A stretch of 64,000 nt of DNA from Xanthobacter aminoxidans (GTDB lineage Bacteria > Pseudomonadota > Alphaproteobacteria > Rhizobiales > Xanthobacteraceae). The notes under the pieces were generated by a model. It saw only the letters and a program-made list of their open reading frames with translations, did not search any database and was not told the origin of the DNA. The translations under genes and the position numbers were made by a program. Below, one piece after another: positions 1-64,000 of this stretch. The stretch covers positions 124,001-188,000 of the forward strand of contig NZ_JAMJXC010000001.1 in NCBI RefSeq assembly GCF_023571765.1. The letters are read 5' to 3'. Position 1 is the stretch's first letter. Every line of letters starts with the position of its first letter.

Positions 1-572
1 TCGGCGCCGTGGCTCGGGCCGCTCTCGCTCCAGCCCATCCACTTCTTCACGCGGCCCATCTTGAGGCCGATCTCGGACAGCCGGCCGATGATGGCGTCGG
101 CGAAGTCGCGGTTCTCGGCGAGGTAGGCGCGGCCCTCCTCGGTGATGGCGTAGCGCTTCTTCGAGCCGTCCGCCTCGGCGGTCACATAGCCCGCCTCTTC
201 CAGGAAGGTGAGGGTGGGATAGACCACGCCCGGGCTCGGCGAATACCAGCCGGCGGTCTTCTCCTCGATCAGCTTGATGATCTCGTAGCCGTGGCGCGGC
301 TGCTCGGCGATGAGCGACAGGGCCAGAAGCTTGAGGTCGCCCTGGGCCAGCATGCGGCCGATGCGGAACATGTCGCCGCCCCCGCGCCCGCCGCGTCCGC
401 CAGGTCCCCCGCCGCCGCGATGGCCGCCGAACTCGCCAGGACCATGGCCGTGGCCGCCGCGCCCCGCGAACTCATGCTCGCCGAACGCGCGTCCACCAAA
501 ATCGCCGCCCATTTCGCCGCCAAAGCCACGGCCACGGCGGGCGTCCCGCCAGTCTCGTCTGCATCCGAACAT
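1..572 (-). CDS. PadR-family transcriptional regulator with Gly/His-rich N-terminus (partial, C-terminus off the left edge)
   Basis: Read on the minus strand from the ATG at 570-572. The first ~65 residues are low complexity, rich in Gly, Arg and His (for example GRGGHGHGPGEFGGH). A PadR winged-helix core follows, including LKLLALSLIAEQPRHGYEI and a segment reading SPGVVYPTLTFLEEAGYV then KKRYAITEEGRAYL. PadR proteins are small dimeric repressors; the layout of a His-rich tail before a PadR domain resembles E. coli YqjI, which senses nickel/iron through its tail, so metal sensing is a possible but unproven role here. Two further in-frame ATGs exist (510 and 371 on this strand). The gene continues past base 1, so its length is unknown. 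A strong palindrome lies 45-60 bp upstream, consistent with autoregulation. Confidence 0.85.
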   Translation of the reverse strand, partial: MFGCRRDWRDARRGRGFGGEMGGDFGGRAFGEHEFAGRGGHGHGPGEFGGHRGGGGPGGRGGRGGGDMFRIGRMLAQGDLKLLALSLIAEQPRHGYEIIKLIEEKTAGWYSPSPGVVYPTLTFLEEAGYVTAEADGSKKRYAITEEGRAYLAENRDFADAIIGRLSEIGLKMGRVKKWMGWSESGPSHGA

Positions 573-585
573 TCGGAAGTCTCCT

Positions 586-636
586 TAGATATGTCGTTAG
601 ATATAGCGACGATGGTTATATCGTTCGATATATCTG
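586..636. promoter_or_regulatory. Probable PadR operator cluster upstream of the PadR gene
   Basis: A perfect inverted repeat TATATCG-TT-CGATATA occupies 617-632. Beside it TAGATAT occurs twice, 12 bp apart, at 586-592 and 598-604. The AT-rich stretch stands out in very GC-rich surroundings and sits directly upstream of the PadR start at 572. PadR proteins of this kind commonly bind ATAT-rich dyads over their own promoter. The assignment is inferred from position and symmetry. Confidence 0.6.
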
Positions 637-724
637 GATGACAAGGGGCTCCTCCGAAAAATCCGTTCAGCCTTTCTGAAGGCCCGCGCTTGCAGGATCG
701 GCCCAATCGCCGGAGTCTTCCTCA

Positions 725-1708
725 ATGGCCATGTCAGATCAGGATCGCGCCGCCCGCGCCGCCCACGGCCTCGCCAGTGCCGCCGCGCCGGATGTGGCGG
801 CCGCCGTCGAGGGCTGGCTGGCGCGCCTTGCCCACGAACGGCGGCTCTCGGCCAAGACGCTGGAGGCCTATGCCCGTGATCTTTCGGTGGTGCTCGTCCG
901 GCTCACCGACCATCTCGGCAAGCGCCCGACGCTTCCCGATCTCGCCGCACTGACACCGGCGGACGTGCGGGCCGTGCTCGCCTCCCGTCGGGCCGAGGGC
1001 GTCGCCCCGCGCACTTTGGTGCGCCTTCTCGCCGCCGCACGCTCCTTCGGCCGGCATCTGGAGCGGGAAGGGCAGGGCAAGGTCGGCGCGCTCACGGCGG
1101 TGCGCGCCCCCAAGGTGCCGAAGGGCCTGCCCAAGCCCGTCTCCGTCGCCGCCGCCCGCGCGCTGGCTGATCCCGACACCCGTGCCGGCGAGGCACGCGA
1201 GGCGTGGGTGCTGGCGCGCGACGCGGCAGTGATCGCCCTGCTCTACGGGGCGGGCCTGCGCATCTCGGAGGCGCTGGGCCTCTCGGCGGGGATGATGTCG
1301 CCCGGCACGACGCAGATCACGGTGACGGGGAAGGGCAACAAGACGCGCATGGTGCCGTTGATCGCGCCGGTGCTCGCGGCGGTGGATGCCTATCGCGGTC
1401 TCTGTCCTTATCCTCTGGCGCCGGACAAGCCGCTGTTCCGGGGGGCGCGGGGTGGGCCGCTCTCGCCGCGCATCGTGCAATTGGCGGTGGAGCGGATGCG
1501 CGGCGCGCTGGGCCTTCCCGACAGCGCGACGCCCCACGCCTTGCGCCATTCCTTCGCCACTCACCTCCTCTCGCGGGGCGGTGATCTCAGGGCGATCCAG
1601 GAACTGCTCGGCCACGCCTCGCTCTCCACCACGCAGATCTATACGCAGGTCGATGCCGCCGCCCTCATGAACGCCTGGCGCGCTGCCCATCCGAGGGCGC
1701 GGGCGTAA
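725..1708 (+). CDS. xerC: Tyrosine recombinase XerC
   Basis: 327 residues, usual length for XerC. It has an N-terminal SAM-like core-binding domain (VEGWLARLAHERRLSAKTLEAY, here residues ~20-40) and a C-terminal catalytic domain: catalytic Arg179 in GAGLRISEAL, the HxLRHSFATHLL box, LLGHASLSTTQIYTQV with nucleophile Tyr306. With XerD it would resolve chromosome dimers at dif. A second ATG lies two codons in (731). Stand-alone between the PadR gene and a VOC gene; no other phage genes are nearby, which favours the housekeeping enzyme over a phage integrase. Confidence 0.9.
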   Translation: MAMSDQDRAARAAHGLASAAAPDVAAAVEGWLARLAHERRLSAKTLEAYARDLSVVLVRLTDHLGKRPTLPDLAALTPADVRAVLASRRAEGVAPRTLVRLLAAARSFGRHLEREGQGKVGALTAVRAPKVPKGLPKPVSVAAARALADPDTRAGEAREAWVLARDAAVIALLYGAGLRISEALGLSAGMMSPGTTQITVTGKGNKTRMVPLIAPVLAAVDAYRGLCPYPLAPDKPLFRGARGGPLSPRIVQLAVERMRGALGLPDSATPHALRHSFATHLLSRGGDLRAIQELLGHASLSTTQIYTQVDAAALMNAWRAAHPRARA

Positions 1709-1722
1709 GCAGGAGCTGAAGC

Positions 1723-2157
1723 ATGACGTTCACGCCCGTCCGCCCCGTCATCGAGCATCTCTCCGTCACCACCGTGGACCTTGCCCGCGCGGTGCGCTTC
1801 TACGATGCGGTGCTGGCGCCCCTCGGCCTCGTGCGGGTGGCCGACTATGACGAGCCGGAGGGCGCTTCCGCCTGCTGGGGGCCGCCGGGTACCCTGCCGG
1901 CACCGGAGGGCGTGCCGGGCGCCGCGCCCTTCTGGGTGCAGTTGCGCGAAGGGCCGGTGACGCCGCCGCCGGGCACCCATATCGCCTTCTGCGCGGCGGA
2001 CCGGGCGGCGGTGGAGGCTTTCCATGCGGCGGGCCTCGCCACCGGCGGAACGGACTACGGCGCGCCGGGTCTGCGGCCCCAGTACGGCCCCGGCTATTAC
2101 GCCTCATTCCTCATGGACCCGGACGGCTGGCGCATCGAGGCCGTCGCCTACGTGTAG
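1723..2157 (+). CDS. VOC-family (glyoxalase/bleomycin-resistance fold) protein
   Basis: 144 residues. Opens with the typical VOC start IEHLSVTTVDLARAVRFYDAVLAPLGL and ends with the paired element GPGYYASFLMDPDGWRIEAV, where the metal-binding Glu of the fold is expected. Single VOC domain repeat-pair, so probably a dimer. The substrate cannot be read from sequence; relatives include lactoylglutathione lyase-like proteins and dioxygenases. It starts 15 bp after xerC, perhaps cotranscribed. Confidence 0.85.
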   Translation: MTFTPVRPVIEHLSVTTVDLARAVRFYDAVLAPLGLVRVADYDEPEGASACWGPPGTLPAPEGVPGAAPFWVQLREGPVTPPPGTHIAFCAADRAAVEAFHAAGLATGGTDYGAPGLRPQYGPGYYASFLMDPDGWRIEAVAYV

Positions 2158-2301
2158 GGCTGCGCTGGTTTGCCGGCTGTGGGCCGGCGGCGGTCTGCCC
2201 TTTCAATGCTGGTAAACGCTCCGTTATCCTTCGCAAGTGATTCGCGGCGCGCCGCAGAGAGGCTGCGGCAGCCGCAGGGCAGGGGAAGGACACCGGGGCG
2301 A

Positions 2302-4821
2302 ATGGCGGAGCGCATCCGGAGGAGCGGCGCGCGGCGTCCGGCGCGCGGGCGCAGGCTGGGGCCGGCCCCGGCGAGGGGATGCGCGAATTTCTGCGTCGGC
2401 ACCCGGACCGCGCTGTTCGGCTCCTTTCTCCTCGCCACCACCGCTCTTGCCGGCACCCCGGCCTCCGCCGACGGCTGGAGCATTGCCATGGGCGCGGCCG
2501 AAACGCTGTGGCCGGTCATCGCTCTGTCCGCCTGCGCCGTCGTCGGCCTCGTGGCCCTGAGGTCCCGCCGGGTGGCCGCCGATCTCGGCGCGCGCATGGA
2601 CAAGGCCGAGGCCGAGGCCCGCGATGCCGGCGCCGCCGCCGCCCGGGCCCGGGCGGAAGCCCATGCCGCGCGCTCCCTCCTCACCGCCGGCGCGCCCGCT
2701 TTTATGACCTGGAGCGGCCGCGCGCTTCCGGTGGATGTGCACGGCGCGACGCCGGAAGCTTTCCGCGCCAGCCTCGGCGCCGCCTCCGCTGCCCTCGACC
2801 GCGCGCTGGAGCAACTGCGCCGGGAAGACGGCACCGTTTCCCAGCTGGTGGACACCCCGGCCGGTCCCGCGCGGCTGGAAGGCCATAGCCTCGGCGGCGC
2901 GGGCGTGCTGCTCCTGCGTCCGGCCGATACGGTGGATACCGCCGCAAAAGCCGATGCCGTCGATTTCGCCGAGGCGGAGCGGATGGCCCATGGCCTCGCC
3001 GCCGCTCTCGATGCCGCCGCGGCGCCGGCCTGGCTGCGCCGGCCGGATGGCACGCTGGTCTATGTGAATCCCGCTTTCGCCACCGCGGTGGGGGCGCCTT
3101 CGGCCGCCGAGGCGCGCGCCGCCGGCCTCGATCTGCTCGACACCCGCATCCGCAGCGCCGCGCTCACCGCAGAGGGGGCAGCCGGCACCTTCCGCCAGCG
3201 GGTGAAGGCGGTGGCGAGTGGCCAGCGGCGGCAGATGGACGTGGTGGAGGTGGCCGGCCCCTTCGGTACCGCCGGCATCGCCATCGACGTGACCGGCGAG
3301 GACGCGGCGAAGGCCGAGACCGCCCGCACGGTTGCCGCCCACCAGCGCACGCTGGACCAGCTGACCACCGCCGTCGCCATCTTCGGCGCCGACGAGCGCC
3401 TCGTCTTCCACAATGCGGCCTATGAGCGCCTGTTCGATCTCGCCCCCGGCCTCCTCGACCAGCGCCCGCCGGAAAACGAAATCCTCGAAGACCTGCGCCG
3501 CCGGCGCAAGGTGCCGGAGCAGGCCGATTTCCGCGCGTGGCGGGCGCAATTGCGCGAGGCCTATCGCGCCATCGAGCCGGTGAACGACTGGTGGCACCTG
3601 CCCGGCGGGCAGATGCTGCGCGTGGTCATCACGCCCAATGCCGAGGGCGGCATCACCTATCTGTTCGACGACCTCTCCGAGCATCTGGCGCTGGAGAGCC
3701 GCTACAACAGCCTCATCCGCATCCAGGGCGAGACGCTGGACGGCCTCGCCGAGGCGGTGGCGGTGTTCGGCGCGGACGGGCGGCTCAACCTCTACAATCA
3801 GGCCTTCCTCGCGCTCTGGTCCCTCGACGCCCAGGCCATGGGCGACAAGCCCCATGTGGACGCGGTGGCCGCCATGTGCCGCCCGCTCTATGGCGAGACG
3901 GCCGCCTTCTCCCGCATCCGCCAGGCGGTGACGGCCATCGGCCCGCGCGAGGTCACGACGCTGCGCATCGAGCGGCCGGACGGCCGGGTGCTCGACGGCG
4001 CCACCCAGCCGCTGCCGGACGGCGGCACCATGGTGACGTTCCGCGATGTCACCGACAGCGTGAAGGTGGAGCGCGCGCTGACCGAGCGCGCCGAGGCGCT
4101 GGAGGCGGCGGACAAGCTCAAGAACGCCTTCGTCGGCCACGTCTCCTACCATTTGCGCACGCCCCTCAATACCCTGATGGGCTATGCCGACATGCTGCGC
4201 GAGGGCCTTGCCGGCCCGCTCAACGACCGCCAGCGCGACTATCTCGACCACATGCGCCAGTCCTCGGACCTGCTGCGCGCCCTCATCGACGACATCCTCG
4301 ACCTCGCCACCATCGATGCCGGCGCCATGGAGCTGGATCTCGCCGAGGTGGACGTGCGCGAGCTGGTTCTCTCCGTCGCCGAGGCGGTGCGCGACAGCGT
4401 GGACGAGGCGCGGCTTTCCCTCGCCGTGAACATCGATCCCGCGGCGGGCGTCTTCGTCGCCGATGCGCGGCGGCTGCGGCAGATCCTGTTCAATCTCCTG
4501 TCCAACGCCATCGCCGTCTCGCCCGAGGGCGCCACCGTGACGCTCGGCGCCGCGCGGCGCGACGGGGCGCTGGTGTTCACCGTCCGCGACGAGGGTCCTG
4601 GCGTGCCGGCGGAGGTGAAGGAGACGCTGTTCGATCGCTTCGAGAGCCGCAGCGCCGGCCCGCGCCATCGCGGGGTGGGTCTGGGCCTTGCCATCGTGCG
4701 CTCCTTCGTGAGCCTGCATGGCGGCTCGGTCACGGTGGGGCCGGCGTCCGCGACGCGCGGCACCCTCGCCACCTGCATCTTCCCGCTCGAAGGCGAGCGC
4801 CGGCGGGAGGCTGCCGAATGA
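2302..4821 (+). CDS. divL: DivL-type PAS sensor pseudo-histidine kinase (Tyr in place of the phospho-acceptor His)
   Basis: The chosen ATG (2302) follows GGGGAAGGA and gives 839 residues; in-frame alternatives are ATG 2206 and TTG 2170. Two hydrophobic stretches near the N-terminus (LFGSFLLATTALAG; VIALSACAVVGLVAL) suggest membrane anchoring. Several PAS-like repeats follow (WLRRPDGTLVYVNPAFATAV; AIFGADERLVFHNAAYERLF; VAVFGADGRLNLYNQAFLAL). The H-box reads HVSYHLRTPLN: Tyr616 stands exactly where kinases have His. The ATPase boxes remain (QILFNLLSNA, DEGPGVP, GVGLGLAIVRS). This is the hallmark of DivL, which in Caulobacter couples DivK to the CckA-CtrA phosphorelay. The downstream tsaE gene overlaps the stop codon, matching the usual divL neighbourhood. 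Confidence 0.9.
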   Translation: MAERIRRSGARRPARGRRLGPAPARGCANFCVGTRTALFGSFLLATTALAGTPASADGWSIAMGAAETLWPVIALSACAVVGLVALRSRRVAADLGARMDKAEAEARDAGAAAARARAEAHAARSLLTAGAPAFMTWSGRALPVDVHGATPEAFRASLGAASAALDRALEQLRREDGTVSQLVDTPAGPARLEGHSLGGAGVLLLRPADTVDTAAKADAVDFAEAERMAHGLAAALDAAAAPAWLRRPDGTLVYVNPAFATAVGAPSAAEARAAGLDLLDTRIRSAALTAEGAAGTFRQRVKAVASGQRRQMDVVEVAGPFGTAGIAIDVTGEDAAKAETARTVAAHQRTLDQLTTAVAIFGADERLVFHNAAYERLFDLAPGLLDQRPPENEILEDLRRRRKVPEQADFRAWRAQLREAYRAIEPVNDWWHLPGGQMLRVVITPNAEGGITYLFDDLSEHLALESRYNSLIRIQGETLDGLAEAVAVFGADGRLNLYNQAFLALWSLDAQAMGDKPHVDAVAAMCRPLYGETAAFSRIRQAVTAIGPREVTTLRIERPDGRVLDGATQPLPDGGTMVTFRDVTDSVKVERALTERAEALEAADKLKNAFVGHVSYHLRTPLNTLMGYADMLREGLAGPLNDRQRDYLDHMRQSSDLLRALIDDILDLATIDAGAMELDLAEVDVRELVLSVAEAVRDSVDEARLSLAVNIDPAAGVFVADARRLRQILFNLLSNAIAVSPEGATVTLGAARRDGALVFTVRDEGPGVPAEVKETLFDRFESRSAGPRHRGVGLGLAIVRSFVSLHGGSVTVGPASATRGTLATCIFPLEGERRREAAE

Positions 4822-6389
4822 GCATCGTGCTGGAACGCCTTGAAGGTCAGCCGGTGGCCTGCCGCGTGGTGCTGAAGGACCTCGCCGCCACCAGCCGTCT
4901 CGCTTCGCTCATCGCCAGCTGGTTCGGGGGCAAGGACACCATCACCCTCACCGGCGACCTCGGCGCCGGCAAGACGGAGCTGGCCCGCGCGCTCATCCGC
5001 GCCTTCGCCGACGATCCCACCGTGGACGTGCCGAGCCCCACCTTCCCGATCCTCATCACCTACGACTTTCCCCGCGGCCGGGTGGTGCACGCCGATCTCT
5101 ACCGCATCCAGGAGCCGGACGAGCTGGACGAGCTCGGCTGGGACGAGATGCGCGAGAACGCGCTCCTCATGGTGGAATGGCCCGAGCGCGCCGAGGAGCG
5201 CCTGCCGGCTGACCGTCTCGATGTGGCGCTCTATCTTGCCGCCGGCACGCGGGACGCGGCCGATCTCGGCCCGGAGGCGCGCATCGCCATCGTCACCGGC
5301 TATGGCAAGTTCGGCCCGCGGCTCGACCGGCTGATGATCGCCCAGTCGCTCATCGAGCAGAGCGGCTTTGCCGAGGCGGCGCACCGCTTCCTGCAGGGCG
5401 ACGCCTCCGCCCGTTCCTACAGCCGCCTCGTGCTGGGCGATCGCTCCGCCATCGTCATGAACGCGCCGCGCCAGCCGGATGGACCGCCGCTGAAGCGCGG
5501 CCTGCCCTACAGCCAGCTTGTGCATCTGGCGGAAGACGTGAAGCCGTTCGTCGCCATGGACCGGGCGCTCTTGGCGCAGGGCCTGTCTGCGCCGCTCATC
5601 TATTCGGCGGATCTGGAAGCCGGCATACTCGTGCTGGAAGACCTCGGCCCGGAATTTGTGGTGGCCGGCACCCCGCCCGCCCCGGTGCCGGAGCGCTATC
5701 GCCTCGCGGTGGAAGTGCTCGCCACCCTGCACAGCCGGCCTTTGCCGCGCACGTTGAACATTGCGCCCCGGGTGGAGCGGGCGCTGCCGTCTTACGACGT
5801 CGCTGCCATGCTCACCGAAATCGACCTGATGCTGGACTGGTACCTGCCGTCCCGCGGCATCCGGCTCGACGGGGTGGTGCGCGAGGAATTCCGCCTGCTG
5901 TGGCGCAGCGCGCTCAACCCGGCCATGGCCGAGCCGCCCACCTGGGTGCTGCGCGACTACCACTCCCCCAACCTCATCTGGCTGCCCCAACGGGAGGGCC
6001 TGCGCCGCATCGGTCTCATCGATTTCCAGGACGCGGTGATGGGGCCGGCGGCCTATGACGTGGTGTCGCTGGCGCAGGATGCGCGGGTGGATGTGCCGGA
6101 GGAGCTGGAGCTCGAACTCGTGCGCCGCTACGTGGCGATGCGCCGCGAGGCGGACCCCACCTTCGATCCGCGCGGCTTCGCCCGCACCTACGCGCTGATG
6201 GGCGCCCAGCGGGCCAGCAAGATCCTCGGCATCTTTTCGCGCCTCAACGATCGCGACGGCAAGCCGCATTATCTCCGGCACCTGCCGCGCATCCGGCGCT
6301 ATCTCGCCCGCTGCCTCGCCCATGAGGAGCTGGGATCGCTGCGCATGTGGTATGAGGCGGTGCTGCCATCGAAGGACCTCTCCGCGTGA
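4818..6389 (+). CDS. tsaE: TsaE-AmgK fusion: tRNA t6A ATPase plus cell-wall amino-sugar kinase
   Basis: The ATG at 4818 overlaps the divL stop (ATGA), giving 523 residues. Residues ~1-155 are TsaE: Walker A GDLGAGKTEL, VPSPTFPILITYDF, and HADLYRI. TsaE supports N6-threonylcarbamoyl-adenosine formation on tRNA. Residues ~180-523 are an aminoglycoside-phosphotransferase-fold kinase (DASARSYSRL, catalytic VLRDYHSPNLIW, metal-binding IDFQDAVMGPAAYD), like AmgK, which phosphorylates MurNAc/GlcNAc at C1 for peptidoglycan recycling. The next gene, murU, supplies the following step. The two activities are unrelated, but the fusion is common in this order. Confidence 0.88.
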   Translation: MSIVLERLEGQPVACRVVLKDLAATSRLASLIASWFGGKDTITLTGDLGAGKTELARALIRAFADDPTVDVPSPTFPILITYDFPRGRVVHADLYRIQEPDELDELGWDEMRENALLMVEWPERAEERLPADRLDVALYLAAGTRDAADLGPEARIAIVTGYGKFGPRLDRLMIAQSLIEQSGFAEAAHRFLQGDASARSYSRLVLGDRSAIVMNAPRQPDGPPLKRGLPYSQLVHLAEDVKPFVAMDRALLAQGLSAPLIYSADLEAGILVLEDLGPEFVVAGTPPAPVPERYRLAVEVLATLHSRPLPRTLNIAPRVERALPSYDVAAMLTEIDLMLDWYLPSRGIRLDGVVREEFRLLWRSALNPAMAEPPTWVLRDYHSPNLIWLPQREGLRRIGLIDFQDAVMGPAAYDVVSLAQDARVDVPEELELELVRRYVAMRREADPTFDPRGFARTYALMGAQRASKILGIFSRLNDRDGKPHYLRHLPRIRRYLARCLAHEELGSLRMWYEAVLPSKDLSA

Positions 6390-7153
6390 CCGCTGCCCCC
6401 GACACGCTGCTTGACGTGCCCGCCGCCGGATCCGTCCGGGTTGATACCGCCATGGTGCTCGCTGCCGGCCTCGGCACGCGGATGCGCCCCCTCACCGACA
6501 CCCGCCCCAAGCCGCTGGTGGAGGTGGACGGTCGCGCGCTGGTGGACCATGTGCTTGACCGCGTGGCCGCCGCCGGCATTCCCCGCGCCATCGTGAACGT
6601 GCACCACCATGCCGATCTGCTGGAAGCACACCTCAAGGCCCGCGCGGGCGCGCCCGACATCCTCGTCTCCGACGAGCGCGGCCTGCTGCTCGAGACCGGT
6701 GGCGGCGTGCGCAAGGCGCTGCCGCTGATCGGCGACACGCCCTTCCTGGCCATCAATTCCGACACGATCTGGATCGAGGGCGCGCGGCCGAACCTCGTGC
6801 GGCTCATGGAGCAGTTCGATCCCGAACGGATGGACGCGCTGCTGCTGCTCGCCTCCGCCGCTCATTCCATCGGCTATGACGGCCTGGGCGATTTCCAGAT
6901 GGACAAGCTCGGCCGGCTGGAGCGCCGGGGCGAGCGCACCATCGCCCCCTTCGTCTATGCCGGCGCCGCCATCCTGAAGCCGGAGCTGTTCGAGGGCACG
7001 CCGGAGGGCGCTTTCTCCTTGAACCGCGTGTTCGACCGCGCGGCGGCAGCGGAGCGGCTGTTTGGCTTGCGGCTCGACGGCATCTGGATGCATGTGGGCA
7101 CGCCCGATGCCATCGCTTTGGCCGAGGAGGCCATCGAGCGGTCGAGCGATTGA
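6386..7153 (+). CDS. murU: MurU-like N-acetylmuramate-1-phosphate uridylyltransferase
   Basis: 255 residues from a GTG that overlaps the previous stop (GTGA). The nucleotidyltransferase signature is MVLAAGLGTRMRPLTDTRPK near residue 23, followed by a sugar-nucleotide binding region (NSDTIWIEG) and a C-terminal WMHVGTPDAI. MurU turns MurNAc-1-phosphate into UDP-MurNAc, completing the recycling bypass begun by AmgK, which is encoded just upstream. Short related enzymes can be glucose-1-phosphate or mannose-1-phosphate transferases; the neighbour settles the call. Confidence 0.85.
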   Translation: MTAAPDTLLDVPAAGSVRVDTAMVLAAGLGTRMRPLTDTRPKPLVEVDGRALVDHVLDRVAAAGIPRAIVNVHHHADLLEAHLKARAGAPDILVSDERGLLLETGGGVRKALPLIGDTPFLAINSDTIWIEGARPNLVRLMEQFDPERMDALLLLASAAHSIGYDGLGDFQMDKLGRLERRGERTIAPFVYAGAAILKPELFEGTPEGAFSLNRVFDRAAAAERLFGLRLDGIWMHVGTPDAIALAEEAIERSSD

Positions 7154-7186
7154 GGGTCTTCCTCTGGCGGGACGAGGAGTGAAGCC

Positions 7187-10100
7187 GTGCCGCGCGTGCT
7201 GACCATTCCGCCCTCCGCGCCCTTCCTGCCGGTGCTCGCGCGGGCGCTGCTCGACGGCGCGCTGGTGGAAGGCTTCGCGCCGCGTCACGATCCGCTCGCG
7301 CTGGCCGGTGCCACCGTCTTTCTGCCCACCCGCCGCGCCGGGCGGCTGTTCGCCGAGGCGCTGCTGGAGGCGTCGGGCGGAACGGCGCTGCTGCTGCCGC
7401 GCATCGTGCCCCTGGGCGACGTGGACGAGGACGCGCTCGCCTTCTCGGAAGACGCGCCGGTGCTGGCCGCGCCCCACGCCATCGCCCCGGTCCACCGCCG
7501 GCTGGTGCTGGCGCGGCTGGTCGCGCACTGGCGCGATACGCTGTCCAAGGCGGTGGAGCGGGAGGCGGTCGCCGCCGGCACCGCCTCCACCTTCGCGCTG
7601 GCCGATGCGCTGGGCTCCCTGTTCGACGATCTCACCACCGCCGGCCTCGGCGTCGAGCGGATGGACGGGCTCGTGCCGGACGAGCTGGACCGCTATTTCA
7701 AGGTGGGACTGGATTTCGTCCGCATCGCCCGGCGCGCCTTCTCCGCCTATCTGGCGGAGGAGGGGCTGGTGGAGCCCGCCGCCCGCCGCGACGCGCTGGT
7801 GGATGCCGAGGCGCGCCGCCTCACCGCGCTCGGCACGGCCGCCGGGCCGGTGATCGCCGCCGGCTCCACCGGCTCCATGCCGGCCACCGCGCGCCTGCTG
7901 AAGGCCATCGCCAGCCTGCCCCGCGGCGCGGTGGTGCTGCCAGGGCTGGACCTTGATCTCGACGCGCCCTCCTTTGATCGCCTCGCCGATCCCGTGCACG
8001 GCGCGCCCGACCATCCGCAATACGGCCTCGCCCGCCTCCTCGGCACGCTCGGTGTAGAGCGGGGGGAGGTGGTCCCGCTGGCGCCGCCGGCCCCCTTCGG
8101 CCGTGAGCGGCTGATGGGCGAGGCGCTGCGGCAGGCCGAGATGACCGACCTCTGGGCGACGCTGCCCGCGCGCCTGCCGGCGGACGACCTCGCCGCCGCC
8201 ATGGCCGGCATCAGCGTTGTGGAGGCGGATGACCCCCGCGCCGAGGCGCTGAGCGTCGCGCTCCTGCTGCGCGACAGCCTGGAGCGGCCGGGCGAGACGG
8301 CGGCCCTCGTCACCCCGGATCGCGATCTCGCGCGGCGGGTGGCAGCGGAGATGGCGCGCTTCGGCGTGGCGCTGGACGATTCCGCCGGAACGCCGCTGGC
8401 CGACGCCCCCGCCGGGCGCCTCGCGGGCCTTCTGGTGACGGCGGCGGCCGAAGGGCTGGCGCCGGTGCCGCTGTTCGCCCTCCTCACCCACCCGCTGGCG
8501 CGCTTCGGCCTTGATGCGGAGGCGAAGGCCGATGCGGTGGCGGCTTTGGAACTGGCCGCCCTGCGCGGCCCCCGCCCCGCCGCCGGCCTCGCTGGCCTCT
8601 CCGCCGCGCTGGATGCCCACGATCCCGAAGGCTACCGCCGCTCCGATCCCCGCAGCCGCATCGATGGCGCGGCCATCGCCGCCGCGCGTGATCTGGTGCG
8701 GCGGCTGGAGGGCGCGCTCGGCCCGCTGCTGGCGCTGGGCGACCGGCACGGCGCCGTTCCCCTCGCCGAACTCGTCGCCGCCCATCGCGCCGCGGTGGAG
8801 GCCGCCGCCGGCCGGCTCGATCCCGAGGCGGAAGACGCTGCCGAGGCGGCACTGGCCCGCACCTTCGAGACGCTGGAGCGCGTGGCCGGCGACGGCCCGG
8901 CCCTCGACCTCGCCTCCTATGCCGATGCGGCGGGCGCGCTCTTCTCCGACACCATGGTCCGCCCGCGCGCCGAGCCCCATGCGCGCATCCGCATCCTCGG
9001 CCCGCTGGAGGCGCGCCTCGTCCATGTGGACCGCATGGTGCTGGGCGGTCTGGTGGAGGGCTCCTGGCCCACCATTCCCGAGACCGACCCGTGGCTGAGC
9101 CGCCCCATGCGGGCGCAACTGGGGCTTGATCTGCCGGAGCGGCGCATCGGCCTTGCCGCCCACGATTTCGCTCAAGCCTTCGGCGCGCGGGAGCTGGTGC
9201 TGAGCTTCGCCGCCAAGGTGGGCGGCACCCAGAGCGTGCCCTCCCGCTTCGTGCAGCGGCTGAAGACCGTGGCGGGGGAGGCCGAGTGGGGCGCCGCCCG
9301 CGCGCGCGGCACCCGTTTCGTCCGCGCCGCCCGCCGTTTGGATGAGGCGCCCGCCGTGCCCCGCGCGACCCGCCCCGCGCCCGCCCCGCCGCTGGAGCTG
9401 CGCCCGCGCCGGCTTTCGGTGACGGAGATCGAGACTTTCCTGCGCGATCCCTACTCCATCTATGCCCGCCACGTCCTCGGCCTGTCCCCACTCGATGATC
9501 TCGACGCACCGCCGGGCGGCGCCGAGCGGGGGATGGCGTTGCATGAGGCCGTGGGCCGATTCACCACCGCCTTCCCCGACGACCTGCCGCCCGACGCGCT
9601 GGCGCGGCTGATCGAGGAGGGCGCTCGTGCCTTCGCGCCGCTGAAGGCGTTCCCGGCCGAACATGCCTTGTGGTGGGCGCGGTTCGAGCGGGCGGCGGCC
9701 TTCCTCGTCGCCTTCGAGCGCGAACGGCGGGCGCATCTCGACCGCATCGTCGCCGAGACGAAGGGGAGCCTCGAAATCCCGCTCGCCGCCTCCACCTTCC
9801 GCCTCACCGGCCGCGCCGACCGCATCGAGATCAAGCGCGACGGGACGCTCGCCATCATCGACTACAAGACCGGCACCGCGCCGAGCGCGAAGCAGGCCGC
9901 CTCCCTGTCGCCCCAACTGCCGCTGGAAGCGGCCATGGCCTGGCGGGGCGGGTTCGAGGGCGTGCCGGGGGCGCCGGTGGAGGAACTCACCTATGTGGAG
10001 CTGAAGGGTGGGGCCGACGGCGGCGCGGAAAAGCCGGTGAAGGTGAAGGACCGCTCCACCCACGACCTCGCCGAAGATGCCCTCGCGGGCCTCGAAAGCC

Positions 10101-10234
10101 TGCTCAAGGCGTTCGAGAATGTGGCGCAGGGCTATCGCTCGCTCGCCGCGCCGCAATGGTCCGGCCGCTATGGCGATTATGACCACCTCGCCCGCGTGCG
10201 CGAATGGGCGCTGGCCGGGGAGGAAAGCGAATGA
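7187..10234 (+). CDS. addB: AddB, nuclease subunit of the AddAB double-strand-break repair helicase-nuclease
   Basis: 1015 residues from a GTG preceded by GAGGAG. The N-terminal half is the degenerate helicase-like part of alphaproteobacterial AddB (FLPTRRAGRLFAEALLEASG; no intact Walker A). The C-terminal RecB-family nuclease has GRADRIEIKRDGTLAIIDYKTG-type spacing, with Asp892 and Lys894 in the active site. AddAB degrades broken ends and loads RecA. addA follows with a 4-bp ATGA overlap, so the two subunits are translationally coupled. Confidence 0.93.
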   Translation: MPRVLTIPPSAPFLPVLARALLDGALVEGFAPRHDPLALAGATVFLPTRRAGRLFAEALLEASGGTALLLPRIVPLGDVDEDALAFSEDAPVLAAPHAIAPVHRRLVLARLVAHWRDTLSKAVEREAVAAGTASTFALADALGSLFDDLTTAGLGVERMDGLVPDELDRYFKVGLDFVRIARRAFSAYLAEEGLVEPAARRDALVDAEARRLTALGTAAGPVIAAGSTGSMPATARLLKAIASLPRGAVVLPGLDLDLDAPSFDRLADPVHGAPDHPQYGLARLLGTLGVERGEVVPLAPPAPFGRERLMGEALRQAEMTDLWATLPARLPADDLAAAMAGISVVEADDPRAEALSVALLLRDSLERPGETAALVTPDRDLARRVAAEMARFGVALDDSAGTPLADAPAGRLAGLLVTAAAEGLAPVPLFALLTHPLARFGLDAEAKADAVAALELAALRGPRPAAGLAGLSAALDAHDPEGYRRSDPRSRIDGAAIAAARDLVRRLEGALGPLLALGDRHGAVPLAELVAAHRAAVEAAAGRLDPEAEDAAEAALARTFETLERVAGDGPALDLASYADAAGALFSDTMVRPRAEPHARIRILGPLEARLVHVDRMVLGGLVEGSWPTIPETDPWLSRPMRAQLGLDLPERRIGLAAHDFAQAFGARELVLSFAAKVGGTQSVPSRFVQRLKTVAGEAEWGAARARGTRFVRAARRLDEAPAVPRATRPAPAPPLELRPRRLSVTEIETFLRDPYSIYARHVLGLSPLDDLDAPPGGAERGMALHEAVGRFTTAFPDDLPPDALARLIEEGARAFAPLKAFPAEHALWWARFERAAAFLVAFERERRAHLDRIVAETKGSLEIPLAASTFRLTGRADRIEIKRDGTLAIIDYKTGTAPSAKQAASLSPQLPLEAAMAWRGGFEGVPGAPVEELTYVELKGGADGGAEKPVKVKDRSTHDLAEDALAGLESLLKAFENVAQGYRSLAAPQWSGRYGDYDHLARVREWALAGEESE

Positions 10235-13200
10235 GCGCGAGCCTCGAGAGCAGCGCCAAGTCCGAGGCCACCCGCCGCCAGTCGGAGGCTTCGCACCCCG
10301 CCGTTTCCGCCTGGGTCTCGGCCAATGCCGGCTCGGGCAAGACCCATGTGCTGGCTCGCCGCGTCATCCGGCTGCTGCTCGCCGGCACGCCGCCGGGGCG
10401 CATCCTGTGCCTCACCTATACCAAGGCGGCGGCGGCCAACATGGCCAACCGCGTGCTCGCCATCCTCGGCCGCTGGGCGCGCATGGACGATGCCGCGCTC
10501 GATGCCGCCATCGCCGAGACGGTGGGCGAGGCGCCAGACGCTTCGCTGCGCGCCCGCGCGCGCCGGCTGTTCGCGGCGGCGCTGGAGACGCCGGGCGGGC
10601 TGAAGATCCAGACCATCCACGCCTTCTGCGGTGGCCTTCTGCATCGCTTCCCGTTCGAGGCGGACGTGGCGGCCGGCTTCCGCGAGCTGGACGAGGTGGC
10701 CCGGCGCGAATTGATGGCCCGCATCCGCGCCGACCTCGTAGTCGCCGCGAGTCTTGCCCCCGCATCCCCGGCCGGCGAGGCGCTGGCGCGGCTCACGGAG
10801 GAGATGTCCGACAGCGGCCTCACCGGCCTCATCGAGGCCGCGGTGGCCCTGCGCGCCCGCATCCTGCCCCTGGGCGACACGCCCGCTGGCCGCCGGGCTG
10901 CGGTGGCGCGGGCGCTGGGGCTGCCGGCGGGACTGACCGTGGCCGATGTGGAAGCCGAGATGCTGGCGAGCCCGCATCTTCCCCGCTCGGAATGGCAGAG
11001 CGTCGCGGCGACGCTCGCCACCTCAGACAAGGCCACCGACCGCAAGCGCGCCGACGACCTCGCGGCCGCCGCTGCGGCAGAAGACGACGCCTCCGCGCTC
11101 GTGGCCTATCGCGGCGTGTTCTTCGGCTCGGACGGCCCGCGCTCCGACAAGAACCTGCTCACCAAGGGCATGGGCACGCGCGAGCCGGACCTTCTCGCCC
11201 GTTTCACCGCCGAGCGCGACCGCCTCGCCAGCCTCGACGATCGCCTCAAGGCGGCCTGGACGCTGGAGCGCACCGGCGCGGCCCTCACCCTCGGCGCTGA
11301 GGCCTGCCGGGCTTACGAAGCAGCGAAGGCGGCGCGGGGCCTGCTCGACTTCGACGACCTCATCACCAAGGCCGCGGCCCTGCTCGCCGAGCAGCCGACC
11401 TTCGTGCAGTTCAAGCTCGACCAGGGTATCGACCACATCCTCGTGGACGAGGCGCAGGATACGAGCCCCGAGCAGTGGAAGGTCGTGGAGGGCCTCGCCT
11501 CCGACTTCTTTTCCGGCGAGGGCGCGCGGGCGGGCGTGACGCGCACCATCTTCGTGGTGGGCGACGAGAAGCAGTCCATCTTCTCCTTCCAGGGCGCCGA
11601 TCCGCGCGCTTTCGGCGCCATGCGCACCACCTTCGAGCGCAAGGTGGGGGCGAAGGGCTTCCGCCGGGTGGAACTGCCCCACTCCTTCCGCTCCGCGCCG
11701 GGCGTGCTGGAGGCGGTGGATGCCATCTTCAAGAGCGAGGTCGCCCATGCGGGGCTGACCCTCGATACCGTGGCCCCCGTCCATGCCGCCATCCGCGCCG
11801 ACGCTCCGGCACTGGTGGAGATCTGGCCCACCACCGTTCCCGAGCCCCATCCCGAGCCGGACAACTGGCGCCGGCCGCTGGACGAGGTGCCCACCGACGA
11901 TCCCGTCAGCCGGCTCGCCGCGCGCATCGCGAGCTTCATCCAGGCAGGGATCGCGAACGGCCTCGCCATTCCCTCCCGCGACGGGCGGCCAATGCGGGCC
12001 GGCGATGTTCTGGTGCTGGTGCGCCGGCGCGGGCGGGTGTTCGAGGCCGTCATCCGCGCGCTCAAGGAACTCAAGGATCCGCGGGTGCAGGTGGCCGGCG
12101 CCGACCGGCTCGTGGTGCCGGAGCACATCGCCGCCCTCGATCTGATGGCGCTGGGCGACGCGCTGCTCTCGCCGCACGACGATCTTTCGCTCGCGGCCGT
12201 GCTGAAAAGCCCGCTGTTCGGCTTCACCGACGACGATCTCATGGCCCTGTGCCCCCAGCGCAAGGGCACGCTGGCCTCCGTCCTCTCCACGTCAGACGAT
12301 CCGCGCCACCGCGCCGCTGCCGCGCGACTCGCCGGCTGGAAGGGCGAGGCGGAGGGGCTGCGGCCGTTCGATTTCTACGGCCGGGTCCTCGGCCGCGACG
12401 GCGGACGGAGGGCCATGCTGGCCCGCCTCGGCCCCGAGGCGACGGACGTGCTGGACGAGTTCATGGCATTGGCCCGCACCTATGAGGGCGCAGAGCCCGC
12501 GAGCCTCGCCGGCTTCCTCGCGTTTCTCCGGCGCGGCGGGGCCGAGACCAAGCGCGACATGGAGAGCGGGCGCGACGAGGTGCGGGTGATGACCGCCCAT
12601 GGCGCGAAAGGGCTGGAGGCGCCCCTCGTCATCCTCGCCGACACGGTGGACATGCCGCGCCCGCGCATCGCGGGTGGCCTGCTCACCTTGCCGGGTGCGG
12701 GGGTGCCGGTGCTGGCGCCGCGCAAGGCGGAAGACCCGGAGGTGCTCGCCACCGCCCGCGCCGCCGCCGCCGCCCGCGAGCTGGAGGAATATCGCCGTCT
12801 GTTCTACGTCGCCCTGACCCGCGCCGAGGATGCCCTCGTCATCTGCGGCGCCGAGACCCGTGCGCCGGCCAAGGACAAGCCCCACGCCCGGCCCGAGGGC
12901 TGCTGGTACGACCTCGCCCGCGCGGCGCTGGAGCCGGACGCCGACGCGGGCCCGGCGCTGGGCTTCGAGGGGGAGGTGCTGCGCTGGCGCAGGGGACCGG
13001 GGTTGAAGGTGGCGAGCGGTGGTGCCGCGGTGGCGGCAATGGTCGAGGAGGGGGAGGTGCTTTCGTTCCCCAATCCCCCGCCGCCCGAGCCCGCCTTGCG
13101 GCGCCTGCGCCCCTCCGGCCTCGATGGAACGGACCCCCGACCCGAGCGGCCGGCTGCGCCCGCGCCGCTGCCCGAGAGTGCGCTGTCTCCCCTCCTGCGC

Positions 13201-13746
13201 GGCGATCTCGTTCACCGGCTGCTGGCCGGCCTGCCGGAGGTGGCGGCTGCCGAGCGGGAGGCGGCGGGCCTGCGCCTGCTGCGCCACGCGGCGGACGGCG
13301 TGGACGAGGCGGCGCACCGGGCGATTCTCGCCGAGGCGCTCGGCGTGCTCGGCCATGCGCCCCTCGCGGAGCTGTTCGGCGCCGGGAGCCGGGCGGAAGT
13401 GCCGGTGATCGGGCGCATCACGGGTGGAGGCGGGGAGGTGTTCGCCGTCAACGGCCGCATCGACCGGCTCGTCGTCCAGCCCGACCGCATCCTTGTGGCC
13501 GACTTCAAGACGGACCGGGTACCGCCTTCGGACCCCGCGGAGGCCGGCGAAAGCTATGTTTCCCAGCTCGCCGTCTATGGCGCCATTCTGTCGCAGGCGT
13601 TCGGCGGGCGGCCGGTGGAAGCGCGCCTGATCTATACGGCCGGGCCGCTTGTGGTGCCGCTCATTCCCGCCCGGCTCGCCGCGGCGCTGACGAAGCTTGG
13701 TGTTCCGTCCCCGCCTTTCGCCTCCCTTGGCGTCAAGGGCGCGTGA
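10231..13746 (+). CDS. addA: AddA, UvrD-family helicase-nuclease subunit of AddAB
   Basis: 1171 residues from the ATG that overlaps the addB stop and follows AGGAAAG. Superfamily 1 helicase motifs are visible: Walker A ANAGSGKTHVL (Lys37), ILCLTYTKAAAANM, LVDEAQDTSPEQW near residue 406, GDEKQSIFSFQGADP, and RVMTAHGAKGLEAPLVILAD. The C-terminal RecB-type nuclease motif is VADFKTDRVP (Asp1091, Lys1093). Length and motif order match AddA of alphaproteobacteria, including AHGAKGLEA. Confidence 0.95.
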   Translation: MSASLESSAKSEATRRQSEASHPAVSAWVSANAGSGKTHVLARRVIRLLLAGTPPGRILCLTYTKAAAANMANRVLAILGRWARMDDAALDAAIAETVGEAPDASLRARARRLFAAALETPGGLKIQTIHAFCGGLLHRFPFEADVAAGFRELDEVARRELMARIRADLVVAASLAPASPAGEALARLTEEMSDSGLTGLIEAAVALRARILPLGDTPAGRRAAVARALGLPAGLTVADVEAEMLASPHLPRSEWQSVAATLATSDKATDRKRADDLAAAAAAEDDASALVAYRGVFFGSDGPRSDKNLLTKGMGTREPDLLARFTAERDRLASLDDRLKAAWTLERTGAALTLGAEACRAYEAAKAARGLLDFDDLITKAAALLAEQPTFVQFKLDQGIDHILVDEAQDTSPEQWKVVEGLASDFFSGEGARAGVTRTIFVVGDEKQSIFSFQGADPRAFGAMRTTFERKVGAKGFRRVELPHSFRSAPGVLEAVDAIFKSEVAHAGLTLDTVAPVHAAIRADAPALVEIWPTTVPEPHPEPDNWRRPLDEVPTDDPVSRLAARIASFIQAGIANGLAIPSRDGRPMRAGDVLVLVRRRGRVFEAVIRALKELKDPRVQVAGADRLVVPEHIAALDLMALGDALLSPHDDLSLAAVLKSPLFGFTDDDLMALCPQRKGTLASVLSTSDDPRHRAAAARLAGWKGEAEGLRPFDFYGRVLGRDGGRRAMLARLGPEATDVLDEFMALARTYEGAEPASLAGFLAFLRRGGAETKRDMESGRDEVRVMTAHGAKGLEAPLVILADTVDMPRPRIAGGLLTLPGAGVPVLAPRKAEDPEVLATARAAAAARELEEYRRLFYVALTRAEDALVICGAETRAPAKDKPHARPEGCWYDLARAALEPDADAGPALGFEGEVLRWRRGPGLKVASGGAAVAAMVEEGEVLSFPNPPPPEPALRRLRPSGLDGTDPRPERPAAPAPLPESALSPLLRGDLVHRLLAGLPEVAAAEREAAGLRLLRHAADGVDEAAHRAILAEALGVLGHAPLAELFGAGSRAEVPVIGRITGGGGEVFAVNGRIDRLVVQPDRILVADFKTDRVPPSDPAEAGESYVSQLAVYGAILSQAFGGRPVEARLIYTAGPLVVPLIPARLAAALTKLGVPSPPFASLGVKGA

Positions 13747-13832
13747 AGCCGCCTTGACGGGGAGGGGAGGGGCTACCTACGTTCTCCCCCAACATCCAGT
13801 GGTTCTCCCCGTTCTGCCCTACGAGGTATGTC

Positions 13833-14153
13833 ATGGCCGTCGAGAAAGTTTCCGATCAGAATTTCGATCAGGACGTGCTGAAGTCCAGCGCGCCGGTCAT
13901 CGTCGACTTCTGGGCGGAGTGGTGCGGCCCCTGCCGCATGGTTGCCCCCATCCTGGAGGAAGTCTCCGGCGAGCTGGGCGAGAAGGTCCGCATCGTGAAG
14001 CTGAACGTGGACGAGAATCCGCAGACGGCATCCAAGTACGGTATCATGTCCATTCCCACCCTGCTCCTGTTCAAGGACGGCAAGATCGCCTCCCGGCAGG
14101 TGGGCGCCGCCCCCAAGGCCAAGCTGGTGCAGTGGATCAACGGCTCGATCTGA
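13833..14153 (+). CDS. trxA: Thioredoxin 1
   Basis: 106 residues with active site WCGPC (Cys31, Cys34), the cis-Pro loop SIPTLLLFKDG and the standard N-terminal VIVDFWAEWCGPC. Cytosolic dithiol reductant. It lies 86 bp behind addA; the gap holds a possible promoter (TTGACG at 13754), so it may be transcribed separately. A strong terminator follows at once. Confidence 0.96.
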   Translation: MAVEKVSDQNFDQDVLKSSAPVIVDFWAEWCGPCRMVAPILEEVSGELGEKVRIVKLNVDENPQTASKYGIMSIPTLLLFKDGKIASRQVGAAPKAKLVQWINGSI

Positions 14154-14174
14154 GCTTCGACTCCGCCGAATATG

Positions 14175-14202
14175 AAAAAGCCCCCGATTCGGGGGCTTTT
14201 TT
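14175..14202 (+). terminator. Rho-independent terminator of trxA
   Basis: A-tract, stem GCCCCCG, loop ATT, stem CGGGGGC, then TTTTTT and further T-rich sequence. The 12-bp stem runs 14175-14186 against 14190-14202. It ends the divL-trxA block and, because A's flank the left arm, could also work on the other strand for the convergent gene at 14228. Confidence 0.93.
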
Positions 14203-14227
14203 GTTTTTGTGGGGGATTGAACAGGCC

Positions 14228-14578
14228 TCAGCCGTGCCGTGCGAGCATTCTCCCTGAGGGGGGGACGCGCTCCACCGTGAACGCGGAGGCAGGGCGTACC
14301 CGCCATGGGCGGTCGAGGCAGAGGCTGGCATCGTTGAGCCGGGCCGCCTCGGCCTGCGCCTCGCCCTCGTTGGCGAAGCGATGCGCCTCGCGGGGGAAGA
14401 AAGCGCCGCCTGGAACGATGACGGTCTCACCCTCCTGCGTATCGATCCGGGTTTCACTGCCGTCGAAGAAGACCCAGCCGCACGGCGCACCCGGCACGGC
14501 GCGGGCGACCAGATGGGCGAGGGAGAGGGGGACGCGGCGGCGCGCGGGCTGCCAGCGCGGCATACGGAAACTGAACAT
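14228..14578 (-). CDS. Hypothetical protein, 116 residues
   Basis: The product begins MFSFRMPRWQPARRR and contains a plausible beta-rich core (CGWVFFDGSETRID, GETVIVPGGAFFPRE) and an Ala-rich helix. I recognise no family. Support is indirect: minus-strand frame is open over the whole gap between trxA and truA, the composition looks protein-like, and the bidirectional hairpin at 14175-14202 lies just beyond its stop. It could be spurious. Confidence 0.45.
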   Translation of the reverse strand: MFSFRMPRWQPARRRVPLSLAHLVARAVPGAPCGWVFFDGSETRIDTQEGETVIVPGGAFFPREAHRFANEGEAQAEAARLNDASLCLDRPWRVRPASAFTVERVPPSGRMLARHG

Positions 14579-14719
14579 CGGACCCGTTGTCCTCTATCGC
14601 CCCTGAGGTGTCTTCACAGTGGAAATGCTCAAGGGTGCCCGACCGTTCCAACCTGCGACGTCGTGAACGTCACCAGGATGTTACCCACAGCAAGGCTCAA
14701 GCCGGCGGAACGGAGCGGC

Positions 14720-15457
14720 TCAATAGCTGACGGCGGCGAGATAGAGCCCCGCCGCCGGGGCCATGGGGCCGCAGCGGGTGCGATCGGCGGCGGCGAGGGC
14801 GGCGGCGAGATCGTCCGCGCTCCAGCGGCCTTCCCCCACCCGCATCAGCGAGCCCACCATGGAGCGCACCTGATGGTGCAGGAAGGACCGGGCCGAGGTG
14901 ACGACGCGGATTTCGTCGCCGTGGCGGGACACGTCCAGCTGGTCCAGCGTCTTCACGGGCGAGGCAGCCTGGCACTCGGCGGCGCGGAAGGTGGAGAAAT
15001 CGTGCTTGCCCAGCAGACGCTGGGCCGCCGCGTGCATCGCCTCGGCGTCGAGCTTCTGCGGGATGCGCCAGGCCCGGTCGCGGTCCAGCGCGAGATCGGG
15101 GCGGCGGTTGACGATGCGGTAGAGGTAGTGCCGCTTGGTGGCCGAGAAGCGGGCGTCGAAGCTGTCCGGGACAAGTTCGGCGGAGAGCACCGCCACCGGA
15201 TGGGGGCGAAGCTGGGCCGTCATGGCGTCGCGCACCGTGTCCGTGCGCCAGTCCTTGGAAAGGTCCACATGGGCCACCTGCCCGGTGGCATGGACTCCGG
15301 CATCGGTGCGCCCGGCGCCCGCTACCGTCACCTTTTCCCCGCAGAAACGCTGAAAGGCTTCGGCCAGAACACCCTGCACGGTGGGCAGCTCCGCCTGCAT
15401 CTGCCAGCCGGCGAAGGGGGTGCCGTCATATTCGATGGTGAGCTTGTAGCGGGGCAT
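14720..15457 (-). CDS. truA: tRNA pseudouridine(38-40) synthase TruA
   Basis: 245 residues. The catalytic-Asp motif [17 protein letters not shown] is present, as are [17 protein letters not shown] near the N-terminus and [21 protein letters not shown] near the C-terminus. Modifies the anticodon arm of many tRNAs. It is last in a minus-strand def-fmt-truA run; the gap to fmt is 17 bp. Confidence 0.96.
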
Positions 15458-15474
15458 GGCGGGTCTGGCCGCCC

Positions 15475-16398
15475 TCAGGCGAGCCGGCTTCCAGGCGGGA
15501 CGGCATTGCCCCGCAGGAACGTCTCCGCCCCCATGGGCTGCTTGCCGGCCTTCTGCAGCTCCACGAGCCGCACCGCGCCCGCGCCGCAGGCGATGGTGAG
15601 GTGGTCGTCAAATACCGTTCCGGGTGCTGAGGAGCCCTCCGCCAGCGTCGAGCGCAGCACCTTCACCCGCGCCTCCTCCGGCCCGAGGGGGAACCAGGCG
15701 CCGGGGAAGGGGGAGAGGCCGCGGATGCGGTCGTGCACCTCCTGGGCGGGCTTTGACCAGTCGATGCGGGTCTCGGCCTTCTCGATCTTGGCGGCATATT
15801 CCACGCCGGTCGCCGGCTGGGGCGTGAAGGCGAGGCCGCCGCGCTCCAGCGCGGCCAGCGCCCGGCCCATGAGGTCGGCGCCGATCACCATCATCCGGTC
15901 GTGCAATTCGCCGGCGGTCATGTCCGGGCCGATGGGGATGCGCTCCACGAGGCCCACGGGGCCGGTGTCCAGCCCCGCTTCCATCTGCATCACCGCGACG
16001 CCGGTCTCCTTGTCTCCGGCCATGATGGCCCGCTGGATGGGGGCGGCGCCGCGCCAGCGCGGCAGCAGGGAGCCGTGCAGGTTCAGGCAGCCGAGGCGCG
16101 GCGCATCGAGGATGGCCTGCGGCAGGATGAGGCCATAGGCCACCACCACCGCCACGTCCGCCTCATGGGCGCGGAAGGCGTCCGCCGCCTCCTCGCCCTT
16201 CAGGCTCCTGGGCGTGAACACCGGCAGGCCGAAGCGCTCGGCCACCGCATGGACGGGGGAGGGGGTGAGGTCGAGCCCGCGCCGGCCGGCCGGGGCCGGG
16301 GCGCGGGTATACACCGCCACCACCTCGTGGCCGCGCCCGACGATCTCCGAGAGGGTGGGCACGGCGAAATCCGGCGTACCCATGAAGACGATGCGCAT
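15475..16398 (-). CDS. fmt: Methionyl-tRNA formyltransferase
   Basis: 307 residues. Begins [16 protein letters not shown], typical of Fmt. The formyl-folate binding motif [20 protein letters not shown] is intact, with the catalytic Asn-His pair, and [17 protein letters not shown] follows. A C-terminal OB-like domain completes the usual length. Formylates initiator Met-tRNA; its partner def is the gene upstream. Confidence 0.97.
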
Positions 16399-16435
16399 GG
16401 ACCCTCGTGTCCCGTGATCTCCCGCCGCGGCGGGA

Positions 16436-16954
16436 TCAGGCCTCGGCCTTGTGCTTCGCCTGCTTGGTGAATTTCTTGATGACGCGGTCGCGCTTCAGCT
16501 TGGAGATGTGATCGATGAAGAGCACGCCGTTGAGATGGTCGATCTCGTGCTGCACGCAGGTGGCGAACAGGCCCTCGGCCTCCACCTCCCGCGTCTTGCC
16601 CTCCACGTCCATAAAGCGCACCGCCACCTTCGCCGGGCGCTCCACCTCCTCGTAATATTCGGGGATGGAGAGGCAGCCCTCGCTGTAGACGGAGGTCTCT
16701 TCCGAGGCGGCGATGATTTCCGGATTGATGAGGGCGATGGGCTTCTTGTTCTCGCCGTCGCGCGCGACATCGATGGTGATGACGCGGCGCTGCACGCCCA
16801 CCTGTATGGCCGCCAGCCCGATGCCGGGGGCGTCGTACATGGTCTCGAACATGTCCTCCACCAGCTTGCGCACCTCGTTGTCGATCTTCTCGACCGGGGT
16901 GGAAAGCGTGCGCAGCTTGGGCTCGGGGATGATGAGGATGGGCCGGATCGTCAT
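16436..16954 (-). CDS. def: Peptide deformylase
   Basis: 172 residues. All three metal/catalytic motifs are present: [20 protein letters not shown] (Cys ligand; the common form is EGCLSxP) and [14 protein letters not shown] (two His ligands and Glu). Removes the N-formyl group from nascent proteins. First gene of the minus-strand def-fmt-truA operon, divergent from rmuC; the shared 5' gap is under 110 bp. Confidence 0.97.
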
Positions 16955-17054
16955 TCGAGCGAGATAAGCGAAGCTGCCGCATAGGTCAACATGTTCGCCG
17001 TTTGTTCAGATGAGAGAATCACGTAAGAAGAGAAGGTTCACGCAAGAGCAAGGC

Positions 17055-18224
17055 ATGCCGGTTGTGCTGTTCACCTTCGGCGGGCGGCCCTTCACCGTGG
17101 CCGAGGCGGCTGCGGTCGCCGCGGCGGTGCTGGCGCTGCTGCTGTTCCTCGTGCTGGTGACGCTCGTGCGCCAGTCGCGGGCGCGCGCCGCCGCGGTCGC
17201 CGAGGAGGCGCTGCGGCGGGACGAGATGGACCGCCGCCTGCGCGAGCTGGTCCGCGTCCAGTCCGAGACCGCCGGCCGCGTGCAGAGCATGACGGAGATC
17301 CTCGCCCAAAGGCAGAGCGAGCTGGCCCGCGCCGTCTCCGACCGGCTCGACCAGACCTCCCATCGGCTGGGAGAGACGCTCTCCACCGCCGCCCGCGCCA
17401 CCCATGAGAGCCTGACGCGCATCGCCGAGCGTCTCGTGATGGTGGAGACGGCCGAGCGCACGCTCGGCGATCTTTCCGCGCAGGTGGTTTCGTTGCGCGA
17501 GACGCTGGCCAACAAGCAGGCGCGCGGCGCTTTCGGGCAGGCGCGGATGGAGGCCATCGTCTCCGATGGTTTGCCGCGCGGCAGCTTCGCCTTCCAGTAC
17601 ACCCTCTCCAACGGCAAAAGGCCGGACTGCGCCATCTTCCTGCCGGGGGATGCGCGCCCGCTGCTCATCGATTCCAAATTCCCGCTGGAGGCCGTCACCG
17701 CCTTCCGCGAGGCGCCATCCGCCGAGCATCGCAAGGCCGCCGGCCAGCGCCTGCGCAACGATCTCTTGAAGCACGTCTATGACGTGGCCGAGCGCTATTT
17801 CATCCCCGGCGAGACGCAGGACGTGGCGCTCATCTTCGTGCCGTCCGAATCCGTCTATGCCGAGATCAGCGAGCATTTCGACGGCGTGGTGCAGGAGGCC
17901 TATCGCCAGCGCGTGGTGCTGGTTTCGCCATCGCTCCTGATGCTGGCCGTGCAGGTGGTGCAGGCCATCGCCAAGGACGCCCGCATGCGCGAGGAGGCGG
18001 ACCGCGTGCGCGCCGAGGTCGGCGCCCTGGTGGAGGACGTGAGCCGCCTGCGCGAGCGGGTGGGCGACCTCGCCAAGCATTTCGCGCAGGTGGGTGACGA
18101 CGTACAGCGCGTCATCATCTCCGCCGACAAGATCGCCCGGCGCGGACTGAGGCTGGAGCAGCTCGACTTCGACACCCCCGGTCCGGCGTCCTCCCCGCCG
18201 CCCTCCTCCCCGCCGCCCAAGTGA
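17055..18224 (+). CDS. rmuC: RmuC-family DNA recombination protein
   Basis: 389 residues from the ATG at 17055 (AGAGCAAGG just upstream; an in-frame ATG at 17010 adds 15 charged residues). One N-terminal transmembrane helix ([17 protein letters not shown]), then a long coiled-coil rich in Arg/Glu (~50-140), then the RmuC nuclease-like core ([41 protein letters not shown]). RmuC limits inversions at short inverted repeats in E. coli. Proline-rich tail at the C-terminus. Confidence 0.92.
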
Positions 18225-18235
18225 GGGCCGGCGCC

Positions 18236-18589
18236 ATGCCGAAGCACCGCATCACCACCACCAGCTTCGCCAGCGTCTATCCCCTCTATGTCGCCAAGGC
18301 CGAGCGGAAGGGGCGCACGCCGGCGGAGGTGGACGCGGTGATCCGCTGGCTGACCGGCTATTCCGACGCCGAGCTTGCCACCCTCCTCGCCGGAAAGACC
18401 GATTTCGAGACCTTCTTCGCCGGGGCGCCCGCGCCGAATCCCGCCCGCGCGCTCATCACCGGGGTGGTCTGCGGGGTGCGGGTGGAGGAGGTCGCCGAGC
18501 CGACCATGCGGGAGATAAGGTATCTCGATAAGTTGATCGACGAACTGGCGCGCGGGCGGCCGCTGGAGAAGATCCTGCGCAAGGGCTGA
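18236..18589 (+). CDS. DUF2200-family protein
   Basis: 117 residues from ATG 18236; a GTG at 18221 overlapping the rmuC stop is an alternative. Diagnostic stretches of the family are [33 protein letters not shown] and a C-terminal [20 protein letters not shown]. Small soluble protein of unknown function. Probably cotranscribed with rmuC. Confidence 0.85.
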
Positions 18590-18713
18590 GGCCTGTTGAT
18601 GCGGCCCCCGTCGGGGTCTGCGGCATCTTGCGCGGCGGCCTGCGAGGCGGGATGCTGACGCCTGAGATGAATCGCGCGCCGGTTGGGGCGCGCCCGTGAC
18701 CTTTAAGGACGAA

Positions 18714-19592
18714 ATGCCCGAACTGCCCGAGGTGGAAACCGTCCGCCGCGGCCTGATGCCCGTCTTGCAGGGTGCCGTGATCGAAAGCGCCGAGGCGCGC
18801 CGCCCGGACCTGCGCTGGCCGCTGCCGGAGAACTTCGCCGAACGCCTCGCCGGCCGCCGCGTGGAGGCCATCGGCCGCCGCGCCAAATATCTGCTCGCCG
18901 ACCTCGACGGCGGCGAGGTGATGATCCTGCACCTCGGCATGTCCGGCTCCATTCGGGTGGAGGGCGAAAAGGCGCTCCGCCCCGGGGCCTTCCATTATCC
19001 CCGCGCCGCCGCCGGGCCGCACGACCATGTGGTGCTGCACCTCGCCGGCGGCACGACCGTGACCTTCAACGATCCGCGCCGCTTCGGCGCCATCCTGATC
19101 GTCCCTTACGACCGGCTGGAGAGCCATCCGCTTCTGGCTGGCCTCGGCCCGGAGCCGCTGGGCAACGCCTTCCATGCCGACTATCTCGCGGGCGCGTTCG
19201 CGCGCCGCAAGACGTCGCTGAAGGCCGCGCTGCTGGACCAGAAGCTGGTGGCGGGCCTCGGCAACATCTATGTCTGCGAGGCGCTGTTCCGCGCCGGCCT
19301 CTCGCCGCGCCGCCTCGCCCACACCATCGTCACGAAGGACGGCAAGCCGACGCCGCGGGTCGAGCGTCTCGTCACCGCCATTCGCGACGTGCTGCGCGAG
19401 GCCATCCAGGCCGGCGGCTCCTCACTGCGCGACCACAAGCAGGTGAGCGGCGAGCTCGGCTATTTCCAGCACACCTTCCGCGTCTACGACCGCGAGGGCG
19501 AACCCTGCCGCACCCGGCACTGCAAGGGCATCGTCCAGCGCATCGTGCAAGGCGGGCGCTCCACCTTCTACTGCCCGGTCTGCCAGAGATAG
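18714..19592 (+). CDS. mutM: Formamidopyrimidine-DNA glycosylase
   Basis: The start is fixed by chemistry: the enzyme needs Pro as its first residue after Met removal, and ATG 18714 gives [14 protein letters not shown], preceded by AAGGACGAA. 292 residues. Other signatures are the catalytic Lys region [17 protein letters not shown], the helix-two-turn-helix ([21 protein letters not shown]), and a C-terminal zinc finger with Cys pairs (CRTRHC ... CPVC). The first pair has four residues between Cys, not two. Removes 8-oxoguanine. Confidence 0.96.
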
Positions 19593-19719
19593 CGCAGCCC
19601 CGCACGGCCGCTGTGCGAGGCTGCCACTTCGCATGCCGGCGCGGAAGCGCTAGAGCACGGTTCCGCGCGCGCGGCGCAGGATATCGACCGGCGTCACGCC
19701 GGCTCAGGAGGAGACGAGG

Positions 19720-20490
19720 ATGGCTTACGAGACGATCCTGTTGGAGGTGGACGAGCGGGTTGGCATCATCCGGCTGAACCGCCCGCAGGCGCTCAACGCG
19801 CTCAACGCCCAGCTCATCAACGAGCTGAACGCCGCCCTCGACGTGCTCGAGAACGACCGCGCCATCGGCTGCATCATCCTCACCGGCTCGGAGAAGGCCT
19901 TCGCCGCCGGCGCCGACATCAAGGCGATGCAGAGCTTCACCTATCCGGACACGTATCTCGACGACTACATCACCTCCTGGGAGCGCCTCTCGCGCACCCG
20001 CAAGCCGGTGATCGCGGCGGTGGCCGGCTTCGCGCTGGGCGGCGGCTGCGAGCTTGCCATGATGTGCGACTTCATCCTCGCCGCCGACACCGCGAAGTTC
20101 GGCCAGCCGGAGATCAAGCTCGGCGTCATGCCCGGCTCGGGCGGCACCCAGCGCCTGACGCGTTTCGTCGGCAAGTCCAAGGCCATGGAGATGTGCCTCA
20201 CCGGACGGCTGATGGATGCGGTGGAAGCCGAGCGCTCCGGCCTCGTCTCGCGCATCATCCCCGCCGCCGAGCTGATGACCGAGGCGCTGAAGGTCGCCAA
20301 GGTCATCGCCGGCATGTCGCTGCCGATCGCGATGCAGACCAAGGAGGCGGTGAACCGCTCCTACGAGACGTCCCTTGCCGAGGGCATCCGCTTCGAGCGC
20401 CGGGTGTTCCAGTCCCAGTTCGGCCTCGCCCACCAGCAGGAAGGCATGAGCGCCTTCATCGAAAAGCGCCCGCCCAACTTCAAGGGCTGA
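19720..20490 (+). CDS. Enoyl-CoA hydratase (crotonase family)
   Basis: 256 residues, preceded by the strong site AGGAGGAGACGAGG. Crotonase signatures are [11 protein letters not shown] (oxyanion hole), [15 protein letters not shown] and the catalytic Glu in [19 protein letters not shown]. Acts in fatty-acid or amino-acid beta-oxidation. Follows mutM in the same direction, as in many Hyphomicrobiales. A GC-rich hairpin follows the stop. Confidence 0.93.
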
Positions 20491-20497
20491 CGCAGAC

Positions 20498-20526
20498 GCG
20501 GGTGCCGCCCCACCGGCCGCACCCGC
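20498..20526 (+). terminator. Hairpin after the enoyl-CoA hydratase gene
   Basis: Perfect 8-bp inverted repeat GCGGGTGC / GCACCCGC with a 13-base loop, 8 bp behind the stop, followed by a pyrimidine run (CTTCCCCATCTTTCC) rather than pure T. Plausible weak terminator isolating the tRNA gene promoter. Confidence 0.5.
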
Positions 20527-20563
20527 CTTCCCCATCTTTCCGCGACAGAGCGCAAGGAGCGTG

Positions 20564-20592
20564 TTGACAAGCAAGCCGCACCCCCTCTATGT
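20564..20592 (+). promoter_or_regulatory. Sigma-70 type promoter of the tRNA-Leu gene
   Basis: Consensus -35 TTGACA at 20564-20569, a 17-bp spacer, then CTATGT at 20587-20592. The tRNA begins 32 bp after the -10 box, leaving a short leader. This is the clearest housekeeping promoter in the window. Confidence 0.8.
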
Positions 20593-20624
20593 GTCGCGCT
20601 CCGATCCGGCCCCAACCGGACGGG

Positions 20625-20709
20625 GCCCAGGTGGCGGAATTGGTAGACGCGCTGGTTTCAGGTACCAGTGGTGAAAGCCGTGGAGGTTCGAGTCCTCTCC
20701 TGGGCACCA
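20625..20709 (+). tRNA. tRNA-Leu, anticodon CAG
   Basis: 85 nt including encoded CCA. Acceptor stem GCCCAGG pairs with CCTGGGC; D-arm GGCGGAATTGGTAGACGC; anticodon stem CTGGT/ACCAG encloses TTCAGGT, so the anticodon is CAG (20659-20661); a long variable arm typical of class II tRNAs follows; T-arm GGTTCGAGTCC. Reads CUG. Its 3' end is the integration target of the island that follows. Confidence 0.97.
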
Positions 20710-20727
20710 TTTACCCTTCCGGGTAGG
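20694..20727 (+). repeat. Left attachment repeat (tRNA 3' end and flank)
   Basis: CCTCTCCTGGGCACCATT followed by TACCCTTCCGGGTAG. It holds the last 16 bases of tRNA-Leu, so the tRNA stays intact after integration. The copy at 30282 is identical except for one missing G in CTGGGCACC. Confidence 0.85.
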
Positions 20728-20780
20728 TCCCAAAAGCTCCGAAAACCCTTACAAACACTCAATTCTCCGGTCCAGTAGGT

Positions 20781-20860
20781 TCCGGGGGTGTCTGGGGGTA
20801 TCCGTTGGCAGCCGGCAAATTTGGGGGTATTTTTGGGGGTATCGGAAACGTACCCCCATT
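20781..20860 (+). repeat. GGGGGTAT direct repeats, probable integrase arm sites (left)
   Basis: TGGGGGTAT occurs at 20793, 20822 and 20834, a related GGGGGTG at 20783, and the reverse form ACCCCCA at 20852, all between the attachment repeat and the integrase start. The same word recurs just inside the right end (30201, 30213) and in the second integration end (30380, 30409). Tyrosine integrases use such short arm repeats beside the core. The binding role is inferred. Confidence 0.65.
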
Positions 20861-20874
20861 GAGGGCGACCCCCC

Positions 20875-22095
20875 ATGCCCCTGACCGACACGGCCATCCG
20901 CGCGGCCAAGGCCGGCGACAAGCCCTATAAGCTGGCGGACGGTGGCGGTCTCTATCTCCTGGTGAACCCGACCGGCTCCCGCCTCTGGCGGTTGAAGTAC
21001 CGCATCGAGGGCAAGGAGAAACTCCTCGCCATAGGCCCCTATCCCGATGTGACGCTCGCCAAGGCGCGGGAGCGGCGCGACGACGCCAAGAAGGCGATCA
21101 TCGACGGCGCTGACCCCTCCGCCCTCAAGAAGCAGTCGCGGGAGGAGGCGAAAGCGGCGCCGACCAACACCTTCCGCGCGGTGGCCGAGGAACACCTCGC
21201 CAAGCTGGAGCGCGAGGGGCTTGCCGATATCACGCTGGGGAAGCGGCGTTGGCTGCTTGGGTTCGCATACCCCCATTTCGGGGACCGGGATATCGGCGGT
21301 GTCAGCTCGGCCGACGTGCTGGTGGCGCTGCGGGAGATCGAGGCCAAGGGCCACCATGAGACGGCGCGGCGGATGCGCTCTGTCGTCGGCTCGGTTTTCC
21401 GCTACGCCATAGCCACCGCCCGAATCGAGAACGACCCGACCTTCGCCCTGCGCGGCGCCCTGACCACGCCGAAGGTGCAGCACCGATCCGCTGTCACCAC
21501 TGCGACCGAGCTGGGCAAGCTCCTCAAGGCTATCGACGGATATCGAGGCCAGCCGGCGACACGCGCCGCGCTGCGGCTTATGCCGCTGCTGTTCCCCCGT
21601 CCCGGCGAGCTGCGCGCGGCGCGGTGGTCCGAATTCGACCTCGACAAGGCCGTTTGGTCCATTCCGGCCGAACGCATGAAGATGCGCCGGCCCCACCGCA
21701 TCCCGCTTCCCCCGCAGGCGGTGGCCATCCTCCGCGAGCTTCACGCGGTGACGGCGGAGGACGATTTCGCCTTCCCCTGCATCGGCGCGGCGAAGAAGCC
21801 GATCAGCGAGAACACCCTCAACTTCGCCCTGCGCCGTCTCGGCTTCGGCCCAGATATCGCCACCGCCCACGGCTTCCGCGCCACCGCCTCGACACTCTTG
21901 AACGAGAGCGGGCGGTGGAATCCCGACGCCATCGAGCGCCAGCTCGCCCATGCGGAGAACAATGAGGTGCGCCGGGCGTACCTGAGAGGCGAGCATTGGG
22001 AGGAGCGGGTGCGGATGATGGCGTGGTGGGCGGATCATCTGGACGGGCTGCGGGAAAGTGAGGAGGCCTCAGCCCGCCCATTGTGCACGGGCTGA
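20875..22095 (+). CDS. P4-type tyrosine integrase of the island
   Basis: 406 residues. The N-terminal DUF4102-type arm-binding domain (LTDTAIRAAKAGDKPYKLAD, then GGGLYLLVNPTGSRLWRLKY) is typical of integrases that enter tRNA genes. The catalytic domain shows RPGELRAARWSEFD (Arg), HGFRATASTLLNE (His/Arg) and LAHAENNEVRRAYLRGEHW with the nucleophilic Tyr. It lies 166 bp from the tRNA and points into the island. A second, truncated copy of its first ~95 codons lies at 30449. Confidence 0.95.
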   Translation: MPLTDTAIRAAKAGDKPYKLADGGGLYLLVNPTGSRLWRLKYRIEGKEKLLAIGPYPDVTLAKARERRDDAKKAIIDGADPSALKKQSREEAKAAPTNTFRAVAEEHLAKLEREGLADITLGKRRWLLGFAYPHFGDRDIGGVSSADVLVALREIEAKGHHETARRMRSVVGSVFRYAIATARIENDPTFALRGALTTPKVQHRSAVTTATELGKLLKAIDGYRGQPATRAALRLMPLLFPRPGELRAARWSEFDLDKAVWSIPAERMKMRRPHRIPLPPQAVAILRELHAVTAEDDFAFPCIGAAKKPISENTLNFALRRLGFGPDIATAHGFRATASTLLNESGRWNPDAIERQLAHAENNEVRRAYLRGEHWEERVRMMAWWADHLDGLRESEEASARPLCTG

Positions 22096-22130
22096 TGAAA
22101 TCCTCGGACGGCGCTGGACTGAGGGCCAAT

Positions 22131-22157
22131 TGATTCGACAATAAAACTAACGAATCA
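22131..22157. promoter_or_regulatory. Inverted repeat upstream of the 231-residue island gene
   Basis: TGATTCG, 13 AT-rich bases, CGAATCA: a perfect 7-bp dyad 16 bp before the start at 22173. Could be an operator or a leader hairpin. No regulator can be assigned from sequence. Confidence 0.35.
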
Positions 22158-22172
22158 GTCCGCAGGTGCACT

Positions 22173-22868
22173 ATGTCCGGCCGGTCCAGATGGCGGCTCG
22201 CCAAGTCGCTAACCATCTATCAAGCAGCGCTTCTCATCGAAGGTTATGACCCAGCCAAATTTGAGGATTCGTCGCCATACAATTGGCATCCCGATATTAA
22301 GAATAAGACGGCCGCAGTTATTCATGCGCTTCGAAGTGCGAGTGAAGATGGAACAATAAAACTGGCAAAAGAGTTTCGTACTGGCGAGTTCGAGGAATAT
22401 CTCGATCTAGATCGCAGTCTGATGCGGGTAGACGATATTCGTTCATGGTTGGAAGCAGCCGGTTTCAAGGATGGGTTTTTTGTACCCATCGAAGAAGAGG
22501 ATGATGGGCCGGGTGACTTCTTCAGTCCCTACTACGCGCCGAAACTAGCGGCTGCGAATGATGCCTGGAAGGCCGTTACGTCGGATAAGAAATGGCTTCG
22601 AGGACGCTCGCCAAAAAAGGCGATCGAGCTTTGGTTGAAAGAGAACGCGGCCCGATACGGACTGCTGAACAAAGACGGAACGCCAAATGCCACCGGGATC
22701 GAGGAAATAGCCAAGGTAGCGAACTGGAAACCAGCGGGCGGCGCCCCAACCACCCCCAAGGATCGCCGCGAACATGGGGGAGGGTTCGGAACAACGGTCC
22801 CCCCTCTTTCGACAAGCGAAGGGGCGGGTTCGTTCAGTTCCGACCTAGACGACGACATCCCCTTCTAG
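22173..22868 (+). CDS. Hypothetical island protein, 231 residues
   Basis: Begins MSGRSRWRLAKSLTIYQAALLIEGYDP, an N-terminal helical motif often seen in proteins of integrative elements. It continues with acidic and aromatic stretches (VDDIRSWLEAAGF; VPIEEEDDGPGDFFSPYY), a Lys-rich basic helix (KKWLRGRSPKKAIELWLKEN) and a disordered acidic tail (SSDLDDDIPF). No catalytic motif or membrane segment is visible. Codon use is much more AT-rich than the chromosomal genes, a sign of transfer. Function unknown. Confidence 0.75.
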   Translation: MSGRSRWRLAKSLTIYQAALLIEGYDPAKFEDSSPYNWHPDIKNKTAAVIHALRSASEDGTIKLAKEFRTGEFEEYLDLDRSLMRVDDIRSWLEAAGFKDGFFVPIEEEDDGPGDFFSPYYAPKLAAANDAWKAVTSDKKWLRGRSPKKAIELWLKENAARYGLLNKDGTPNATGIEEIAKVANWKPAGGAPTTPKDRREHGGGFGTTVPPLSTSEGAGSFSSDLDDDIPF

Positions 22869-22973
22869 GTGACTTTGGGTCGGGTTAGGGTTCGCTTAGT
22901 GCATTGAGCAGGCATCCTTTTTTCAAATTCGCCCGGCTATTTTAACGTCCGCGTCGCGCCCATCCTTCCATTC

Positions 22974-23213
22974 ATGTCCACTCGGACCCGGATGGAGCCA
23001 ATGAACGCGAACGATACGACGACCCGCCCCTCTCTCCTGCGCCTGGAGGCCGTGAAGGCCCGTACCTGCCTCAGCCGCAGCACCATCTACGCCTATATGC
23101 GGGAGGGGCGCTTTCCCCAGCCGGTGGCCCTGACCGAGCGGTGCGTTGCCTGGATCGAGGCGGAGATTGACGGCTGGATTGCCGACCGCATCGCGACGGG
23201 GCGGCGGGGGTGA
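22974..23213 (+). CDS. AlpA-family phage regulatory protein (excisionase-like)
   Basis: 79 residues; internal ATGs at 22992 and 23001 are possible starts and no site is clearly preferred. The MerR-like winged helix is diagnostic: LEAVKARTCLSRSTIYAYMREGRFPQPVAL followed by WIEAEIDGWIADRIA. AlpA proteins control integrase expression or act as excisionases in P4-type islands. The next gene starts inside its stop region. Confidence 0.85.
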   Translation: MSTRTRMEPMNANDTTTRPSLLRLEAVKARTCLSRSTIYAYMREGRFPQPVALTERCVAWIEAEIDGWIADRIATGRRG

Positions 23214-23701
23214 AGGGAATGCGCGCCCGCAAGCCGCGCCGGTGCTCTCCGCAGAAGGTGAAGCAGGGCACCACCTATGAAGTGGCCGAGGTTGCCAAGC
23301 TCCTCGGCATCCACCGCAACACCGTGCGGCGGTGGCTCAAGGAGGGGCTGGGGGCGATCGATGACCGGCGCCCCCTCCTGATCCATGGCTCGGCCCTCAG
23401 GGCCTTCCTCGCCAAGCGGCGGGAGAGCCGGCGCCACACATGCCGCCCCGGCGAGTTCTATTGCTTTCGCTGCCGGGTGCCGCGCGCGCCTTGGGGCGGG
23501 ACGGCTGACCTCTCATTCCGCAATGAGAAGGTCGCGCGCCTTGCTGCCCTCTGCGCCTCCTGCGGAACCCCCATGCACCGCACCGTGCGGCGGGCCGACC
23601 TGCCGGCCCTCGGCGCCCTGATCGATCTGCACAGGCTGGCGCCGGAACGAATGAATGGGTGTTCCGACCCCAATGCAAACCGTGCTTTCGAGGAGGTGTA
23701 A
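23210..23701 (+). CDS. Helix-turn-helix / zinc-ribbon protein
   Basis: 163 residues from a GTG overlapping the previous stop, or 160 from ATG 23219. The N-terminus is an excisionase/MerR-type HTH (YEVAEVAKLLGIHRNTVRRWLKEGL). A Cys4 zinc ribbon follows: CFRC at ~residues 84-87 and CASC at ~114-117. A GAGGAGGT site just before its stop serves the next gene, a tyrosine recombinase, so the two are coupled. The pair may form a recombination module in which this protein guides or regulates the recombinase; this is inference. Confidence 0.75.
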   Translation: MKGMRARKPRRCSPQKVKQGTTYEVAEVAKLLGIHRNTVRRWLKEGLGAIDDRRPLLIHGSALRAFLAKRRESRRHTCRPGEFYCFRCRVPRAPWGGTADLSFRNEKVARLAALCASCGTPMHRTVRRADLPALGALIDLHRLAPERMNGCSDPNANRAFEEV

Positions 23702-23705
23702 CGCG

Positions 23706-24815
23706 ATGACGAGACTGAACCCGTCCAATGAGCGCCTGAAGCGGGACTATATCCGCTATCTGAAGGAAGCCAAGGGCAAGAGCGAGGCGACGCTCGATGC
23801 CGTGCGCAAGGCCCTCGCACGCTATGAGGCGTACACGGCTGCGAAGGACTTCAAGACCTTCCGGCGCGAGCAGGCTATGGGCTTCAAGGCGCGGCTTGCC
23901 GAGACCGAAGGCGTGCGCACCGGCGAGGCCTTGAGCGCATCCACGCAGGCCACCACGCTCACCGCGCTGAAGGAGTTCTTCACCTGGCTGTCGTGGCAGC
24001 CCGGCTTCAAGTCCAAGGTCCACATGGCGGATATCGATTATCTGTCGCCGTCGAACAAGGATGCGGCGCGAGCCAAGGCGGCGAAGCTGCGGGCCTTCCC
24101 CAGCCTCGAACTGGTGCGTGCGACCGTTGCCGCCATGCCGGAAGAAACCGTGATCGAGCGCCGCAATCGCGCCCTGGTCGCTTTCACGCTCCTGACCGGC
24201 ATCCGCGACCGCGCGCTGGTGTCGCTGTCGCTCGGCCATCTGGACACGTCCGGCAAGACACCGGTGGTGGCGCAGGACCCCAACAGCGTCGAGACCAAAT
24301 TCGCGAAGGCCATCGTCACCTATTTCTTCCCGGTGGGCGACGACCTCGCCGATATCGCGCTCGCCTGGATCGAGGAATTGCGCAAGGTCCACCTGTTCGG
24401 CCCGGCCGACCCGCTCTTCCCCCGCACGCGGATGGGCCTTGGCGAGGATGGCGGCTTTGCGCCGGTGGGCATCGAGCGGGAGCACTGGAGCAATGCCTCG
24501 CCGGTGCGGGAGATTTTCCGCAAGGCCTTCGAGCGCGCGGGCCTGCCCTATTTCCCGCCCCACTCCTTCCGCCACACCCTCGGCCATCTGGCGCAGACCA
24601 TGTGCCGGACCCCGGAGGAACTGAAGGCCTGGAGCCAGAACCTCGGCCACGAACACATCGCCACCACGCTCACGTCGTATGGCCGAATCGATCCCCACCG
24701 GCAGGGGGAGGTGATGGGGCGGATGGGAGCGCAAGCCCCCAGCAGCGACGATGATACGCTGGCGCAGATCGGCGCCTTGCTGGCCAAACGAAGAGGTGGC
24801 GATTTGGTCGCCTAG
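23706..24815 (+). CDS. Second tyrosine recombinase of the island
   Basis: 369 residues, start ATG 23706 with GAGGAGGT upstream. The core-binding domain opens KRDYIRYLKEAKGKSEATLD. Catalytic signatures are TGIRDRALVSLSL (Arg), PPHSFRHTLGHLAQ (His-x-x-Arg) and LGHEHIATTLTSYGRI (Tyr). Not related in length or N-terminal domain to the P4-type integrase at the island edge. It may move an internal cassette, or be a relic of a nested insertion; no flanking repeats were recognised. Confidence 0.9.
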   Translation: MTRLNPSNERLKRDYIRYLKEAKGKSEATLDAVRKALARYEAYTAAKDFKTFRREQAMGFKARLAETEGVRTGEALSASTQATTLTALKEFFTWLSWQPGFKSKVHMADIDYLSPSNKDAARAKAAKLRAFPSLELVRATVAAMPEETVIERRNRALVAFTLLTGIRDRALVSLSLGHLDTSGKTPVVAQDPNSVETKFAKAIVTYFFPVGDDLADIALAWIEELRKVHLFGPADPLFPRTRMGLGEDGGFAPVGIEREHWSNASPVREIFRKAFERAGLPYFPPHSFRHTLGHLAQTMCRTPEELKAWSQNLGHEHIATTLTSYGRIDPHRQGEVMGRMGAQAPSSDDDTLAQIGALLAKRRGGDLVA

Positions 24816-24900
24816 GTCCAGGCCTTGATTTAGAAGGGTTGGAGGCACCGGACCATAATGCGCTTTGCCGGTCGGGCGTCTGCGGGTATTGAGCGGGTTG

Positions 24901-27900
24901 ATGCAGGGGGAAGCCTTGTCCGATTCAGCTTCGTTCATTTCCGGCGCGCTGTTCACGACCGACTACCTCGCGGACGCGATTAAGCATACTGAAGCCTATC
25001 GCTCCGTTGACGCTGCCAGCCTTCGCGCCCGTTTGGCCGAAATCGCTGTTCCGTTCCCTAAGAGCATCCGAACCAACGAAAGCCAGACTGAAGACGACTT
25101 CATATGGCCTGTGCTCGGTGCCCTTGGCTGGTCCGATAGCCTCCGGCAACAGAATCTGACCGCCAGCGGTCGCGACGATGTACCCGACGGGCTCTTGTTC
25201 GCCGACGCCGCATCGAAGGTGGCGGCCAACGCACAGGCCGAACAATGGAGGCGTTATGCGCATGGCCTCTGCGTCGTGGAGTGCAAGCGGTGGGCTCGGC
25301 CCCTCGACCGCGCATCAGGTAAGGATGAGACCACCGCGCCGTCAACGCAGATGTTGCGATATCTGCGACGCATCGACGACTTGACCAGTGGCCGTCTGCG
25401 TTGGGGTATCCTTACCAACGGTTCGCGGTGGCGGCTCTACTGGGCTGGTGCGCGTTCGGTGTCGGAACAGTTTCTGGAGATCGACCTTGCCCGCGTCCTC
25501 GCACTCGATGGTGCTGACCTCTTCGCCAGCGATGCGGACCGCGAGCATTGGCTGCGGGTGTTTGCCGTTCTGTTCTCGCGTGAAGCGTTCCTCGGCACAG
25601 GTGTCGATCGGCGAACTTTCCACGAGCGCGCCCGCGCCGATGCGGCCTTCTATGAGGAAAAGGTTGCCTCTAGCCTGTCGGAGCTGGTGTTCACCACCGT
25701 CTTCCCCAACCTAGCCGGAGCCATCGCCGAAGCGGCACCGGACGCACCTCTAACCGAGGTGCGCGACACGGCGTTGGTGCTGCTCTATCGACTGCTGTTC
25801 CTGCTCTACGCTGAAGACCGCGCGCTGCTGCCGGTGAACGACAAACGCTATGATGACTATGCCCTGCGCAACTTGCGACTCGACGTGGGCAGGCGTGTGT
25901 CGAATGGTGATGCCTTCTCCACGAGCGCCACGCGCATCTTCGGGCATGTGGCGGACTTGGCGCGCATAATCGACCGAGGAGATACCAGCGTCGGCATTCC
26001 GCCCTATAACGGCGGCTTGTTCGCCGCCGACGGCACGCCGCTCCTGGGGCGGGTGCGCATCGCCGATGCCATCATGGCCGGGGCACTCGATGCCCTGTCC
26101 TATGAGCGTTCTACGGGTGAGCGGCGCTATATCAACTACCGGGACCTGTCAGTTCAGCAGCTCGGTTCCATCTATGAGCGATTGCTGGAGTTTGAGCTGA
26201 TCCGGAGAGAAGATGGTACGCTTTCGGTGCGGCCCAACCTTTTCGCCCGCAAGAATAGCGGGAGCTATTACACACCCGACGAACTGGTGGGCCTGATCCT
26301 TGCCCAGACGCTGGAGCCGCTGATCATAGAGCGGCTCGGCACCTTTCGCACGGCGCTCGCCGGGCTCGACCCGGAAGAGTCTGAAGCTGTGCGTCGCCGC
26401 GCATTACGCGAGGCAGACCCTGCCGAGGCGATCCTTAGGCTGCGCATCTGTGATCCGGCCATGGGCTCCGGCCACTTCCTCGTCAGCCTCGTGGACATGA
26501 TCGCCGACCATGTGCTCGACGCCATGGCGGAAGCCGCAGTGCTGGGGGGGGAACTCGGCTATGTCTCCCCACTGGCGGAGAAAATCGAGGACATCCGAAC
26601 CACCATCTTACGCAACGCCCGCGCGGCAAAATGGGCTGTCGACGAAGCCCAGCTCGACGACCGGCACATCGTTCGGCGTATGGTGCTCAAACGCTGCATC
26701 TATGGGGTGGACAAGAACCCCATGGCGGTAGAGCTGGCTAAGGTTGCCCTTTGGCTCCACACTTTTACCGTTGGCGCGCCCCTCTCCTTCATTGACCATC
26801 ATCTGCGCACGGGCGACAGTCTGTTCGGCCTGTGGGTGCGTGATGCCATCGACAAGGCGGCAGCGCGGGGCGGCGGCGAACTGCTCTATGCCGCCGCATT
26901 GAAGGAGGCACAGTCGGCGGCATCCGCCATGCAGGTGATCGAGCGGCTGGTGGACGTGGAGATTGCCGAGGCGCACCAATCCGCAGACACCTTCTTCGGC
27001 ATCAAGGCACAGGTGGCCCCGCTGGATGCCTTCGTCTCGTTCCTGCATGCCCTTGACTGGCTGGACTTGAAATCACGCGAAGATAAAGCGGCTGTGAGGG
27101 CTTGGCTTGACGGCCAGTTCGGCAACCCAATTGACATTGCTGGCGGCCGAGCGCAGCCGCAGTTCGGCCGCGTGCGGCGGGACGAGGGCGAACGTTTTGC
27201 CGCTATTCTGAAACGCGCCCACGCCTTGATTGCTGAGGAGCGATTCCTCAATTGGCAGATCGCCTTTCCTGGCGTGTGGTCGAACTGGGAAGGCCGGGAG
27301 CGTGATGGCGGGTTTGACGCGGTTGTGGGCAATCCGCCGTGGGACCGTATCAAGCTGCAACAGGTGGAATGGTTCGCAGCTCGCAAGCCAGAAATTGCGC
27401 TGGCGCAGCGGGCCTCTGACCGTGCCCGCATGATCGCAGCCCTAAAGGCCGAGGGTGCTCCGCTCTTTGCCGACTATGAAAAGGCCGAGGCGCGTGCAGC
27501 GGACACCGCCCGCGTCGCGCGCAAGTCGGGCCACTATCCATTTCTGGCAGGCGGCGATACGAATCTTAATTCGCTTTTCATTGAGCGCGCCCACGCGCTG
27601 GTAAAGCAGGAGGGTATGGTCGGCGTCCTGGTCCCTTCGGGTATCGCGTCGGACCAGAGTTCTGCTGCATTCTTCCGCCAAGTCACAAGTAATAGGCAGA
27701 TTCATGCGGTCATCGATTTTTTCAATCGCCGCTACGACGGTAGTTTATTCTTCCCAGATGTATATTACCGCTTCAAGTTTTGTGCCTATGTCGCAGGAGG
27801 CGAAGCTCGGACGTTCAAGGAGGCGTCGTACGGATTTTTCATCCGTGAGCTTGCAGAGATTGAAAATCCTGATCGCGTGTTTGCTTTAACCGCTGATGAG

Positions 27901-29019
27901 ATTCGGAAAATCAATCCTAATAGCGGAACCGCTCCGATTTTTCGATCAAGACGCGACAAAGACATCACCGCACAAATTTATGATCGCCTCCCCGTCTTAG
28001 TGAACCGCTCCGGCAATGAGCCAGTAGTTGTGTGGCCGTTGCGATACGTTCGTATGTTAGATATGGCGAACGACAGCGGTCTCTTTCGGACCCGTGCCGA
28101 ACTTGAGAGCGAAGAAGGCGCTTGGCCCATCAACGGCAATTGCTTCGCATCATCTGCCGGGCAGTGGGTGCCGCTTTACGAGGGCAAGATGGTGCAGGCA
28201 TTCGACCATCGGGCCTCAGACGTCGTACTGGCGGAGGCCAACGTTTTTCGTCCCGGTCAGGGCGCCGACTTGACCGATGAGGAACACTGTGACACCGCTC
28301 GCCTGCCCAATCCGCGCTATTGGGTGCCGGCGTCCAAGATTGGATGGGCCGCGCCCACCGACTGGTGCGTGTCGCTCAAGGATGTCACATCAGTCACGAA
28401 CGCGCGCACCACCATCGCCACGATGATCCCACGCTACGCCGCCGGGCATACCCTTCCCGTACTCTTTCCCGAGAAAGGCGATGGTCCGCCCAGTTATGTC
28501 GAGTTCGCACCCTTGGTACTCGCAAATTTGAACAGCGTAGTCTTCGACTATCTCGCTCGGCAGAAAGTCCATGGCAATCACCTTGCTTGGTATCTGCTAG
28601 AGCAGCTCCCTACCGTCCCGCCTGCCGCCTATACTCGCGCCTTTGGCACGAAGGCGGCCAAAGACATCGTGCGGGATGCGGTACTCGAATTGACCTATAC
28701 AGCCCACGATATGGCTCCCTTCGCCCGCGACATGGGCCATGTGGATGCGTCGGGCGCCGTCCTGCCGCCCTTTGTCTGGGACGAGGGCCGCCGACTGAAG
28801 CTCCGGGCGAAGCTCGATGCGCTCTATTTCATCCTCTACGGCGTATTCGATCCTGCCGCACCGGGGCAGAGCCGTGACAACATCCGATATATTTTCTCGA
28901 CCTTCCCGATCGTGGAGCGGGAGGAGGTGTCAAGATACGGCCGGTATCGCAGCCGCGACATGACATTGGCCTGGATCAACGCGCTCATGGCAGGACAGCC
29001 GGACGTGGAGATAGAATAA
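24901..29019 (+). CDS. Single-chain restriction-methylase (type IIG / Eco57I-like), 1372 residues
   Basis: Start chosen at ATG 24901; TTG 24865 and TTG 24916 (with AGGGGGA upstream) are alternatives. The N-terminus is a PD-(D/E)XK nuclease: Asp96 in VPDGLLFAD, then Glu127 and Lys129 in VVECKRW. A helical linker leads to an adenine-N6 methyltransferase: motif I DPAMGSGHFLVSLV at residue 518 and motif IV NPPW at 811-814. A large C-terminal region (~900-1372) would contain target recognition. Cutting and methylating in one chain is the type IIG plan. BREX PglX and DISARM DrmMI are similar methylases, but no BrxC/PglZ or Drm partner is present. GC falls in the recognition region (27.6-28.4 kb), suggesting exchange. 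Confidence 0.85.
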   Translation: MQGEALSDSASFISGALFTTDYLADAIKHTEAYRSVDAASLRARLAEIAVPFPKSIRTNESQTEDDFIWPVLGALGWSDSLRQQNLTASGRDDVPDGLLFADAASKVAANAQAEQWRRYAHGLCVVECKRWARPLDRASGKDETTAPSTQMLRYLRRIDDLTSGRLRWGILTNGSRWRLYWAGARSVSEQFLEIDLARVLALDGADLFASDADREHWLRVFAVLFSREAFLGTGVDRRTFHERARADAAFYEEKVASSLSELVFTTVFPNLAGAIAEAAPDAPLTEVRDTALVLLYRLLFLLYAEDRALLPVNDKRYDDYALRNLRLDVGRRVSNGDAFSTSATRIFGHVADLARIIDRGDTSVGIPPYNGGLFAADGTPLLGRVRIADAIMAGALDALSYERSTGERRYINYRDLSVQQLGSIYERLLEFELIRREDGTLSVRPNLFARKNSGSYYTPDELVGLILAQTLEPLIIERLGTFRTALAGLDPEESEAVRRRALREADPAEAILRLRICDPAMGSGHFLVSLVDMIADHVLDAMAEAAVLGGELGYVSPLAEKIEDIRTTILRNARAAKWAVDEAQLDDRHIVRRMVLKRCIYGVDKNPMAVELAKVALWLHTFTVGAPLSFIDHHLRTGDSLFGLWVRDAIDKAAARGGGELLYAAALKEAQSAASAMQVIERLVDVEIAEAHQSADTFFGIKAQVAPLDAFVSFLHALDWLDLKSREDKAAVRAWLDGQFGNPIDIAGGRAQPQFGRVRRDEGERFAAILKRAHALIAEERFLNWQIAFPGVWSNWEGRERDGGFDAVVGNPPWDRIKLQQVEWFAARKPEIALAQRASDRARMIAALKAEGAPLFADYEKAEARAADTARVARKSGHYPFLAGGDTNLNSLFIERAHALVKQEGMVGVLVPSGIASDQSSAAFFRQVTSNRQIHAVIDFFNRRYDGSLFFPDVYYRFKFCAYVAGGEARTFKEASYGFFIRELAEIENPDRVFALTADEIRKINPNSGTAPIFRSRRDKDITAQIYDRLPVLVNRSGNEPVVVWPLRYVRMLDMANDSGLFRTRAELESEEGAWPINGNCFASSAGQWVPLYEGKMVQAFDHRASDVVLAEANVFRPGQGADLTDEEHCDTARLPNPRYWVPASKIGWAAPTDWCVSLKDVTSVTNARTTIATMIPRYAAGHTLPVLFPEKGDGPPSYVEFAPLVLANLNSVVFDYLARQKVHGNHLAWYLLEQLPTVPPAAYTRAFGTKAAKDIVRDAVLELTYTAHDMAPFARDMGHVDASGAVLPPFVWDEGRRLKLRAKLDALYFILYGVFDPAAPGQSRDNIRYIFSTFPIVEREEVSRYGRYRSRDMTLAWINALMAGQPDVEIE

Positions 29020-29066
29020 TTACATGATTTGAGAGAAACCAATACTTTTGAGCTAGAGGAGACCTC

Positions 29067-30158
29067 ATGCCCATCCATCACAGTCTCTGGCGCGTCGGCG
29101 CACAACCGGCGCGGCTGGTTGAGGCGAGCCTGCCCAGTGAGGCGCTGTTGGAAGACATGATCGTCGCCGCGCCGGATATCCTCTCTCGGCAATGGATGAT
29201 GATCGGCCGGCAGGAGGACACCGGCTTTTCCGGCCGCATCGACCTCCTCGCCCTCGCCCCCGATGGCACGCTGATCCTGATCGAGTTGAAGCGCGGCAAG
29301 ACCCCGCGCGAGGTGGTGGCGCAGGCCCTCGATTATGCCACCTGGGCCGAAGGATTGCAGGCGCAGGACCTCAATCGCATCTATGCTCGCTTCTCCAAGG
29401 GCGGCAGCCTCGACGACGCCTTTGCGGCAAGGTTCGGCCAGAAGCTCGATCCCGACACGCTGAACCAGAACCACCAGATCGTTATCGTCGCATCCGAGCT
29501 GGACGCCGCCAGCGAGCGCATCGTTGGCTATCTCAACCGCCGCGACATTCCCATCAACGTGCTTTGCTTTCAGGTGTTCGAGACCGATGCCGGCCAATTG
29601 CTGAGCCGGGCCTGGTTGCTCGATCCCATCGAGACGCAGGTGGCCGCATCGAGCAGCAGCGCCTCCGGCGAAAAGGAGCCGTGGAACGGCGAATTCTATG
29701 CCAGCTTCGGCCACGACGGCGAACGCGATTGGGAAGACGCACGCCGCTACGGCTTTATCAGCGCGGGCGGCGGCTCCTGGTATACGGGCACGCTGAAGCT
29801 GCTGAAGGATGGCGATCTGGTGTGGGTGAAGGCGCCCGGCTACGGCTTCGTCGGCGTCGGCCGCGCGCGCGGCAGCTCCGTCCCCGCCTCCGACTTCACC
29901 GTGACGGACGAGGCCGGTGTCGAGCGCCCGGCGCTGGAGGTGATGAAGGGCCATTACCGCAGCGTCGCCGACGACCCGGAGCGGTGCGAATATTTCGTGC
30001 CCATGGAATGGCTCGCGACCCGGCCGCTCTCTCAGGCGGTGAACGAGACCGGCATGTTCGGCAACCAGAACACCGTCTGCGCCCCGCGCACCCCGAAATG
30101 GCGCCATACGGTGGAGCGGCTGAAGGAGCTGTTTCCGGGATGGGATAAGGGGGTATGA
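29067..30158 (+). CDS. NucS/DUF91-like PD-(D/E)XK nuclease with a possible EVE-like C-terminal domain
   Basis: 363 residues, preceded by GAGGAGACCTC. The nuclease core has Asp59 in GRIDLLAL and Glu73-Leu-Lys75 in LIELKRG, with the 13-residue spacing of the DUF91/NucS group, and then EVVAQALDYATW. Residues ~230-300 (YGFISAGGGSWYTGTLKLL; GDLVWVKAPGYGFVGVGRA) look like the beta-barrel of PUA/EVE domains, which bind modified bases. That second assignment is tentative. It follows the restriction-methylase by 47 bp in the same direction, suggesting one operon. Proposed role: an accessory nuclease in the same defence module. Confidence 0.75.
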   Translation: MPIHHSLWRVGAQPARLVEASLPSEALLEDMIVAAPDILSRQWMMIGRQEDTGFSGRIDLLALAPDGTLILIELKRGKTPREVVAQALDYATWAEGLQAQDLNRIYARFSKGGSLDDAFAARFGQKLDPDTLNQNHQIVIVASELDAASERIVGYLNRRDIPINVLCFQVFETDAGQLLSRAWLLDPIETQVAASSSSASGEKEPWNGEFYASFGHDGERDWEDARRYGFISAGGGSWYTGTLKLLKDGDLVWVKAPGYGFVGVGRARGSSVPASDFTVTDEAGVERPALEVMKGHYRSVADDPERCEYFVPMEWLATRPLSQAVNETGMFGNQNTVCAPRTPKWRHTVERLKELFPGWDKGV

Positions 30159-30200
30159 TCGAGCCGCGCGACGTGCTGTGGAGGGGGTAGCCTGAGCAAT

Positions 30201-30222
30201 TGGGGGTACATTTGGGGGTATC
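30201..30222 (+). repeat. GGGGGTA repeats, probable integrase arm sites (right)
   Basis: TGGGGGTA at 30201 and 30213, the same word as near the left end, 60-80 bp inside the right attachment repeat. Their presence at both ends fits an attP with arms on both sides of the core. Confidence 0.6.
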
Positions 30223-30254
30223 AAAAATTCACCAAAAGATTATTTTCTTTGAAA

Positions 30255-30270
30255 TCAGATATATATCTGA
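30255..30270. repeat. Perfect 16-bp palindrome next to the right attachment repeat
   Basis: TCAGATATATATCTGA, fully self-complementary, 11 bp before the attachment repeat and set in AT-rich DNA. Candidate site for an excisionase (for example the AlpA-like protein) or a DNA-bending factor. No direct evidence of use. Confidence 0.4.
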
Positions 30271-30281
30271 ATTATTCGTTG

Positions 30282-30313
30282 CCTCTCCTGGCACCATTTA
30301 CCCTTCCGGGTAG
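30282..30313 (+). repeat. Right attachment repeat / start of a second integration end
   Basis: CCTCTCCTGGCACCATTT then ACCCTTCCGGGTAG, matching 20694-20727 with one G missing. The similarity does not stop here: the following ~450 bp also match the left end of the island, so this is both the right edge of the first element and the left edge of a second. Confidence 0.8.
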
Positions 30314-30448
30314 ATCCCAAAAGCTCCGAAAACCCTTGTAGGCACTCAATTCTCCGGTTCAGCAGGTTCCGGGGGTGTCTGGGGGTATCCGTTGGCAGCC
30401 GGCAAATTTGGGGGTATCTGAAACGTACCCCCATTGAGGGCGCCCTCT

Positions 30449-30766
30449 ATGCCCCTGACCGACACGGCCATCCGCGCGGCCAAGGCCGGCGACAAGCCCT
30501 ATAAGCTGGCGGACGGTGGTGGTCTCTATCTCCTGGTGAACCCAACGGGCTCCCGCCTCTGGCGGTTGAAGTACCGCATCGAGGGCAAGGAGAAGCTCCT
30601 CGCCATAGGCCCCTATCCCGATGTGACGCTTGCCAAGGCGCGGGCGCGGCGCGACGACGCCAAGAAGGCGATCATAGACGGCGCCGACCCCTCCGCCCGC
30701 GAGAGGCCGTCAGGGGAGGAGGCGATAGTGGCGCCGTCCTTGCCGCTTTCAAGCTCGCCGTGGTGA
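30449..30766 (+). pseudogene. Truncated second copy of the P4-type integrase
   Basis: The first ~85 codons are near-identical to the integrase at 20875; similarity fades around GEEA and the frame stops after 105 codons (counting from ATG 30449), ending ...SLPLSSSPW. No catalytic domain remains. Its 5' flank (30314-30448) also matches that of the intact gene but has one TGGGGGTAT unit less. Remnant of a related element that was in tandem and was later deleted. The 58 bp between it and the lysR stop show nothing further. Confidence 0.85.
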
Positions 30767-30824
30767 ATCTGGGGTTCGGCCTTATGAGCCCCCCACCTAA
30801 AAATCCGGGGCTGTCCAGATCGCA

Positions 30825-31796
30825 TCAGCTCCTCGACGCGATCTGACGCGCGCCCTGCTCCAGCACCGCGTCGAGGCCGAGTTCCGGATGGAGTTCCGTG
30901 ACCACCGCGATGTCTTCCTGGATGCGCGCGATGATCCAGTCCCGCACCTCGGTCACGATCGCGCGCGTGGCCTTGTCGCGCGACCGCACGAACTGGCAGT
31001 GCCGCCCGGTGGTCATGAGGCGCGGGCTCGCGGGGATGAGCATCTTGTTGCGCAGCCAGTGGCAGATCACGTTCAGCCAACCGAGTGCCACGCCCTGACC
31101 CAGCAGGGCAGCCTGCACGACGATGGCGTAGTCCGAGAAGATCATTGAATTGACGGGCGAACTCGGGTCCTCCGGAAAGAAGAGGTGCGACCAGTTCGGC
31201 TGCGCCTCGCTCAGGAAGATGAGGGTTTCCTCCGTGGACTTCGTCGGGCCCCGGTGCGCGTCGCTGTAGCCGGGACTGCAGATGGGCAGGAGAATCTCGG
31301 GCATGATGTAGGCCGCCTCGTGCCGCTCGTCCGGCCCGTTCACGAAGCGCATGCCGAGGTCGACGTCGGTGACCGGCCCCGTCAAGGCGGACATGATGAG
31401 TTCGAACCGAAGTTCCACCGTCGGGAAGGTCCGCTTCAGTTCCGCCATCCGCGGCATGATCCAGTGGGTGGTGAACCCGGTCGAGACCGAGAGCGTCACG
31501 GTATCCACGCCGGCATTGCGGTCCTCGATTTCGCGCAGCGCGTGCTCGATGCCGGAAAATCCCCGCGAGATGGCTTCGTAGAGAATGAGCCCGGGCTCGG
31601 TGAGCGTCACGCCGCCGGGCAGGCGGTTGAACAGAGTGGTCCCGATGTGGTCTTCGAGCCGGCCGATCATCCGGCTGACGGCCGCCGGCGTGACGTTCAG
31701 CTCCCCGGCGGCGCGGGCGAAGCTGCCGCAGCGGGCCGCCGCCTCGAACGTGAAGAAGCCATTCATGGACGGCAGGGCGAGGCGGATTTTGCGCAT
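30825..31796 (-). CDS. LysR-type transcriptional regulator (GcvA-like)
   Basis: 323 residues. The N-terminal winged HTH reads FEAAARCGSFARAAGELNVTPAAVSRMIGRLE, followed by GTTLFNR and a LysR substrate-binding domain. The VTPAAVS form of the helix is typical of the GcvA subgroup. It diverges from the amine uptake/oxidation cluster that starts at 32016 and is its probable activator. A 13-bp palindrome touches its start codon. Confidence 0.92.
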   Translation of the reverse strand: MRKIRLALPSMNGFFTFEAAARCGSFARAAGELNVTPAAVSRMIGRLEDHIGTTLFNRLPGGVTLTEPGLILYEAISRGFSGIEHALREIEDRNAGVDTVTLSVSTGFTTHWIMPRMAELKRTFPTVELRFELIMSALTGPVTDVDLGMRFVNGPDERHEAAYIMPEILLPICSPGYSDAHRGPTKSTEETLIFLSEAQPNWSHLFFPEDPSSPVNSMIFSDYAIVVQAALLGQGVALGWLNVICHWLRNKMLIPASPRLMTTGRHCQFVRSRDKATRAIVTEVRDWIIARIQEDIAVVTELHPELGLDAVLEQGARQIASRS

Positions 31797-31809
31797 TTAC
31801 ATAATGTAA
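31797..31809. promoter_or_regulatory. Probable LysR binding site
   Basis: Perfect palindrome TTACAT-A-ATGTAA, abutting the LysR start codon on one side and lying in the 219-bp gap shared with the ABC-transporter operon. It has the T-N11-A shape of LysR boxes. The rest of the gap (31810-32015) holds a run of eight T's inside a CCGGG/CCCGG dyad and no further gene. Confidence 0.55.
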
Positions 31810-32015
31810 CTTAGCCGGGATTTTTTTTCAATTGAACCCGGTGCGCAAGATTGGTCTTCTTAGCCGCAACGAAGGCCCAACAAGGGCCGATAAAAGCCAG
31901 AGACACAGGGGAACGGCATCGCGATCGCGGATCGGCCCGCGCCAGCGCACGGGCTTTTTCGTCCGGTGGCACATGCGATGTAACGTTGCCGCGTTGCTTT
32001 CCAGAGCGGGGCGAG

Positions 32016-33107
32016 ATGAACAGGCCTGCATCTTCCGGAACCGTTGGCGTATCCATCCGGAACGCCACCAAACACTACGCCGGGTTCTGCGCCCTCAACG
32101 ACGTGAGTCTTGAGGTGGCGCCCGGCGAGTTCGTCTCCGTGCTTGGCCCCTCAGGGTCTGGCAAGACCACGCTGCTGGGCATTCTCGGCGGCTTCGTCCA
32201 GCCCTCCTCCGGGTCGGTATTCCTCGGTGAGCGGGACATCACGTTCGCCCCGCCGCACAAGCGCGACATCGGCATCGTGTTCCAGAACTACGCGCTCTTC
32301 CCGCACATGACCGTCGCCGAGAACGTGACCTTTCCGCTCCGCGCCCGCCGCATGCCGAAGTCCGAATGGCCGGCGAAGCTGAAGGCGGCGCTGGAGATGA
32401 CGGAGCTCGGCGGGTTCGGCGACCGCAAGATCCACGAACTGTCCGGCGGCCAGCGCCAGCGCGTCGCGCTCGCCCGGGCGATGATCTTCGAGCCGCGGCT
32501 GATCCTGATGGACGAGCCGCTTTCGGCCCTCGACAAGCAGTTGCGCGAGACGATGCAGATCGAGCTCAAGCATCTGCACCGCAAGCTTGCCGCCACCATC
32601 ATCTACGTGACGCACGACCAGCGCGAGGCGCTCACCATGAGCGACCGCATCGCCATCATGAACAAGGGGCGTGTGGTCCAGGTGGATGCGCCGGAGCGGT
32701 TGCACGACCATCCGGTGGATTCCTTCGTGGCCGGCTTCATCGGCGAGGCGACGCTTTTGCCGGTGTCGCGCATCGACGACAATTCGGTGGACCTCGGCGG
32801 CACCCGCATCGTCTCGGCGCGGCCGATCCCGCACAATCTCAAGCTGTTCCTGGCCGTGCACTCCGAGAAGCTCACGGTGGTGCAGGACGGCGGAGACACC
32901 ACCGCGAACATCCTCTCCGGCACGGTGTCGGAAACGCTCTACCAGGGCGAGAGCGTGCGCATCTTCGTGGATCTGGACCACGGCGTCCGCCTGAGCCTGC
33001 GGGTGCCGAGCAATCACGAAAACCGCTCCCGCATGAAGGCGCCGGGCGAACGCATCGCCGTCCGGCTGCATCCCGACGACACCATCGTGGTGCCTCAGGC
33101 GCCCTGA
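32016..33107 (+). CDS. Polyamine-type ABC transporter ATP-binding protein
   Basis: 363 residues from ATG 32016; the open frame extends upstream but without protein-like sequence. Walker A GPSGSGKTTLLG, Q-loop QNYALFPHMTVAENV, signature LSGGQRQRVALARAM, Walker B LILMDEPLSALD, His switch THDQREAL. The C-terminal TOBE-like domain (residues ~270-363) is usual for PotA/PotG importers. Works with the solute-binding protein and two permeases encoded 2-5 kb downstream. Confidence 0.93.
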   Translation: MNRPASSGTVGVSIRNATKHYAGFCALNDVSLEVAPGEFVSVLGPSGSGKTTLLGILGGFVQPSSGSVFLGERDITFAPPHKRDIGIVFQNYALFPHMTVAENVTFPLRARRMPKSEWPAKLKAALEMTELGGFGDRKIHELSGGQRQRVALARAMIFEPRLILMDEPLSALDKQLRETMQIELKHLHRKLAATIIYVTHDQREALTMSDRIAIMNKGRVVQVDAPERLHDHPVDSFVAGFIGEATLLPVSRIDDNSVDLGGTRIVSARPIPHNLKLFLAVHSEKLTVVQDGGDTTANILSGTVSETLYQGESVRIFVDLDHGVRLSLRVPSNHENRSRMKAPGERIAVRLHPDDTIVVPQAP

Positions 33108-33149
33108 CACCCCCGCTCCCGAATTCGACATCCACAAGGAAAGCGTAAG

Positions 33150-33872
33150 ATGAAGCTCTCTCAGTTCAAGGTCCTGACGTTCGACGTGGTCGGCACGCTC
33201 ATCGACTTCGAGACGGGTGTCCTGAACGCCGTGCGCGCGCTGGGCGGCCCGAAGGCCGCGGCCGCCAGCGACGACGACATCTTCGAGCCCTACAAGCGCG
33301 GCCGCGACAAGTTCTATGGCCGCTCCTCCTTCGCCATGAAGGACGTCTACCTGTCCCTCGCCGCCGAACGGGGCTTCCAGAACGACGAGGCCACCGCCGA
33401 GGCCTTCCAGCTCGCCGTCTTGCGCTGGCCGGCCTTCGCGGATTCGGTGGAGGCGCTGCGCCGCCTGCGCAAGAACTTCCGCCTGGTCGCCATGACCAAT
33501 GCCGACCGGACCGCCTTCTCGGCCTATTCGGCAACCCTTGAGAACCCCTTCCACGACAGCGTGACCTGCGACGAGACGGGCTGTGCCAAGCCGGATCCGC
33601 GCTTCTTCGCCTTCAACAAGGGGCGCCAGTCCGCGCACGGCTTCCGCCAGTCGGAAATCCTGCACGTGGCGCAGAGCCAGTATCACGACATCGGCGTCGC
33701 CAAGGCCGAGGGCTATACCACCTGCTGGATCGAACGACGCCAGGGCCAGAAGGGCTTCGGCGGCACGCCGGACCCGAAGGTGCTGACCAAGCCGGACTTC
33801 CACTTCTCCACGCTGAAGCAGCTCGCCGATGCCGTGGATGCGGAGCTCGACACGTCCCGCGTGGCCGCCTGA
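33150..33872 (+). CDS. HAD-superfamily hydrolase (haloacid-dehalogenase-like)
   Basis: 240 residues. Motif I is FDVVGTLID: the nucleophilic Asp10 is present, but the second Asp of phosphatases is Val12, as in haloacid dehalogenase-like members. Motif II MTNADR and motif III/IV KPDPRFF with HVAQSQYHDIGVAKAEG follow. The substrate is unknown. Lies between the transporter ATPase and the oxidase gene in one direction, so it belongs to the same catabolic operon. Confidence 0.85.
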   Translation: MKLSQFKVLTFDVVGTLIDFETGVLNAVRALGGPKAAAASDDDIFEPYKRGRDKFYGRSSFAMKDVYLSLAAERGFQNDEATAEAFQLAVLRWPAFADSVEALRRLRKNFRLVAMTNADRTAFSAYSATLENPFHDSVTCDETGCAKPDPRFFAFNKGRQSAHGFRQSEILHVAQSQYHDIGVAKAEGYTTCWIERRQGQKGFGGTPDPKVLTKPDFHFSTLKQLADAVDAELDTSRVAA

Positions 33873-33890
33873 GCGAGAAGGCAGAACCTC

Positions 33891-35195
33891 ATGGTCACCC
33901 CCGCGCTCCCGACCGACATCCCCTCGCTGTGGCAGGCGACTTCGGTCGCGCGTCCCACATTTGCGAGCGCGGGCGGAGACCAGAGCTTCGACGTGGCTGT
34001 GATCGGTGGCGGCTATACCGGCCTCACCACCGCTCACTATCTGGCCAAGGCCGGCCTGTCGCCGGTGGTGCTGGAGGCCAACGGCATCGGCTGGGGCGCG
34101 AGCGGGCGCAACGGCGGCGTGGTCTCTGGCAAGTTCCGGCTCGGCTTCCGCGACATCGCCAGCCGACATGGCATCGACACCGCCCGCCGGATGCACGATC
34201 TCGGGCTCGAGGCCATCGCGCATGCGGGCGAGATCATCGCGGAGCTTGGCATTGAAGGGGCGGACTACCAGCCCACCGGCTCGCTGCGCTGCGCCCACAA
34301 TGCGCATACGCTCGAACAGCTCAGGACCGAAGCGGAGTGGCTGCGCAGCGCGCTCGGCGACACGGCGATCTCCATCCTGAGCGCAGAAGAGGTCGCGGCG
34401 GAGACGGGCTCGCACGGCTTCACCGGCGGCATGCTGAACACCCATGGCGGGATCATCCACCCGCTGAACTACGTGCTGGGCCTCGCCGCCGGGCTCAAGG
34501 CGGCGGGGATTTGCGTCTATGAGCGCTCGCCGGTCATGAGCCTGCGCCGCGAGGGGGCGGGCGTGGTGATCGAGACGCCGGCGGCGCGCATCACCGCGCG
34601 GCAGGTGGTGATCGCCACCAATTCCTATTCGGACCTGACGCCTGCCACGGCGTGCGTGCGCACCTCCATCATCCCGTTCCGTTCCGCCATGATCGCCACC
34701 GAGCCGCTCACCGGCACGCCCGGCGCCCATCTGCTGCGCACCGGGCGGAGCTATACCGAGACGCGGCGCATGATGCGCTGGTTCCGCAAGGCCGGCGATC
34801 GCCTGCTCTATGGCGGCCGTGGTGCCTTCGGCAAGACCGACCGGGAGAGCGCGTTCACCGCGCTGGAACAGGCGATGGTGCGGCAGTTCCCCGAGCTCCA
34901 GCAGGTGAAGGTGACGCACCGCTGGTCCGGCCTCGTCGCCATGACGCTGGACAGCCTCCCCCATCTCGGACGCCTCGACGACCGGGTGGTCTATAGCGTG
35001 GGCTACAACGGCACCGGCGTCGCGCTGGCCTCCGGCATCGGACGGCATGTGGCGGATCTGGTGACGGGGCGCCAGCCGGATCTCGGCCTCATCACCCGGC
35101 AGCCGCTCCACCCCATTCCATTCTATGCCCTGCGCGAGCCGGCGGTGCGGCTGGTCGCAGGGGTCTATCAATTCCTCGACGCCATCGGGAGATGA
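33891..35195 (+). CDS. FAD-dependent amine oxidase of the DAO family (PuuB-like)
   Basis: 434 residues. The FAD-binding Rossmann motif is VAVIGGGYTGLTTAHYLAKAG near residue 40, followed by GWGASGRNGGVVSG, typical of gamma-glutamylputrescine oxidase and related glycine/sarcosine-type oxidases. The C-terminus contains the second FAD contact (YSVGYNGTGVALASGIGRHV). Expected to oxidise a primary or secondary amine to an aldehyde or imine with H2O2 release. The clustered polyamine-type importer suggests a polyamine-like substrate. Confidence 0.88.
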   Translation: MVTPALPTDIPSLWQATSVARPTFASAGGDQSFDVAVIGGGYTGLTTAHYLAKAGLSPVVLEANGIGWGASGRNGGVVSGKFRLGFRDIASRHGIDTARRMHDLGLEAIAHAGEIIAELGIEGADYQPTGSLRCAHNAHTLEQLRTEAEWLRSALGDTAISILSAEEVAAETGSHGFTGGMLNTHGGIIHPLNYVLGLAAGLKAAGICVYERSPVMSLRREGAGVVIETPAARITARQVVIATNSYSDLTPATACVRTSIIPFRSAMIATEPLTGTPGAHLLRTGRSYTETRRMMRWFRKAGDRLLYGGRGAFGKTDRESAFTALEQAMVRQFPELQQVKVTHRWSGLVAMTLDSLPHLGRLDDRVVYSVGYNGTGVALASGIGRHVADLVTGRQPDLGLITRQPLHPIPFYALREPAVRLVAGVYQFLDAIGR

Positions 35196-35257
35196 CGGCG
35201 GACGAGCAGACAGCTTCCAGAAGGCAAGGGCCCGAAGCGGCCAAGAGGAGAAAAGGC

Positions 35258-36295
35258 ATGCGCTTTTCAGTCTCGATCCCGGTGATGACCGCGGCGCTGG
35301 CCCTGTCGGTGGCGACGGCCTCCGCAGAGCAGATCACCTTCGTCTCGCAGGGCGGCGCGTATCAGGAGGCCCAGACCAAGGCCATCCTGAACCCCGCCGC
35401 CAAGCTGCTCGGCATCACCATCAACCAGGACAGCGCGCCCGATGCATGGCCGGTCCTGAAGACGCAGGCCGCCACCGGCAAGCCCATCTGGGACGTCATC
35501 GACGCGCCGACCACCATCTGCGTCCGCGGCGGCGACCAGGGCATGGTGGAGAAGCTCGATTTCTCCAAGCTTCCCAACGCGGCGTCCATGCCGGCGCAGT
35601 ACAAGACGCCCTATTCGGTGGCCTACGAGTTTTATTCTTCGGTCCTCGCCTACAACAAGAAGAAGTTCGCCAGCAAGGCGCCACAGACCTGGGCCGACTT
35701 CTGGGACGTGAAGGCCTTCCCCGGCACTCGTGCCCTGCGCAACCATCCGCAGGCGACCATGGAAGCCGCCCTGCTCGCGGACGGCGTGCCGGCCGACAAG
35801 CTCTATCCGCTCGATGTGGACCGGGCCTTCAAGAAGCTGGAGCAGATCAAGCCGAACATCACGGTGTGGTGGACCTCCGGCGCCCAGTCGGCGCAGCTTC
35901 TGGCGGATGGCGAGATCGACATGGAGATGGCCTGGAACGGCCGCGTCGCCGCGGTGATGAAGGAGGGCGCTCCGGTGAGCTTTACCTTCAACCAGGGCCT
36001 GCTTCAGGAAACCTCTTTGTGCATCGTGAAGGGCGCGCCGAACCTCGAGACCGCCTACAAGTTCGTGAATGCCGCCATGACGCCTGATATCCAGGCGAAC
36101 TTCCCCGCCTACATCGACTACGGCCCGGGCAACCCGGCCGCCTACGCCACCGGCAAGATTTCGCCCGAGCGCACGGCCCAGATGCCGAGCGCGCCGGAGA
36201 ATGCGGCCAAGCAGGTGCTGGTGTCGCAGGCCTGGTGGGCCTCGCCGGCCGGCGAAGATGCCATCAAGCGCTGGGCGGGCTTCGTCCAGAAATAA
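35258..36295 (+). CDS. Polyamine-type ABC transporter substrate-binding protein
   Basis: 345 residues from ATG 35258, chosen for the AAGAGGAG site before it and because it opens directly with a signal peptide (RFSVSIPVMTAALALSVATA, cleavage likely after ASA). An upstream in-frame start (35192) overlapping the oxidase stop is less likely. PotD-like fold: ITFVSQGGAYQEAQTKAI, WDVIDAPTT, ILADGEIDMEMAWNGR-like region. Periplasmic; sets the substrate range of the importer. Confidence 0.9.
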   Translation: MRFSVSIPVMTAALALSVATASAEQITFVSQGGAYQEAQTKAILNPAAKLLGITINQDSAPDAWPVLKTQAATGKPIWDVIDAPTTICVRGGDQGMVEKLDFSKLPNAASMPAQYKTPYSVAYEFYSSVLAYNKKKFASKAPQTWADFWDVKAFPGTRALRNHPQATMEAALLADGVPADKLYPLDVDRAFKKLEQIKPNITVWWTSGAQSAQLLADGEIDMEMAWNGRVAAVMKEGAPVSFTFNQGLLQETSLCIVKGAPNLETAYKFVNAAMTPDIQANFPAYIDYGPGNPAAYATGKISPERTAQMPSAPENAAKQVLVSQAWWASPAGEDAIKRWAGFVQK

Positions 36296-36415
36296 GCCCG
36301 CGGGCCACCGGATCGCTTCCCCTGCCCGAGGTGGGGTGAAGCGATCCCTCCCGCGCTGCCGAGCCCGCCGTGTCGCGGGCCGGCCCGACCCGCAAGCCTG
36401 CTCCAGGAGCCCGCC

Positions 36416-37288
36416 ATGTCGGCCTCGTCAACCGATCCGTCGCTTGCCCACAAGAGGGGCGAACAGCGCCTCGTCCTGCTGCTGCTCGCACCCTCGCTTG
36501 CCGTGGTGGGATGCCTGCTGATCGTGCCGCTGTGCTGGCTCGTCTGGCAGTCGGTGCGGCAGGATGGGGCGTTCACCCTGGCGCACTATGCGCGGTTCTT
36601 CAGTGACGCCGTCTACTGGACGACCTTCCTGCAGACCTTCCGCATCGCCTTCATCGTCACCGCGGCGACCGTGCTGCTCGGCTATCCCATCGCCTATGTG
36701 GCGGCCGGCGCATCGCGGCGATGGAGCATCTTCATCCTCGCGATGGTCATCCTGCCGTTCTGGACCAGCGTGCTGGTGCGGGCCTACGCCTGGCTGATCC
36801 TGCTGCAACGGCGCGGCCTCGTGAACTCGGTGCTGACCGATTTCGGGCTGATCCAGAACCCTCTCGCGCTCGTCAACAACGAGCTGGGCACCGTGATCGC
36901 GACGGTGCACATCCTCCTGCCCTTCATGGTGCTGCCGCTCTACGCCACCATGCAGAAGATTCCGGCCGAACTCACCATGGCCGGCGCGAGCCTCGGCGGC
37001 ACGCCGTTCTATGTCTTCACGCGGGTGTTCCTGCCCCTGTCGCTGCCCGGCGTCGTGGCCGGCATGGTTCTCGTCTTCGTGCTGACGCTCGGCTTCTACA
37101 TCACGCCGGAACTCTTGGGCGGCGGACGGACCTACATGGTCTCCATGCTCGTGTCGCGGAACATCGAGGTCTACAACGAGTGGGGCGCCGCCTCCTCCAT
37201 CAGCATCGTGCTGCTCGCCTGCGTGTTCCTCGTCTTCCGGCTGGCGAGCCTCATCATCCCGTTCGAACGCATCATGGGGGCGCGCTGA
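36416..37288 (+). CDS. ABC transporter permease (PotB-like)
   Basis: 290 residues with six predicted membrane helices, starting LVLLLLAPSLAVVGCLLIVPL. The EAA-type coupling loop is AELTMAGASLGGTPFYVFTRVFLP. Inner membrane. The 120-bp gap from the solute-binding gene is GC-rich and lacks an open frame. The next permease starts two bases after its stop. Confidence 0.92.
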   Translation: MSASSTDPSLAHKRGEQRLVLLLLAPSLAVVGCLLIVPLCWLVWQSVRQDGAFTLAHYARFFSDAVYWTTFLQTFRIAFIVTAATVLLGYPIAYVAAGASRRWSIFILAMVILPFWTSVLVRAYAWLILLQRRGLVNSVLTDFGLIQNPLALVNNELGTVIATVHILLPFMVLPLYATMQKIPAELTMAGASLGGTPFYVFTRVFLPLSLPGVVAGMVLVFVLTLGFYITPELLGGGRTYMVSMLVSRNIEVYNEWGAASSISIVLLACVFLVFRLASLIIPFERIMGAR

Positions 37289-37290
37289 TC

Positions 37291-38085
37291 ATGTCCCTCT
37301 CCCGCATCATCCTTTACGTGGTGGTGGGCCTCATCCTGGTCTGGCTGATGGTCCCCGTCCTCATCATCGTGCCCATGTCCTTCTCGGGCGCCCGCTTCCT
37401 CGCCTTCCCGCCGCCCTCCTGGTCGCTGCGCTGGTATGAGGCCTATCTCGAAAGCGCCGCCTGGATGCAGGCGACGCGGGTCAGCCTGATCCTCGCCGTG
37501 TCGAGCGCGATCATCGCGACCGTGCTTGGAACGGCGGCGGCCTACGCGCTGAACCTCTCCACGTCGCGCCTGGTGCGCAGCCTGCAGGTGGTGCTGCTTC
37601 TGCCCCTCGTCGTGCCGATCGTGATCACGGCCGTCGGCGTCTTCCTCGTCTACGCCAACGTCGGACTGCTCGCGACCATGAGCGGCCTGATCCTCGCCAA
37701 CGTCATGCTCGGCCTGCCGTTCGTCATCATCTCGGTGCTGACGGGCCTCAGGAAGTTCGATCCGGCGCAGGAGATGGTCTCGCGCAGTCTCGGCATGAAC
37801 CGGCTGCGCACCTTCTTCATCGTGACGCTGCCGCAGATCCGCCCCAGCGTCATCTCGGGCCTGCTGTTCGCCTTCATCTCGGCGCTGGACGAGACGGTGG
37901 TCGCCATCTTCATCTCGGGCGGCGAGTACCAGACGCTCACCAAGCGCATGTTCACGGCGCTGCGCGACGAGATCGATCCGACCATCGCCGCCATCAGCAC
38001 CCTTCTGACCGCGATCTCCTTCCTGATGGTGATCCTCGTTTCCCTCAGCGCACGCACCGCGCCGCGGAAGAACGCAGACGCCTGA
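37291..38085 (+). CDS. ABC transporter permease (PotC-like)
   Basis: 264 residues from ATG 37291. Six membrane helices; the EAA loop is EMVSRSLGMNRLRTFFIVTLPQI, matching PotC/PotI. Forms the heterodimeric channel with the preceding permease. Confidence 0.93.
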   Translation: MSLSRIILYVVVGLILVWLMVPVLIIVPMSFSGARFLAFPPPSWSLRWYEAYLESAAWMQATRVSLILAVSSAIIATVLGTAAAYALNLSTSRLVRSLQVVLLLPLVVPIVITAVGVFLVYANVGLLATMSGLILANVMLGLPFVIISVLTGLRKFDPAQEMVSRSLGMNRLRTFFIVTLPQIRPSVISGLLFAFISALDETVVAIFISGGEYQTLTKRMFTALRDEIDPTIAAISTLLTAISFLMVILVSLSARTAPRKNADA

Positions 38086-38166
38086 GACCTCGCACGCCTC
38101 GCACCCGCGCGGCGGCGGCCCATCCCGGCCGGCGCCCGCCTCCCTTTGCCGTCTGGAACCGCGCCC

Positions 38167-38520
38167 ATGAGCAACCTCATCGCCTTCGACCTTGCCGCCC
38201 CTGGACCCGCGCGCGAGAGCAAGCCTGTGCCCGACCGGCTGATCGCCGGTGATCCGAGCTACAAGACCTGGGAAATCGCGGCGGCCGGCCACAAGGACAT
38301 CCGCACCGGCATCTGGGAGGCGACGCCCGGCGTCACGCGCTCCATCAAGGGCGAGACGTGGGAATATTGCACGATCCTCTCCGGCGTGATCGTGTTGACC
38401 GAGGATGGCGGCAGTCCGCGCCGCTTCAGCGCCGGCGACACCTTCGTGTTGCGGCCGGGCTTCGTGGGAACCTGGGAAACGCTGGAGACCGTGCGCAAGC
38501 TGTGGGTTGCCGTTTCCTGA
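38167..38520 (+). CDS. Cupin-domain protein (EutQ/DUF861-like)
   Basis: 117 residues from ATG 38167. Small beta-barrel cupin: TWEIAAAGHKDIRTGIWEAT, EYCTILSGVIVLTEDGG, and FSAGDTFVLRPGFVGTWE. Such proteins often sit in amine or ureide catabolic operons as a possible isomerase or binding protein. Role here unknown. Confidence 0.85.
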   Translation: MSNLIAFDLAAPGPARESKPVPDRLIAGDPSYKTWEIAAAGHKDIRTGIWEATPGVTRSIKGETWEYCTILSGVIVLTEDGGSPRRFSAGDTFVLRPGFVGTWETLETVRKLWVAVS

Positions 38521-38551
38521 TTCCGCTCCCTCACTCCGTCAGGTCCTGCCC

Positions 38552-39478
38552 ATGGCACTCCTCTACATGGCCGATCCCGCCCGCGGCGAAGTCTGGCGCC
38601 GGCTGATCGGCGAAATGGCGCCTGAAATCGACGTGCGCATCTGGCCCGACATGGGAGACCCGGCCGATATCCGCTGGGTTGCCGTCTGGGACGTGCGGGT
38701 GGATCTGGCGGCGACGTTTCCGAATCTCGAAGTGGTCTTCTCCACCGGGGCCGGCGTGGATCACCTCGACCTCACCCGCATCCCGCCGGGCATTCCCGTG
38801 GTGCGCATGGTGGAGCCCGGCATCGTCGAGGGCATGGTCGAGTACGTAACCATGGCCGTGCTCGCGCTCCACCGCGACCTGCCGACCTATATCGACCAGC
38901 AGAAGCGGCACCTCTGGGCGCAGCACTATGAAACGCCGGCGGCGCAGCGGCGCGTCGGCATCATGGGGCTCGGCTCGCTGGGGCAGGCGGCGCTCACGGG
39001 CCTCGCGCCGTTCGGCTTTCCGCTTGCGGGCTGGAGCCGCTCACCGCGGGATATCCTGAACGTGGAGACCTTCGCCGGCGAGGCCGGGCTCGCCCCGTTC
39101 CTCGCGCGCACCGACATCCTCGTCTGCCTGCTGCCGCTCACCGCCGAGACGCGGGGCATCCTCGATGCAAGCCTGTTCGCCCGGTTGCCGGCGGGCGCCC
39201 GCATCGTCAACGCGGGGCGCGGCGGCCATGTGGTGGCTGAGGATCTGGTCGCCGCGCTCGATGCCGGTACCCTCTCGGGCGCCGTGCTCGATGTCACGGA
39301 GCCGGAGCCTCTGCCGCCGGAGCATCCGTTCTGGAGCCATCCGCGCATCCTGCTGACCCCGCACGTCGCAAGTCTCACCCGGCCGGAGACCGCCGTGGTC
39401 AGCCTGCTCGAAAACCTCCGCCGCCACGCCGCGGGCGAGCCGATGATCGGCCTCGTCGAACGCAGCCGCGGCTATTGA
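38552..39478 (+). CDS. D-isomer-specific 2-hydroxyacid dehydrogenase (GhrA-like)
   Basis: 308 residues from ATG 38552. NAD(P) Rossmann motif VGIMGLGSLGQAALT near residue 137; catalytic Arg in NAGRGGHVVAEDLVAAL, Glu in TEPEPLPPEHPFW and His in LLTPHVASLTRPE. Reduces glyoxylate, hydroxypyruvate or similar 2-oxo acids. In this operon it would handle an oxo-acid breakdown product. Confidence 0.9.
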   Translation: MALLYMADPARGEVWRRLIGEMAPEIDVRIWPDMGDPADIRWVAVWDVRVDLAATFPNLEVVFSTGAGVDHLDLTRIPPGIPVVRMVEPGIVEGMVEYVTMAVLALHRDLPTYIDQQKRHLWAQHYETPAAQRRVGIMGLGSLGQAALTGLAPFGFPLAGWSRSPRDILNVETFAGEAGLAPFLARTDILVCLLPLTAETRGILDASLFARLPAGARIVNAGRGGHVVAEDLVAALDAGTLSGAVLDVTEPEPLPPEHPFWSHPRILLTPHVASLTRPETAVVSLLENLRRHAAGEPMIGLVERSRGY

Positions 39479-39490
39479 AAGACGCCGCCC

Positions 39491-40984
39491 ATGTCCCTCG
39501 CCGCTGAACACATCCTCAACCTCGCCGACCCGAGCCTCCTCGTCCAGGCGGCCTTCATCGGCGGGCAGTGGTGCGCTGCCGACGACGGCGCGACGCTCGC
39601 CGTGGAGGACCCAGCCACGGGCAAGGTCGTGGGCACCGTTCCGGCCTGCGGCGCGGCCGAGACGCGGCGCGCCATCGAGGCGGCGGAGACGGCGTTCCGC
39701 TCGTGGCGTTCAGTGCCGGCGGCGGAGCGCGCGCGCCTGCTGGAGCGCTGGAACGACCTCATCCTCGCCAACGCTGCCGACCTCGCGCGGATCATGACGG
39801 CCGAGCAGGGCAAGCCGCTGGCCGAGGCGGAGGGGGAAGTGCGCTACGGCGCCTCCTTCGTGAAGTGGTTCGCGGAGGAGGCACGGCGCATCTACGGCCG
39901 CACCATCCCCGCGCCCGGGGCCGACCGGCGCATCCTGATGCTGGAGCAGCCCATCGGCGTCACCGCCGCCATCACGCCCTGGAATTTTCCCATCGCGATG
40001 ATCACGCGCAAATGCGCGCCGGCCCTCGCCGCCGGCTGCACCATGGTCATCAAGCCGTCGGAACTGACACCGTTTTCCGCTCTGGCGGTGGTGAAGCTCG
40101 CGGAGCGGGCCGGCATTCCCGCCGGCGTCATCTCGGTGGTGACGGGCCTGCCGGCCGCCATCGGCGAGGAGCTCACCTCCAACCCCGCGGTCCGCAAGAT
40201 CTCGTTCACCGGCTCGACCCGTGTCGGCGCCCATCTCATGCGTGCGTCGGCGGGGACGCTGAAGAAGCTGAGCCTGGAACTGGGCGGCAACGCGCCCTTC
40301 ATCGTCTTCGACGATGCCGACCTCGACCTTGCGGTGGAGGGGGCCATGGCCTCCAAATTCCGCAATGCCGGACAGACCTGCGTGTGCGCCAACCGCATCC
40401 TGGTGCAGGCCGGCATCCACGACGCCTTCGTCGCCCGCCTCGGCGCGCGGATCGCCGCGCAGAAGGTCGGGCCGGGCACGCAGCCCGGTGTCGGCATCGG
40501 CCCGCTCATCAATCGGGCTGCCGCCGAAAAGGTGCACGCGCATGTGGCCGACGCGCTGGCCAAGGGCGCGCGCGTGGCGCAGCAGGCCGACACGTCCTGC
40601 GCGGAGGGAAACTTCGTCGCCCCGCTCCTCCTCACCGGCGCCACCACCGACATGCGGCTCGCCAATGAGGAAACCTTCGGCCCCGTCGCCCCGGTGTTCC
40701 GCTTCGAGACCGAGGGGGAGGCGATCGCCATTGCCAACGGCACCCCCTACGGGCTCGCCGCCTATTTCTTCACCGAGGACATGCACCGCGCCTGGCGGGT
40801 CGGCGAGGCGCTGGAATTCGGCATGGTGGGGCTCAACACCGGTGCCATCTCCATGGAGGTGGCGCCCTTCGGCGGCGTGAAGCAGTCCGGGCTCGGCCGC
40901 GAGGGCGGCTATCTCGGCATCGCCGAATATCTGGAGCCCAAGGCCTTTCACATGGGTGGGCTGCGCCTCACGGCGCCGGTCTGA
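39491..40984 (+). CDS. gabD: NAD(P)-dependent succinate-semialdehyde dehydrogenase family enzyme
   Basis: 497 residues. Aldehyde dehydrogenase motifs: ITPWNFPIAMITRKCAPALA, FTGSTRVGAHLM, catalytic Glu in LELGGNAPFIVFDDADL and catalytic Cys in RNAGQTCVCANR. Pattern GQTCVCANR is typical of GabD. Oxidises succinate or glutarate semialdehyde, the expected end of putrescine/GABA or similar amine breakdown. Confidence 0.9.
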   Translation: MSLAAEHILNLADPSLLVQAAFIGGQWCAADDGATLAVEDPATGKVVGTVPACGAAETRRAIEAAETAFRSWRSVPAAERARLLERWNDLILANAADLARIMTAEQGKPLAEAEGEVRYGASFVKWFAEEARRIYGRTIPAPGADRRILMLEQPIGVTAAITPWNFPIAMITRKCAPALAAGCTMVIKPSELTPFSALAVVKLAERAGIPAGVISVVTGLPAAIGEELTSNPAVRKISFTGSTRVGAHLMRASAGTLKKLSLELGGNAPFIVFDDADLDLAVEGAMASKFRNAGQTCVCANRILVQAGIHDAFVARLGARIAAQKVGPGTQPGVGIGPLINRAAAEKVHAHVADALAKGARVAQQADTSCAEGNFVAPLLLTGATTDMRLANEETFGPVAPVFRFETEGEAIAIANGTPYGLAAYFFTEDMHRAWRVGEALEFGMVGLNTGAISMEVAPFGGVKQSGLGREGGYLGIAEYLEPKAFHMGGLRLTAPV

Positions 40985-41018
40985 CCCCAATCTCACACAT
41001 ATCGCAGGAAACGTGACC

Positions 41019-42092
41019 ATGGCCGCAAGACACTATCGCATCGCCGTCATCCCCGGAGACGGCATCGGCAAGGAAGTGATGCCCGAGGGCGTGCGCGTGC
41101 TGGAGAAGGCGGCGGCGCTCTATGGCTTCAGCCTCGATCTCGCCTGGCACGATTTCGCCTGCTGCGACTACTACGCCCGCCATGGCGAGATGATGCCGGC
41201 GGACTGGAAGGCGCGGGTCGGCACCTCGGATGCCATCCTGTTCGGCGCGGTGGGCTGGCCGGATACGGTGCCCGACCATGTCTCGCTCTGGGGCTCGCTG
41301 CTGCAGTTCCGGCGGGAGTTCGACCAGTATGTGAACCTGCGGCCTGTGCGGCTGATGCCGGGCGTTCCCTGCCCCCTCGTGGGTCGCAAGCCGGGCGACA
41401 TCGACTTCTGGGTGGTGCGCGAGAACACGGAGGGCGAATACACCTCCATCGGCGGGCGCATGTATCCCGGCACGCCCCGCGAGCTGGTGATTCAGGAAAC
41501 CGTCATGTCGCGCCATGGCGTGGACCGGGTGCTGAAATTCGCGTTCGAGCTGGCCATGCGGCGGCCGAACCGGCACCTGACCTCGGCCACCAAGTCCAAC
41601 GGCATCGCGATCACCATGCCCTATTGGGACGAGCGGGTGGAGGCGATGGCGGCCGCCTACCCGGAGGTGCGCACCGACAAGTACCACATCGACATCCTCA
41701 CCGCGCAGTTCGTGCTGCACCCGGACCGGTTCGACGTGGTGGTCGCCTCCAACCTGTTCGGCGACATCCTCTCCGATCTCGGCCCCGCCTGCACCGGCAC
41801 CATCGGCATCGCGCCGTCCGGCAACATCAATCCCGACCGCACCTTCCCCTCTTTGTTCGAGCCGGTGCACGGGTCCGCGCCGGATATCGCCGGCAAGGGC
41901 ATCGCCAATCCGGTGGGCCAGATCTGGTCCGCGGCCATGATGCTCGAGCATCTCGGGGAAATGGACGCCGCCGCTGCCATCGAACGCGCCATCGAGCGGG
42001 TGCTGGCCGAACCTGCGGGCCGCACCGCCGACATCGGCGGCACCGCCAACACGCTGAGCTGCGGAAAGGCGATCGCCGATGCCCTCGACTGA
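41019..42092 (+). CDS. Tartrate dehydrogenase/decarboxylase-type enzyme (isocitrate/isopropylmalate dehydrogenase family)
   Basis: 357 residues from ATG 41019. Family signature IPGDGIGKEVMPEG near the N-terminus; DFWVVRENTEGEYTSIGGRM and VVASNLFGDILSDLG-type metal-binding region. The ENTEGEYTSIGGR and PGVPCPL stretches are those of TtuC/YeaU (tartrate/D-malate dehydrogenase) and not of leucine-pathway LeuB. Oxidative decarboxylation of a beta-hydroxy acid. Its 3' end overlaps the aminotransferase start by 14 bp. Confidence 0.88.
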   Translation: MAARHYRIAVIPGDGIGKEVMPEGVRVLEKAAALYGFSLDLAWHDFACCDYYARHGEMMPADWKARVGTSDAILFGAVGWPDTVPDHVSLWGSLLQFRREFDQYVNLRPVRLMPGVPCPLVGRKPGDIDFWVVRENTEGEYTSIGGRMYPGTPRELVIQETVMSRHGVDRVLKFAFELAMRRPNRHLTSATKSNGIAITMPYWDERVEAMAAAYPEVRTDKYHIDILTAQFVLHPDRFDVVVASNLFGDILSDLGPACTGTIGIAPSGNINPDRTFPSLFEPVHGSAPDIAGKGIANPVGQIWSAAMMLEHLGEMDAAAAIERAIERVLAEPAGRTADIGGTANTLSCGKAIADALD

Positions 42093-43491
42093 CGCCCGGC
42101 CGCGCCCCGCGATGCCCGCGAATTCCCTTCAGGTTCTCGACCGCGATCACCTCATCCATCCGGTCATGTCGTTCCGCGGCCATGAGAAGCACGGTGTCAC
42201 CGTGTTGCAGTCCGCCTCCGGCATGTTCCTGCGGGATGCCTCGGGGCATGAACTGCTGGATGCCTTCGCCGGCCTGTGGTGCGTGAATGTCGGCTACGGG
42301 CAGGAGAGCATCGTGGAGGTTGCGGCGGAGCAGATGCGCCGCCTGCCCTATGCCACCGGCTATTTCGGCTTCGGCTCGGAGCCTTCCATCCGCCTTGCGG
42401 CGCGCCTCGCGGAACTGGCGCCGGAGGGGCTGGACCATGTCTATTTCACCCTCGGCGGATCGGACGCCGTGGACAGCGCGGTCCGCTACATCACGCACTA
42501 CTTCAACTCCACTGGACGGCCGGCGAAGAAACACTTTATTTCGCTGGAGCGCGGCTATCACGGCTCGTCTTCCACCGGGGCGGGCCTCACCGCGCTGCCG
42601 GCGTTCCATGCCCATTTCGATGTGCCGACGCCGCGCCAGCACACCATCGCCTCGCCCTATCCCTACCGCAACCCGGCGGGTGGCGACCCCGCAGCGGTGA
42701 TCGCCGCCTCCGTCGCCGCATTGGAGGCGAAGGTCGCCGAACTCGGGGCCGACAACGTGGCCGCCTTCTTCTGCGAGCCCGTGCAGGGCTCGGGCGGCGT
42801 GATCGTGCCACCGCCCGGCTGGCTGAAGGCCATGCGGGAGACCTGCACGCGCCTCGACATCCTGTTCGTGGCCGACGAGGTCATTACCGGCTTCGGCCGC
42901 ACGGGGCCGCTCTTCGCCTGCCACGCGGAGGCGGTGTCGCCGGACCTGATGACCGTCGCCAAGGGCCTGACGGCCGGCTACGTGCCCATGGGCGCGGTTC
43001 TTATGTCGGACCGGATCTATCAGGCCATCGCCGACGGTCTGGCGCCCGAGGCGCCCATCGGGCATGGCTTCACCTATTCCGGCCACCCGGTGAGCGCGGC
43101 GGTGGGGCTCGAAGTCCTGCGCCTCTATACGGAGGGGGGAATCCTCGCCAATGGAGAGGCGCGCGGGCTGGCCTTTGCGGCGGGCCTCGCCGCCCTCGTC
43201 GATCATCCGCTGGTGGGCGACGCACGCGCGCGCGGGCTGCTCGGCGCGCTGGAACTCGTGCGCGACAAGGCGGCGAAGACGCGCTTCGATCCCGCAGTGG
43301 AGCTGCCGCGCCGCCTGTTCGAGGCCGGCTACCGCAATGGCCTGATCTTCCGCGCCTTCGCTGACGGCACCATCGGCCTCGCGCCCGCGCTGACCTGCAC
43401 CGGCGAAGAGATGGACCTGCTTCTGTCGCGCCTCAGGCGCACCCTGGACGACGTGCTGGCCGACGCCGAAGTGCGGGCCGCACTCGCCTAG
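42079..43491 (+). CDS. Class III PLP-dependent aminotransferase (omega-amino acid/diamine type)
   Basis: 470 residues from ATG 42079; ATG 42112 is an alternative. Begins with the class III element HLIHPVMSFRGHEK; PLP site LFVADEVITGFGRTG and Schiff-base Lys295 in TVAKGLTAGYVPMGAV. Related enzymes transaminate putrescine, beta-alanine or taurine with pyruvate. Last gene of the plus-strand catabolic operon, supplying the aldehyde for the dehydrogenase upstream. A weak AGCCGG/CCGGCT dyad lies 80-100 bp after the stop. Confidence 0.9.
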   Translation: MPSTDARPRPAMPANSLQVLDRDHLIHPVMSFRGHEKHGVTVLQSASGMFLRDASGHELLDAFAGLWCVNVGYGQESIVEVAAEQMRRLPYATGYFGFGSEPSIRLAARLAELAPEGLDHVYFTLGGSDAVDSAVRYITHYFNSTGRPAKKHFISLERGYHGSSSTGAGLTALPAFHAHFDVPTPRQHTIASPYPYRNPAGGDPAAVIAASVAALEAKVAELGADNVAAFFCEPVQGSGGVIVPPPGWLKAMRETCTRLDILFVADEVITGFGRTGPLFACHAEAVSPDLMTVAKGLTAGYVPMGAVLMSDRIYQAIADGLAPEAPIGHGFTYSGHPVSAAVGLEVLRLYTEGGILANGEARGLAFAAGLAALVDHPLVGDARARGLLGALELVRDKAAKTRFDPAVELPRRLFEAGYRNGLIFRAFADGTIGLAPALTCTGEEMDLLLSRLRRTLDDVLADAEVRAALA

Positions 43492-43633
43492 CCGGGCGCC
43501 CACAGGGGCGACATCCTCGCGCTGTCGCTCCTTCGCTGTCCCTCAAGCCGGTCTCGCCCGTCTTCCGACAGCCGGGCCGGGCGCGCCGGCTGAGCGGGAG
43601 GGCGTGGTTGATCTGGAAGGACGGGCGGGCTGG

Positions 43634-44101
43634 CTATCGCTGTCCCCAGGCCCATCCCGAGATGCGCCAGCCATCCGCGCCTTTCCGGAGCGCCAGGGTC
43701 CACACCGAATTGGCCTCGGTGATCTTCTCCTTGCCTTCCGTATACTTGTACGTTGCCGGCATCACGACATAGGCGACGTCGCCGGTGACGCTGACGCGCC
43801 ATGGCTTGTCGACGGTCACCGCACGCGGGGTGATGCCCGCCTTCGCATCGAATGCCGCAAAGGCGGTCAGCCAGTCCATGCACGCCGTGGGGCCTTGCCA
43901 GACATGGGGCGGGAAATCATCGATGATGATGGTCTGCGGCGCGCACAGCTTGACGAACTTCTCCGCCGCGCCCTGGTTCATGTCGGCGAGATATTGATTC
44001 ACAACCGTCATGACCTCGCTGTCATCCGGCTCGGCAGCGCGGGCCGCAATGCAGGGGGTCAATGCCATAGTCATTGCGATCGCCAATGTCGTCTTACGCA
44101 T
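43634..44101 (-). CDS. Exported NTF2/SnoaL-like protein
   Basis: 155 residues. Signal peptide RKTTLAIAMTMALTPCIAAR, cleavage after ARA. The mature part is a small cone-shaped NTF2-like fold (DSEVMTVVNQYLADMNQG, FAAFDAKAG, ANSVWTLALRKGADGWRISG). No active-site residues are evident; such proteins may be enzymes or binders. It converges on the aminotransferase gene and is not part of that operon. The 284 bp between it and regA (44102-44385) show GC-rich non-coding sequence with no recognised element. Confidence 0.75.
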   Translation of the reverse strand: MRKTTLAIAMTMALTPCIAARAAEPDDSEVMTVVNQYLADMNQGAAEKFVKLCAPQTIIIDDFPPHVWQGPTACMDWLTAFAAFDAKAGITPRAVTVDKPWRVSVTGDVAYVVMPATYKYTEGKEKITEANSVWTLALRKGADGWRISGWAWGQR

Positions 44102-44385
44102 TTCATCCCTCCTTGCCGCATCAGGTCTTTTGTGTCGGCCGCGCTCCGCGAGGTGGGCATCTGCATGGCGGATGACGCGCGGGAGCCGGCCGGGTCACAA
44201 CGGGCCATGCTCCCTCTCCGCCGGTAGATGCGGACAGGCGGAAGCCGATGGCGCAAGCCGGCTTCCCGGCCCACAACCGCCGGTTCGACGCGCACGCTAG
44301 GCGCGGCTCCCGGACGTGGCAACTTGGTCTTGGCCATGAGGCGCCGGAATCCGGCCTCCGGCCGCGCGATGATGGCGCGTGCGGT

Positions 44386-44925
44386 CTAAGTCACCCGGCG
44401 CTTGGCGAGTTTGCGGGCCAGCGTGCGGCGGTGCATGCCGAGGCGGCGGGCGGTTTCGGAGACGTTGAAATCGGTTTCCGCCAGGGTCTCGTGGATGCGC
44501 TCCCATTCCAGCGTCTTGATGGAGCTTGGCCGCACGCCGAGGGGCACGTCCGGGTTGCCGTCCTGCCGCGCGAAGGCGGCCTCGATGTCGTCGGCGTTGG
44601 ACGGTTTCGCGAGGTAGTGGCAGGCGCCGAGCTTGATCGCCTCGACCGCGGTCGCGATGCTGGCGAAGCCCGTCAGAACCACGATCTTCATGTCGGGATC
44701 GAAGGTCCGCAGCTGCTGGATGCATTCGAGGCCGGAGGCGTCGAACAGCTTCAGGTCCACCACGGCGCGGCCGGGGTGGAAGCTGGCGAGCACTTCGGGA
44801 AGGTCGCCGATGCGCCCGCACTGCCGCACGCTGTAGCCCCGGCGCTCGAACGAACGCTGAAGGGCCCGGGCGAAGGTGGCGTCGTCCTCGACCAGAAGGA
44901 GGTCCCGTTCACGCGACATCGGCAT
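44386..44925 (-). CDS. regA: RegA/PrrA/ActR global redox response regulator
   Basis: 179 residues from ATG 44925 (ATG 44919 also possible). Receiver domain with acidic pocket LLVEDDATFARAL, phospho-acceptor Asp in AVVDLKLFDASGLE, and VLTGFASIATAVEAIKLGA plus the conserved Lys in YLAKPSN. The C-terminus is the Fis-type helix VSETARRLGMHRRTLARKLAKR, almost invariant in RegA. Controls respiration, nitrogen fixation and CO2 fixation in alphaproteobacteria. It overlaps the end of regB. Confidence 0.94.
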   Translation of the reverse strand: MPMSRERDLLLVEDDATFARALQRSFERRGYSVRQCGRIGDLPEVLASFHPGRAVVDLKLFDASGLECIQQLRTFDPDMKIVVLTGFASIATAVEAIKLGACHYLAKPSNADDIEAAFARQDGNPDVPLGVRPSSIKTLEWERIHETLAETDFNVSETARRLGMHRRTLARKLAKRRVT

Positions 44926-46258
44926 AGTCCACGGCGAGCGCCTCCAGCGGCAGGCGCAGCTCGACGAAGGCGCCACCGCCCGCAAGGTTGCCGGCCTCGA
45001 TATCCCCGCCCAGCTTGCGCAGCACGTTGATGGTGAGGAACAGGCCGAGCCCGCGCCCCGCCTCGCCCTTGCTGGACTGGAACGGCCGGCCGAGCTGCGT
45101 GAGGGCATCGGGAGCAAAGCCCGGACCCTGGTCGGTGACGCGGATCACAAGGTCTTCCCCCTCTTCCGCGGCCCGGACGCTGATGCCGCCGGGCGAAGCT
45201 TCCAGCGCATTGTCGAGCACGTTGAACAGCGCCTGCTGGATCACGCCGTCCCCGGTGATCGCGGCCCCCTTCGAGGTGGCATTGGCGTAGTCGAGGGCGC
45301 TGGGGCGGCGGCTCTGCACCCAGCTTTCCACCATCTCGTCCAGGAAGTCCGACAACGGGCTGCGCTGGGCCTCCTCGGCCCGCGCCTCGCCGGCGACCAT
45401 GAGGATGTGCGAGACGATGGACTTGCAGCGGCCGATCTCGGTTTGCATCTCCGCCAGTTCCTCGGCGAAGGCCGGATCGTCGCGGAAGCGCGGCATGTGC
45501 TGCCAGTCGTTCAGGATGACCGAGAGCGTCGCCAGCGGCGTGCCAAGCTCATGGGCGGCGCCCGAGGCGAGGAGGCCGATGCGCACGATGTGCTCCTCCT
45601 CCGCCGCGCGCCGCCGGGCTTCGGCGAGGTGGGCATCGCGCCGGCGCAGATTGGAGGTGATGCGGGTCACGAACACCACCGCGAGCACCGAGGCGAGGAT
45701 GAAGCACAGGAACATGCCCTGCACATGGAGGTCGAAGAAGGTGCGCTCGGCGTGGTGGTGCCCGCCCACATGGTTGCCGAAGTCGATGGGCCGATAGAAG
45801 TGGGTCAGCCAGATGAAGGACAGGCTGGTGACGAGCACGATGACCCAGGCCATGGCCGGCGCGAGCAGCACCGCGCCGAGGATCACCTGCAGCAGGAACA
45901 GCGAGATGAAGGGATTGGTGGCGCCGCCGCTCAGATAGAGCTGGAGGGTCAGCGCCGCCACGTCGAGCAGCAGCTCGATGCAGAGCTCCGTCTGCGTCAC
46001 CTCCACCGCGCTGAGCGCCCGGTGAAGGCTGACGAGATTGAGGCCGACGAGGAAGAGGACCACCAGTCCCATCTCGGCCAGCGGCAGGGAGATGCCCAGC
46101 CACAGATGCACGAAGGCGATGGCCGCGATCTGCCCCGCCACGGCGAGCCAGCGCAGCGATATGAGCAGCCGCAGATTGTCGCGCGTGGCGTCGCTCTCGA
46201 TGGCAGTCACGCTCATGCCGACGTCACTCCCCGGTTGCGGCAGCTGGACCGCGACCAC
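44909..46258 (-). CDS. regB: RegB/PrrB/ActS redox-sensing histidine kinase
   Basis: 449 residues. Six N-terminal membrane helices including the ubiquinone-binding heptapeptide GGATNPF (residues 111-117). H-box AAHELGTPLATLSVIL with His236. Redox-active Cys278 lies in EIGRCKSIVSHIL, corresponding to the conserved RegB Cys. ATPase boxes DNALEASPGG, TDQGPGF and GRGLGLFLTINVL. Kinase activity is restrained by oxidised quinone. The genes upstream encode terminal oxidase subunits, a natural target of this system. Confidence 0.94.
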   Translation of the reverse strand: MVAVQLPQPGSDVGMSVTAIESDATRDNLRLLISLRWLAVAGQIAAIAFVHLWLGISLPLAEMGLVVLFLVGLNLVSLHRALSAVEVTQTELCIELLLDVAALTLQLYLSGGATNPFISLFLLQVILGAVLLAPAMAWVIVLVTSLSFIWLTHFYRPIDFGNHVGGHHHAERTFFDLHVQGMFLCFILASVLAVVFVTRITSNLRRRDAHLAEARRRAAEEEHIVRIGLLASGAAHELGTPLATLSVILNDWQHMPRFRDDPAFAEELAEMQTEIGRCKSIVSHILMVAGEARAEEAQRSPLSDFLDEMVESWVQSRRPSALDYANATSKGAAITGDGVIQQALFNVLDNALEASPGGISVRAAEEGEDLVIRVTDQGPGFAPDALTQLGRPFQSSKGEAGRGLGLFLTINVLRKLGGDIEAGNLAGGGAFVELRLPLEALAVDYADVA

Positions 46259-46330
46259 TATCGCCCCGTCGGCACGCGAGGCAACGCGACCTTTCCGCCT
46301 CCGGGGAAGTCCGTACCCCGCGCGCCGGGC

Positions 46331-47416
46331 TCATTTCACCGCCGCCGCCGTGGCGGACGCGGCCTGCCGGCGGGCCTCCTCGGCCTTGCGCGCGTACTCA
46401 AGCGTCTTGGCGCGGACCATCTCGCGATGCTCGCTCACCGCCGCCTCGCGATAGAGGTGCCGCCCGGCGCCCATCAGCACCACCACCACCAGCATCAGCG
46501 AGGCGGCGAGGCCGAACATGCGGCCGATGGCGCCGTCCGGCCCGCGGATCTCGCGGATCATCACCACGCACAGCGCCAGCGACACGAGGATGGAGAGGCC
46601 GAACAGGCCGAAGGCGCCGGCCTGCGAGCCGCTGGTGTGCGGCAGGGTGAAGAGGGCCACGGGGCCGACGAGGAACTGCGCCATGGTCGGCCAGAACGCC
46701 CAGCGATAGCCGAGGCGGATCAGCTCGGCCCGGCTGAAGCCGGTATCGGCGATCTCCGCATCACTGCGTCGGCGGAACAGCCAGACGAGGAAAAGCCCCA
46801 CCATGGCCGGGCAGGCGAGCACGAAATGGGCGTAGCGCGGCAGCACGTTGGGCAAGGCGAGGGCGGAGAGGAAGCCGTGCACCGTTCCCCATTTCTCGGG
46901 AAACAGCATCAGGTTGATGTTGGTGAGAAAGATCAGCGGGATGAACAGGAAGAGCAGGCACGCGACCCCGGAAATGGCGAGGTGCAGGGCCTTCATCCCC
47001 TCCATGCGATGCCAGAGATATTTGTGGATGTAGGTGAGCACGAAGGCGATCACCACCAGCGGGATGATGGACACCCACAGCGCGCCGGTGAGCGCATTCG
47101 CGGTGTAGAAATAGACCGTGTAGAGCGTGTTGATCGCCAGCAGCGGCCCCACGCCCAGCACCACCGCGATGCTCTTGTTGGCGGTGATGGTGGAGGCGAT
47201 CTCATAGGCGAGGCGGTCGTAGCGCTTCTGCTTCAGCCCGCGCGCTTCATAGATGAAGGACAGCAAGGCCCCGCCCACCATGAAGTTCACGAAGGCGATG
47301 TGCATGAGGAAGAAGACGATCAGCACCGCCACCAGCACTGGCTCCGGTGCCGGCATGGGCAAGGGAATGTCGTGGGGGACCGGGATGTCGTGGGGAACGG
47401 GAACGTTGGGGTTCAT
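46331..47416 (-). CDS. Cytochrome bd-like oxidase, second membrane subunit
   Basis: 361 residues from ATG 47416, overlapping the stop of the preceding gene (ATGA). The N-terminus has a Pro-rich repeat (PVPHDIPVPHDIPLP). About eight membrane helices follow (VLVAVLIVFFLMHIAFVNFM; GVGPLLAINTLYTVYF), ending in a charged coiled tail. It resembles the membrane core of CydA-type proteins but lacks an obvious Q-loop (GRQPW). In bd-superfamily operons of the cytochrome c-containing type, a second CydA-related subunit is usual; the exact subunit name is uncertain. Confidence 0.65.
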   Translation of the reverse strand: MNPNVPVPHDIPVPHDIPLPMPAPEPVLVAVLIVFFLMHIAFVNFMVGGALLSFIYEARGLKQKRYDRLAYEIASTITANKSIAVVLGVGPLLAINTLYTVYFYTANALTGALWVSIIPLVVIAFVLTYIHKYLWHRMEGMKALHLAISGVACLLFLFIPLIFLTNINLMLFPEKWGTVHGFLSALALPNVLPRYAHFVLACPAMVGLFLVWLFRRRSDAEIADTGFSRAELIRLGYRWAFWPTMAQFLVGPVALFTLPHTSGSQAGAFGLFGLSILVSLALCVVMIREIRGPDGAIGRMFGLAASLMLVVVVLMGAGRHLYREAAVSEHREMVRAKTLEYARKAEEARRQAASATAAAVK

Positions 47417-48927
47417 CGCGTGCTGGTCTCCCGCGTGAGGGGCGTTGCGGAGGCCTGGGTGAGGGGTGGAGCGCCAGTGAGGGCGGCGCGCAGCGTCGGG
47501 GTGATGACGACGACGCCGGCCTGCTGGGCGCCGGGAATGGGCGCGGCGTTGTGCTGGAGATGCTCGAGATAGGCGCCCATCAGCTCCAGCTCCCGTGCAG
47601 TGCCGGGAAACGGCGGCATGAAGGGCTGCGCCTCGTGCATGTTCTCGATGTAGCCGGCGGTGAGTTCGCTCCTCCACGGCTGGTCGCCGAACATGCGCTG
47701 GAGATGGCCGGTGATGGAATTCACGCCGTGCCCGGTGTGGCAGCGCGAGCAGGTGTTCATGAACACGTCCTTGCCGGCCTGGATGCGCGTCAGCAGCGCC
47801 GCGCGCTCAGGCGCGGCCAGCCCCTCGGGCAGGCCGGCTTTCTCGGCGTCCGTCAGCGGGTTGGAATAGGTGGCATAGGCGAGCACGCCGTCGCGCTGGA
47901 GCAGGGCGTAGTCGTCCACCCTGAAGCCGTTGGCATACATGTAGCTGCCGATGACATAGGGCTTGCGGACGAATTCGCGCACCCGCTCGAAGTGTCCGGT
48001 CATCCACAGGATGGCGACGAACGGCACGATCAGGACGACGCGCGGCAGGAGCTGCGGCCGGGTGATCGCCCATTGGACCACCGCGAGGATAGCGACCACG
48101 GTGACCACCGCGATCTCCAGAAACTTCTGCTGCCACTCGGCGAATTGCAGGCTGGCCAGCGCCACGCCAAAATTGTCGCGCATGGCCTCCGGCACGACCG
48201 CGTAGTACCAGAGCCCGCCGGCCAGAACGAGCGGCGCCGCCACCAGCGTCCAGACCGCGATGGCCCGGAGCGCCGTCGCCCGGAAGGGATCGTCGCGCTT
48301 CACGAAGAAGGGCACGAGAAACATGGCGATGACCCCCGCCATGGCGGCCGCTAGTGGCGTGCGGAAGGCGAGCTGCGGCAGATAGACGGGGTTGGTGAAG
48401 CCGCTCCACAGGGTGTGCTGGGAGAGCCAGTTCCCCGGGTCCATCATGAAGCCGAGGATGGAGACGATGATGGCCATCGTCACCCATGAGAAGAAGGCCA
48501 GCGCGAAGCCGAGGCGGATGTGGCGCACCTTGGCGGCACCCGTCGCCCACTTCTTCCAGGTGAGCGTATAGGCGAGGATCAGGCAGACCTCGGTGATGAA
48601 CACCAGCCATTCCACGAACCACGCCCAGAAGAAGACGCGGATGAGGCTGGCGATGGAATAGGGGTTCACCAGCGACACCGACAGCCAGATGCCGACGCCG
48701 GTCAGCGCGCCGACCGTGGTGGTGATGAGGAAGGCGAAGAACAGGATGCGGTAGGCGAGCTTGTCCCAGCGCGCGTCGCCGCGCTTGTGCCCATACCATT
48801 CCATGGCCGCCACGAGGGGCATGAGGCCCACCGCGAGGCCGTGGTTGATGAGCACATGCAGGATGGCGATGGTGGCGATGAGGCCGCGATTGCCGAGGAT
48901 GTCGAGGTGGAAGACGGGAAAATCCAT
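47413..48927 (-). CDS. CydA-like bd-superfamily oxidase subunit fused to a cytochrome c domain
   Basis: 504 residues from ATG 48927 (overlaps upstream stop). Residues ~1-330 hold about eight membrane helices with CydA-like features: a His in ILHVLINHGLAVGLM and acidic residues in WAWFVEWLVFITEVCL. The C-terminus is a class I cytochrome c: haem attachment Cys393-Ser-Arg-Cys396-His397, with Met ligand candidates in FMPPFPGT. There is no quinol-binding GRQPW loop. This combination suggests a bd-type enzyme taking electrons from cytochrome c or carrying its own haem c. Electron donor and oxygen reductase activity are inferred. Confidence 0.75.
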   Translation of the reverse strand: MDFPVFHLDILGNRGLIATIAILHVLINHGLAVGLMPLVAAMEWYGHKRGDARWDKLAYRILFFAFLITTTVGALTGVGIWLSVSLVNPYSIASLIRVFFWAWFVEWLVFITEVCLILAYTLTWKKWATGAAKVRHIRLGFALAFFSWVTMAIIVSILGFMMDPGNWLSQHTLWSGFTNPVYLPQLAFRTPLAAAMAGVIAMFLVPFFVKRDDPFRATALRAIAVWTLVAAPLVLAGGLWYYAVVPEAMRDNFGVALASLQFAEWQQKFLEIAVVTVVAILAVVQWAITRPQLLPRVVLIVPFVAILWMTGHFERVREFVRKPYVIGSYMYANGFRVDDYALLQRDGVLAYATYSNPLTDAEKAGLPEGLAAPERAALLTRIQAGKDVFMNTCSRCHTGHGVNSITGHLQRMFGDQPWRSELTAGYIENMHEAQPFMPPFPGTARELELMGAYLEHLQHNAAPIPGAQQAGVVVITPTLRAALTGAPPLTQASATPLTRETSTR

Positions 48928-49346
48928 CACGCCCTCGCAGCTTCGGGCGTGCCATCGCCGCCATCGCTCGCGCCCAGTGCCAGCAGCGCGAATTCGATGG
49001 TGAACAGCACGAGGCCCATGGTGTGGGCGAAGCTGCCGGGGGCATGGCCCACGACGAGGATGATGGCGAGCGCGGCCAGCGCGGCCGCGATGGCCGGCGG
49101 CGCGAGCATCACGGCGAGATCGTAGGGGTGCAGGGTTAGCGGGTTGCCGTCCATGCGCCGCAGGGACCGGACCAGGATCGCGGCCGCGCACAGGAGAACG
49201 GCGGCACCGCCGACGAAGCGGAACAGGTCGGCTGAGCCGAGCAGGATCAGGATGGCGGTGAGCAGCAGGGCATTCACCACCGTGAGCCGGTCGGGCCGGG
49301 CGGCAAGCCAGGCCCCCAGCCTGGAAAGAGCATGGGCGATCATCAT
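48927..49346 (-). CDS. Small membrane protein at the head of the bd-like operon
   Basis: 139 residues from ATG 49346. Three to four hydrophobic helices (VNALLLTAILILLGSADLF; FVGGAAVLLCAAAILV; LAALAIILVVGHAPGS; LVLFTIEFALLAL). No known motif. Translationally coupled to the CydA-like gene (4-bp overlap), so probably an accessory or assembly subunit. A 17-bp palindrome lies 60 bp upstream of its start. Confidence 0.7.
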   Translation of the reverse strand: MMIAHALSRLGAWLAARPDRLTVVNALLLTAILILLGSADLFRFVGGAAVLLCAAAILVRSLRRMDGNPLTLHPYDLAVMLAPPAIAAALAALAIILVVGHAPGSFAHTMGLVLFTIEFALLALGASDGGDGTPEAARA

Positions 49347-49405
49347 GGGTCCGTCGTGCTGTGTTCGCGGATGGCCCACTATGGTGAGGCCGCGACAGGG
49401 CACGA

Positions 49406-49422
49406 TTGGACAAACGGTCCAA
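49406..49422. promoter_or_regulatory. Operator-like palindrome upstream of the bd-like operon
   Basis: TTGGAC-AAACG-GTCCAA: perfect 6-bp arms with a 5-bp spacer. A near copy lies upstream of the cytochrome c peroxidase gene (53710-53726), with 15 of 17 bases shared in register. The TTG/CAA ends recall CRP/FNR sites, but those have a shorter spacing (TTGAT-N4-ATCAA), so another regulator is likely. Confidence 0.55.
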
Positions 49423-49517
49423 GCCGACGAAGCTTCGATGGGCTCCGGGCAAGTGGAACGGCAGAAAAAGCCGCGGCCGGTGCCGAACTTGCGTGCGGCA
49501 CCGGCCTTGGTCGAGGT

Positions 49518-49643
49518 TTATTTCTGACCGGATTTGCTCGCGAGCGTGCGGGCGCGGTCGTCCATCAGCTCAAACCACATGGCGTTGAGCACGGCGAAGG
49601 CGGCGGCCAGGGGCAGGCCGAGGAGCCAGGCGAAGTACCACAT
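49518..49643 (-). CDS. cydX: CydX, small subunit of cytochrome bd oxidase
   Basis: 41 codons: it begins MWYFAWLLGLPLAAAFAVLN and continues AMWFELMDD, ending after a basic tail. The MWYFAW start and the INAMW-type core are diagnostic of the CydX/YbgT family. One transmembrane helix. It begins 12 bp after the cydB stop, completing cydABX. It stabilises the haems of the CydAB complex. Confidence 0.9.
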   Translation of the reverse strand: MWYFAWLLGLPLAAAFAVLNAMWFELMDDRARTLASKSGQK

Positions 49644-49655
49644 CTTTGAGCTCCC

Positions 49656-50813
49656 TCAGTAGGCGTGGCCGGAGCCATCGGCGATGGCCTTCGCGTCCAC
49701 CTTGCCCCACAGCACGCGGTAGACCCACGTGGTGTAGGCGATGATGACGGGCACGAAGATCACGGCGCAGACCAGCATGATGAACAAGGTGAGATGGCTG
49801 GAAGAGGCATCCCATACCGTGAGGCTCGACCGCGGGTCGATGGAGGACGGCAGGATGAAGGGGAACATGGAGAGCCCCACCGTCGAGATGATGCCGAAGA
49901 TGGCGAGGGAACTCGCCAGGATGGCACCGATCTCCCGCCGCGCACGCAGCGCCGCGAACGACGCCAGCGAACCGGCGATGCCGAGGAGCGGTCCGGCGAT
50001 GATCCATGGCCGCGCCGCATAGTTGGCGAACCAGGCGTGGGGCGAAAGCTCCGCCGCCTTGGCCAGCGGATTGGAGGGGCCGTCCTTGGCGATCTCGCCG
50101 ACGATCCGGTAGCCGCTGACGCCGAAATAGAGCCAGACCCCGCCGAGGACGAAGAGCAGGATGGTTGCGAGCGCCGCCCCGCTGCCGACGGTGCGGGCTC
50201 GCGCCTCCACCTCGCCCTCCGTCTTCAGCACCAGCCAGTTGGCCCCGTGCATCACCAGCATGGCGACGCTCAGCAGCCCGCACAGCAGGCCGTAGGGGTT
50301 CAAGAGCTCGATGAGGGTGGTACCGTCATAGAAGATGCGCAGCTCGTCGTTGAGGTGGAAGGGCACGCCCTGCAGCACGTTGCCCACGGCGACACCCATG
50401 ACCAGCGCCGGCACCAGCCCGCCCACGAACAGCGCCCAGTCCCACGCCGAGCGCCAAGCCGTGCTCTCGCGCTTCGAGCGATACTTGAAGCCCACGGGCC
50501 GCAGGATCAGCGCGAAGAGGATGGCGAACATGGCGAGATAGAAGCCGGAGAAGGACACCGCATAGAGCGGCGGCCAGGCGGCGAAGATGGCGCCGCCGCC
50601 GAGGATGAGCCACACTTGGTTGCCCTCCCAGACGGGGCCGACCGTGTTGATGACGACACGCCGTTCCAGATCGGTACGGGCCACGAAGGGCAGCAGCATG
50701 CCGGTGCCGAGATCGAACCCGTCCATGATGGCGAAGCCGATGAGCAGCACGCCGAGCAGCAGCCACCAGATGACGCGCAGGGCGTCGTAGTCGATGAGGG
50801 TGTGAAGGATCAT
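49656..50813 (-). CDS. cydB: Cytochrome bd ubiquinol oxidase subunit II
   Basis: 385 residues from ATG 50813. Eight to nine membrane helices. Diagnostic stretches: LLIGFAIMDGFDLGTGMLLP, the motif GPVWEGNQVWLI, and ILRPVGFKYRSK. The frame is open far upstream, but the real start is fixed by homology and by the five-base gap to cydA. Confidence 0.95.
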   Translation of the reverse strand: MILHTLIDYDALRVIWWLLLGVLLIGFAIMDGFDLGTGMLLPFVARTDLERRVVINTVGPVWEGNQVWLILGGGAIFAAWPPLYAVSFSGFYLAMFAILFALILRPVGFKYRSKRESTAWRSAWDWALFVGGLVPALVMGVAVGNVLQGVPFHLNDELRIFYDGTTLIELLNPYGLLCGLLSVAMLVMHGANWLVLKTEGEVEARARTVGSGAALATILLFVLGGVWLYFGVSGYRIVGEIAKDGPSNPLAKAAELSPHAWFANYAARPWIIAGPLLGIAGSLASFAALRARREIGAILASSLAIFGIISTVGLSMFPFILPSSIDPRSSLTVWDASSSHLTLFIMLVCAVIFVPVIIAYTTWVYRVLWGKVDAKAIADGSGHAY

Positions 50814-50818
50814 GGCAG

Positions 50819-52396
50819 TCACTCCGCGGCAGCGAATGCGGGGGGAATGAGCCGGGCCTCGGGGGCGTCGTCCGGCTCCGGTCCCTTGCGGATGGCGCGG
50901 AGCATCAGCGTCATCTCGATGACGATCAGCACCGTGTAGATGGTGGCAAATCCGGCGAGTGTCGCCAGAACCGTCCTGGCGCCGAGGCTGGAGACGGCGG
51001 CGGCGGTGGGCAGCACGCCCTCGATGATCCAGGGCTGGCGGCCCACCTCGGCCACCACCCATCCCAGCTCCGCCGCGATCCACGGCAGCGGGATGGCGAG
51101 GACCGCGATCCAGAGCAGCGTGCGGCTGCGGTCCAGCCGGCGCCGCGCCGACAGGTAGAAGAGGAGCGCGGTGAAGGCGATGAAGAAGAAGCCGAGCCCC
51201 ACCATCACCCGGAACGACCAGAACAGGGTCGGCACGTTCGGCACCGTGTCCCAGGCGGCCTGGTTCAGCTGGGCGGCGGTCGCCTTGCGCGGGTCGTCCA
51301 CATAGCGCTTCAGCAGAAGGGCGTAGCCGAGGTTGCCGCCATTGTCCTCGAACGCCTGCTTCACCGCGGGCGCGATGGCCGCGCTGCTGCCGGCGGCGCG
51401 GATCTGCTGCAGGGCGTCGAAGGCGAGGATGCCGCTTTTGATCCGGGTTTCGGCGTGGCCGACCAGTTCCTCGATGCCGGGAATCTGCGTCGTCAGCGTG
51501 CGTGTGGCGATGAGGCCCAGCACCCACGGGACGCGCACCGCAAAGCGCGTCTCGCGCGCCTGCTGGTCCGGCAGGCCGACGATGGTGAAGCCGGCCGGCG
51601 CAGGCTCGGTCTCCCACATGGCCTCGATGGCGGCGAGCTTCATCTTCTGGTGCTCGCCGTCGAGATAGCCGCTCTCGTCGCCCAGCACGACCACGGACAG
51701 GGACGCGGCGAGGCCGAAGGAGGCCGCCACCGTCATGGACCGTTTCGCAAGGTCGGTGTGGCGCCCCTTCAGCAGGTACCAGGCGGAGACGCCGAGCACG
51801 AAGAAGGACGCCGTGACATAGCCCGCCGAGACGGTGTGCACGAACTTCGCCTGCGCCACCGGATTGAACAGCACGGCATAGAAGTCGGTGACTTCCATGC
51901 GCATGGTCTGCGGGTTGAAGGCCGACCCGGTGGGGTTCTGCATCCAGCCGTTGGCGATGAGGATCCAGAGCGCGGAGAGGTTCGAGCCCAGCGCAACGGC
52001 ATAGGTGGTGACGAGGTGCCCCACCTTCGACAGCCTGTCCCAGCCGAAGAAGAACAGGCCGACGAAGGTCGCCTCCAGGAAGAAGGCCATCAGGCCTTCA
52101 ATGGCGAGCGGCGCGCCGAAGATGTCGCCCACATAGTGGCTGTAATAGCTCCAGTTCATGCCGAACTGGAATTCCATGACGATGCCGGTGGCCACCCCCA
52201 GCACGAAATTGATGCCGAACAGCGTGCCCCAGAACTTGGTCATCTGGCGCCAGATGGGCCGGCCGGTCATCACATAGACCGTCTCCATGATGGCGAGCAG
52301 GACCGAGAGGCCGAGCGTCAGCGGCACGAAGAGAAAATGATACAGCGCGGTCACAGCGAACTGCAACCGCGAGAGGTCGACGGTATCGAGGATCAT
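50819..52396 (-). CDS. cydA: Cytochrome bd ubiquinol oxidase subunit I
   Basis: 525 residues. Starts with the typical DLSRLQFAVTALYHFLFVPL (haem b595 His in YHFLF). GRQPWIIEGVLPT marks the quinol-oxidising Q-loop end; FVHTVSAGYVTASFFVLG carries another haem ligand. High-affinity oxygen reductase of the cytoplasmic membrane. First gene of cydABX. The 102-bp upstream gap contains a TTGAT half-site only. Confidence 0.95.
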   Translation of the reverse strand: MILDTVDLSRLQFAVTALYHFLFVPLTLGLSVLLAIMETVYVMTGRPIWRQMTKFWGTLFGINFVLGVATGIVMEFQFGMNWSYYSHYVGDIFGAPLAIEGLMAFFLEATFVGLFFFGWDRLSKVGHLVTTYAVALGSNLSALWILIANGWMQNPTGSAFNPQTMRMEVTDFYAVLFNPVAQAKFVHTVSAGYVTASFFVLGVSAWYLLKGRHTDLAKRSMTVAASFGLAASLSVVVLGDESGYLDGEHQKMKLAAIEAMWETEPAPAGFTIVGLPDQQARETRFAVRVPWVLGLIATRTLTTQIPGIEELVGHAETRIKSGILAFDALQQIRAAGSSAAIAPAVKQAFEDNGGNLGYALLLKRYVDDPRKATAAQLNQAAWDTVPNVPTLFWSFRVMVGLGFFFIAFTALLFYLSARRRLDRSRTLLWIAVLAIPLPWIAAELGWVVAEVGRQPWIIEGVLPTAAAVSSLGARTVLATLAGFATIYTVLIVIEMTLMLRAIRKGPEPDDAPEARLIPPAFAAAE

Positions 52397-52498
52397 GGGA
52401 TCTGCCGGGACGGTCCGGTCTCCTTGTCTCTGGCTGCGCCCTGCGGCGCGACCGGATTGATTTCGGATGGGTCGACATGGGGCAGATCTCGGTTGCGC

Positions 52499-53668
52499 TC
52501 ATGGCGTGAGCAGCGGCTCGTAGCGCGCGTCCGTGAGCGTCTTCAGGAAGGCGACGAGCGCGTCGATGCGCTTGTCGTCGAGGGCGGGCGCGTCCAGAAG
52601 CTCCTTGCGGGAGATCGTGCTGCCGACCTCCGGGGGCGCGAAAGGGCGGCCGGTCTCGGGGTCGATGCGGCGCGCGTCCGATTTGGTGACATAGCTGTTG
52701 TAGAAGAGGATGACGGTGCGCAGGTCCTTGAACACACCGTTGTGCATGTAGGGGCCGGTGACGGCGACATTGCGCAGGGTCGGCACCTTGAACCGGCCAT
52801 CCTGCCGGCGGTCCTTCAGGTGCCGGCCGGCACGCAGGCCGTGATCGGTGGGCGCGCGCAGATCGGGGTTCGCCGGCACGCCGATATTGTGGAACTGATA
52901 GTTGGAGAAGGTTTCGCGGCTGCCGCCCTGCGGCTCGATCTGGTGGCAGAGGTGGCAGTTGGTGAACTGGGTGGAGAAGAACAGGACACGCCCCAGTTCT
53001 TCCTGATCCGTCATCTTGTATTCGCCGCGCAGGGAGCGGTCATATCTGGAATCGAAGGGCGAAACCTCCGCGCTGCGCTCATAGGCCGCCAGCGCCTCGG
53101 TCAGCGCGGCGAAGGCGCGAGTGTCGCTGGCGAGGACATCAGCACCGAACAGCCGGCCGAAGGTCTCCACATAGACCGGCTTCTCCTTCAGTCGCGCCAC
53201 CACGCTCGCCTTGCTCGGCATCGCCATCTCGACGGGGTTGAGCAGCGGCCCCCCGGCCTGCGCCTCCAGCGTGTCGGCGCGGCCGTCCAGAAACTGGCCG
53301 CCGACATAGCGGCCCTGCTCGTCCCTGTGGAAGCGCGACGCGGAGGCCGCATAGCTCACGGTGGGCGCATTGCGCACGCCGCGCGCATGCCCGTCCGAGC
53401 CGAGGGAGACGGCGCCGCTGGCAGCGTCTTTCCGCGGGTCGGCGAAGCCGTGCGCCGGATCATGGCAGGTGGCGCAGGACTGGTTGCGTCCAGCGGAGAG
53501 GTCGGGATCGGAGAACAGCATCGCGCCCAGCGCGCTGCGTTCGGCGTCGGACGCAGCCACGCCGGGACGGGGCGAAGCGAGCGCGATCAGGAGCCCTGCG
53601 GCTGCGGTGACGACGAGCCGTCCCGCGCGGTGCTGCCTCGATCTTCCTGACATGGCCTCGGCGTCCAT
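52499..53668 (-). CDS. Di-haem cytochrome c peroxidase (MauG/CcpA family)
   Basis: 389 residues from ATG 53668; ATG 53653 is an alternative. Signal peptide with LVVTAAAGLLIALASP, so periplasmic. Two haem c sites: CATCH in NQSCATCHDPAHGFADPR and CHLCH in FTNCHLCHQIE. FKVPTLRNVAVTGPYMHNG is the conserved peroxidase region near the second haem's Met/His ligand. Reduces H2O2 with electrons from cytochrome c. Lies just upstream of cydABX on the same strand, but has its own palindrome. Confidence 0.92.
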   Translation of the reverse strand: MDAEAMSGRSRQHRAGRLVVTAAAGLLIALASPRPGVAASDAERSALGAMLFSDPDLSAGRNQSCATCHDPAHGFADPRKDAASGAVSLGSDGHARGVRNAPTVSYAASASRFHRDEQGRYVGGQFLDGRADTLEAQAGGPLLNPVEMAMPSKASVVARLKEKPVYVETFGRLFGADVLASDTRAFAALTEALAAYERSAEVSPFDSRYDRSLRGEYKMTDQEELGRVLFFSTQFTNCHLCHQIEPQGGSRETFSNYQFHNIGVPANPDLRAPTDHGLRAGRHLKDRRQDGRFKVPTLRNVAVTGPYMHNGVFKDLRTVILFYNSYVTKSDARRIDPETGRPFAPPEVGSTISRKELLDAPALDDKRIDALVAFLKTLTDARYEPLLTP

Positions 53669-53709
53669 TCGCACCCAGACCTTGTCGCCGTGTTGCGGTG
53701 CGGCAGCCA

Positions 53710-53726
53710 TTGGACAAAACGTCCAC
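53710..53726. promoter_or_regulatory. Operator-like palindrome upstream of the cytochrome c peroxidase gene
   Basis: TTGGAC-AAAAC-GTCCAC, 42 bp before the ATG at 53668. It matches the element at 49406-49422 in all but three bases. The position fits a promoter-proximal operator and rules out the in-frame ATG at 53710 as the start. Confidence 0.55.
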
Positions 53727-53911
53727 AGCAGTGCCCTGTCGCCGCATCGAGGCTGCCCCCCACCGCTCCGGTCTGTGACGCCCTTGCGACGGGTGGACCG
53801 GTTTTCGTGGCGGGTTTGGCTGTCCAAGGGGGTTGCGCATCGGCGCGACTTGGCCTGTAGAGAGGGCGGCGGGCGCGAAGCGATGCCTGTCGACGGGAGC
53901 TGGAGACCAAG

Positions 53912-54397
53912 ATGGCCGACCTCATCATCATTGCCTATGATTCCGAGGCCAAGGCGGAGGCCGCGCGGCAGGAGCTGCTCAAGCTCCAGAAGGAATATCT
54001 GATCGAGCTCGGCGACGCGGTGGTGGCGGTCCGTCAGGAAGACGGTTCGATCAAGCTGCACCAGATGATCAACACTACCGTCGCGGGCGCCGCTTCGGGC
54101 GGCCTGTGGGGCGGGCTCGTCGGCCTGCTGTTCCTCAACCCGCTGCTGGGCATGGCCATCGGCGCCGGTGCGGGCGCGCTCGCCGGCAAGTTCACCGATG
54201 TCGGCATCAATGACGACTTCATCAAGCAGGCGAGCTCGGCCCTCGGCCCGAACCAGGCGGCGCTATGCGTGCTGGTGGGCAAGGTGACCGCCGACAAGGT
54301 GGTGGCCGACATGGCGCAGTTCGGCGGTACCGTGCTGCAGACCAGCCTCTCCAAGGAGCAGGAAGAAAAGCTCCAGGCCGCGCTCAAGGGCGCCTGA
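53912..54397 (+). CDS. DUF1269 membrane protein
   Basis: 161 residues. Opens MADLIIIAYDSEAKAEAARQ, the signature of DUF1269. A Gly/Ala-rich hairpin of membrane segments (GGLWGGLVGLLFLNPLLGMA; IGAGAGALAGKFTDVGI) follows, then a small C-terminal domain (LCVLVGKVTADKVVADM). Function unknown; often stress-associated. Divergent from the peroxidase gene. Confidence 0.9.
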   Translation: MADLIIIAYDSEAKAEAARQELLKLQKEYLIELGDAVVAVRQEDGSIKLHQMINTTVAGAASGGLWGGLVGLLFLNPLLGMAIGAGAGALAGKFTDVGINDDFIKQASSALGPNQAALCVLVGKVTADKVVADMAQFGGTVLQTSLSKEQEEKLQAALKGA

Positions 54398-54409
54398 GCC
54401 CACGGAAAG

Positions 54410-54435
54410 GGGCGCCGTCCGAACGGGCGGCGCCC
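54410..54435. terminator. Bidirectional hairpin between convergent genes
   Basis: GGGCGCCG, 10-base loop, CGGCGCCC, between the DUF1269 stop (54397) and the GlxA-type stop (54438). No T-tract on either side, so efficiency is doubtful. Confidence 0.5.
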
Positions 54436-54437
54436 GC

Positions 54438-55373
54438 CTAATCCAGCCGCTGCCGCGCCAGCCACTGGCGCGGGGTGGTGCCGAGTTCCGCGCGGAAGGC
54501 GTTCCGCAGGGCCTGCGCGTCGGCAAAGCCGCAGCGCTGCGCGATGGCGTCGAGGCCGCGGACGCCCGAGGCCAGAAGATCCTGCGCCTGCGCCAGCCGC
54601 GCCCGCTTCAGCCAGTCGCCGAGGCTGCCGCCGGTGCGTGCGCGGATGTGGCGGGTGAGGCTGCGGCGGCTCATGCCCATGCGGACGGCGAGATCGTCCA
54701 GTGCGGGCGTCTGCGCGGGATCGGCCCGCAGGCTTTCCAGCAGATCGGTCACCTTCTTGTCGGCGGGTGTGGCGATGGTGGGCCGCGCGATGATCTGCGG
54801 CTGCGCGCCGGCCCGCTGCGGCGCGACCACGAGGTGGCGCGCCACCCGGTTCGCCTCTCCCACACCGGAGAGCCGCGCCATGAGGTGCAGGCAGCAATCG
54901 AGACCCGCCGCGATGCCGGCCGAGGTCAGGATCTGGCCTTCGTCCACGAACAGCGCCCCGGCATCCACCCGAACCGCGGGATAGCGTTTCGCGAAGGCCT
55001 GCGCCCGCGCCCAGTGCGTGGTGGCGCGCCGGCCGTCGAGGAGGCCGGCCTGCGCCAGCCCGAAGGCGCCGAGGCACAGGCCCACCACCAGCGCGCCGCG
55101 CGCTTCCGCCGCCTTGAGCTCCGCCACCAGCGCTTCCGGCACCGGCTCGTCCGCGTCCCGCCAGCCGGGGAGGATGACGACATCCGCCGCGCGGGCGGCG
55201 GACAGGGGATGCGGCGCCTCGATCACGAGACCACCGGTCGCCGAGAGGCGGGGCGCTTCGGCGCAGACATCGACGCTATGGCCCCCTGCGAGGAAGGGCT
55301 CGCCGAACACCGCGAGCGGCGTGGACAGCATGAAGGGGCTGATGCCGTCATAGGCGAGGATGGCGAGGCGCAT
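54438..55373 (-). CDS. GlxA-family AraC-type transcriptional regulator
   Basis: 311 residues. N-terminal DJ-1/PfpI-like domain (LAILAYDGISPFMLSTPLAV; LVVGLCLGAFGLAQAGLLDG with the nucleophile-elbow Cys) and C-terminal AraC double HTH (LAVRMGMSRRSLTRHIRART; LDAIAQRCGFADAQALRNAF). Sense ligands, often amines or betaines, are unknown here. Divergent from a cysteine hydrolase gene, which is its likely target. Confidence 0.92.
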   Translation of the reverse strand: MRLAILAYDGISPFMLSTPLAVFGEPFLAGGHSVDVCAEAPRLSATGGLVIEAPHPLSAARAADVVILPGWRDADEPVPEALVAELKAAEARGALVVGLCLGAFGLAQAGLLDGRRATTHWARAQAFAKRYPAVRVDAGALFVDEGQILTSAGIAAGLDCCLHLMARLSGVGEANRVARHLVVAPQRAGAQPQIIARPTIATPADKKVTDLLESLRADPAQTPALDDLAVRMGMSRRSLTRHIRARTGGSLGDWLKRARLAQAQDLLASGVRGLDAIAQRCGFADAQALRNAFRAELGTTPRQWLARQRLD

Positions 55374-55462
55374 TGGCCCGATTTACATTATTCTTGTCCA
55401 TCAGGCCACTGATCGCCCGCACCGCGCGGCTCTAGAAGAGGGGGCATTCACAGGAGCCAGTC

Positions 55463-55969
55463 ATGAGCCGCACCCTTCTCGTCATCGACATCCAGCAGGA
55501 TTATTTCCCCGGCGGCGTGCTGCCGCTCTGGCAGGCGGAGGAGACCGAGGCCCGCATCGTCGCCGCCATCGGCAAGGCGCGGGCGGCGGGCGACCGCATC
55601 GTGCTGGTGCGCCATGTCTCCACCGCACCGAAGGGCCTGTTCGCTGCGGACGGGCCGGGCATCGCCATCCGTCCGGCGATCCTTGCCGCGGCGGGGGATG
55701 CGCCCCTCGTCACCAAGCGCTTCGCCGATGCCTTCCAGGAGACGGACCTCGCCGCGCAGCTCGCCGGCACGGACGAGCTTCTCGTGTGCGGAATGATGAC
55801 GCAGAACTGCGTGGTCTTCACTGCCTTGTCGCGGAATGCGGACGGCTTTTCGGTGAAGGTGATCGGCGACCTGTGCACCGCCCCCATCGAGGTGGTGCAC
55901 CGCATCGCCCTCAACGCCATCGGCTCGAAGACGACGCTCGTCACGGCGGCCGAGGCGGGGCTGGCCTGA
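55463..55969 (+). CDS. Isochorismatase-like cysteine hydrolase
   Basis: 168 residues, preceded by CAGGAGCC. Catalytic triad of the family: Asp in LVIDIQQDYFP, Lys in LVTKRFADAF and Cys in GMMTQNCVVFTA. Relatives hydrolyse nicotinamide, N-carbamoyl amines or isochorismate. Paired head-to-head with the GlxA regulator. Confidence 0.9.
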   Translation: MSRTLLVIDIQQDYFPGGVLPLWQAEETEARIVAAIGKARAAGDRIVLVRHVSTAPKGLFAADGPGIAIRPAILAAAGDAPLVTKRFADAFQETDLAAQLAGTDELLVCGMMTQNCVVFTALSRNADGFSVKVIGDLCTAPIEVVHRIALNAIGSKTTLVTAAEAGLA

Positions 55970-56001
55970 GCCGCCGGCCGGGTGCGGCCGGCGCGGCCCA
56001 T

Positions 56002-56703
56002 TCAGGCGAGGGTGTCGACGAAGTGCGCGAAATTCTCCAGCGGCTCGCGCACCGTCTCGAAATTGTTCTCCGGCGCCGCAGGGTCGGCATAGCCGAGCGC
56101 CATGCCGCACAGGACCATCTCGCTGTCGGGAATTGCGAGGCGCCTGGCGATCACGGCGCCATACATCATGAAGGCGACCTGCGGGCAGGTGTGGAGGCCG
56201 ACGCCACGCGCGGCAATCATGATGTTCTGGAGGAACATGCCGTAGTCCAGCCAGGAGCCGCGCTCCAGTTCCCGGTCCATGGTGAAGATGAGGCCCACCG
56301 GCGCATCGAAGAACAGGAAGTTTCGGGCGTGCTGCGCCCGCATGCGTTCACTGTCGCCCTTGGCGATGCCCAGAGAACCATACAGGTCCCAGCCAACCTT
56401 GCGGCGCCGGGAGAGATAGGGCTCACGCCACTTGCGGGGATAGACGGGGAATTCCTCGGTCCCGTGGTCGCCGGCCATCGACAGGGCATGCAGCTCCTGC
56501 GTCAGCGCGGTGAGCGGCGTCCCCCGGAGCACCAGAACGCGCCAGGGCTGGACATTGGTGCCGGAGGGCGCGCGGGCGGCGATTTCCAGAATGCGCCCGA
56601 TGGTCTCGTCCGGCACTGGCGTTGGAAGGAAGGCGCGCATGGCGCGGCGGGAGAGGATCGCCTCCTCGGCGGAGAGGTCGGGCGCGGCAGGGGAATGAGT
56701 CAT
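56002..56703 (-). CDS. Nitroreductase-family FMN oxidoreductase
   Basis: 233 residues from ATG 56703; an upstream in-frame start adds 40 residues without protein character. FMN-binding RRAMRAFLPTPVP, ARAPSGTNVQPWRVLVLRG, and C-terminal LALGYADP-type motif (here MALGYADPAAPENN). Reduces nitroaromatics or quinones with NAD(P)H. Convergent with the cysteine hydrolase gene, 32 bp apart. Confidence 0.9.
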   Translation of the reverse strand: MTHSPAAPDLSAEEAILSRRAMRAFLPTPVPDETIGRILEIAARAPSGTNVQPWRVLVLRGTPLTALTQELHALSMAGDHGTEEFPVYPRKWREPYLSRRRKVGWDLYGSLGIAKGDSERMRAQHARNFLFFDAPVGLIFTMDRELERGSWLDYGMFLQNIMIAARGVGLHTCPQVAFMMYGAVIARRLAIPDSEMVLCGMALGYADPAAPENNFETVREPLENFAHFVDTLA

Positions 56704-56836
56704 CGGACGGCAGGTATCCACGAAGGTCGCGTATCCACGAAGGCTGCGCCGAACGATAGCGGCCTGCAGGCGGCCCTTGAAGTGGCCAGAGGCCCTTCGG
56801 CGGACCGACTTTCCAGATGCCACATTTGTGTTGGAG

Positions 56837-56868
56837 GGGCGGACCCGGTATGCGCCCCGGGTCCGCCC
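56837..56868 (-). terminator. Hairpin downstream of the TonB-dependent receptor gene
   Basis: Perfect 12-bp arms GGGCGGACCCGG / CCGGGTCCGCCC with an 8-base loop, 92 bp after the receptor stop. No T-tract follows on the minus strand. The remainder of the 256-bp gap (56704-56959) shows no gene. Confidence 0.5.
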
Positions 56869-56959
56869 TGAGAGCGGCGATCGAAGAGCCCCTGCGCCCG
56901 TCCGATCGCCCGATCACGCAGATGAAGCGCGCGCCCGCCGCCAGCAGGCGCGCCGCCGG

Positions 56960-59518
56960 TTAGAAGGTCGCCTTCAGGCCCGCATACGCGGAGAAGGGCT
57001 GGCCCGGCGACTGCATCTGCGGATTGTTGAGGCCAAGATATTCCGTGTCGAAGAAGGTGCCGTAGGTGGCGTAACGGGCATTGAACAGGTTGTTGATGTA
57101 GCCGAACACCTGGATGTTGTCCGTCACCTGATAGGAGGTGTGGATGTTGGCGACCCAGTATCCCGGCAGCATGGGCGCCTGATTGGCGTCGTCACCCACA
57201 TAATACTGACTGGAGACGGCTATCACGTCGCCGCCCAGCTTCCATTTCGGCGTCACCATGTAGTCGACGCCGAGCTTGAGGGTCTGGGTAGGGATGCCGG
57301 GGATGGTGTCGCCCGGTGTCACCAGAACCTGCCCGTCATTGGCATAGGGATTGTTGGGGGAGGCGAGATAGCCGGTGAACTGGTAGGTGGCGTTGAGATA
57401 GGCGTAGTTGGCGTAGAACTTCCACGGCCCGTTCACATACTGCATCTCCGCCTCGAAGCCCTCGCGGCGGGTGGCGGGCACGTTGGTGTAATAGCCGTAG
57501 CCGGTCTGCTGGCTGGCGAGGGACACGATGTCGTCGTCGCTGTCCACGCGATAGACGCCGAGCTTCCAGTTCACCTTGCCGCCGAACAGCATGCCGTTGC
57601 CGCGCAGGCCCACCTCGTAGGTGTGGGAGACCACTTGGTTGAGCGGCGGGTCCGCCACCAGCGAGTTCTCGAGCAGGCACGGCCGGTTGGGATCGGCGCA
57701 GTTCAGCTCCAGCGGGGTGGGCGCGCGGTTGGATTCCGAATAGCCGCCGTAGAGGGTGGCTTCCGGCGTGAGCTTGTAGGTGAGGCCGATGAGCGGGTTG
57801 ATGCGGGCGAAGGTGTAGTCGCCGTTGAGCTGCGGGCTCGTTCCGGTGCCGTCCTGCATGGAGATCTGCGCGATATTGAGGCGCGCGCCCATGGTCAGGG
57901 TGGCCCGGTCGGTCATGTCGAAGGCATTGGTGGCGTAGAGGCCGTAGTAACGGGTGCTCGCGTTGAGGTCCACCGGCAGGTAGAAGACCTGATACTGGTC
58001 CGGCAGCGAATAATTGGGGATGTTCTTCAGGTAGGTGCCGGTGCCCACCACCTGCAGGGTGTTGGTGTTGGTGATGCCCAGCTCCGTATTGGAGCGGAAA
58101 TTGATGTCGCTGGAATCGATGCTGCCGCCGACCACGAAGTAATTGTCGTGGCCCAGCAGCTTGTCGGTGCTGGTCGCCTGCACCGAGCCGCCATAGGTGG
58201 TGGTGTCGGTCCAGGTGCGGTTGATGACGCCGTAGAGCTGGTTGGGCCCGAGCGTGGTGAACGGGATGGTGTTGCCGTTCTGGTCATAGAGGACCATCTG
58301 GCTGCGGAACGCGGCATAGGCCGGGTTGGTGGCCGGGTTGCCGCCGCCGGGCGGACCGGTGAACTGGTCCTCCTCCAGGCACATCTTGGTGTTGCCGACG
58401 CCCGGATTCCACTTGTTGGAGCAGGCCTCCAGATCGGCGTCGTTGCCGTCCACGTGCGCCTGGCTGAACTTGCGGGCATAGAGGTTGCCTTGCAATTGCC
58501 AGGTATCGGTGAGGTCATACTTGCCATTCAGGGCCAGCATGCCGACGTTGTTCTCGGTGGTCTGCGGCCAGGTGTAGATGGAGTTCCAGTTCTGGTTCAG
58601 CATCTCCACCGGGGTCGGGCCGACCACGCCGAGATTGGTGGTGGCGGCGCTGGCGACGAGGTGGACCTCGGTTTTGTCGTTCTTCCAGCCGAGGTCGCCG
58701 TAGAAGCGCGCGAGGTCGGACGGCGATTGCAGGCGCCAGCCATCGGAATGCACGGCATCCGCCGCGACGTAGACGCCGAAGCCGTCCTTCTCGCCGCCAT
58801 ACTGGATGTTGCCGCCGATCTGGCCGTAAGACCCGCCCTGAATGCTGCCTTCGAAGCCGTGATAGTTGAAGCCGTTCTTCATCTGGATGGAGACGGCGCC
58901 GCCCAGTGCGTTGAGGCCGAAGGCGGGATTGTTGGAGAACACCTCGGCGCGGCTGATGGCGACCTCGGGGATGAGGTCCCAGTTCACCGTGTCGCCGAAG
59001 GCCTCGTTGAGGCGGATGCCGTTCTGGTAGACGGCGATGCCCTGCGGCGTGCCCTGGAGCGGGGAGGCGGCGAAGCCGCGGTAGCGGAAATCCTGGAAGA
59101 AGGCGTTGCCCTGCACGTCGGACGTGTTGGCGCTGGGCGTGTACTGGAACAGGCCGTCGGTGACGGCGAAGGAGTTCAGCCGGTCGAACTGGTCGGCGCC
59201 GATGATGGTGACGGCGCCGGGCACCTTGTCGGCATCGATGCCGGTGCCGGAGAGCGGGGTGGTGGCGACCACCTCCACCGTGCCGAGCTGGAGGGTGCCG
59301 GACGAATCACTCTGCTCCTGCGCGAGCGCCGGGAAGGCTGCCAGCAGCGCAACCGGCACGGCTGCGGCGGAAAGACCGAGCGCGATGGCCATGGCACGCC
59401 GCGAGGCGCCTGCCGAGGCCGTCTTGCCGGCTGTCGAGTGTCCGGGCGCCACGCGGCGGGAAACTACCCGCTGCGAATGTGCGCTCCGTGAGGCCCCGCT
59501 CTCGCGCTCCCCGTGCAT
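56960..59518 (-). CDS. TonB-dependent outer-membrane receptor
   Basis: 852 residues. A long N-terminal leader ends in a signal-peptide core (LGLSAAAVPVALLAAFPALA, cleavage before QEQ); ATG 59392 would give a conventional signal peptide length, but the first ATG has an AAAGGGG site. Plug domain: VPGAVTIIGADQFDRLNSFA and NAFFQDFRYRGFAASPLQGT. The rest is a beta-barrel, ending in the aromatic C-terminus PFSAYAGLKATF. Cargo unknown; siderophore, haem or an organic ligand. No obvious ligand-specific neighbour. Confidence 0.92.
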   Translation of the reverse strand: MHGERESGASRSAHSQRVVSRRVAPGHSTAGKTASAGASRRAMAIALGLSAAAVPVALLAAFPALAQEQSDSSGTLQLGTVEVVATTPLSGTGIDADKVPGAVTIIGADQFDRLNSFAVTDGLFQYTPSANTSDVQGNAFFQDFRYRGFAASPLQGTPQGIAVYQNGIRLNEAFGDTVNWDLIPEVAISRAEVFSNNPAFGLNALGGAVSIQMKNGFNYHGFEGSIQGGSYGQIGGNIQYGGEKDGFGVYVAADAVHSDGWRLQSPSDLARFYGDLGWKNDKTEVHLVASAATTNLGVVGPTPVEMLNQNWNSIYTWPQTTENNVGMLALNGKYDLTDTWQLQGNLYARKFSQAHVDGNDADLEACSNKWNPGVGNTKMCLEEDQFTGPPGGGNPATNPAYAAFRSQMVLYDQNGNTIPFTTLGPNQLYGVINRTWTDTTTYGGSVQATSTDKLLGHDNYFVVGGSIDSSDINFRSNTELGITNTNTLQVVGTGTYLKNIPNYSLPDQYQVFYLPVDLNASTRYYGLYATNAFDMTDRATLTMGARLNIAQISMQDGTGTSPQLNGDYTFARINPLIGLTYKLTPEATLYGGYSESNRAPTPLELNCADPNRPCLLENSLVADPPLNQVVSHTYEVGLRGNGMLFGGKVNWKLGVYRVDSDDDIVSLASQQTGYGYYTNVPATRREGFEAEMQYVNGPWKFYANYAYLNATYQFTGYLASPNNPYANDGQVLVTPGDTIPGIPTQTLKLGVDYMVTPKWKLGGDVIAVSSQYYVGDDANQAPMLPGYWVANIHTSYQVTDNIQVFGYINNLFNARYATYGTFFDTEYLGLNNPQMQSPGQPFSAYAGLKATF

Positions 59519-59917
59519 CGCCCGCCCCTTTCAGCCCTCGTCCGACCGGGGCCGTTTTTTTGGCGGTGTGACGTCGCCGCGATGACCCGCGCCGGGCGCC
59601 GGGAACCGTGTGGGTCGTCACACCAGAATTCTTCCACGATGAAACCATAAGCGCGCCCGAAGTGCCGTCAATCGGCCGCGCGGCTGAGAATCCTCTTAGG
59701 ATTTCAAGGTGTGTCTTCTAGGGAACGCTGCCAGGGAAAACGGGAAGATTCGGCAAAGAAAAACCGGGAACATTTGGCAATGCAGGCCGGCCCAGCCCGT
59801 TCGTCCCATCTTCAACGACTATAGGCCGGGCCGACAACGCTTGTCCCGTTCGATTCTTCTGCGCCGTCTGCGCGCGTGAACGACTGGCGGGGCGGGAAAA
59901 ACCGGCCCCGCGCCGCG
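59519..59917. other. 399-bp intergenic region upstream of the TonB-dependent receptor
   Basis: Contains a 9-bp inverted repeat GGTGTGACG (59563-59571) / CGTCACACC (59614-59622) enclosing 42 bp with a further CCGGGCGCCGGG dyad. This would fold as a long-stem leader on either strand, within the receptor's probable 5' region. No cobalamin-riboswitch box (GCCACTG type) was found. The part from 59640 to 59760 is AT-richer and includes GAAACCATAAGC and CTTAGGATTTCAAGG, possible promoter DNA. No gene is evident. Confidence 0.4.
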
Positions 59918-60706
59918 TCAGCCGGCGTCAGTCTCCGCCACATGGGCGACGATCCCCGTCCGGCCCGGCGCCACATGGTCGGCCATGGTGTGCCGGTCCG
60001 GGAAATCGCCGCCGTTCTGGGCGCGGAAGGGGATGGGCGTGTCCGTGAACAGCCCGCCGAGCCGCTGCCGCCAGCCGGCCTTCGCCGCCTCCACCTGCTC
60101 GGCGCTGGTGAAGCGCCCCGCGCCGTAGACGGCGTGGACGGGCAGCACGTCCATGCCCGGATAGAACAGGGCACCGTGGGTGAGGGGAAACAGCAACTGG
60201 TCGATGGGGCCGTTGATGCCGCGCGGCCCGTAGTCGGCGGCGGGGCCGCCCGTCAGCACGTTCACCAGCGCCCTCTTGCCCTTCAGGATGCCCTCGCCGT
60301 AGCGGTGCTCGTTGGTGCCGTTGCTGTAGCCATAGGCGAAGCCGAAGGCATAGACCCGCTCGATCCAGCCCTTGAGGATGGCGGGGACGCCATACCACCA
60401 GAGCGGAAACTGGAGGATCACGGCATCGGCGGCGAGGAGCTTTTCCTGCTCCGCCACCACATCGGGCGTCTGCCGGCCGGTGGCATAGGCGTGGCCCGAT
60501 TCGGCGACGAAAGAGAGCCGTTCCGGGTTGGCGCGGCTCGGGAAGTCGTCCGCGTCGTACACCGCCTTCCAGCGCATGCCGTAGAGATCGGACGTGAGAA
60601 TGCGGTGGCCTTCGGCGGCGAGCGTCTCCACCGTCACGTCCACCAGCTGGCGGGTGACGGAGGCGGGCTCGGGGTGGGCGAAGACCACGAGGACTGTCTT
60701 GGACAT
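59918..60706 (-). CDS. NAD(P)H:quinone oxidoreductase (flavodoxin-fold, NQO1/MdaB type)
   Basis: 262 residues from ATG 60706, with AGGGAGC upstream; a TTG at 60712 is less likely. Begins KTVLVVFAHPEPASVTRQLV; the FMN/substrate region is LQFPLWWYGVPAILKGWIER followed by VLTGGPAADYGPRG. Two-electron quinone reducer. Divergent from a LysR gene, its probable regulator. Confidence 0.9.
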   Translation of the reverse strand: MSKTVLVVFAHPEPASVTRQLVDVTVETLAAEGHRILTSDLYGMRWKAVYDADDFPSRANPERLSFVAESGHAYATGRQTPDVVAEQEKLLAADAVILQFPLWWYGVPAILKGWIERVYAFGFAYGYSNGTNEHRYGEGILKGKRALVNVLTGGPAADYGPRGINGPIDQLLFPLTHGALFYPGMDVLPVHAVYGAGRFTSAEQVEAAKAGWRQRLGGLFTDTPIPFRAQNGGDFPDRHTMADHVAPGRTGIVAHVAETDAG

Positions 60707-60818
60707 GACCAAAGCTCCCTGGCGCCCGCTGCGGCCGGAGTGGGCCGGTTCCGCGCGGGCGGCGACGCTTCGAAGCTAGGCCGCGTCATGCTATCTATGA
60801 AATCGCATCTCTTCTGAG

Positions 60819-60831
60819 TTGATATAATCAA
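60819..60831. promoter_or_regulatory. Probable LysR binding site
   Basis: TTGAT-ATA-ATCAA, an uninterrupted dyad ending one base before the LysR start codon at 60833, in the 126-bp gap shared with the quinone reductase gene. Position just at the regulator's own start suggests autorepression. Confidence 0.55.
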
Positions 60832-60832
60832 G

Positions 60833-61744
60833 ATGGATACCAGCCGCCTCGACCTCAATCTTCTGGTCACGCTGGAAGCGCTGCTCGCCGAGCGGAACGT
60901 GACGCGGGCGGCGGCGCGGCTGCATCTCAGCCAGCCGGCGGTGAGCGCGCAGCTCGCCCGCCTGCGCGACCTGTTCGACGATCCGCTACTGGTGCCGGCC
61001 CGGCGCGGCATGACGCCCACCGCCAAGGCGGTGGAACTCGCCGGCCCGCTGCGTGCCGCGCTGGACCAGTTGCGCACGACGCTGGAGGCCCGCGACTTCG
61101 ATCCGGCGACGGCGGATCTGACCGTCACCATCGCCTGCTCGGACTATATCCAGGCCGCGGTCGTCATGCCGCTGGTGGTGGCGCTGCGGGCGCAGGCACC
61201 GGGCGTGCGGGTGGCGGTCCGCCACCTGATGCCCGATCTGATCGAGCAGCAGCTCGCCTCCGGCGAGACCGATCTCGTGCTCACCACGCCCCAGCCGGCG
61301 CAGGCGCATCTGCGCGCGCAGCACCTGTTCGCGGAGACCTATGTGCTGATCGGCCGGCGCGGCCATCCGCGCCTGCGGCCTGGACTGTCCATCGAAGCCT
61401 ATGCCGAGCTGGAGCACGTGATCGTGTCGCCCAGCGGCGGCCATTTCCGCACTCCCGTGGATGAGGGCCTCGCCGCTTTGGGCCACCGGCGCAAGGTCGT
61501 GATGTCGGCCGCCTCGTTCCTGTTCATTCCGGAGATCGTCGCCGCGAGCGACCTGGTGGCGCTGGTGCCTCGCCGCCTGCTGCGCGATCCGCCCGCGCGG
61601 CTTGTTATGATCGATGTACCGTGGCTTGCCGAGGGGTTCGAGGTGAGCCTCATCTGGCACGAACGCACCCATGGCCATGCCGGCCAGCGCTGGCTGCGCG
61701 CCCTCATCGCCGAAGTCGCCGGCGCGGCGCCGTCCGCAGCCTAG
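60833..61744 (+). CDS. LysR-type transcriptional regulator
   Basis: 303 residues. HTH LEALLAERNVTRAAARLHLSQPAVSAQLARLRDLF followed by DPLLVPARRGMTPTAKA, the NodD/LinR-like variety. C-terminal periplasmic-binding-like sensor. Divergent from the quinone reductase gene. Its stop overlaps that of the tetR gene by four bases, tail to tail. Confidence 0.92.
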   Translation: MDTSRLDLNLLVTLEALLAERNVTRAAARLHLSQPAVSAQLARLRDLFDDPLLVPARRGMTPTAKAVELAGPLRAALDQLRTTLEARDFDPATADLTVTIACSDYIQAAVVMPLVVALRAQAPGVRVAVRHLMPDLIEQQLASGETDLVLTTPQPAQAHLRAQHLFAETYVLIGRRGHPRLRPGLSIEAYAELEHVIVSPSGGHFRTPVDEGLAALGHRRKVVMSAASFLFIPEIVAASDLVALVPRRLLRDPPARLVMIDVPWLAEGFEVSLIWHERTHGHAGQRWLRALIAEVAGAAPSAA

Positions 61745-62370
61745 GCCGCGCCCGTCGTGGTGTGCCGGGCGACCTCGGCGATGGCCATGTCCAAAGCGAT
61801 GCGCAGCGGCTCGCCCGAGCGCGCGGTCTTGGCGAGCAGCAGCCCGCCCTGCACGGCGCTCAGCACGGCGATGCCGAGGGAATGCGGATCGGCGGACGGG
61901 CCGATCTCGCCGCGCGCCTGCATCCGCGCGAAGCCCAGTTCCAGAAGGCCGCTCCATTTCGCGAAGCCGGCGGCGCAATCGAGCCGCGCGGTCTCGAAAT
62001 CGTTGGACACCTCGCTCGCCAGCGACCCCAGCGGACAGCCGGTGGTGCCGCCCGCCGCATTGATCGCCAGCAGCGCGTCGCGCCAGCGCCTGAGGGCGTA
62101 AAGGGAATCGAGCGTGCCGAGGTGCGGATCCTGGGCGGCAAGCACGCGCTCCGTCTGGAAGCGGATCACCTCCAGCACCAGCGCATTCTTGTCGGAGAAG
62201 TAATGGTAGAGCTGTGACTTGCTGAACCCGCCCGCCTCCATCACGTCGTCGAGGCTGGTGCGCTCGGCGCCGTGGGCGTGGATGAGGTCCGCCGCCGTCT
62301 CGATGATGCGGGCGCGGGTGGCGGCACCACGGCGGGTGAGAGCAGGTGGGGGAGTCGGCGTCTTCGACAT
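61741..62370 (-). CDS. TetR-family transcriptional repressor
   Basis: 209 residues. N-terminal HTH: TRARIIETAADLIHAHGAER then TSLDDVMEAGGFSKSQLYHYFSDKNAL. C-terminal ligand domain with GCPLGSLASEVS, typical of the LmrA/YxaF-type group. Divergent from a peroxiredoxin-like gene; two identical-pattern operators lie between them. Confidence 0.92.
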   Translation of the reverse strand: MSKTPTPPPALTRRGAATRARIIETAADLIHAHGAERTSLDDVMEAGGFSKSQLYHYFSDKNALVLEVIRFQTERVLAAQDPHLGTLDSLYALRRWRDALLAINAAGGTTGCPLGSLASEVSNDFETARLDCAAGFAKWSGLLELGFARMQARGEIGPSADPHSLGIAVLSAVQGGLLLAKTARSGEPLRIALDMAIAEVARHTTTGAA

Positions 62371-62389
62371 GGGGCAAGCCTAACCGAAC

Positions 62390-62438
62390 TGGACTTGACA
62401 GTCCAATTCCGCTCTGACGGCTTGGACCGACAAGTCCA
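62390..62438. promoter_or_regulatory. Twin TetR operators overlapping a -35 box
   Basis: Two dyads of the form TGGAC-N6-GTCCA, at 62390-62405 (TGGACTTGACAGTCCA, fully palindromic) and 62423-62438 (TGGACCGACAAGTCCA). They are 33 bp apart centre to centre, three helical turns. The first contains TTGACA (62395-62400), a consensus -35 box reading toward the peroxiredoxin-like gene, so binding would block it. Confidence 0.8.
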
Positions 62439-62454
62439 GTTCAAGGAGCTGTCC

Positions 62455-62931
62455 ATGTCGCGTTTGCAGAATGGCGAGACGTTTCCCGCCCTTACCGTCC
62501 CCGCCGTTGGTGGCGGCACCATTGCGCTGCCGGGAGCTCTCGCCGGCTCCTATGGCGTGGTGCTGGTCTATCGCGGGGCCTGGTGCCCCTATTGCCAGGC
62601 CCAGCTCGCCAACTTCCAGCGCGCCGCCGAAAAGCTCGCCGCAACGGGGATCAAGGTGGTGGCCTTCTCGGTGGACGACGAGCCGACCAGCGCCGGCACC
62701 ATCGCCCGGCACAAGCTGTCCTTCCCCGTCGGCCACAGCGCCGATGCGGATGCGGTCGCCGAAACGCTCGGGGCCTACACCAATGCGGAGCCCCATTATT
62801 TGCAGACCACCGGCTTCCTGCTCGACCCGGAAGGCAGGGTGCTGAACGCCGTCTATTCCAGCGGCCCCATCGGCCGGCTGGTGGCTGAGGACGTGATCGG
62901 CATGGTCGCCTACCTCAAGTCCAAAGGCTGA
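62455..62931 (+). CDS. Peroxiredoxin-like (AhpC/TSA, thioredoxin-fold) protein
   Basis: 158 residues from ATG 62455, after AAGGAGC. Thioredoxin-fold with the motif YRGAWCPYCQAQLANFQ: a WCPYC pair replaces the usual PxxxTxxC of 2-Cys peroxiredoxins. Also VVAFSVDDEPTSAGTIARH and a C-terminal LLDPEGRVLNAVYSSG. Likely reduces organic peroxides or an oxidised thiol substrate. Under control of the adjacent TetR by position. Confidence 0.85.
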   Translation: MSRLQNGETFPALTVPAVGGGTIALPGALAGSYGVVLVYRGAWCPYCQAQLANFQRAAEKLAATGIKVVAFSVDDEPTSAGTIARHKLSFPVGHSADADAVAETLGAYTNAEPHYLQTTGFLLDPEGRVLNAVYSSGPIGRLVAEDVIGMVAYLKSKG

Positions 62932-62952
62932 GGTGCCGCCGCCCGCGCCGCA

Positions 62953-64000
62953 TCAGGCGCGGGCAAGCCCCGCCGCGATCTTCTCGGCGATCATCAGCGC
63001 GGGAATGTTGGTGTTGGCGGTGGGCAGGCGCGGCATGGCGGAGGCGTCCGCCACATAGAGGTTCTCGCTGCCGATGACCCGGCCGGAAGGATCGAGCACG
63101 GCCTGCGGGTCGTCTGGCGCGCCGAGGCGGCAGGTGCCGCTGGCGTGCCAGACGCCGAAGGTGCTCGATCGCACGAAGGCCTCCAGCCGCCCATCGTCCG
63201 CGACGATCTCCGCCAGCGAGATGCCGCCGGACATGAAGCGCTTCAGCGCCATCTGGCGCAGCGCCGCCGGCACGTCGAGCAGCGCGCCCAGCGCCTCGGC
63301 GAGAAGCGCGTTGGTGCGGGTCACGCGGCTGAGGCGTTTCACGAAGGGCGAGAAGGCGGCGGGGAAGACATCCCCCGCATCCGGGTTCAGCGCCTCGCAG
63401 ACGAGGAGGGAGAAGAGGGTGCGCACGCCCGCCTTCATCCGCGCGAGGTCGCTGGGGTCGTCGAGCAGGTTGAGGTCGGCTTCCGGATAGGTGCGCGGAT
63501 CGCCCGAGACAAGACGCACCGACCCGCTGGACTTCGGCCGGTTGCACCACAGGAAATAGAGCCCCAGCCGCCGGCCGAGCCCGTGCCAGCCCGCCCGCGC
63601 CGAGGCGGTGGCGTAGAGGTCCGAGACTTCGCCCCCGTCCACGCCGGAGGAGAATCGCAGGGCGGCGAAGCTGGCCCGGCGATAGGTCATGGGCAGGCGC
63701 AGCCGCTCCGGCAGATACTGGCAGAAGGTGAGGGTGGGATGGTCGCGCAGGTTCCGCCCCACAGCGGGCCGGTGGATGACTACGGGCAGGCCGAGGGCCG
63801 CCAGCGCCACCCCGTCGCCGATGCCGGCGCGCATGAGGATGGCTGGCGTCTGCAACGCCCCCGCCGTCACCACCACCCGGCCGGCGGCGACTTCCATCAC
63901 CGCGCCGTCCCGCTCCACCTCAACGCCCGCGGCACGGACACCGTCCATCCTGAGGCGCAGCACCTGCGTGCGCGGCCAGAGGGCGAGATTCGGCCGGGCG
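62953..64000 (-). CDS. GMC-family FAD oxidoreductase (partial, N-terminus off the right edge)
   Basis: The frame is open to base 64000; the first in-window residues read RPNLALWPRTQVLRLRMDG. The typical GMC block VVVTAGALQTPAILMRAGIG, the substrate-domain region HPTLTFC, and the C-terminal catalytic His in FGVWHASGTCRLG (the second His of the pair is Asn in PTANTNIPALMIAEKIA) are present. Oxidises alcohols such as choline or aliphatic alcohols. About 349 residues are visible of the usual ~530. Convergent with the peroxiredoxin-like gene. Confidence 0.9.
   Translation of the reverse strand, partial: ARPNLALWPRTQVLRLRMDGVRAAGVEVERDGAVMEVAAGRVVVTAGALQTPAILMRAGIGDGVALAALGLPVVIHRPAVGRNLRDHPTLTFCQYLPERLRLPMTYRRASFAALRFSSGVDGGEVSDLYATASARAGWHGLGRRLGLYFLWCNRPKSSGSVRLVSGDPRTYPEADLNLLDDPSDLARMKAGVRTLFSLLVCEALNPDAGDVFPAAFSPFVKRLSRVTRTNALLAEALGALLDVPAALRQMALKRFMSGGISLAEIVADDGRLEAFVRSSTFGVWHASGTCRLGAPDDPQAVLDPSGRVIGSENLYVADASAMPRLPTANTNIPALMIAEKIAAGLARA

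Follow-up and report, generated by a model that had tools for sequence, protein, structure and literature searches.

A genomic island at tRNA-Leu carries P1 and P2

The window, a stretch of 64,000 nucleotides of Xanthobacter aminoxidans (contig NZ_JAMJXC010000001.1, positions 124,001 to 188,000), contains two genes, named here P1 and P2, within a genomic island delimited by a tRNA-Leu gene and flanking repeats, with a complete integrase at its left end and an integrase fragment at its right (Table 1). The reading frame of P1 has a single stop, at its end, and P2 follows on the same strand with a Shine-Dalgarno-like GAGGAG ahead of it. ORFs were called greedily, so that small genes may have been missed. 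A Pfam scan of orf22173 returned no family at E 1, and HTH23210 showed a weak match to mad1 (3.5e-7) among the PADLOC models.

Table 1. Features of the island in the window (coordinates of the window).
Feature	Coordinates	Strand	Evidence or remark
tRNA-Leu (CAG), target site for island integration	20625..20709	+	tRNA search
Left island repeat, 128 nt, begins inside the final 7 nt of tRNA-Leu	20703..20830	.	95% identical to 30290-30417
INT1, full tyrosine integrase	20875..22095	+	Arm-DNA-bind_3, Phage_int_M, Phage_integrase
orf22173	22173..22868	+	C-terminal tip DDDIPF; 53% to same-genus copy
HTH23210, HTH/excisionase-like	23210..23701	+	HTH_17; TIGR01764 excise
INT2, second tyrosine recombinase, XerC/D-like	23655..24815	+	Protein family scans
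P1, type IIG-like restriction-methyltransferase, 1372 aa	24901..29019	+	ORF, Pfam, PADLOC, motifs
P1 N-terminal nuclease region (D96, E127, K129)	24901..25500	+	Motifs, alignments of relatives
P1 N6-adenine methylase region (DPAMGSGHF 518, NPPW 811)	26251..27465	+	Pfam, motifs
Presumed target-recognition region of P1 (residues 856-1250), swapped between islands	27466..28650	+	Comparison of relatives
P2, PDC-S11 family protein, 363 aa	29067..30158	+	PADLOC, ORF
P2 NucS-like PD-(D/E)XK domain, residues ~20-185 (D59, E73, K75)	29124..29621	+	Profile and fold
P2 EVE/PUA-like domain, residues 203-363	29673..30155	+	Structure model and fold search
Right island repeat, 128 nt	30290..30417	.	95% identical to 20703-20830
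INT1-like integrase 5' fragment, right-end remnant	30434..30766	+	ORF, Pfam, repeat comparison

P1 resembles an ordinary type IIG restriction-methylase

Judged from its sequence, P1 looks like an ordinary type IIG restriction-methyltransferase, joining in one chain, as these enzymes do, a nuclease motif, an N6-adenine methylase and a part presumed to recognize the target, which is open to exchange. The initial annotation had made this assignment, and on re-reading all its P1 motifs, as well as the D59, E73 and K75 of P2 and the 47-bp gap between the genes, were found exactly where it had placed them. The D/E/K residues of P1 are retained in all eight type-IIG-like relatives, aligned one by one, and are absent from three DISARM-type-looking relatives in a separate alignment; ten hand-picked neighbours of P1 relatives were also inspected. 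The methylase matched Eco57I in Pfam (4.5e-20), and a search of solved-structure sequences with P1 gave no relative at E 0.1. Compared with the copy in another genome of the same genus, the target-recognition region is 55% identical and residues 1-855 are 90-95% identical. By position and divergence, residues 856-1250 are presumed to be P1's own target-recognition region, exchanged independently of the framework.

The best single PADLOC model for P1 was DISARM DrmMI (279 bits), followed by IIG (231 bits), and the methylase part of P1 is indeed related to DrmMI of class 1 DISARM. However, DISARM is recognized by DrmMI/II with DrmA, DrmB and DrmC, and no Drm gene was found among the island proteins, nor any match to the MZB/DUF1998 type (PF09369) in the whole genome, while the P1 nuclease motif is missing in DISARM-looking relatives. 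BREX requires PglZ with PglX, and no PglZ (PF08665) match was found anywhere in the genome. PADLOC models run on five island proteins, the one scan that covered Druantia, likewise revealed no DISARM or BREX partner. Both systems were therefore rejected, in agreement with the absence of such partners noted initially.

P2 is a NucS-like nuclease of the PDC-S11 family

P2 is already catalogued: residues 1-357 match PADLOC PDC-S11 (model PDLC04916) over its full length (E 3.6e-149), which PADLOC-DB 2.0.0 lists solely as a candidate defence family. NucS/EndoMS was the best match for the P2 nuclease domain both by sequence (E 6e-6; 1e-4) and by fold (E 1.5e-5), and D59, E73 and K75, which align with the NucS motif, are invariant in 14/14 and 33/33 rows of two alignments. 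The earlier identification of P2 as a NucS/DUF91-type nuclease thus found support from sequence and fold alike. Given this conservation among relatives, the catalytic motifs of P1 and P2 exceed what chance would be expected to produce in such sequences. Positions 23-92 of the P2 profile align with NucS 125-193. P2 thereby shares the nuclease domain and the D, E, K motif of NucS/EndoMS; it differs in having no counterpart of the NucS part that precedes this domain (P2 profile position 23 corresponds to NucS residue 125), in its added EVE/PUA-like domain and in its restriction-modification (R-M) neighbourhood. A dN/dS of 0.115 against the same-genus copy indicates that P2 is under purifying selection.

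The family is large. A genome scan confirmed at least 582 P2 relatives among at least 594 candidates, and plasmid matches, with 8 of the 47 matching records opened, extend to Halobacteria, Deinococcus, Actinomycetes and Bacilli. Phage records contained no P2 match at E 1e-5; in the viral scan P2 alone retrieved nothing, and the P2 alignment used as query retrieved ten loci.

The C-terminal half of P2 is predicted to adopt a PUA superfamily fold

Modelled alone, the C-terminal half of P2 gave a pLDDT of 88.6 and a pTM of 0.85. A Foldseek search of the PDB with this model returned 203 rows at E <= 10, and 48 of the best 50, many of them repeats of identical YTH proteins, correspond to EVE, YTH or ASCH structures: the output itself labels 42 as YTH, ASCH, THYN1 or VcaM4I, and we take six others to be EVE or YTH structures. 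The remaining two are DrmAB. E-values of these 50 rows are modest, from 2.3e-3 to 3.7e-2 with none reaching 0.001, and TMq ranges from 0.35 to 0.50; the match to VcaM4I (6yex) has a probability of 0.98. W206, W222, W315 and N333 are conserved residues of this half of P2. These comparisons support a PUA superfamily fold of EVE/YTH/ASCH type for the modelled domain, as had been guessed in the initial annotation. The check proposed there succeeded for fold and failed for sequence: P2 has no match to Pfam EVE (PF01878), and hhalign against 20 housekeeping EVE rows was weak (probability 3.5%, with 3/200 column shuffles scoring above). The profile evidence was not taken as proof of an EVE domain. 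YTH domains are readers of N6-methyladenine (m6A), and they and further PUA-type domains bind modified RNA as well. In the parts of the literature available to us, we found no description of an EVE/PUA-like domain in PDC-S11.

P2 neighbours R-M systems of several types

Type I R-M genes are present in 41 of 80 genome loci within the 10 kb examined, a raw count. These loci are the best 80 of at least 582 relatives, so the neighbourhoods of distant relatives come only from the samples of plasmids, viruses and the order. A gene was counted as type I on a tblastn match to one of six type I queries, part of a nine-protein panel, at E 1e-10 and 100 aligned residues, and a few of these genes could consequently be other methylases or helicases. 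Another single-chain R-M enzyme was found in 3/80 genome loci; such enzymes adjoin P2 at L077, L084 and L097, and on plasmid L016. No recognized R-M partner was present within the stretch examined at 36/80.

A type I specificity domain is encoded by 20 of 63 immediate upstream genes on the strand of P2. In the cluster represented by HsdM (73 proteins), 70 lie upstream of P2, 68 on its strand, and 67 satisfy both. Of 43 downstream neighbours 42 were scanned, the omitted one being cut by a contig end. On the P2 tree, the type I label must change 11 times or more on starred branches; overall it takes 22 changes compared to 27.6 in shuffles, of which 11/500 were equally low, and this mild clustering means that P2 partners are not freely exchanged. 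The best reading of these data is that P2 accompanies N6-adenine R-M systems in general.

P1 and P2 are probably not a dedicated pair

The initial annotation had suggested that P1 and P2 form an undescribed two-gene defence module. Their shared strand, the 47-bp spacing, the GAGGAG ahead of P2 and the retention of the pair in another genome of the genus, on an island orthologous to this one, favour this idea. However, co-occurrence outside the genus, a test set beforehand, proved rare. In the order of the window P2 occurs in 10/397 genomes and P1 in 20/397, and the two adjoin each other in no genome but that of the window. In its family, P2 was found in 9/248 genomes, three of the nine matches being partial or broken (G447, G611, G581), and P1 in 15/248; both occur in two genomes, the second being the same-genus carrier of the orthologous island, and 13 of the 15 P1-bearing genomes lack P2. 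None of 110 P2 loci retrieved from outside the genus contained a P1 relative; these loci represent 107 distinct places (L020/L064, L021/L067 and L209/L061 are each counted twice) and include 15 of less than 10 kb, 7 of them below 6 kb, where a distant partner could escape notice.

Furthermore, P2 is 96% identical to its same-genus copy while the P1 specificity region is exchanged. dS reaches 0.82-3.9 in P1 past residue 340 versus 0.25 in P2, and GC3 is 0.698 versus 0.846. These sequence comparisons indicate that most of P1 (past residue 340) has a history apart from P2. The dedicated module was rejected on co-occurrence across the order, the family and the fetched P2 loci, and we regard it as very improbable; nor is P2 undescribed, since it is PDC-S11. 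Because the P2 family is widespread beside many R-M systems, P1 and P2 probably sit side by side with each covering different phages, and do not make up a single new machine. The division of labour first proposed falls as a dedicated P1-P2 arrangement and survives in a wider form, in which P2 accompanies several R-M types, leaving the first interpretation partly supported overall.

Proposed roles of P1 and P2

We propose that P1 works as a type IIG enzyme sufficient in itself and P2 as an independent, type-IV-like, modification-dependent nuclease. For P2 the proposal builds on the domains, catalytic residues, predicted fold and partner variety described above and on a history apart from most of P1; the activities and the base involved are what we infer, and we give this reading a probability of roughly 0.55. 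P1 would methylate adenine at its own site and cut unmethylated DNA, its specificity region changing through recombination. The EVE/PUA-like domain of P2 would sense a modified base, which, on the model of VcaM4I, is likeliest to be a modified cytosine or a base hypermodified by a phage, and the NucS-type PD-(D/E)XK domain of P2 would then cut close by. P2 may thus cover phages whose modified DNA evades adenine-marking R-M systems, which would explain its repeated settling next to several types of such systems.

Alternatively, P2 could be a backup or suicide nuclease, active once the R-M system beside it is blocked or overwhelmed, with a logic like that of effectors embedded in type I loci. 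P2 frequently lies directly after hsdS, and the accessible text of PMC12255303 offers a precedent in the toxin-antitoxin system DarTG2, one of the genes embedded in type I loci. Yet P2 carries a predicted PUA-type reader fold, adjoins different R-M types as well as loci without a recognized R-M gene, and matched no toxin family in Pfam, PADLOC or NCBIfam scans, which makes this role unlikely. Slightly less likely still is a role in clean-up or end processing of R-M-cut DNA through a NucS-type activity: the structures nearest to P2 are NucS/EndoMS repair nucleases and P2 is linked to R-M, but P2 lacks the NucS part preceding the nuclease domain, and end processing needs no base-reader-like domain. 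As improbable as the dedicated module is that a YTH-like fold of P2 reads m6A set by the neighbouring methylase to regulate or police R-M, despite the YTH majority among the best 50 fold rows and the N6-adenine methylases among its partners, because such a nuclease would attack the host's own DNA wherever P1, or type I methylases with their many specificities, had marked it (an argument alone), and P2 is nearly unchanged beside a swapped P1 specificity region.

Relation to known systems and implications

In the gene order of the E. coli immigration control region, modification-dependent nucleases share an island with a type I R-M system; P2 differs as one fusion family recurring with several R-M types. 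Like VcaM4I, an EVE-HNH modification-dependent endonuclease, P2 combines a nuclease and a predicted PUA-type reader in one chain, with an N-terminal NucS-type PD-(D/E)XK domain instead of a C-terminal HNH. The accessible text of PMC12707154 names the immigration control region and places the HNH of VcaM4I at the C-terminus.

More tentatively, with the odds somewhat against it, P2 may represent a very widespread family of NucS-EVE modification-dependent nucleases that swap partners and, in bacteria and archaea, are repeatedly attached to N6-adenine R-M systems whatever their type. Such a locus would hit both unmodified and modified phage DNA, and changes in R-M specificity would leave P2 untouched. 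Exchange of the methylase and specificity half of P1 beside an unchanged P2 predicts that P2 ignores the P1 methyl mark. Were P2 to read modified bases, this large candidate family of at least 582 relatives would gain a mechanism, and where its members lie would show that a two-layer construction is common among R-M loci.

Organisation of the island

P1, a predicted type IIG restriction-methyltransferase of 1372 aa, P2, a predicted NucS-like nuclease of 363 aa, and every motif cited for them in the initial annotation were recovered at the positions originally given. The island lies alongside a tRNA-Leu gene between two copies of a 128-nt repeat, the left followed by a complete integrase gene (INT1) and the right by the remaining 5' part of a close relative of that gene. 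Between its ends, the island encodes orf22173, which has no assigned family, an HTH/excisionase-like protein, another tyrosine recombinase (INT2), P1 and P2. Five island proteins were compared with PADLOC models; matches were confined to P1, P2 and the HTH protein, the last a weak one to mad1. The earlier statement that BREX and DISARM partners are missing also held, as the genome contains no match to PglZ or to the MZB/DUF1998 type.

Coordinates of island features (window positions unless another locus is named), with percentage identity and synonymous divergence relative to the orthologous island L202 of the same-genus genome G517
Feature	Position	Strand	Identity (%)	Synonymous divergence	Remark
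Host gene upstream				0.42	
tRNA-Leu	20625-20709				
128-nt repeat, left copy	20703-20830				starts in tRNA end
Flanking duplication, left	20703-21165				
INT1	20875-22095		93	0.43	
orf22173	22173-22868		53	1.66	
orf22173 counterpart, L202	16447-17139	-			
HTH gene	23210-23701		92	0.25	
INT2	23655-24815		94	0.34	
HTH gene-INT2	23210-24815		92-94		
P1	24901-29019	+	81		
P2	29067-30158	+	96	0.25	
128-nt repeat, right copy	30290-30417				95% identical to left copy
Flanking duplication, right	30290-30739				
Three-gene run, L084	4348-11071				
P1 relative and OLD-type gene, L052	1203-7369	-			

The island is flanked by two copies (94-95%) of a segment comprising the tRNA-proximal DNA and the 5' end of the integrase gene, a layout that would result if two related elements had stacked at tRNA-Leu and one had since decayed. 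Directly upstream of P1, the HTH gene overlaps the XerC/D-like INT2 gene.

Co-occurrence of P1 and P2

The initial annotation had proposed P1 and P2 as an undescribed two-gene defence module. Within the order, P2 was found in 10 of 397 genomes and P1 in 20, both being present in the window's own genome (adjacent) and in G314 (unlinked). Within the family, P2 was found in 9 of 248 genomes (three copies partial or broken) and P1 in 15; only the window's genome and G517 have both, adjacent in each. These two are the only order or family genomes with the genes side by side, and a special two-gene module is not supported. Outside the genus, no P1 relative was found in the DNA examined around 110 P2 loci (80 genome loci, the best of 582, plus 10 viral, 8 plasmid, 9 order and 3 family loci), which likewise argues against a dedicated pair. 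GC content at third codon positions (P1, 0.698; P2, 0.846; nine flanking genes, 0.88-0.95) also fits separate origins of the two genes.

P1 and exchange of its specificity region

P1 matches Eco57I (4.5e-20) and N6_Mtase in Pfam, and DrmMI (279 bits) and type IIG (231 bits) in PADLOC. Its nuclease residues D96, E127 and K129 are kept in all eight type-IIG-like relatives in pairwise alignments and are absent from three more distant relatives (L056-L058), one of which (L058) adjoins an SNF2-type helicase gene, a feature of DISARM loci. Relatives of P1 have differing neighbours, such as an AAA_13 protein in L053 and phage genes in L151, so a solitary type IIG enzyme is the best reading of P1. An OLD-type ATPase-TOPRIM protein, encoded directly after the P1 relative of L052, is another companion of this lineage. 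On the viral contig L151, a P1 relative (58%) lies between capsid and terminase genes; therefore, phages or prophages also carry members of this lineage.

P1 and its L202 copy share 90-95% identity over residues 1-855, 55% over the presumed target-recognition region (856-1250) and 85% over residues 1251-1372. Relatives from other genera (L203 and L204) share 75-76% with the window P1 in region 856-1250 and 68-79% in the framework, and L206 shares 43% and 71-80%, respectively. Synonymous divergence from L202 is 0.34-0.35 for residues 1-340, 0.84-1.52 for 341-850, saturated (3.9) for 856-1250 and 0.82 at the end. These data are most simply explained by a recombination tract that, in one lineage, swapped P1's methylase and target-recognition segment, sparing the nuclease part and P2. 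Exchange of target-recognition domains has been reported for type IIG and type I enzymes (PMC3077401, PMC3983042).

orf22173 ends in DDDIPF and its L202 counterpart in DDEIPF. Such acidic C-terminal tips are known from single-stranded-DNA-binding proteins, and orf22173 gave a weak SSB C-terminal match (0.0062, NCBIfam). Its N-terminal half is much more diverged from the L202 copy than the remainder, as if it had been exchanged too.

Domain structure of P2

The best Pfam match of P2 is NucS (1.6e-4; 22.1 bits, below the cut-off of 24). NucS was also best among solved-structure sequences (6e-6 and 1e-4 in two comparisons, with D59, E73 and K75 aligned to its motif in the latter), and the best fold matches were EndoMS (1.5e-5) and NucS (2.2e-5). 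The segment ahead of the NucS nuclease domain has no counterpart in P2. The top fold match in a viral library was Gp54 of Bacillus phage G (E 3.6e-9; TM 0.42 by target), possibly a phage-borne nuclease relative.

The C-terminal half (residues 203-363) has no EVE or other PUA-type match in Pfam. Against 20 housekeeping EVE rows, hhalign gave a score of 20.9 (probability 3.5%), exceeded in 3 of 200 column shuffles; the reversed control scored 10.2. For the full-length model (33 sequences, pLDDT 83.6, pTM 0.54), the first 33 PDB rows include THYN1 and YTH structures as well as the EVE structures 2eve, 2hd9 and 2p5d. Modelled alone (pLDDT 88.6, pTM 0.85), the domain gave 203 Foldseek matches at E up to 10 and none at 0.001 or better. 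Among the 50 listed (probabilities 0.85-1.00, E-values 2.3e-3 to 3.7e-2), 42 are named YTH, ASCH, THYN1 or VcaM4I, two are DrmAB and six (2p5d, 2hd9, 1wmm, 2ar1, 2eve, 4r3i) are EVE or YTH structures; these rows are not independent because many repeat YTHDC1 or YTHDF2. An EVE/YTH/ASCH-type fold class is well supported by modelling, the exact family not. The EVE/PUA guess of the initial annotation is better founded than before through model and fold search, the sequence profile match being weak. VcaM4I is described as a modification-dependent EVE-HNH endonuclease (PMC7897488).

P2 gives a full-length match to PADLOC PDC-S11 (3.6e-149), and its family is already catalogued under that name as a candidate defence family. 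PDC families are described as candidates derived by 'guilt-by-embedding' (PMC10855318; PMC12988326, citing a 2024 preprint by Payne and colleagues). In a panel of 100 P. aeruginosa strains, PDC-S11 was reported in 10, 90% of them resistant (PMC10855318). In S. suis, it reportedly co-occurs with other candidates, and the sole consistently co-localised pair reported there was a different one (PMC12813430). No description of a NucS-EVE fusion was found in the literature searched, which excluded preprints and most subscription papers; the main text of the EVE paper PMC7641849 contains neither 'NucS' nor 'DUF91'.

Neighbours of P2 relatives

Up to 10 kb on each side of the best 80 of 582 P2 loci, HsdM-type genes occur in 39 loci, HsdR-type genes in 37, either in 41 and both in 35, and P1-type genes in none. 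The HsdM-represented cluster comprises 73 proteins from 41 loci, 70 encoded upstream of P2, 68 on its strand and 67 both. A type I specificity domain was matched by 20 of 63 direct same-strand upstream neighbours; no Pfam family was matched by more than one of 42 downstream neighbours. As a yardstick, 87 of 150 phylum genomes have any HsdM_N gene, so a random 20-kb stretch is estimated to hold one about once in 100, a figure that defence islands raise.

Other partners occur. A type ISP enzyme gene begins 65 bp after P2 in L077; in L084, a IIG-like enzyme (1346 aa), a MADS mad3-like AAA protein (538 aa) and P2 are encoded closely one after another, possibly as a three-gene unit; L097 and plasmid L016 have IIG-like enzymes close to P2. 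None of these single-chain enzymes is P1-like (tblastn, 1e-6). Among further plasmid copies, L012 combines P2 with type I genes plus zorA, L014 with type I genes plus an SNF2 protein, and L015 with BREX genes. Mapped onto a phylogeny of 82 P2 proteins, the type I label required 22 changes against a shuffled mean of 27.6, with well supported branches forcing at least 11 of them, and is therefore mildly clustered. The single-chain label required 4 (at least 3 forced); thus, such an enzyme came to adjoin P2 several times, a different one each time.

P2 retains intact catalytic motifs, is under purifying selection and has a C-terminus predicted by modelling to be reader-like; it stayed constant while the P1 specificity region was exchanged, and its partner types vary. 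These partners place adenine methyl marks of many different specificities on host DNA; P2 would accordingly be triggered by a modified base that is not m6A and may then cut DNA nearby. P1 and P2 would cover complementary phage types, neither needing the other. The more interesting object is the family of P2 rather than the P1-P2 pair.
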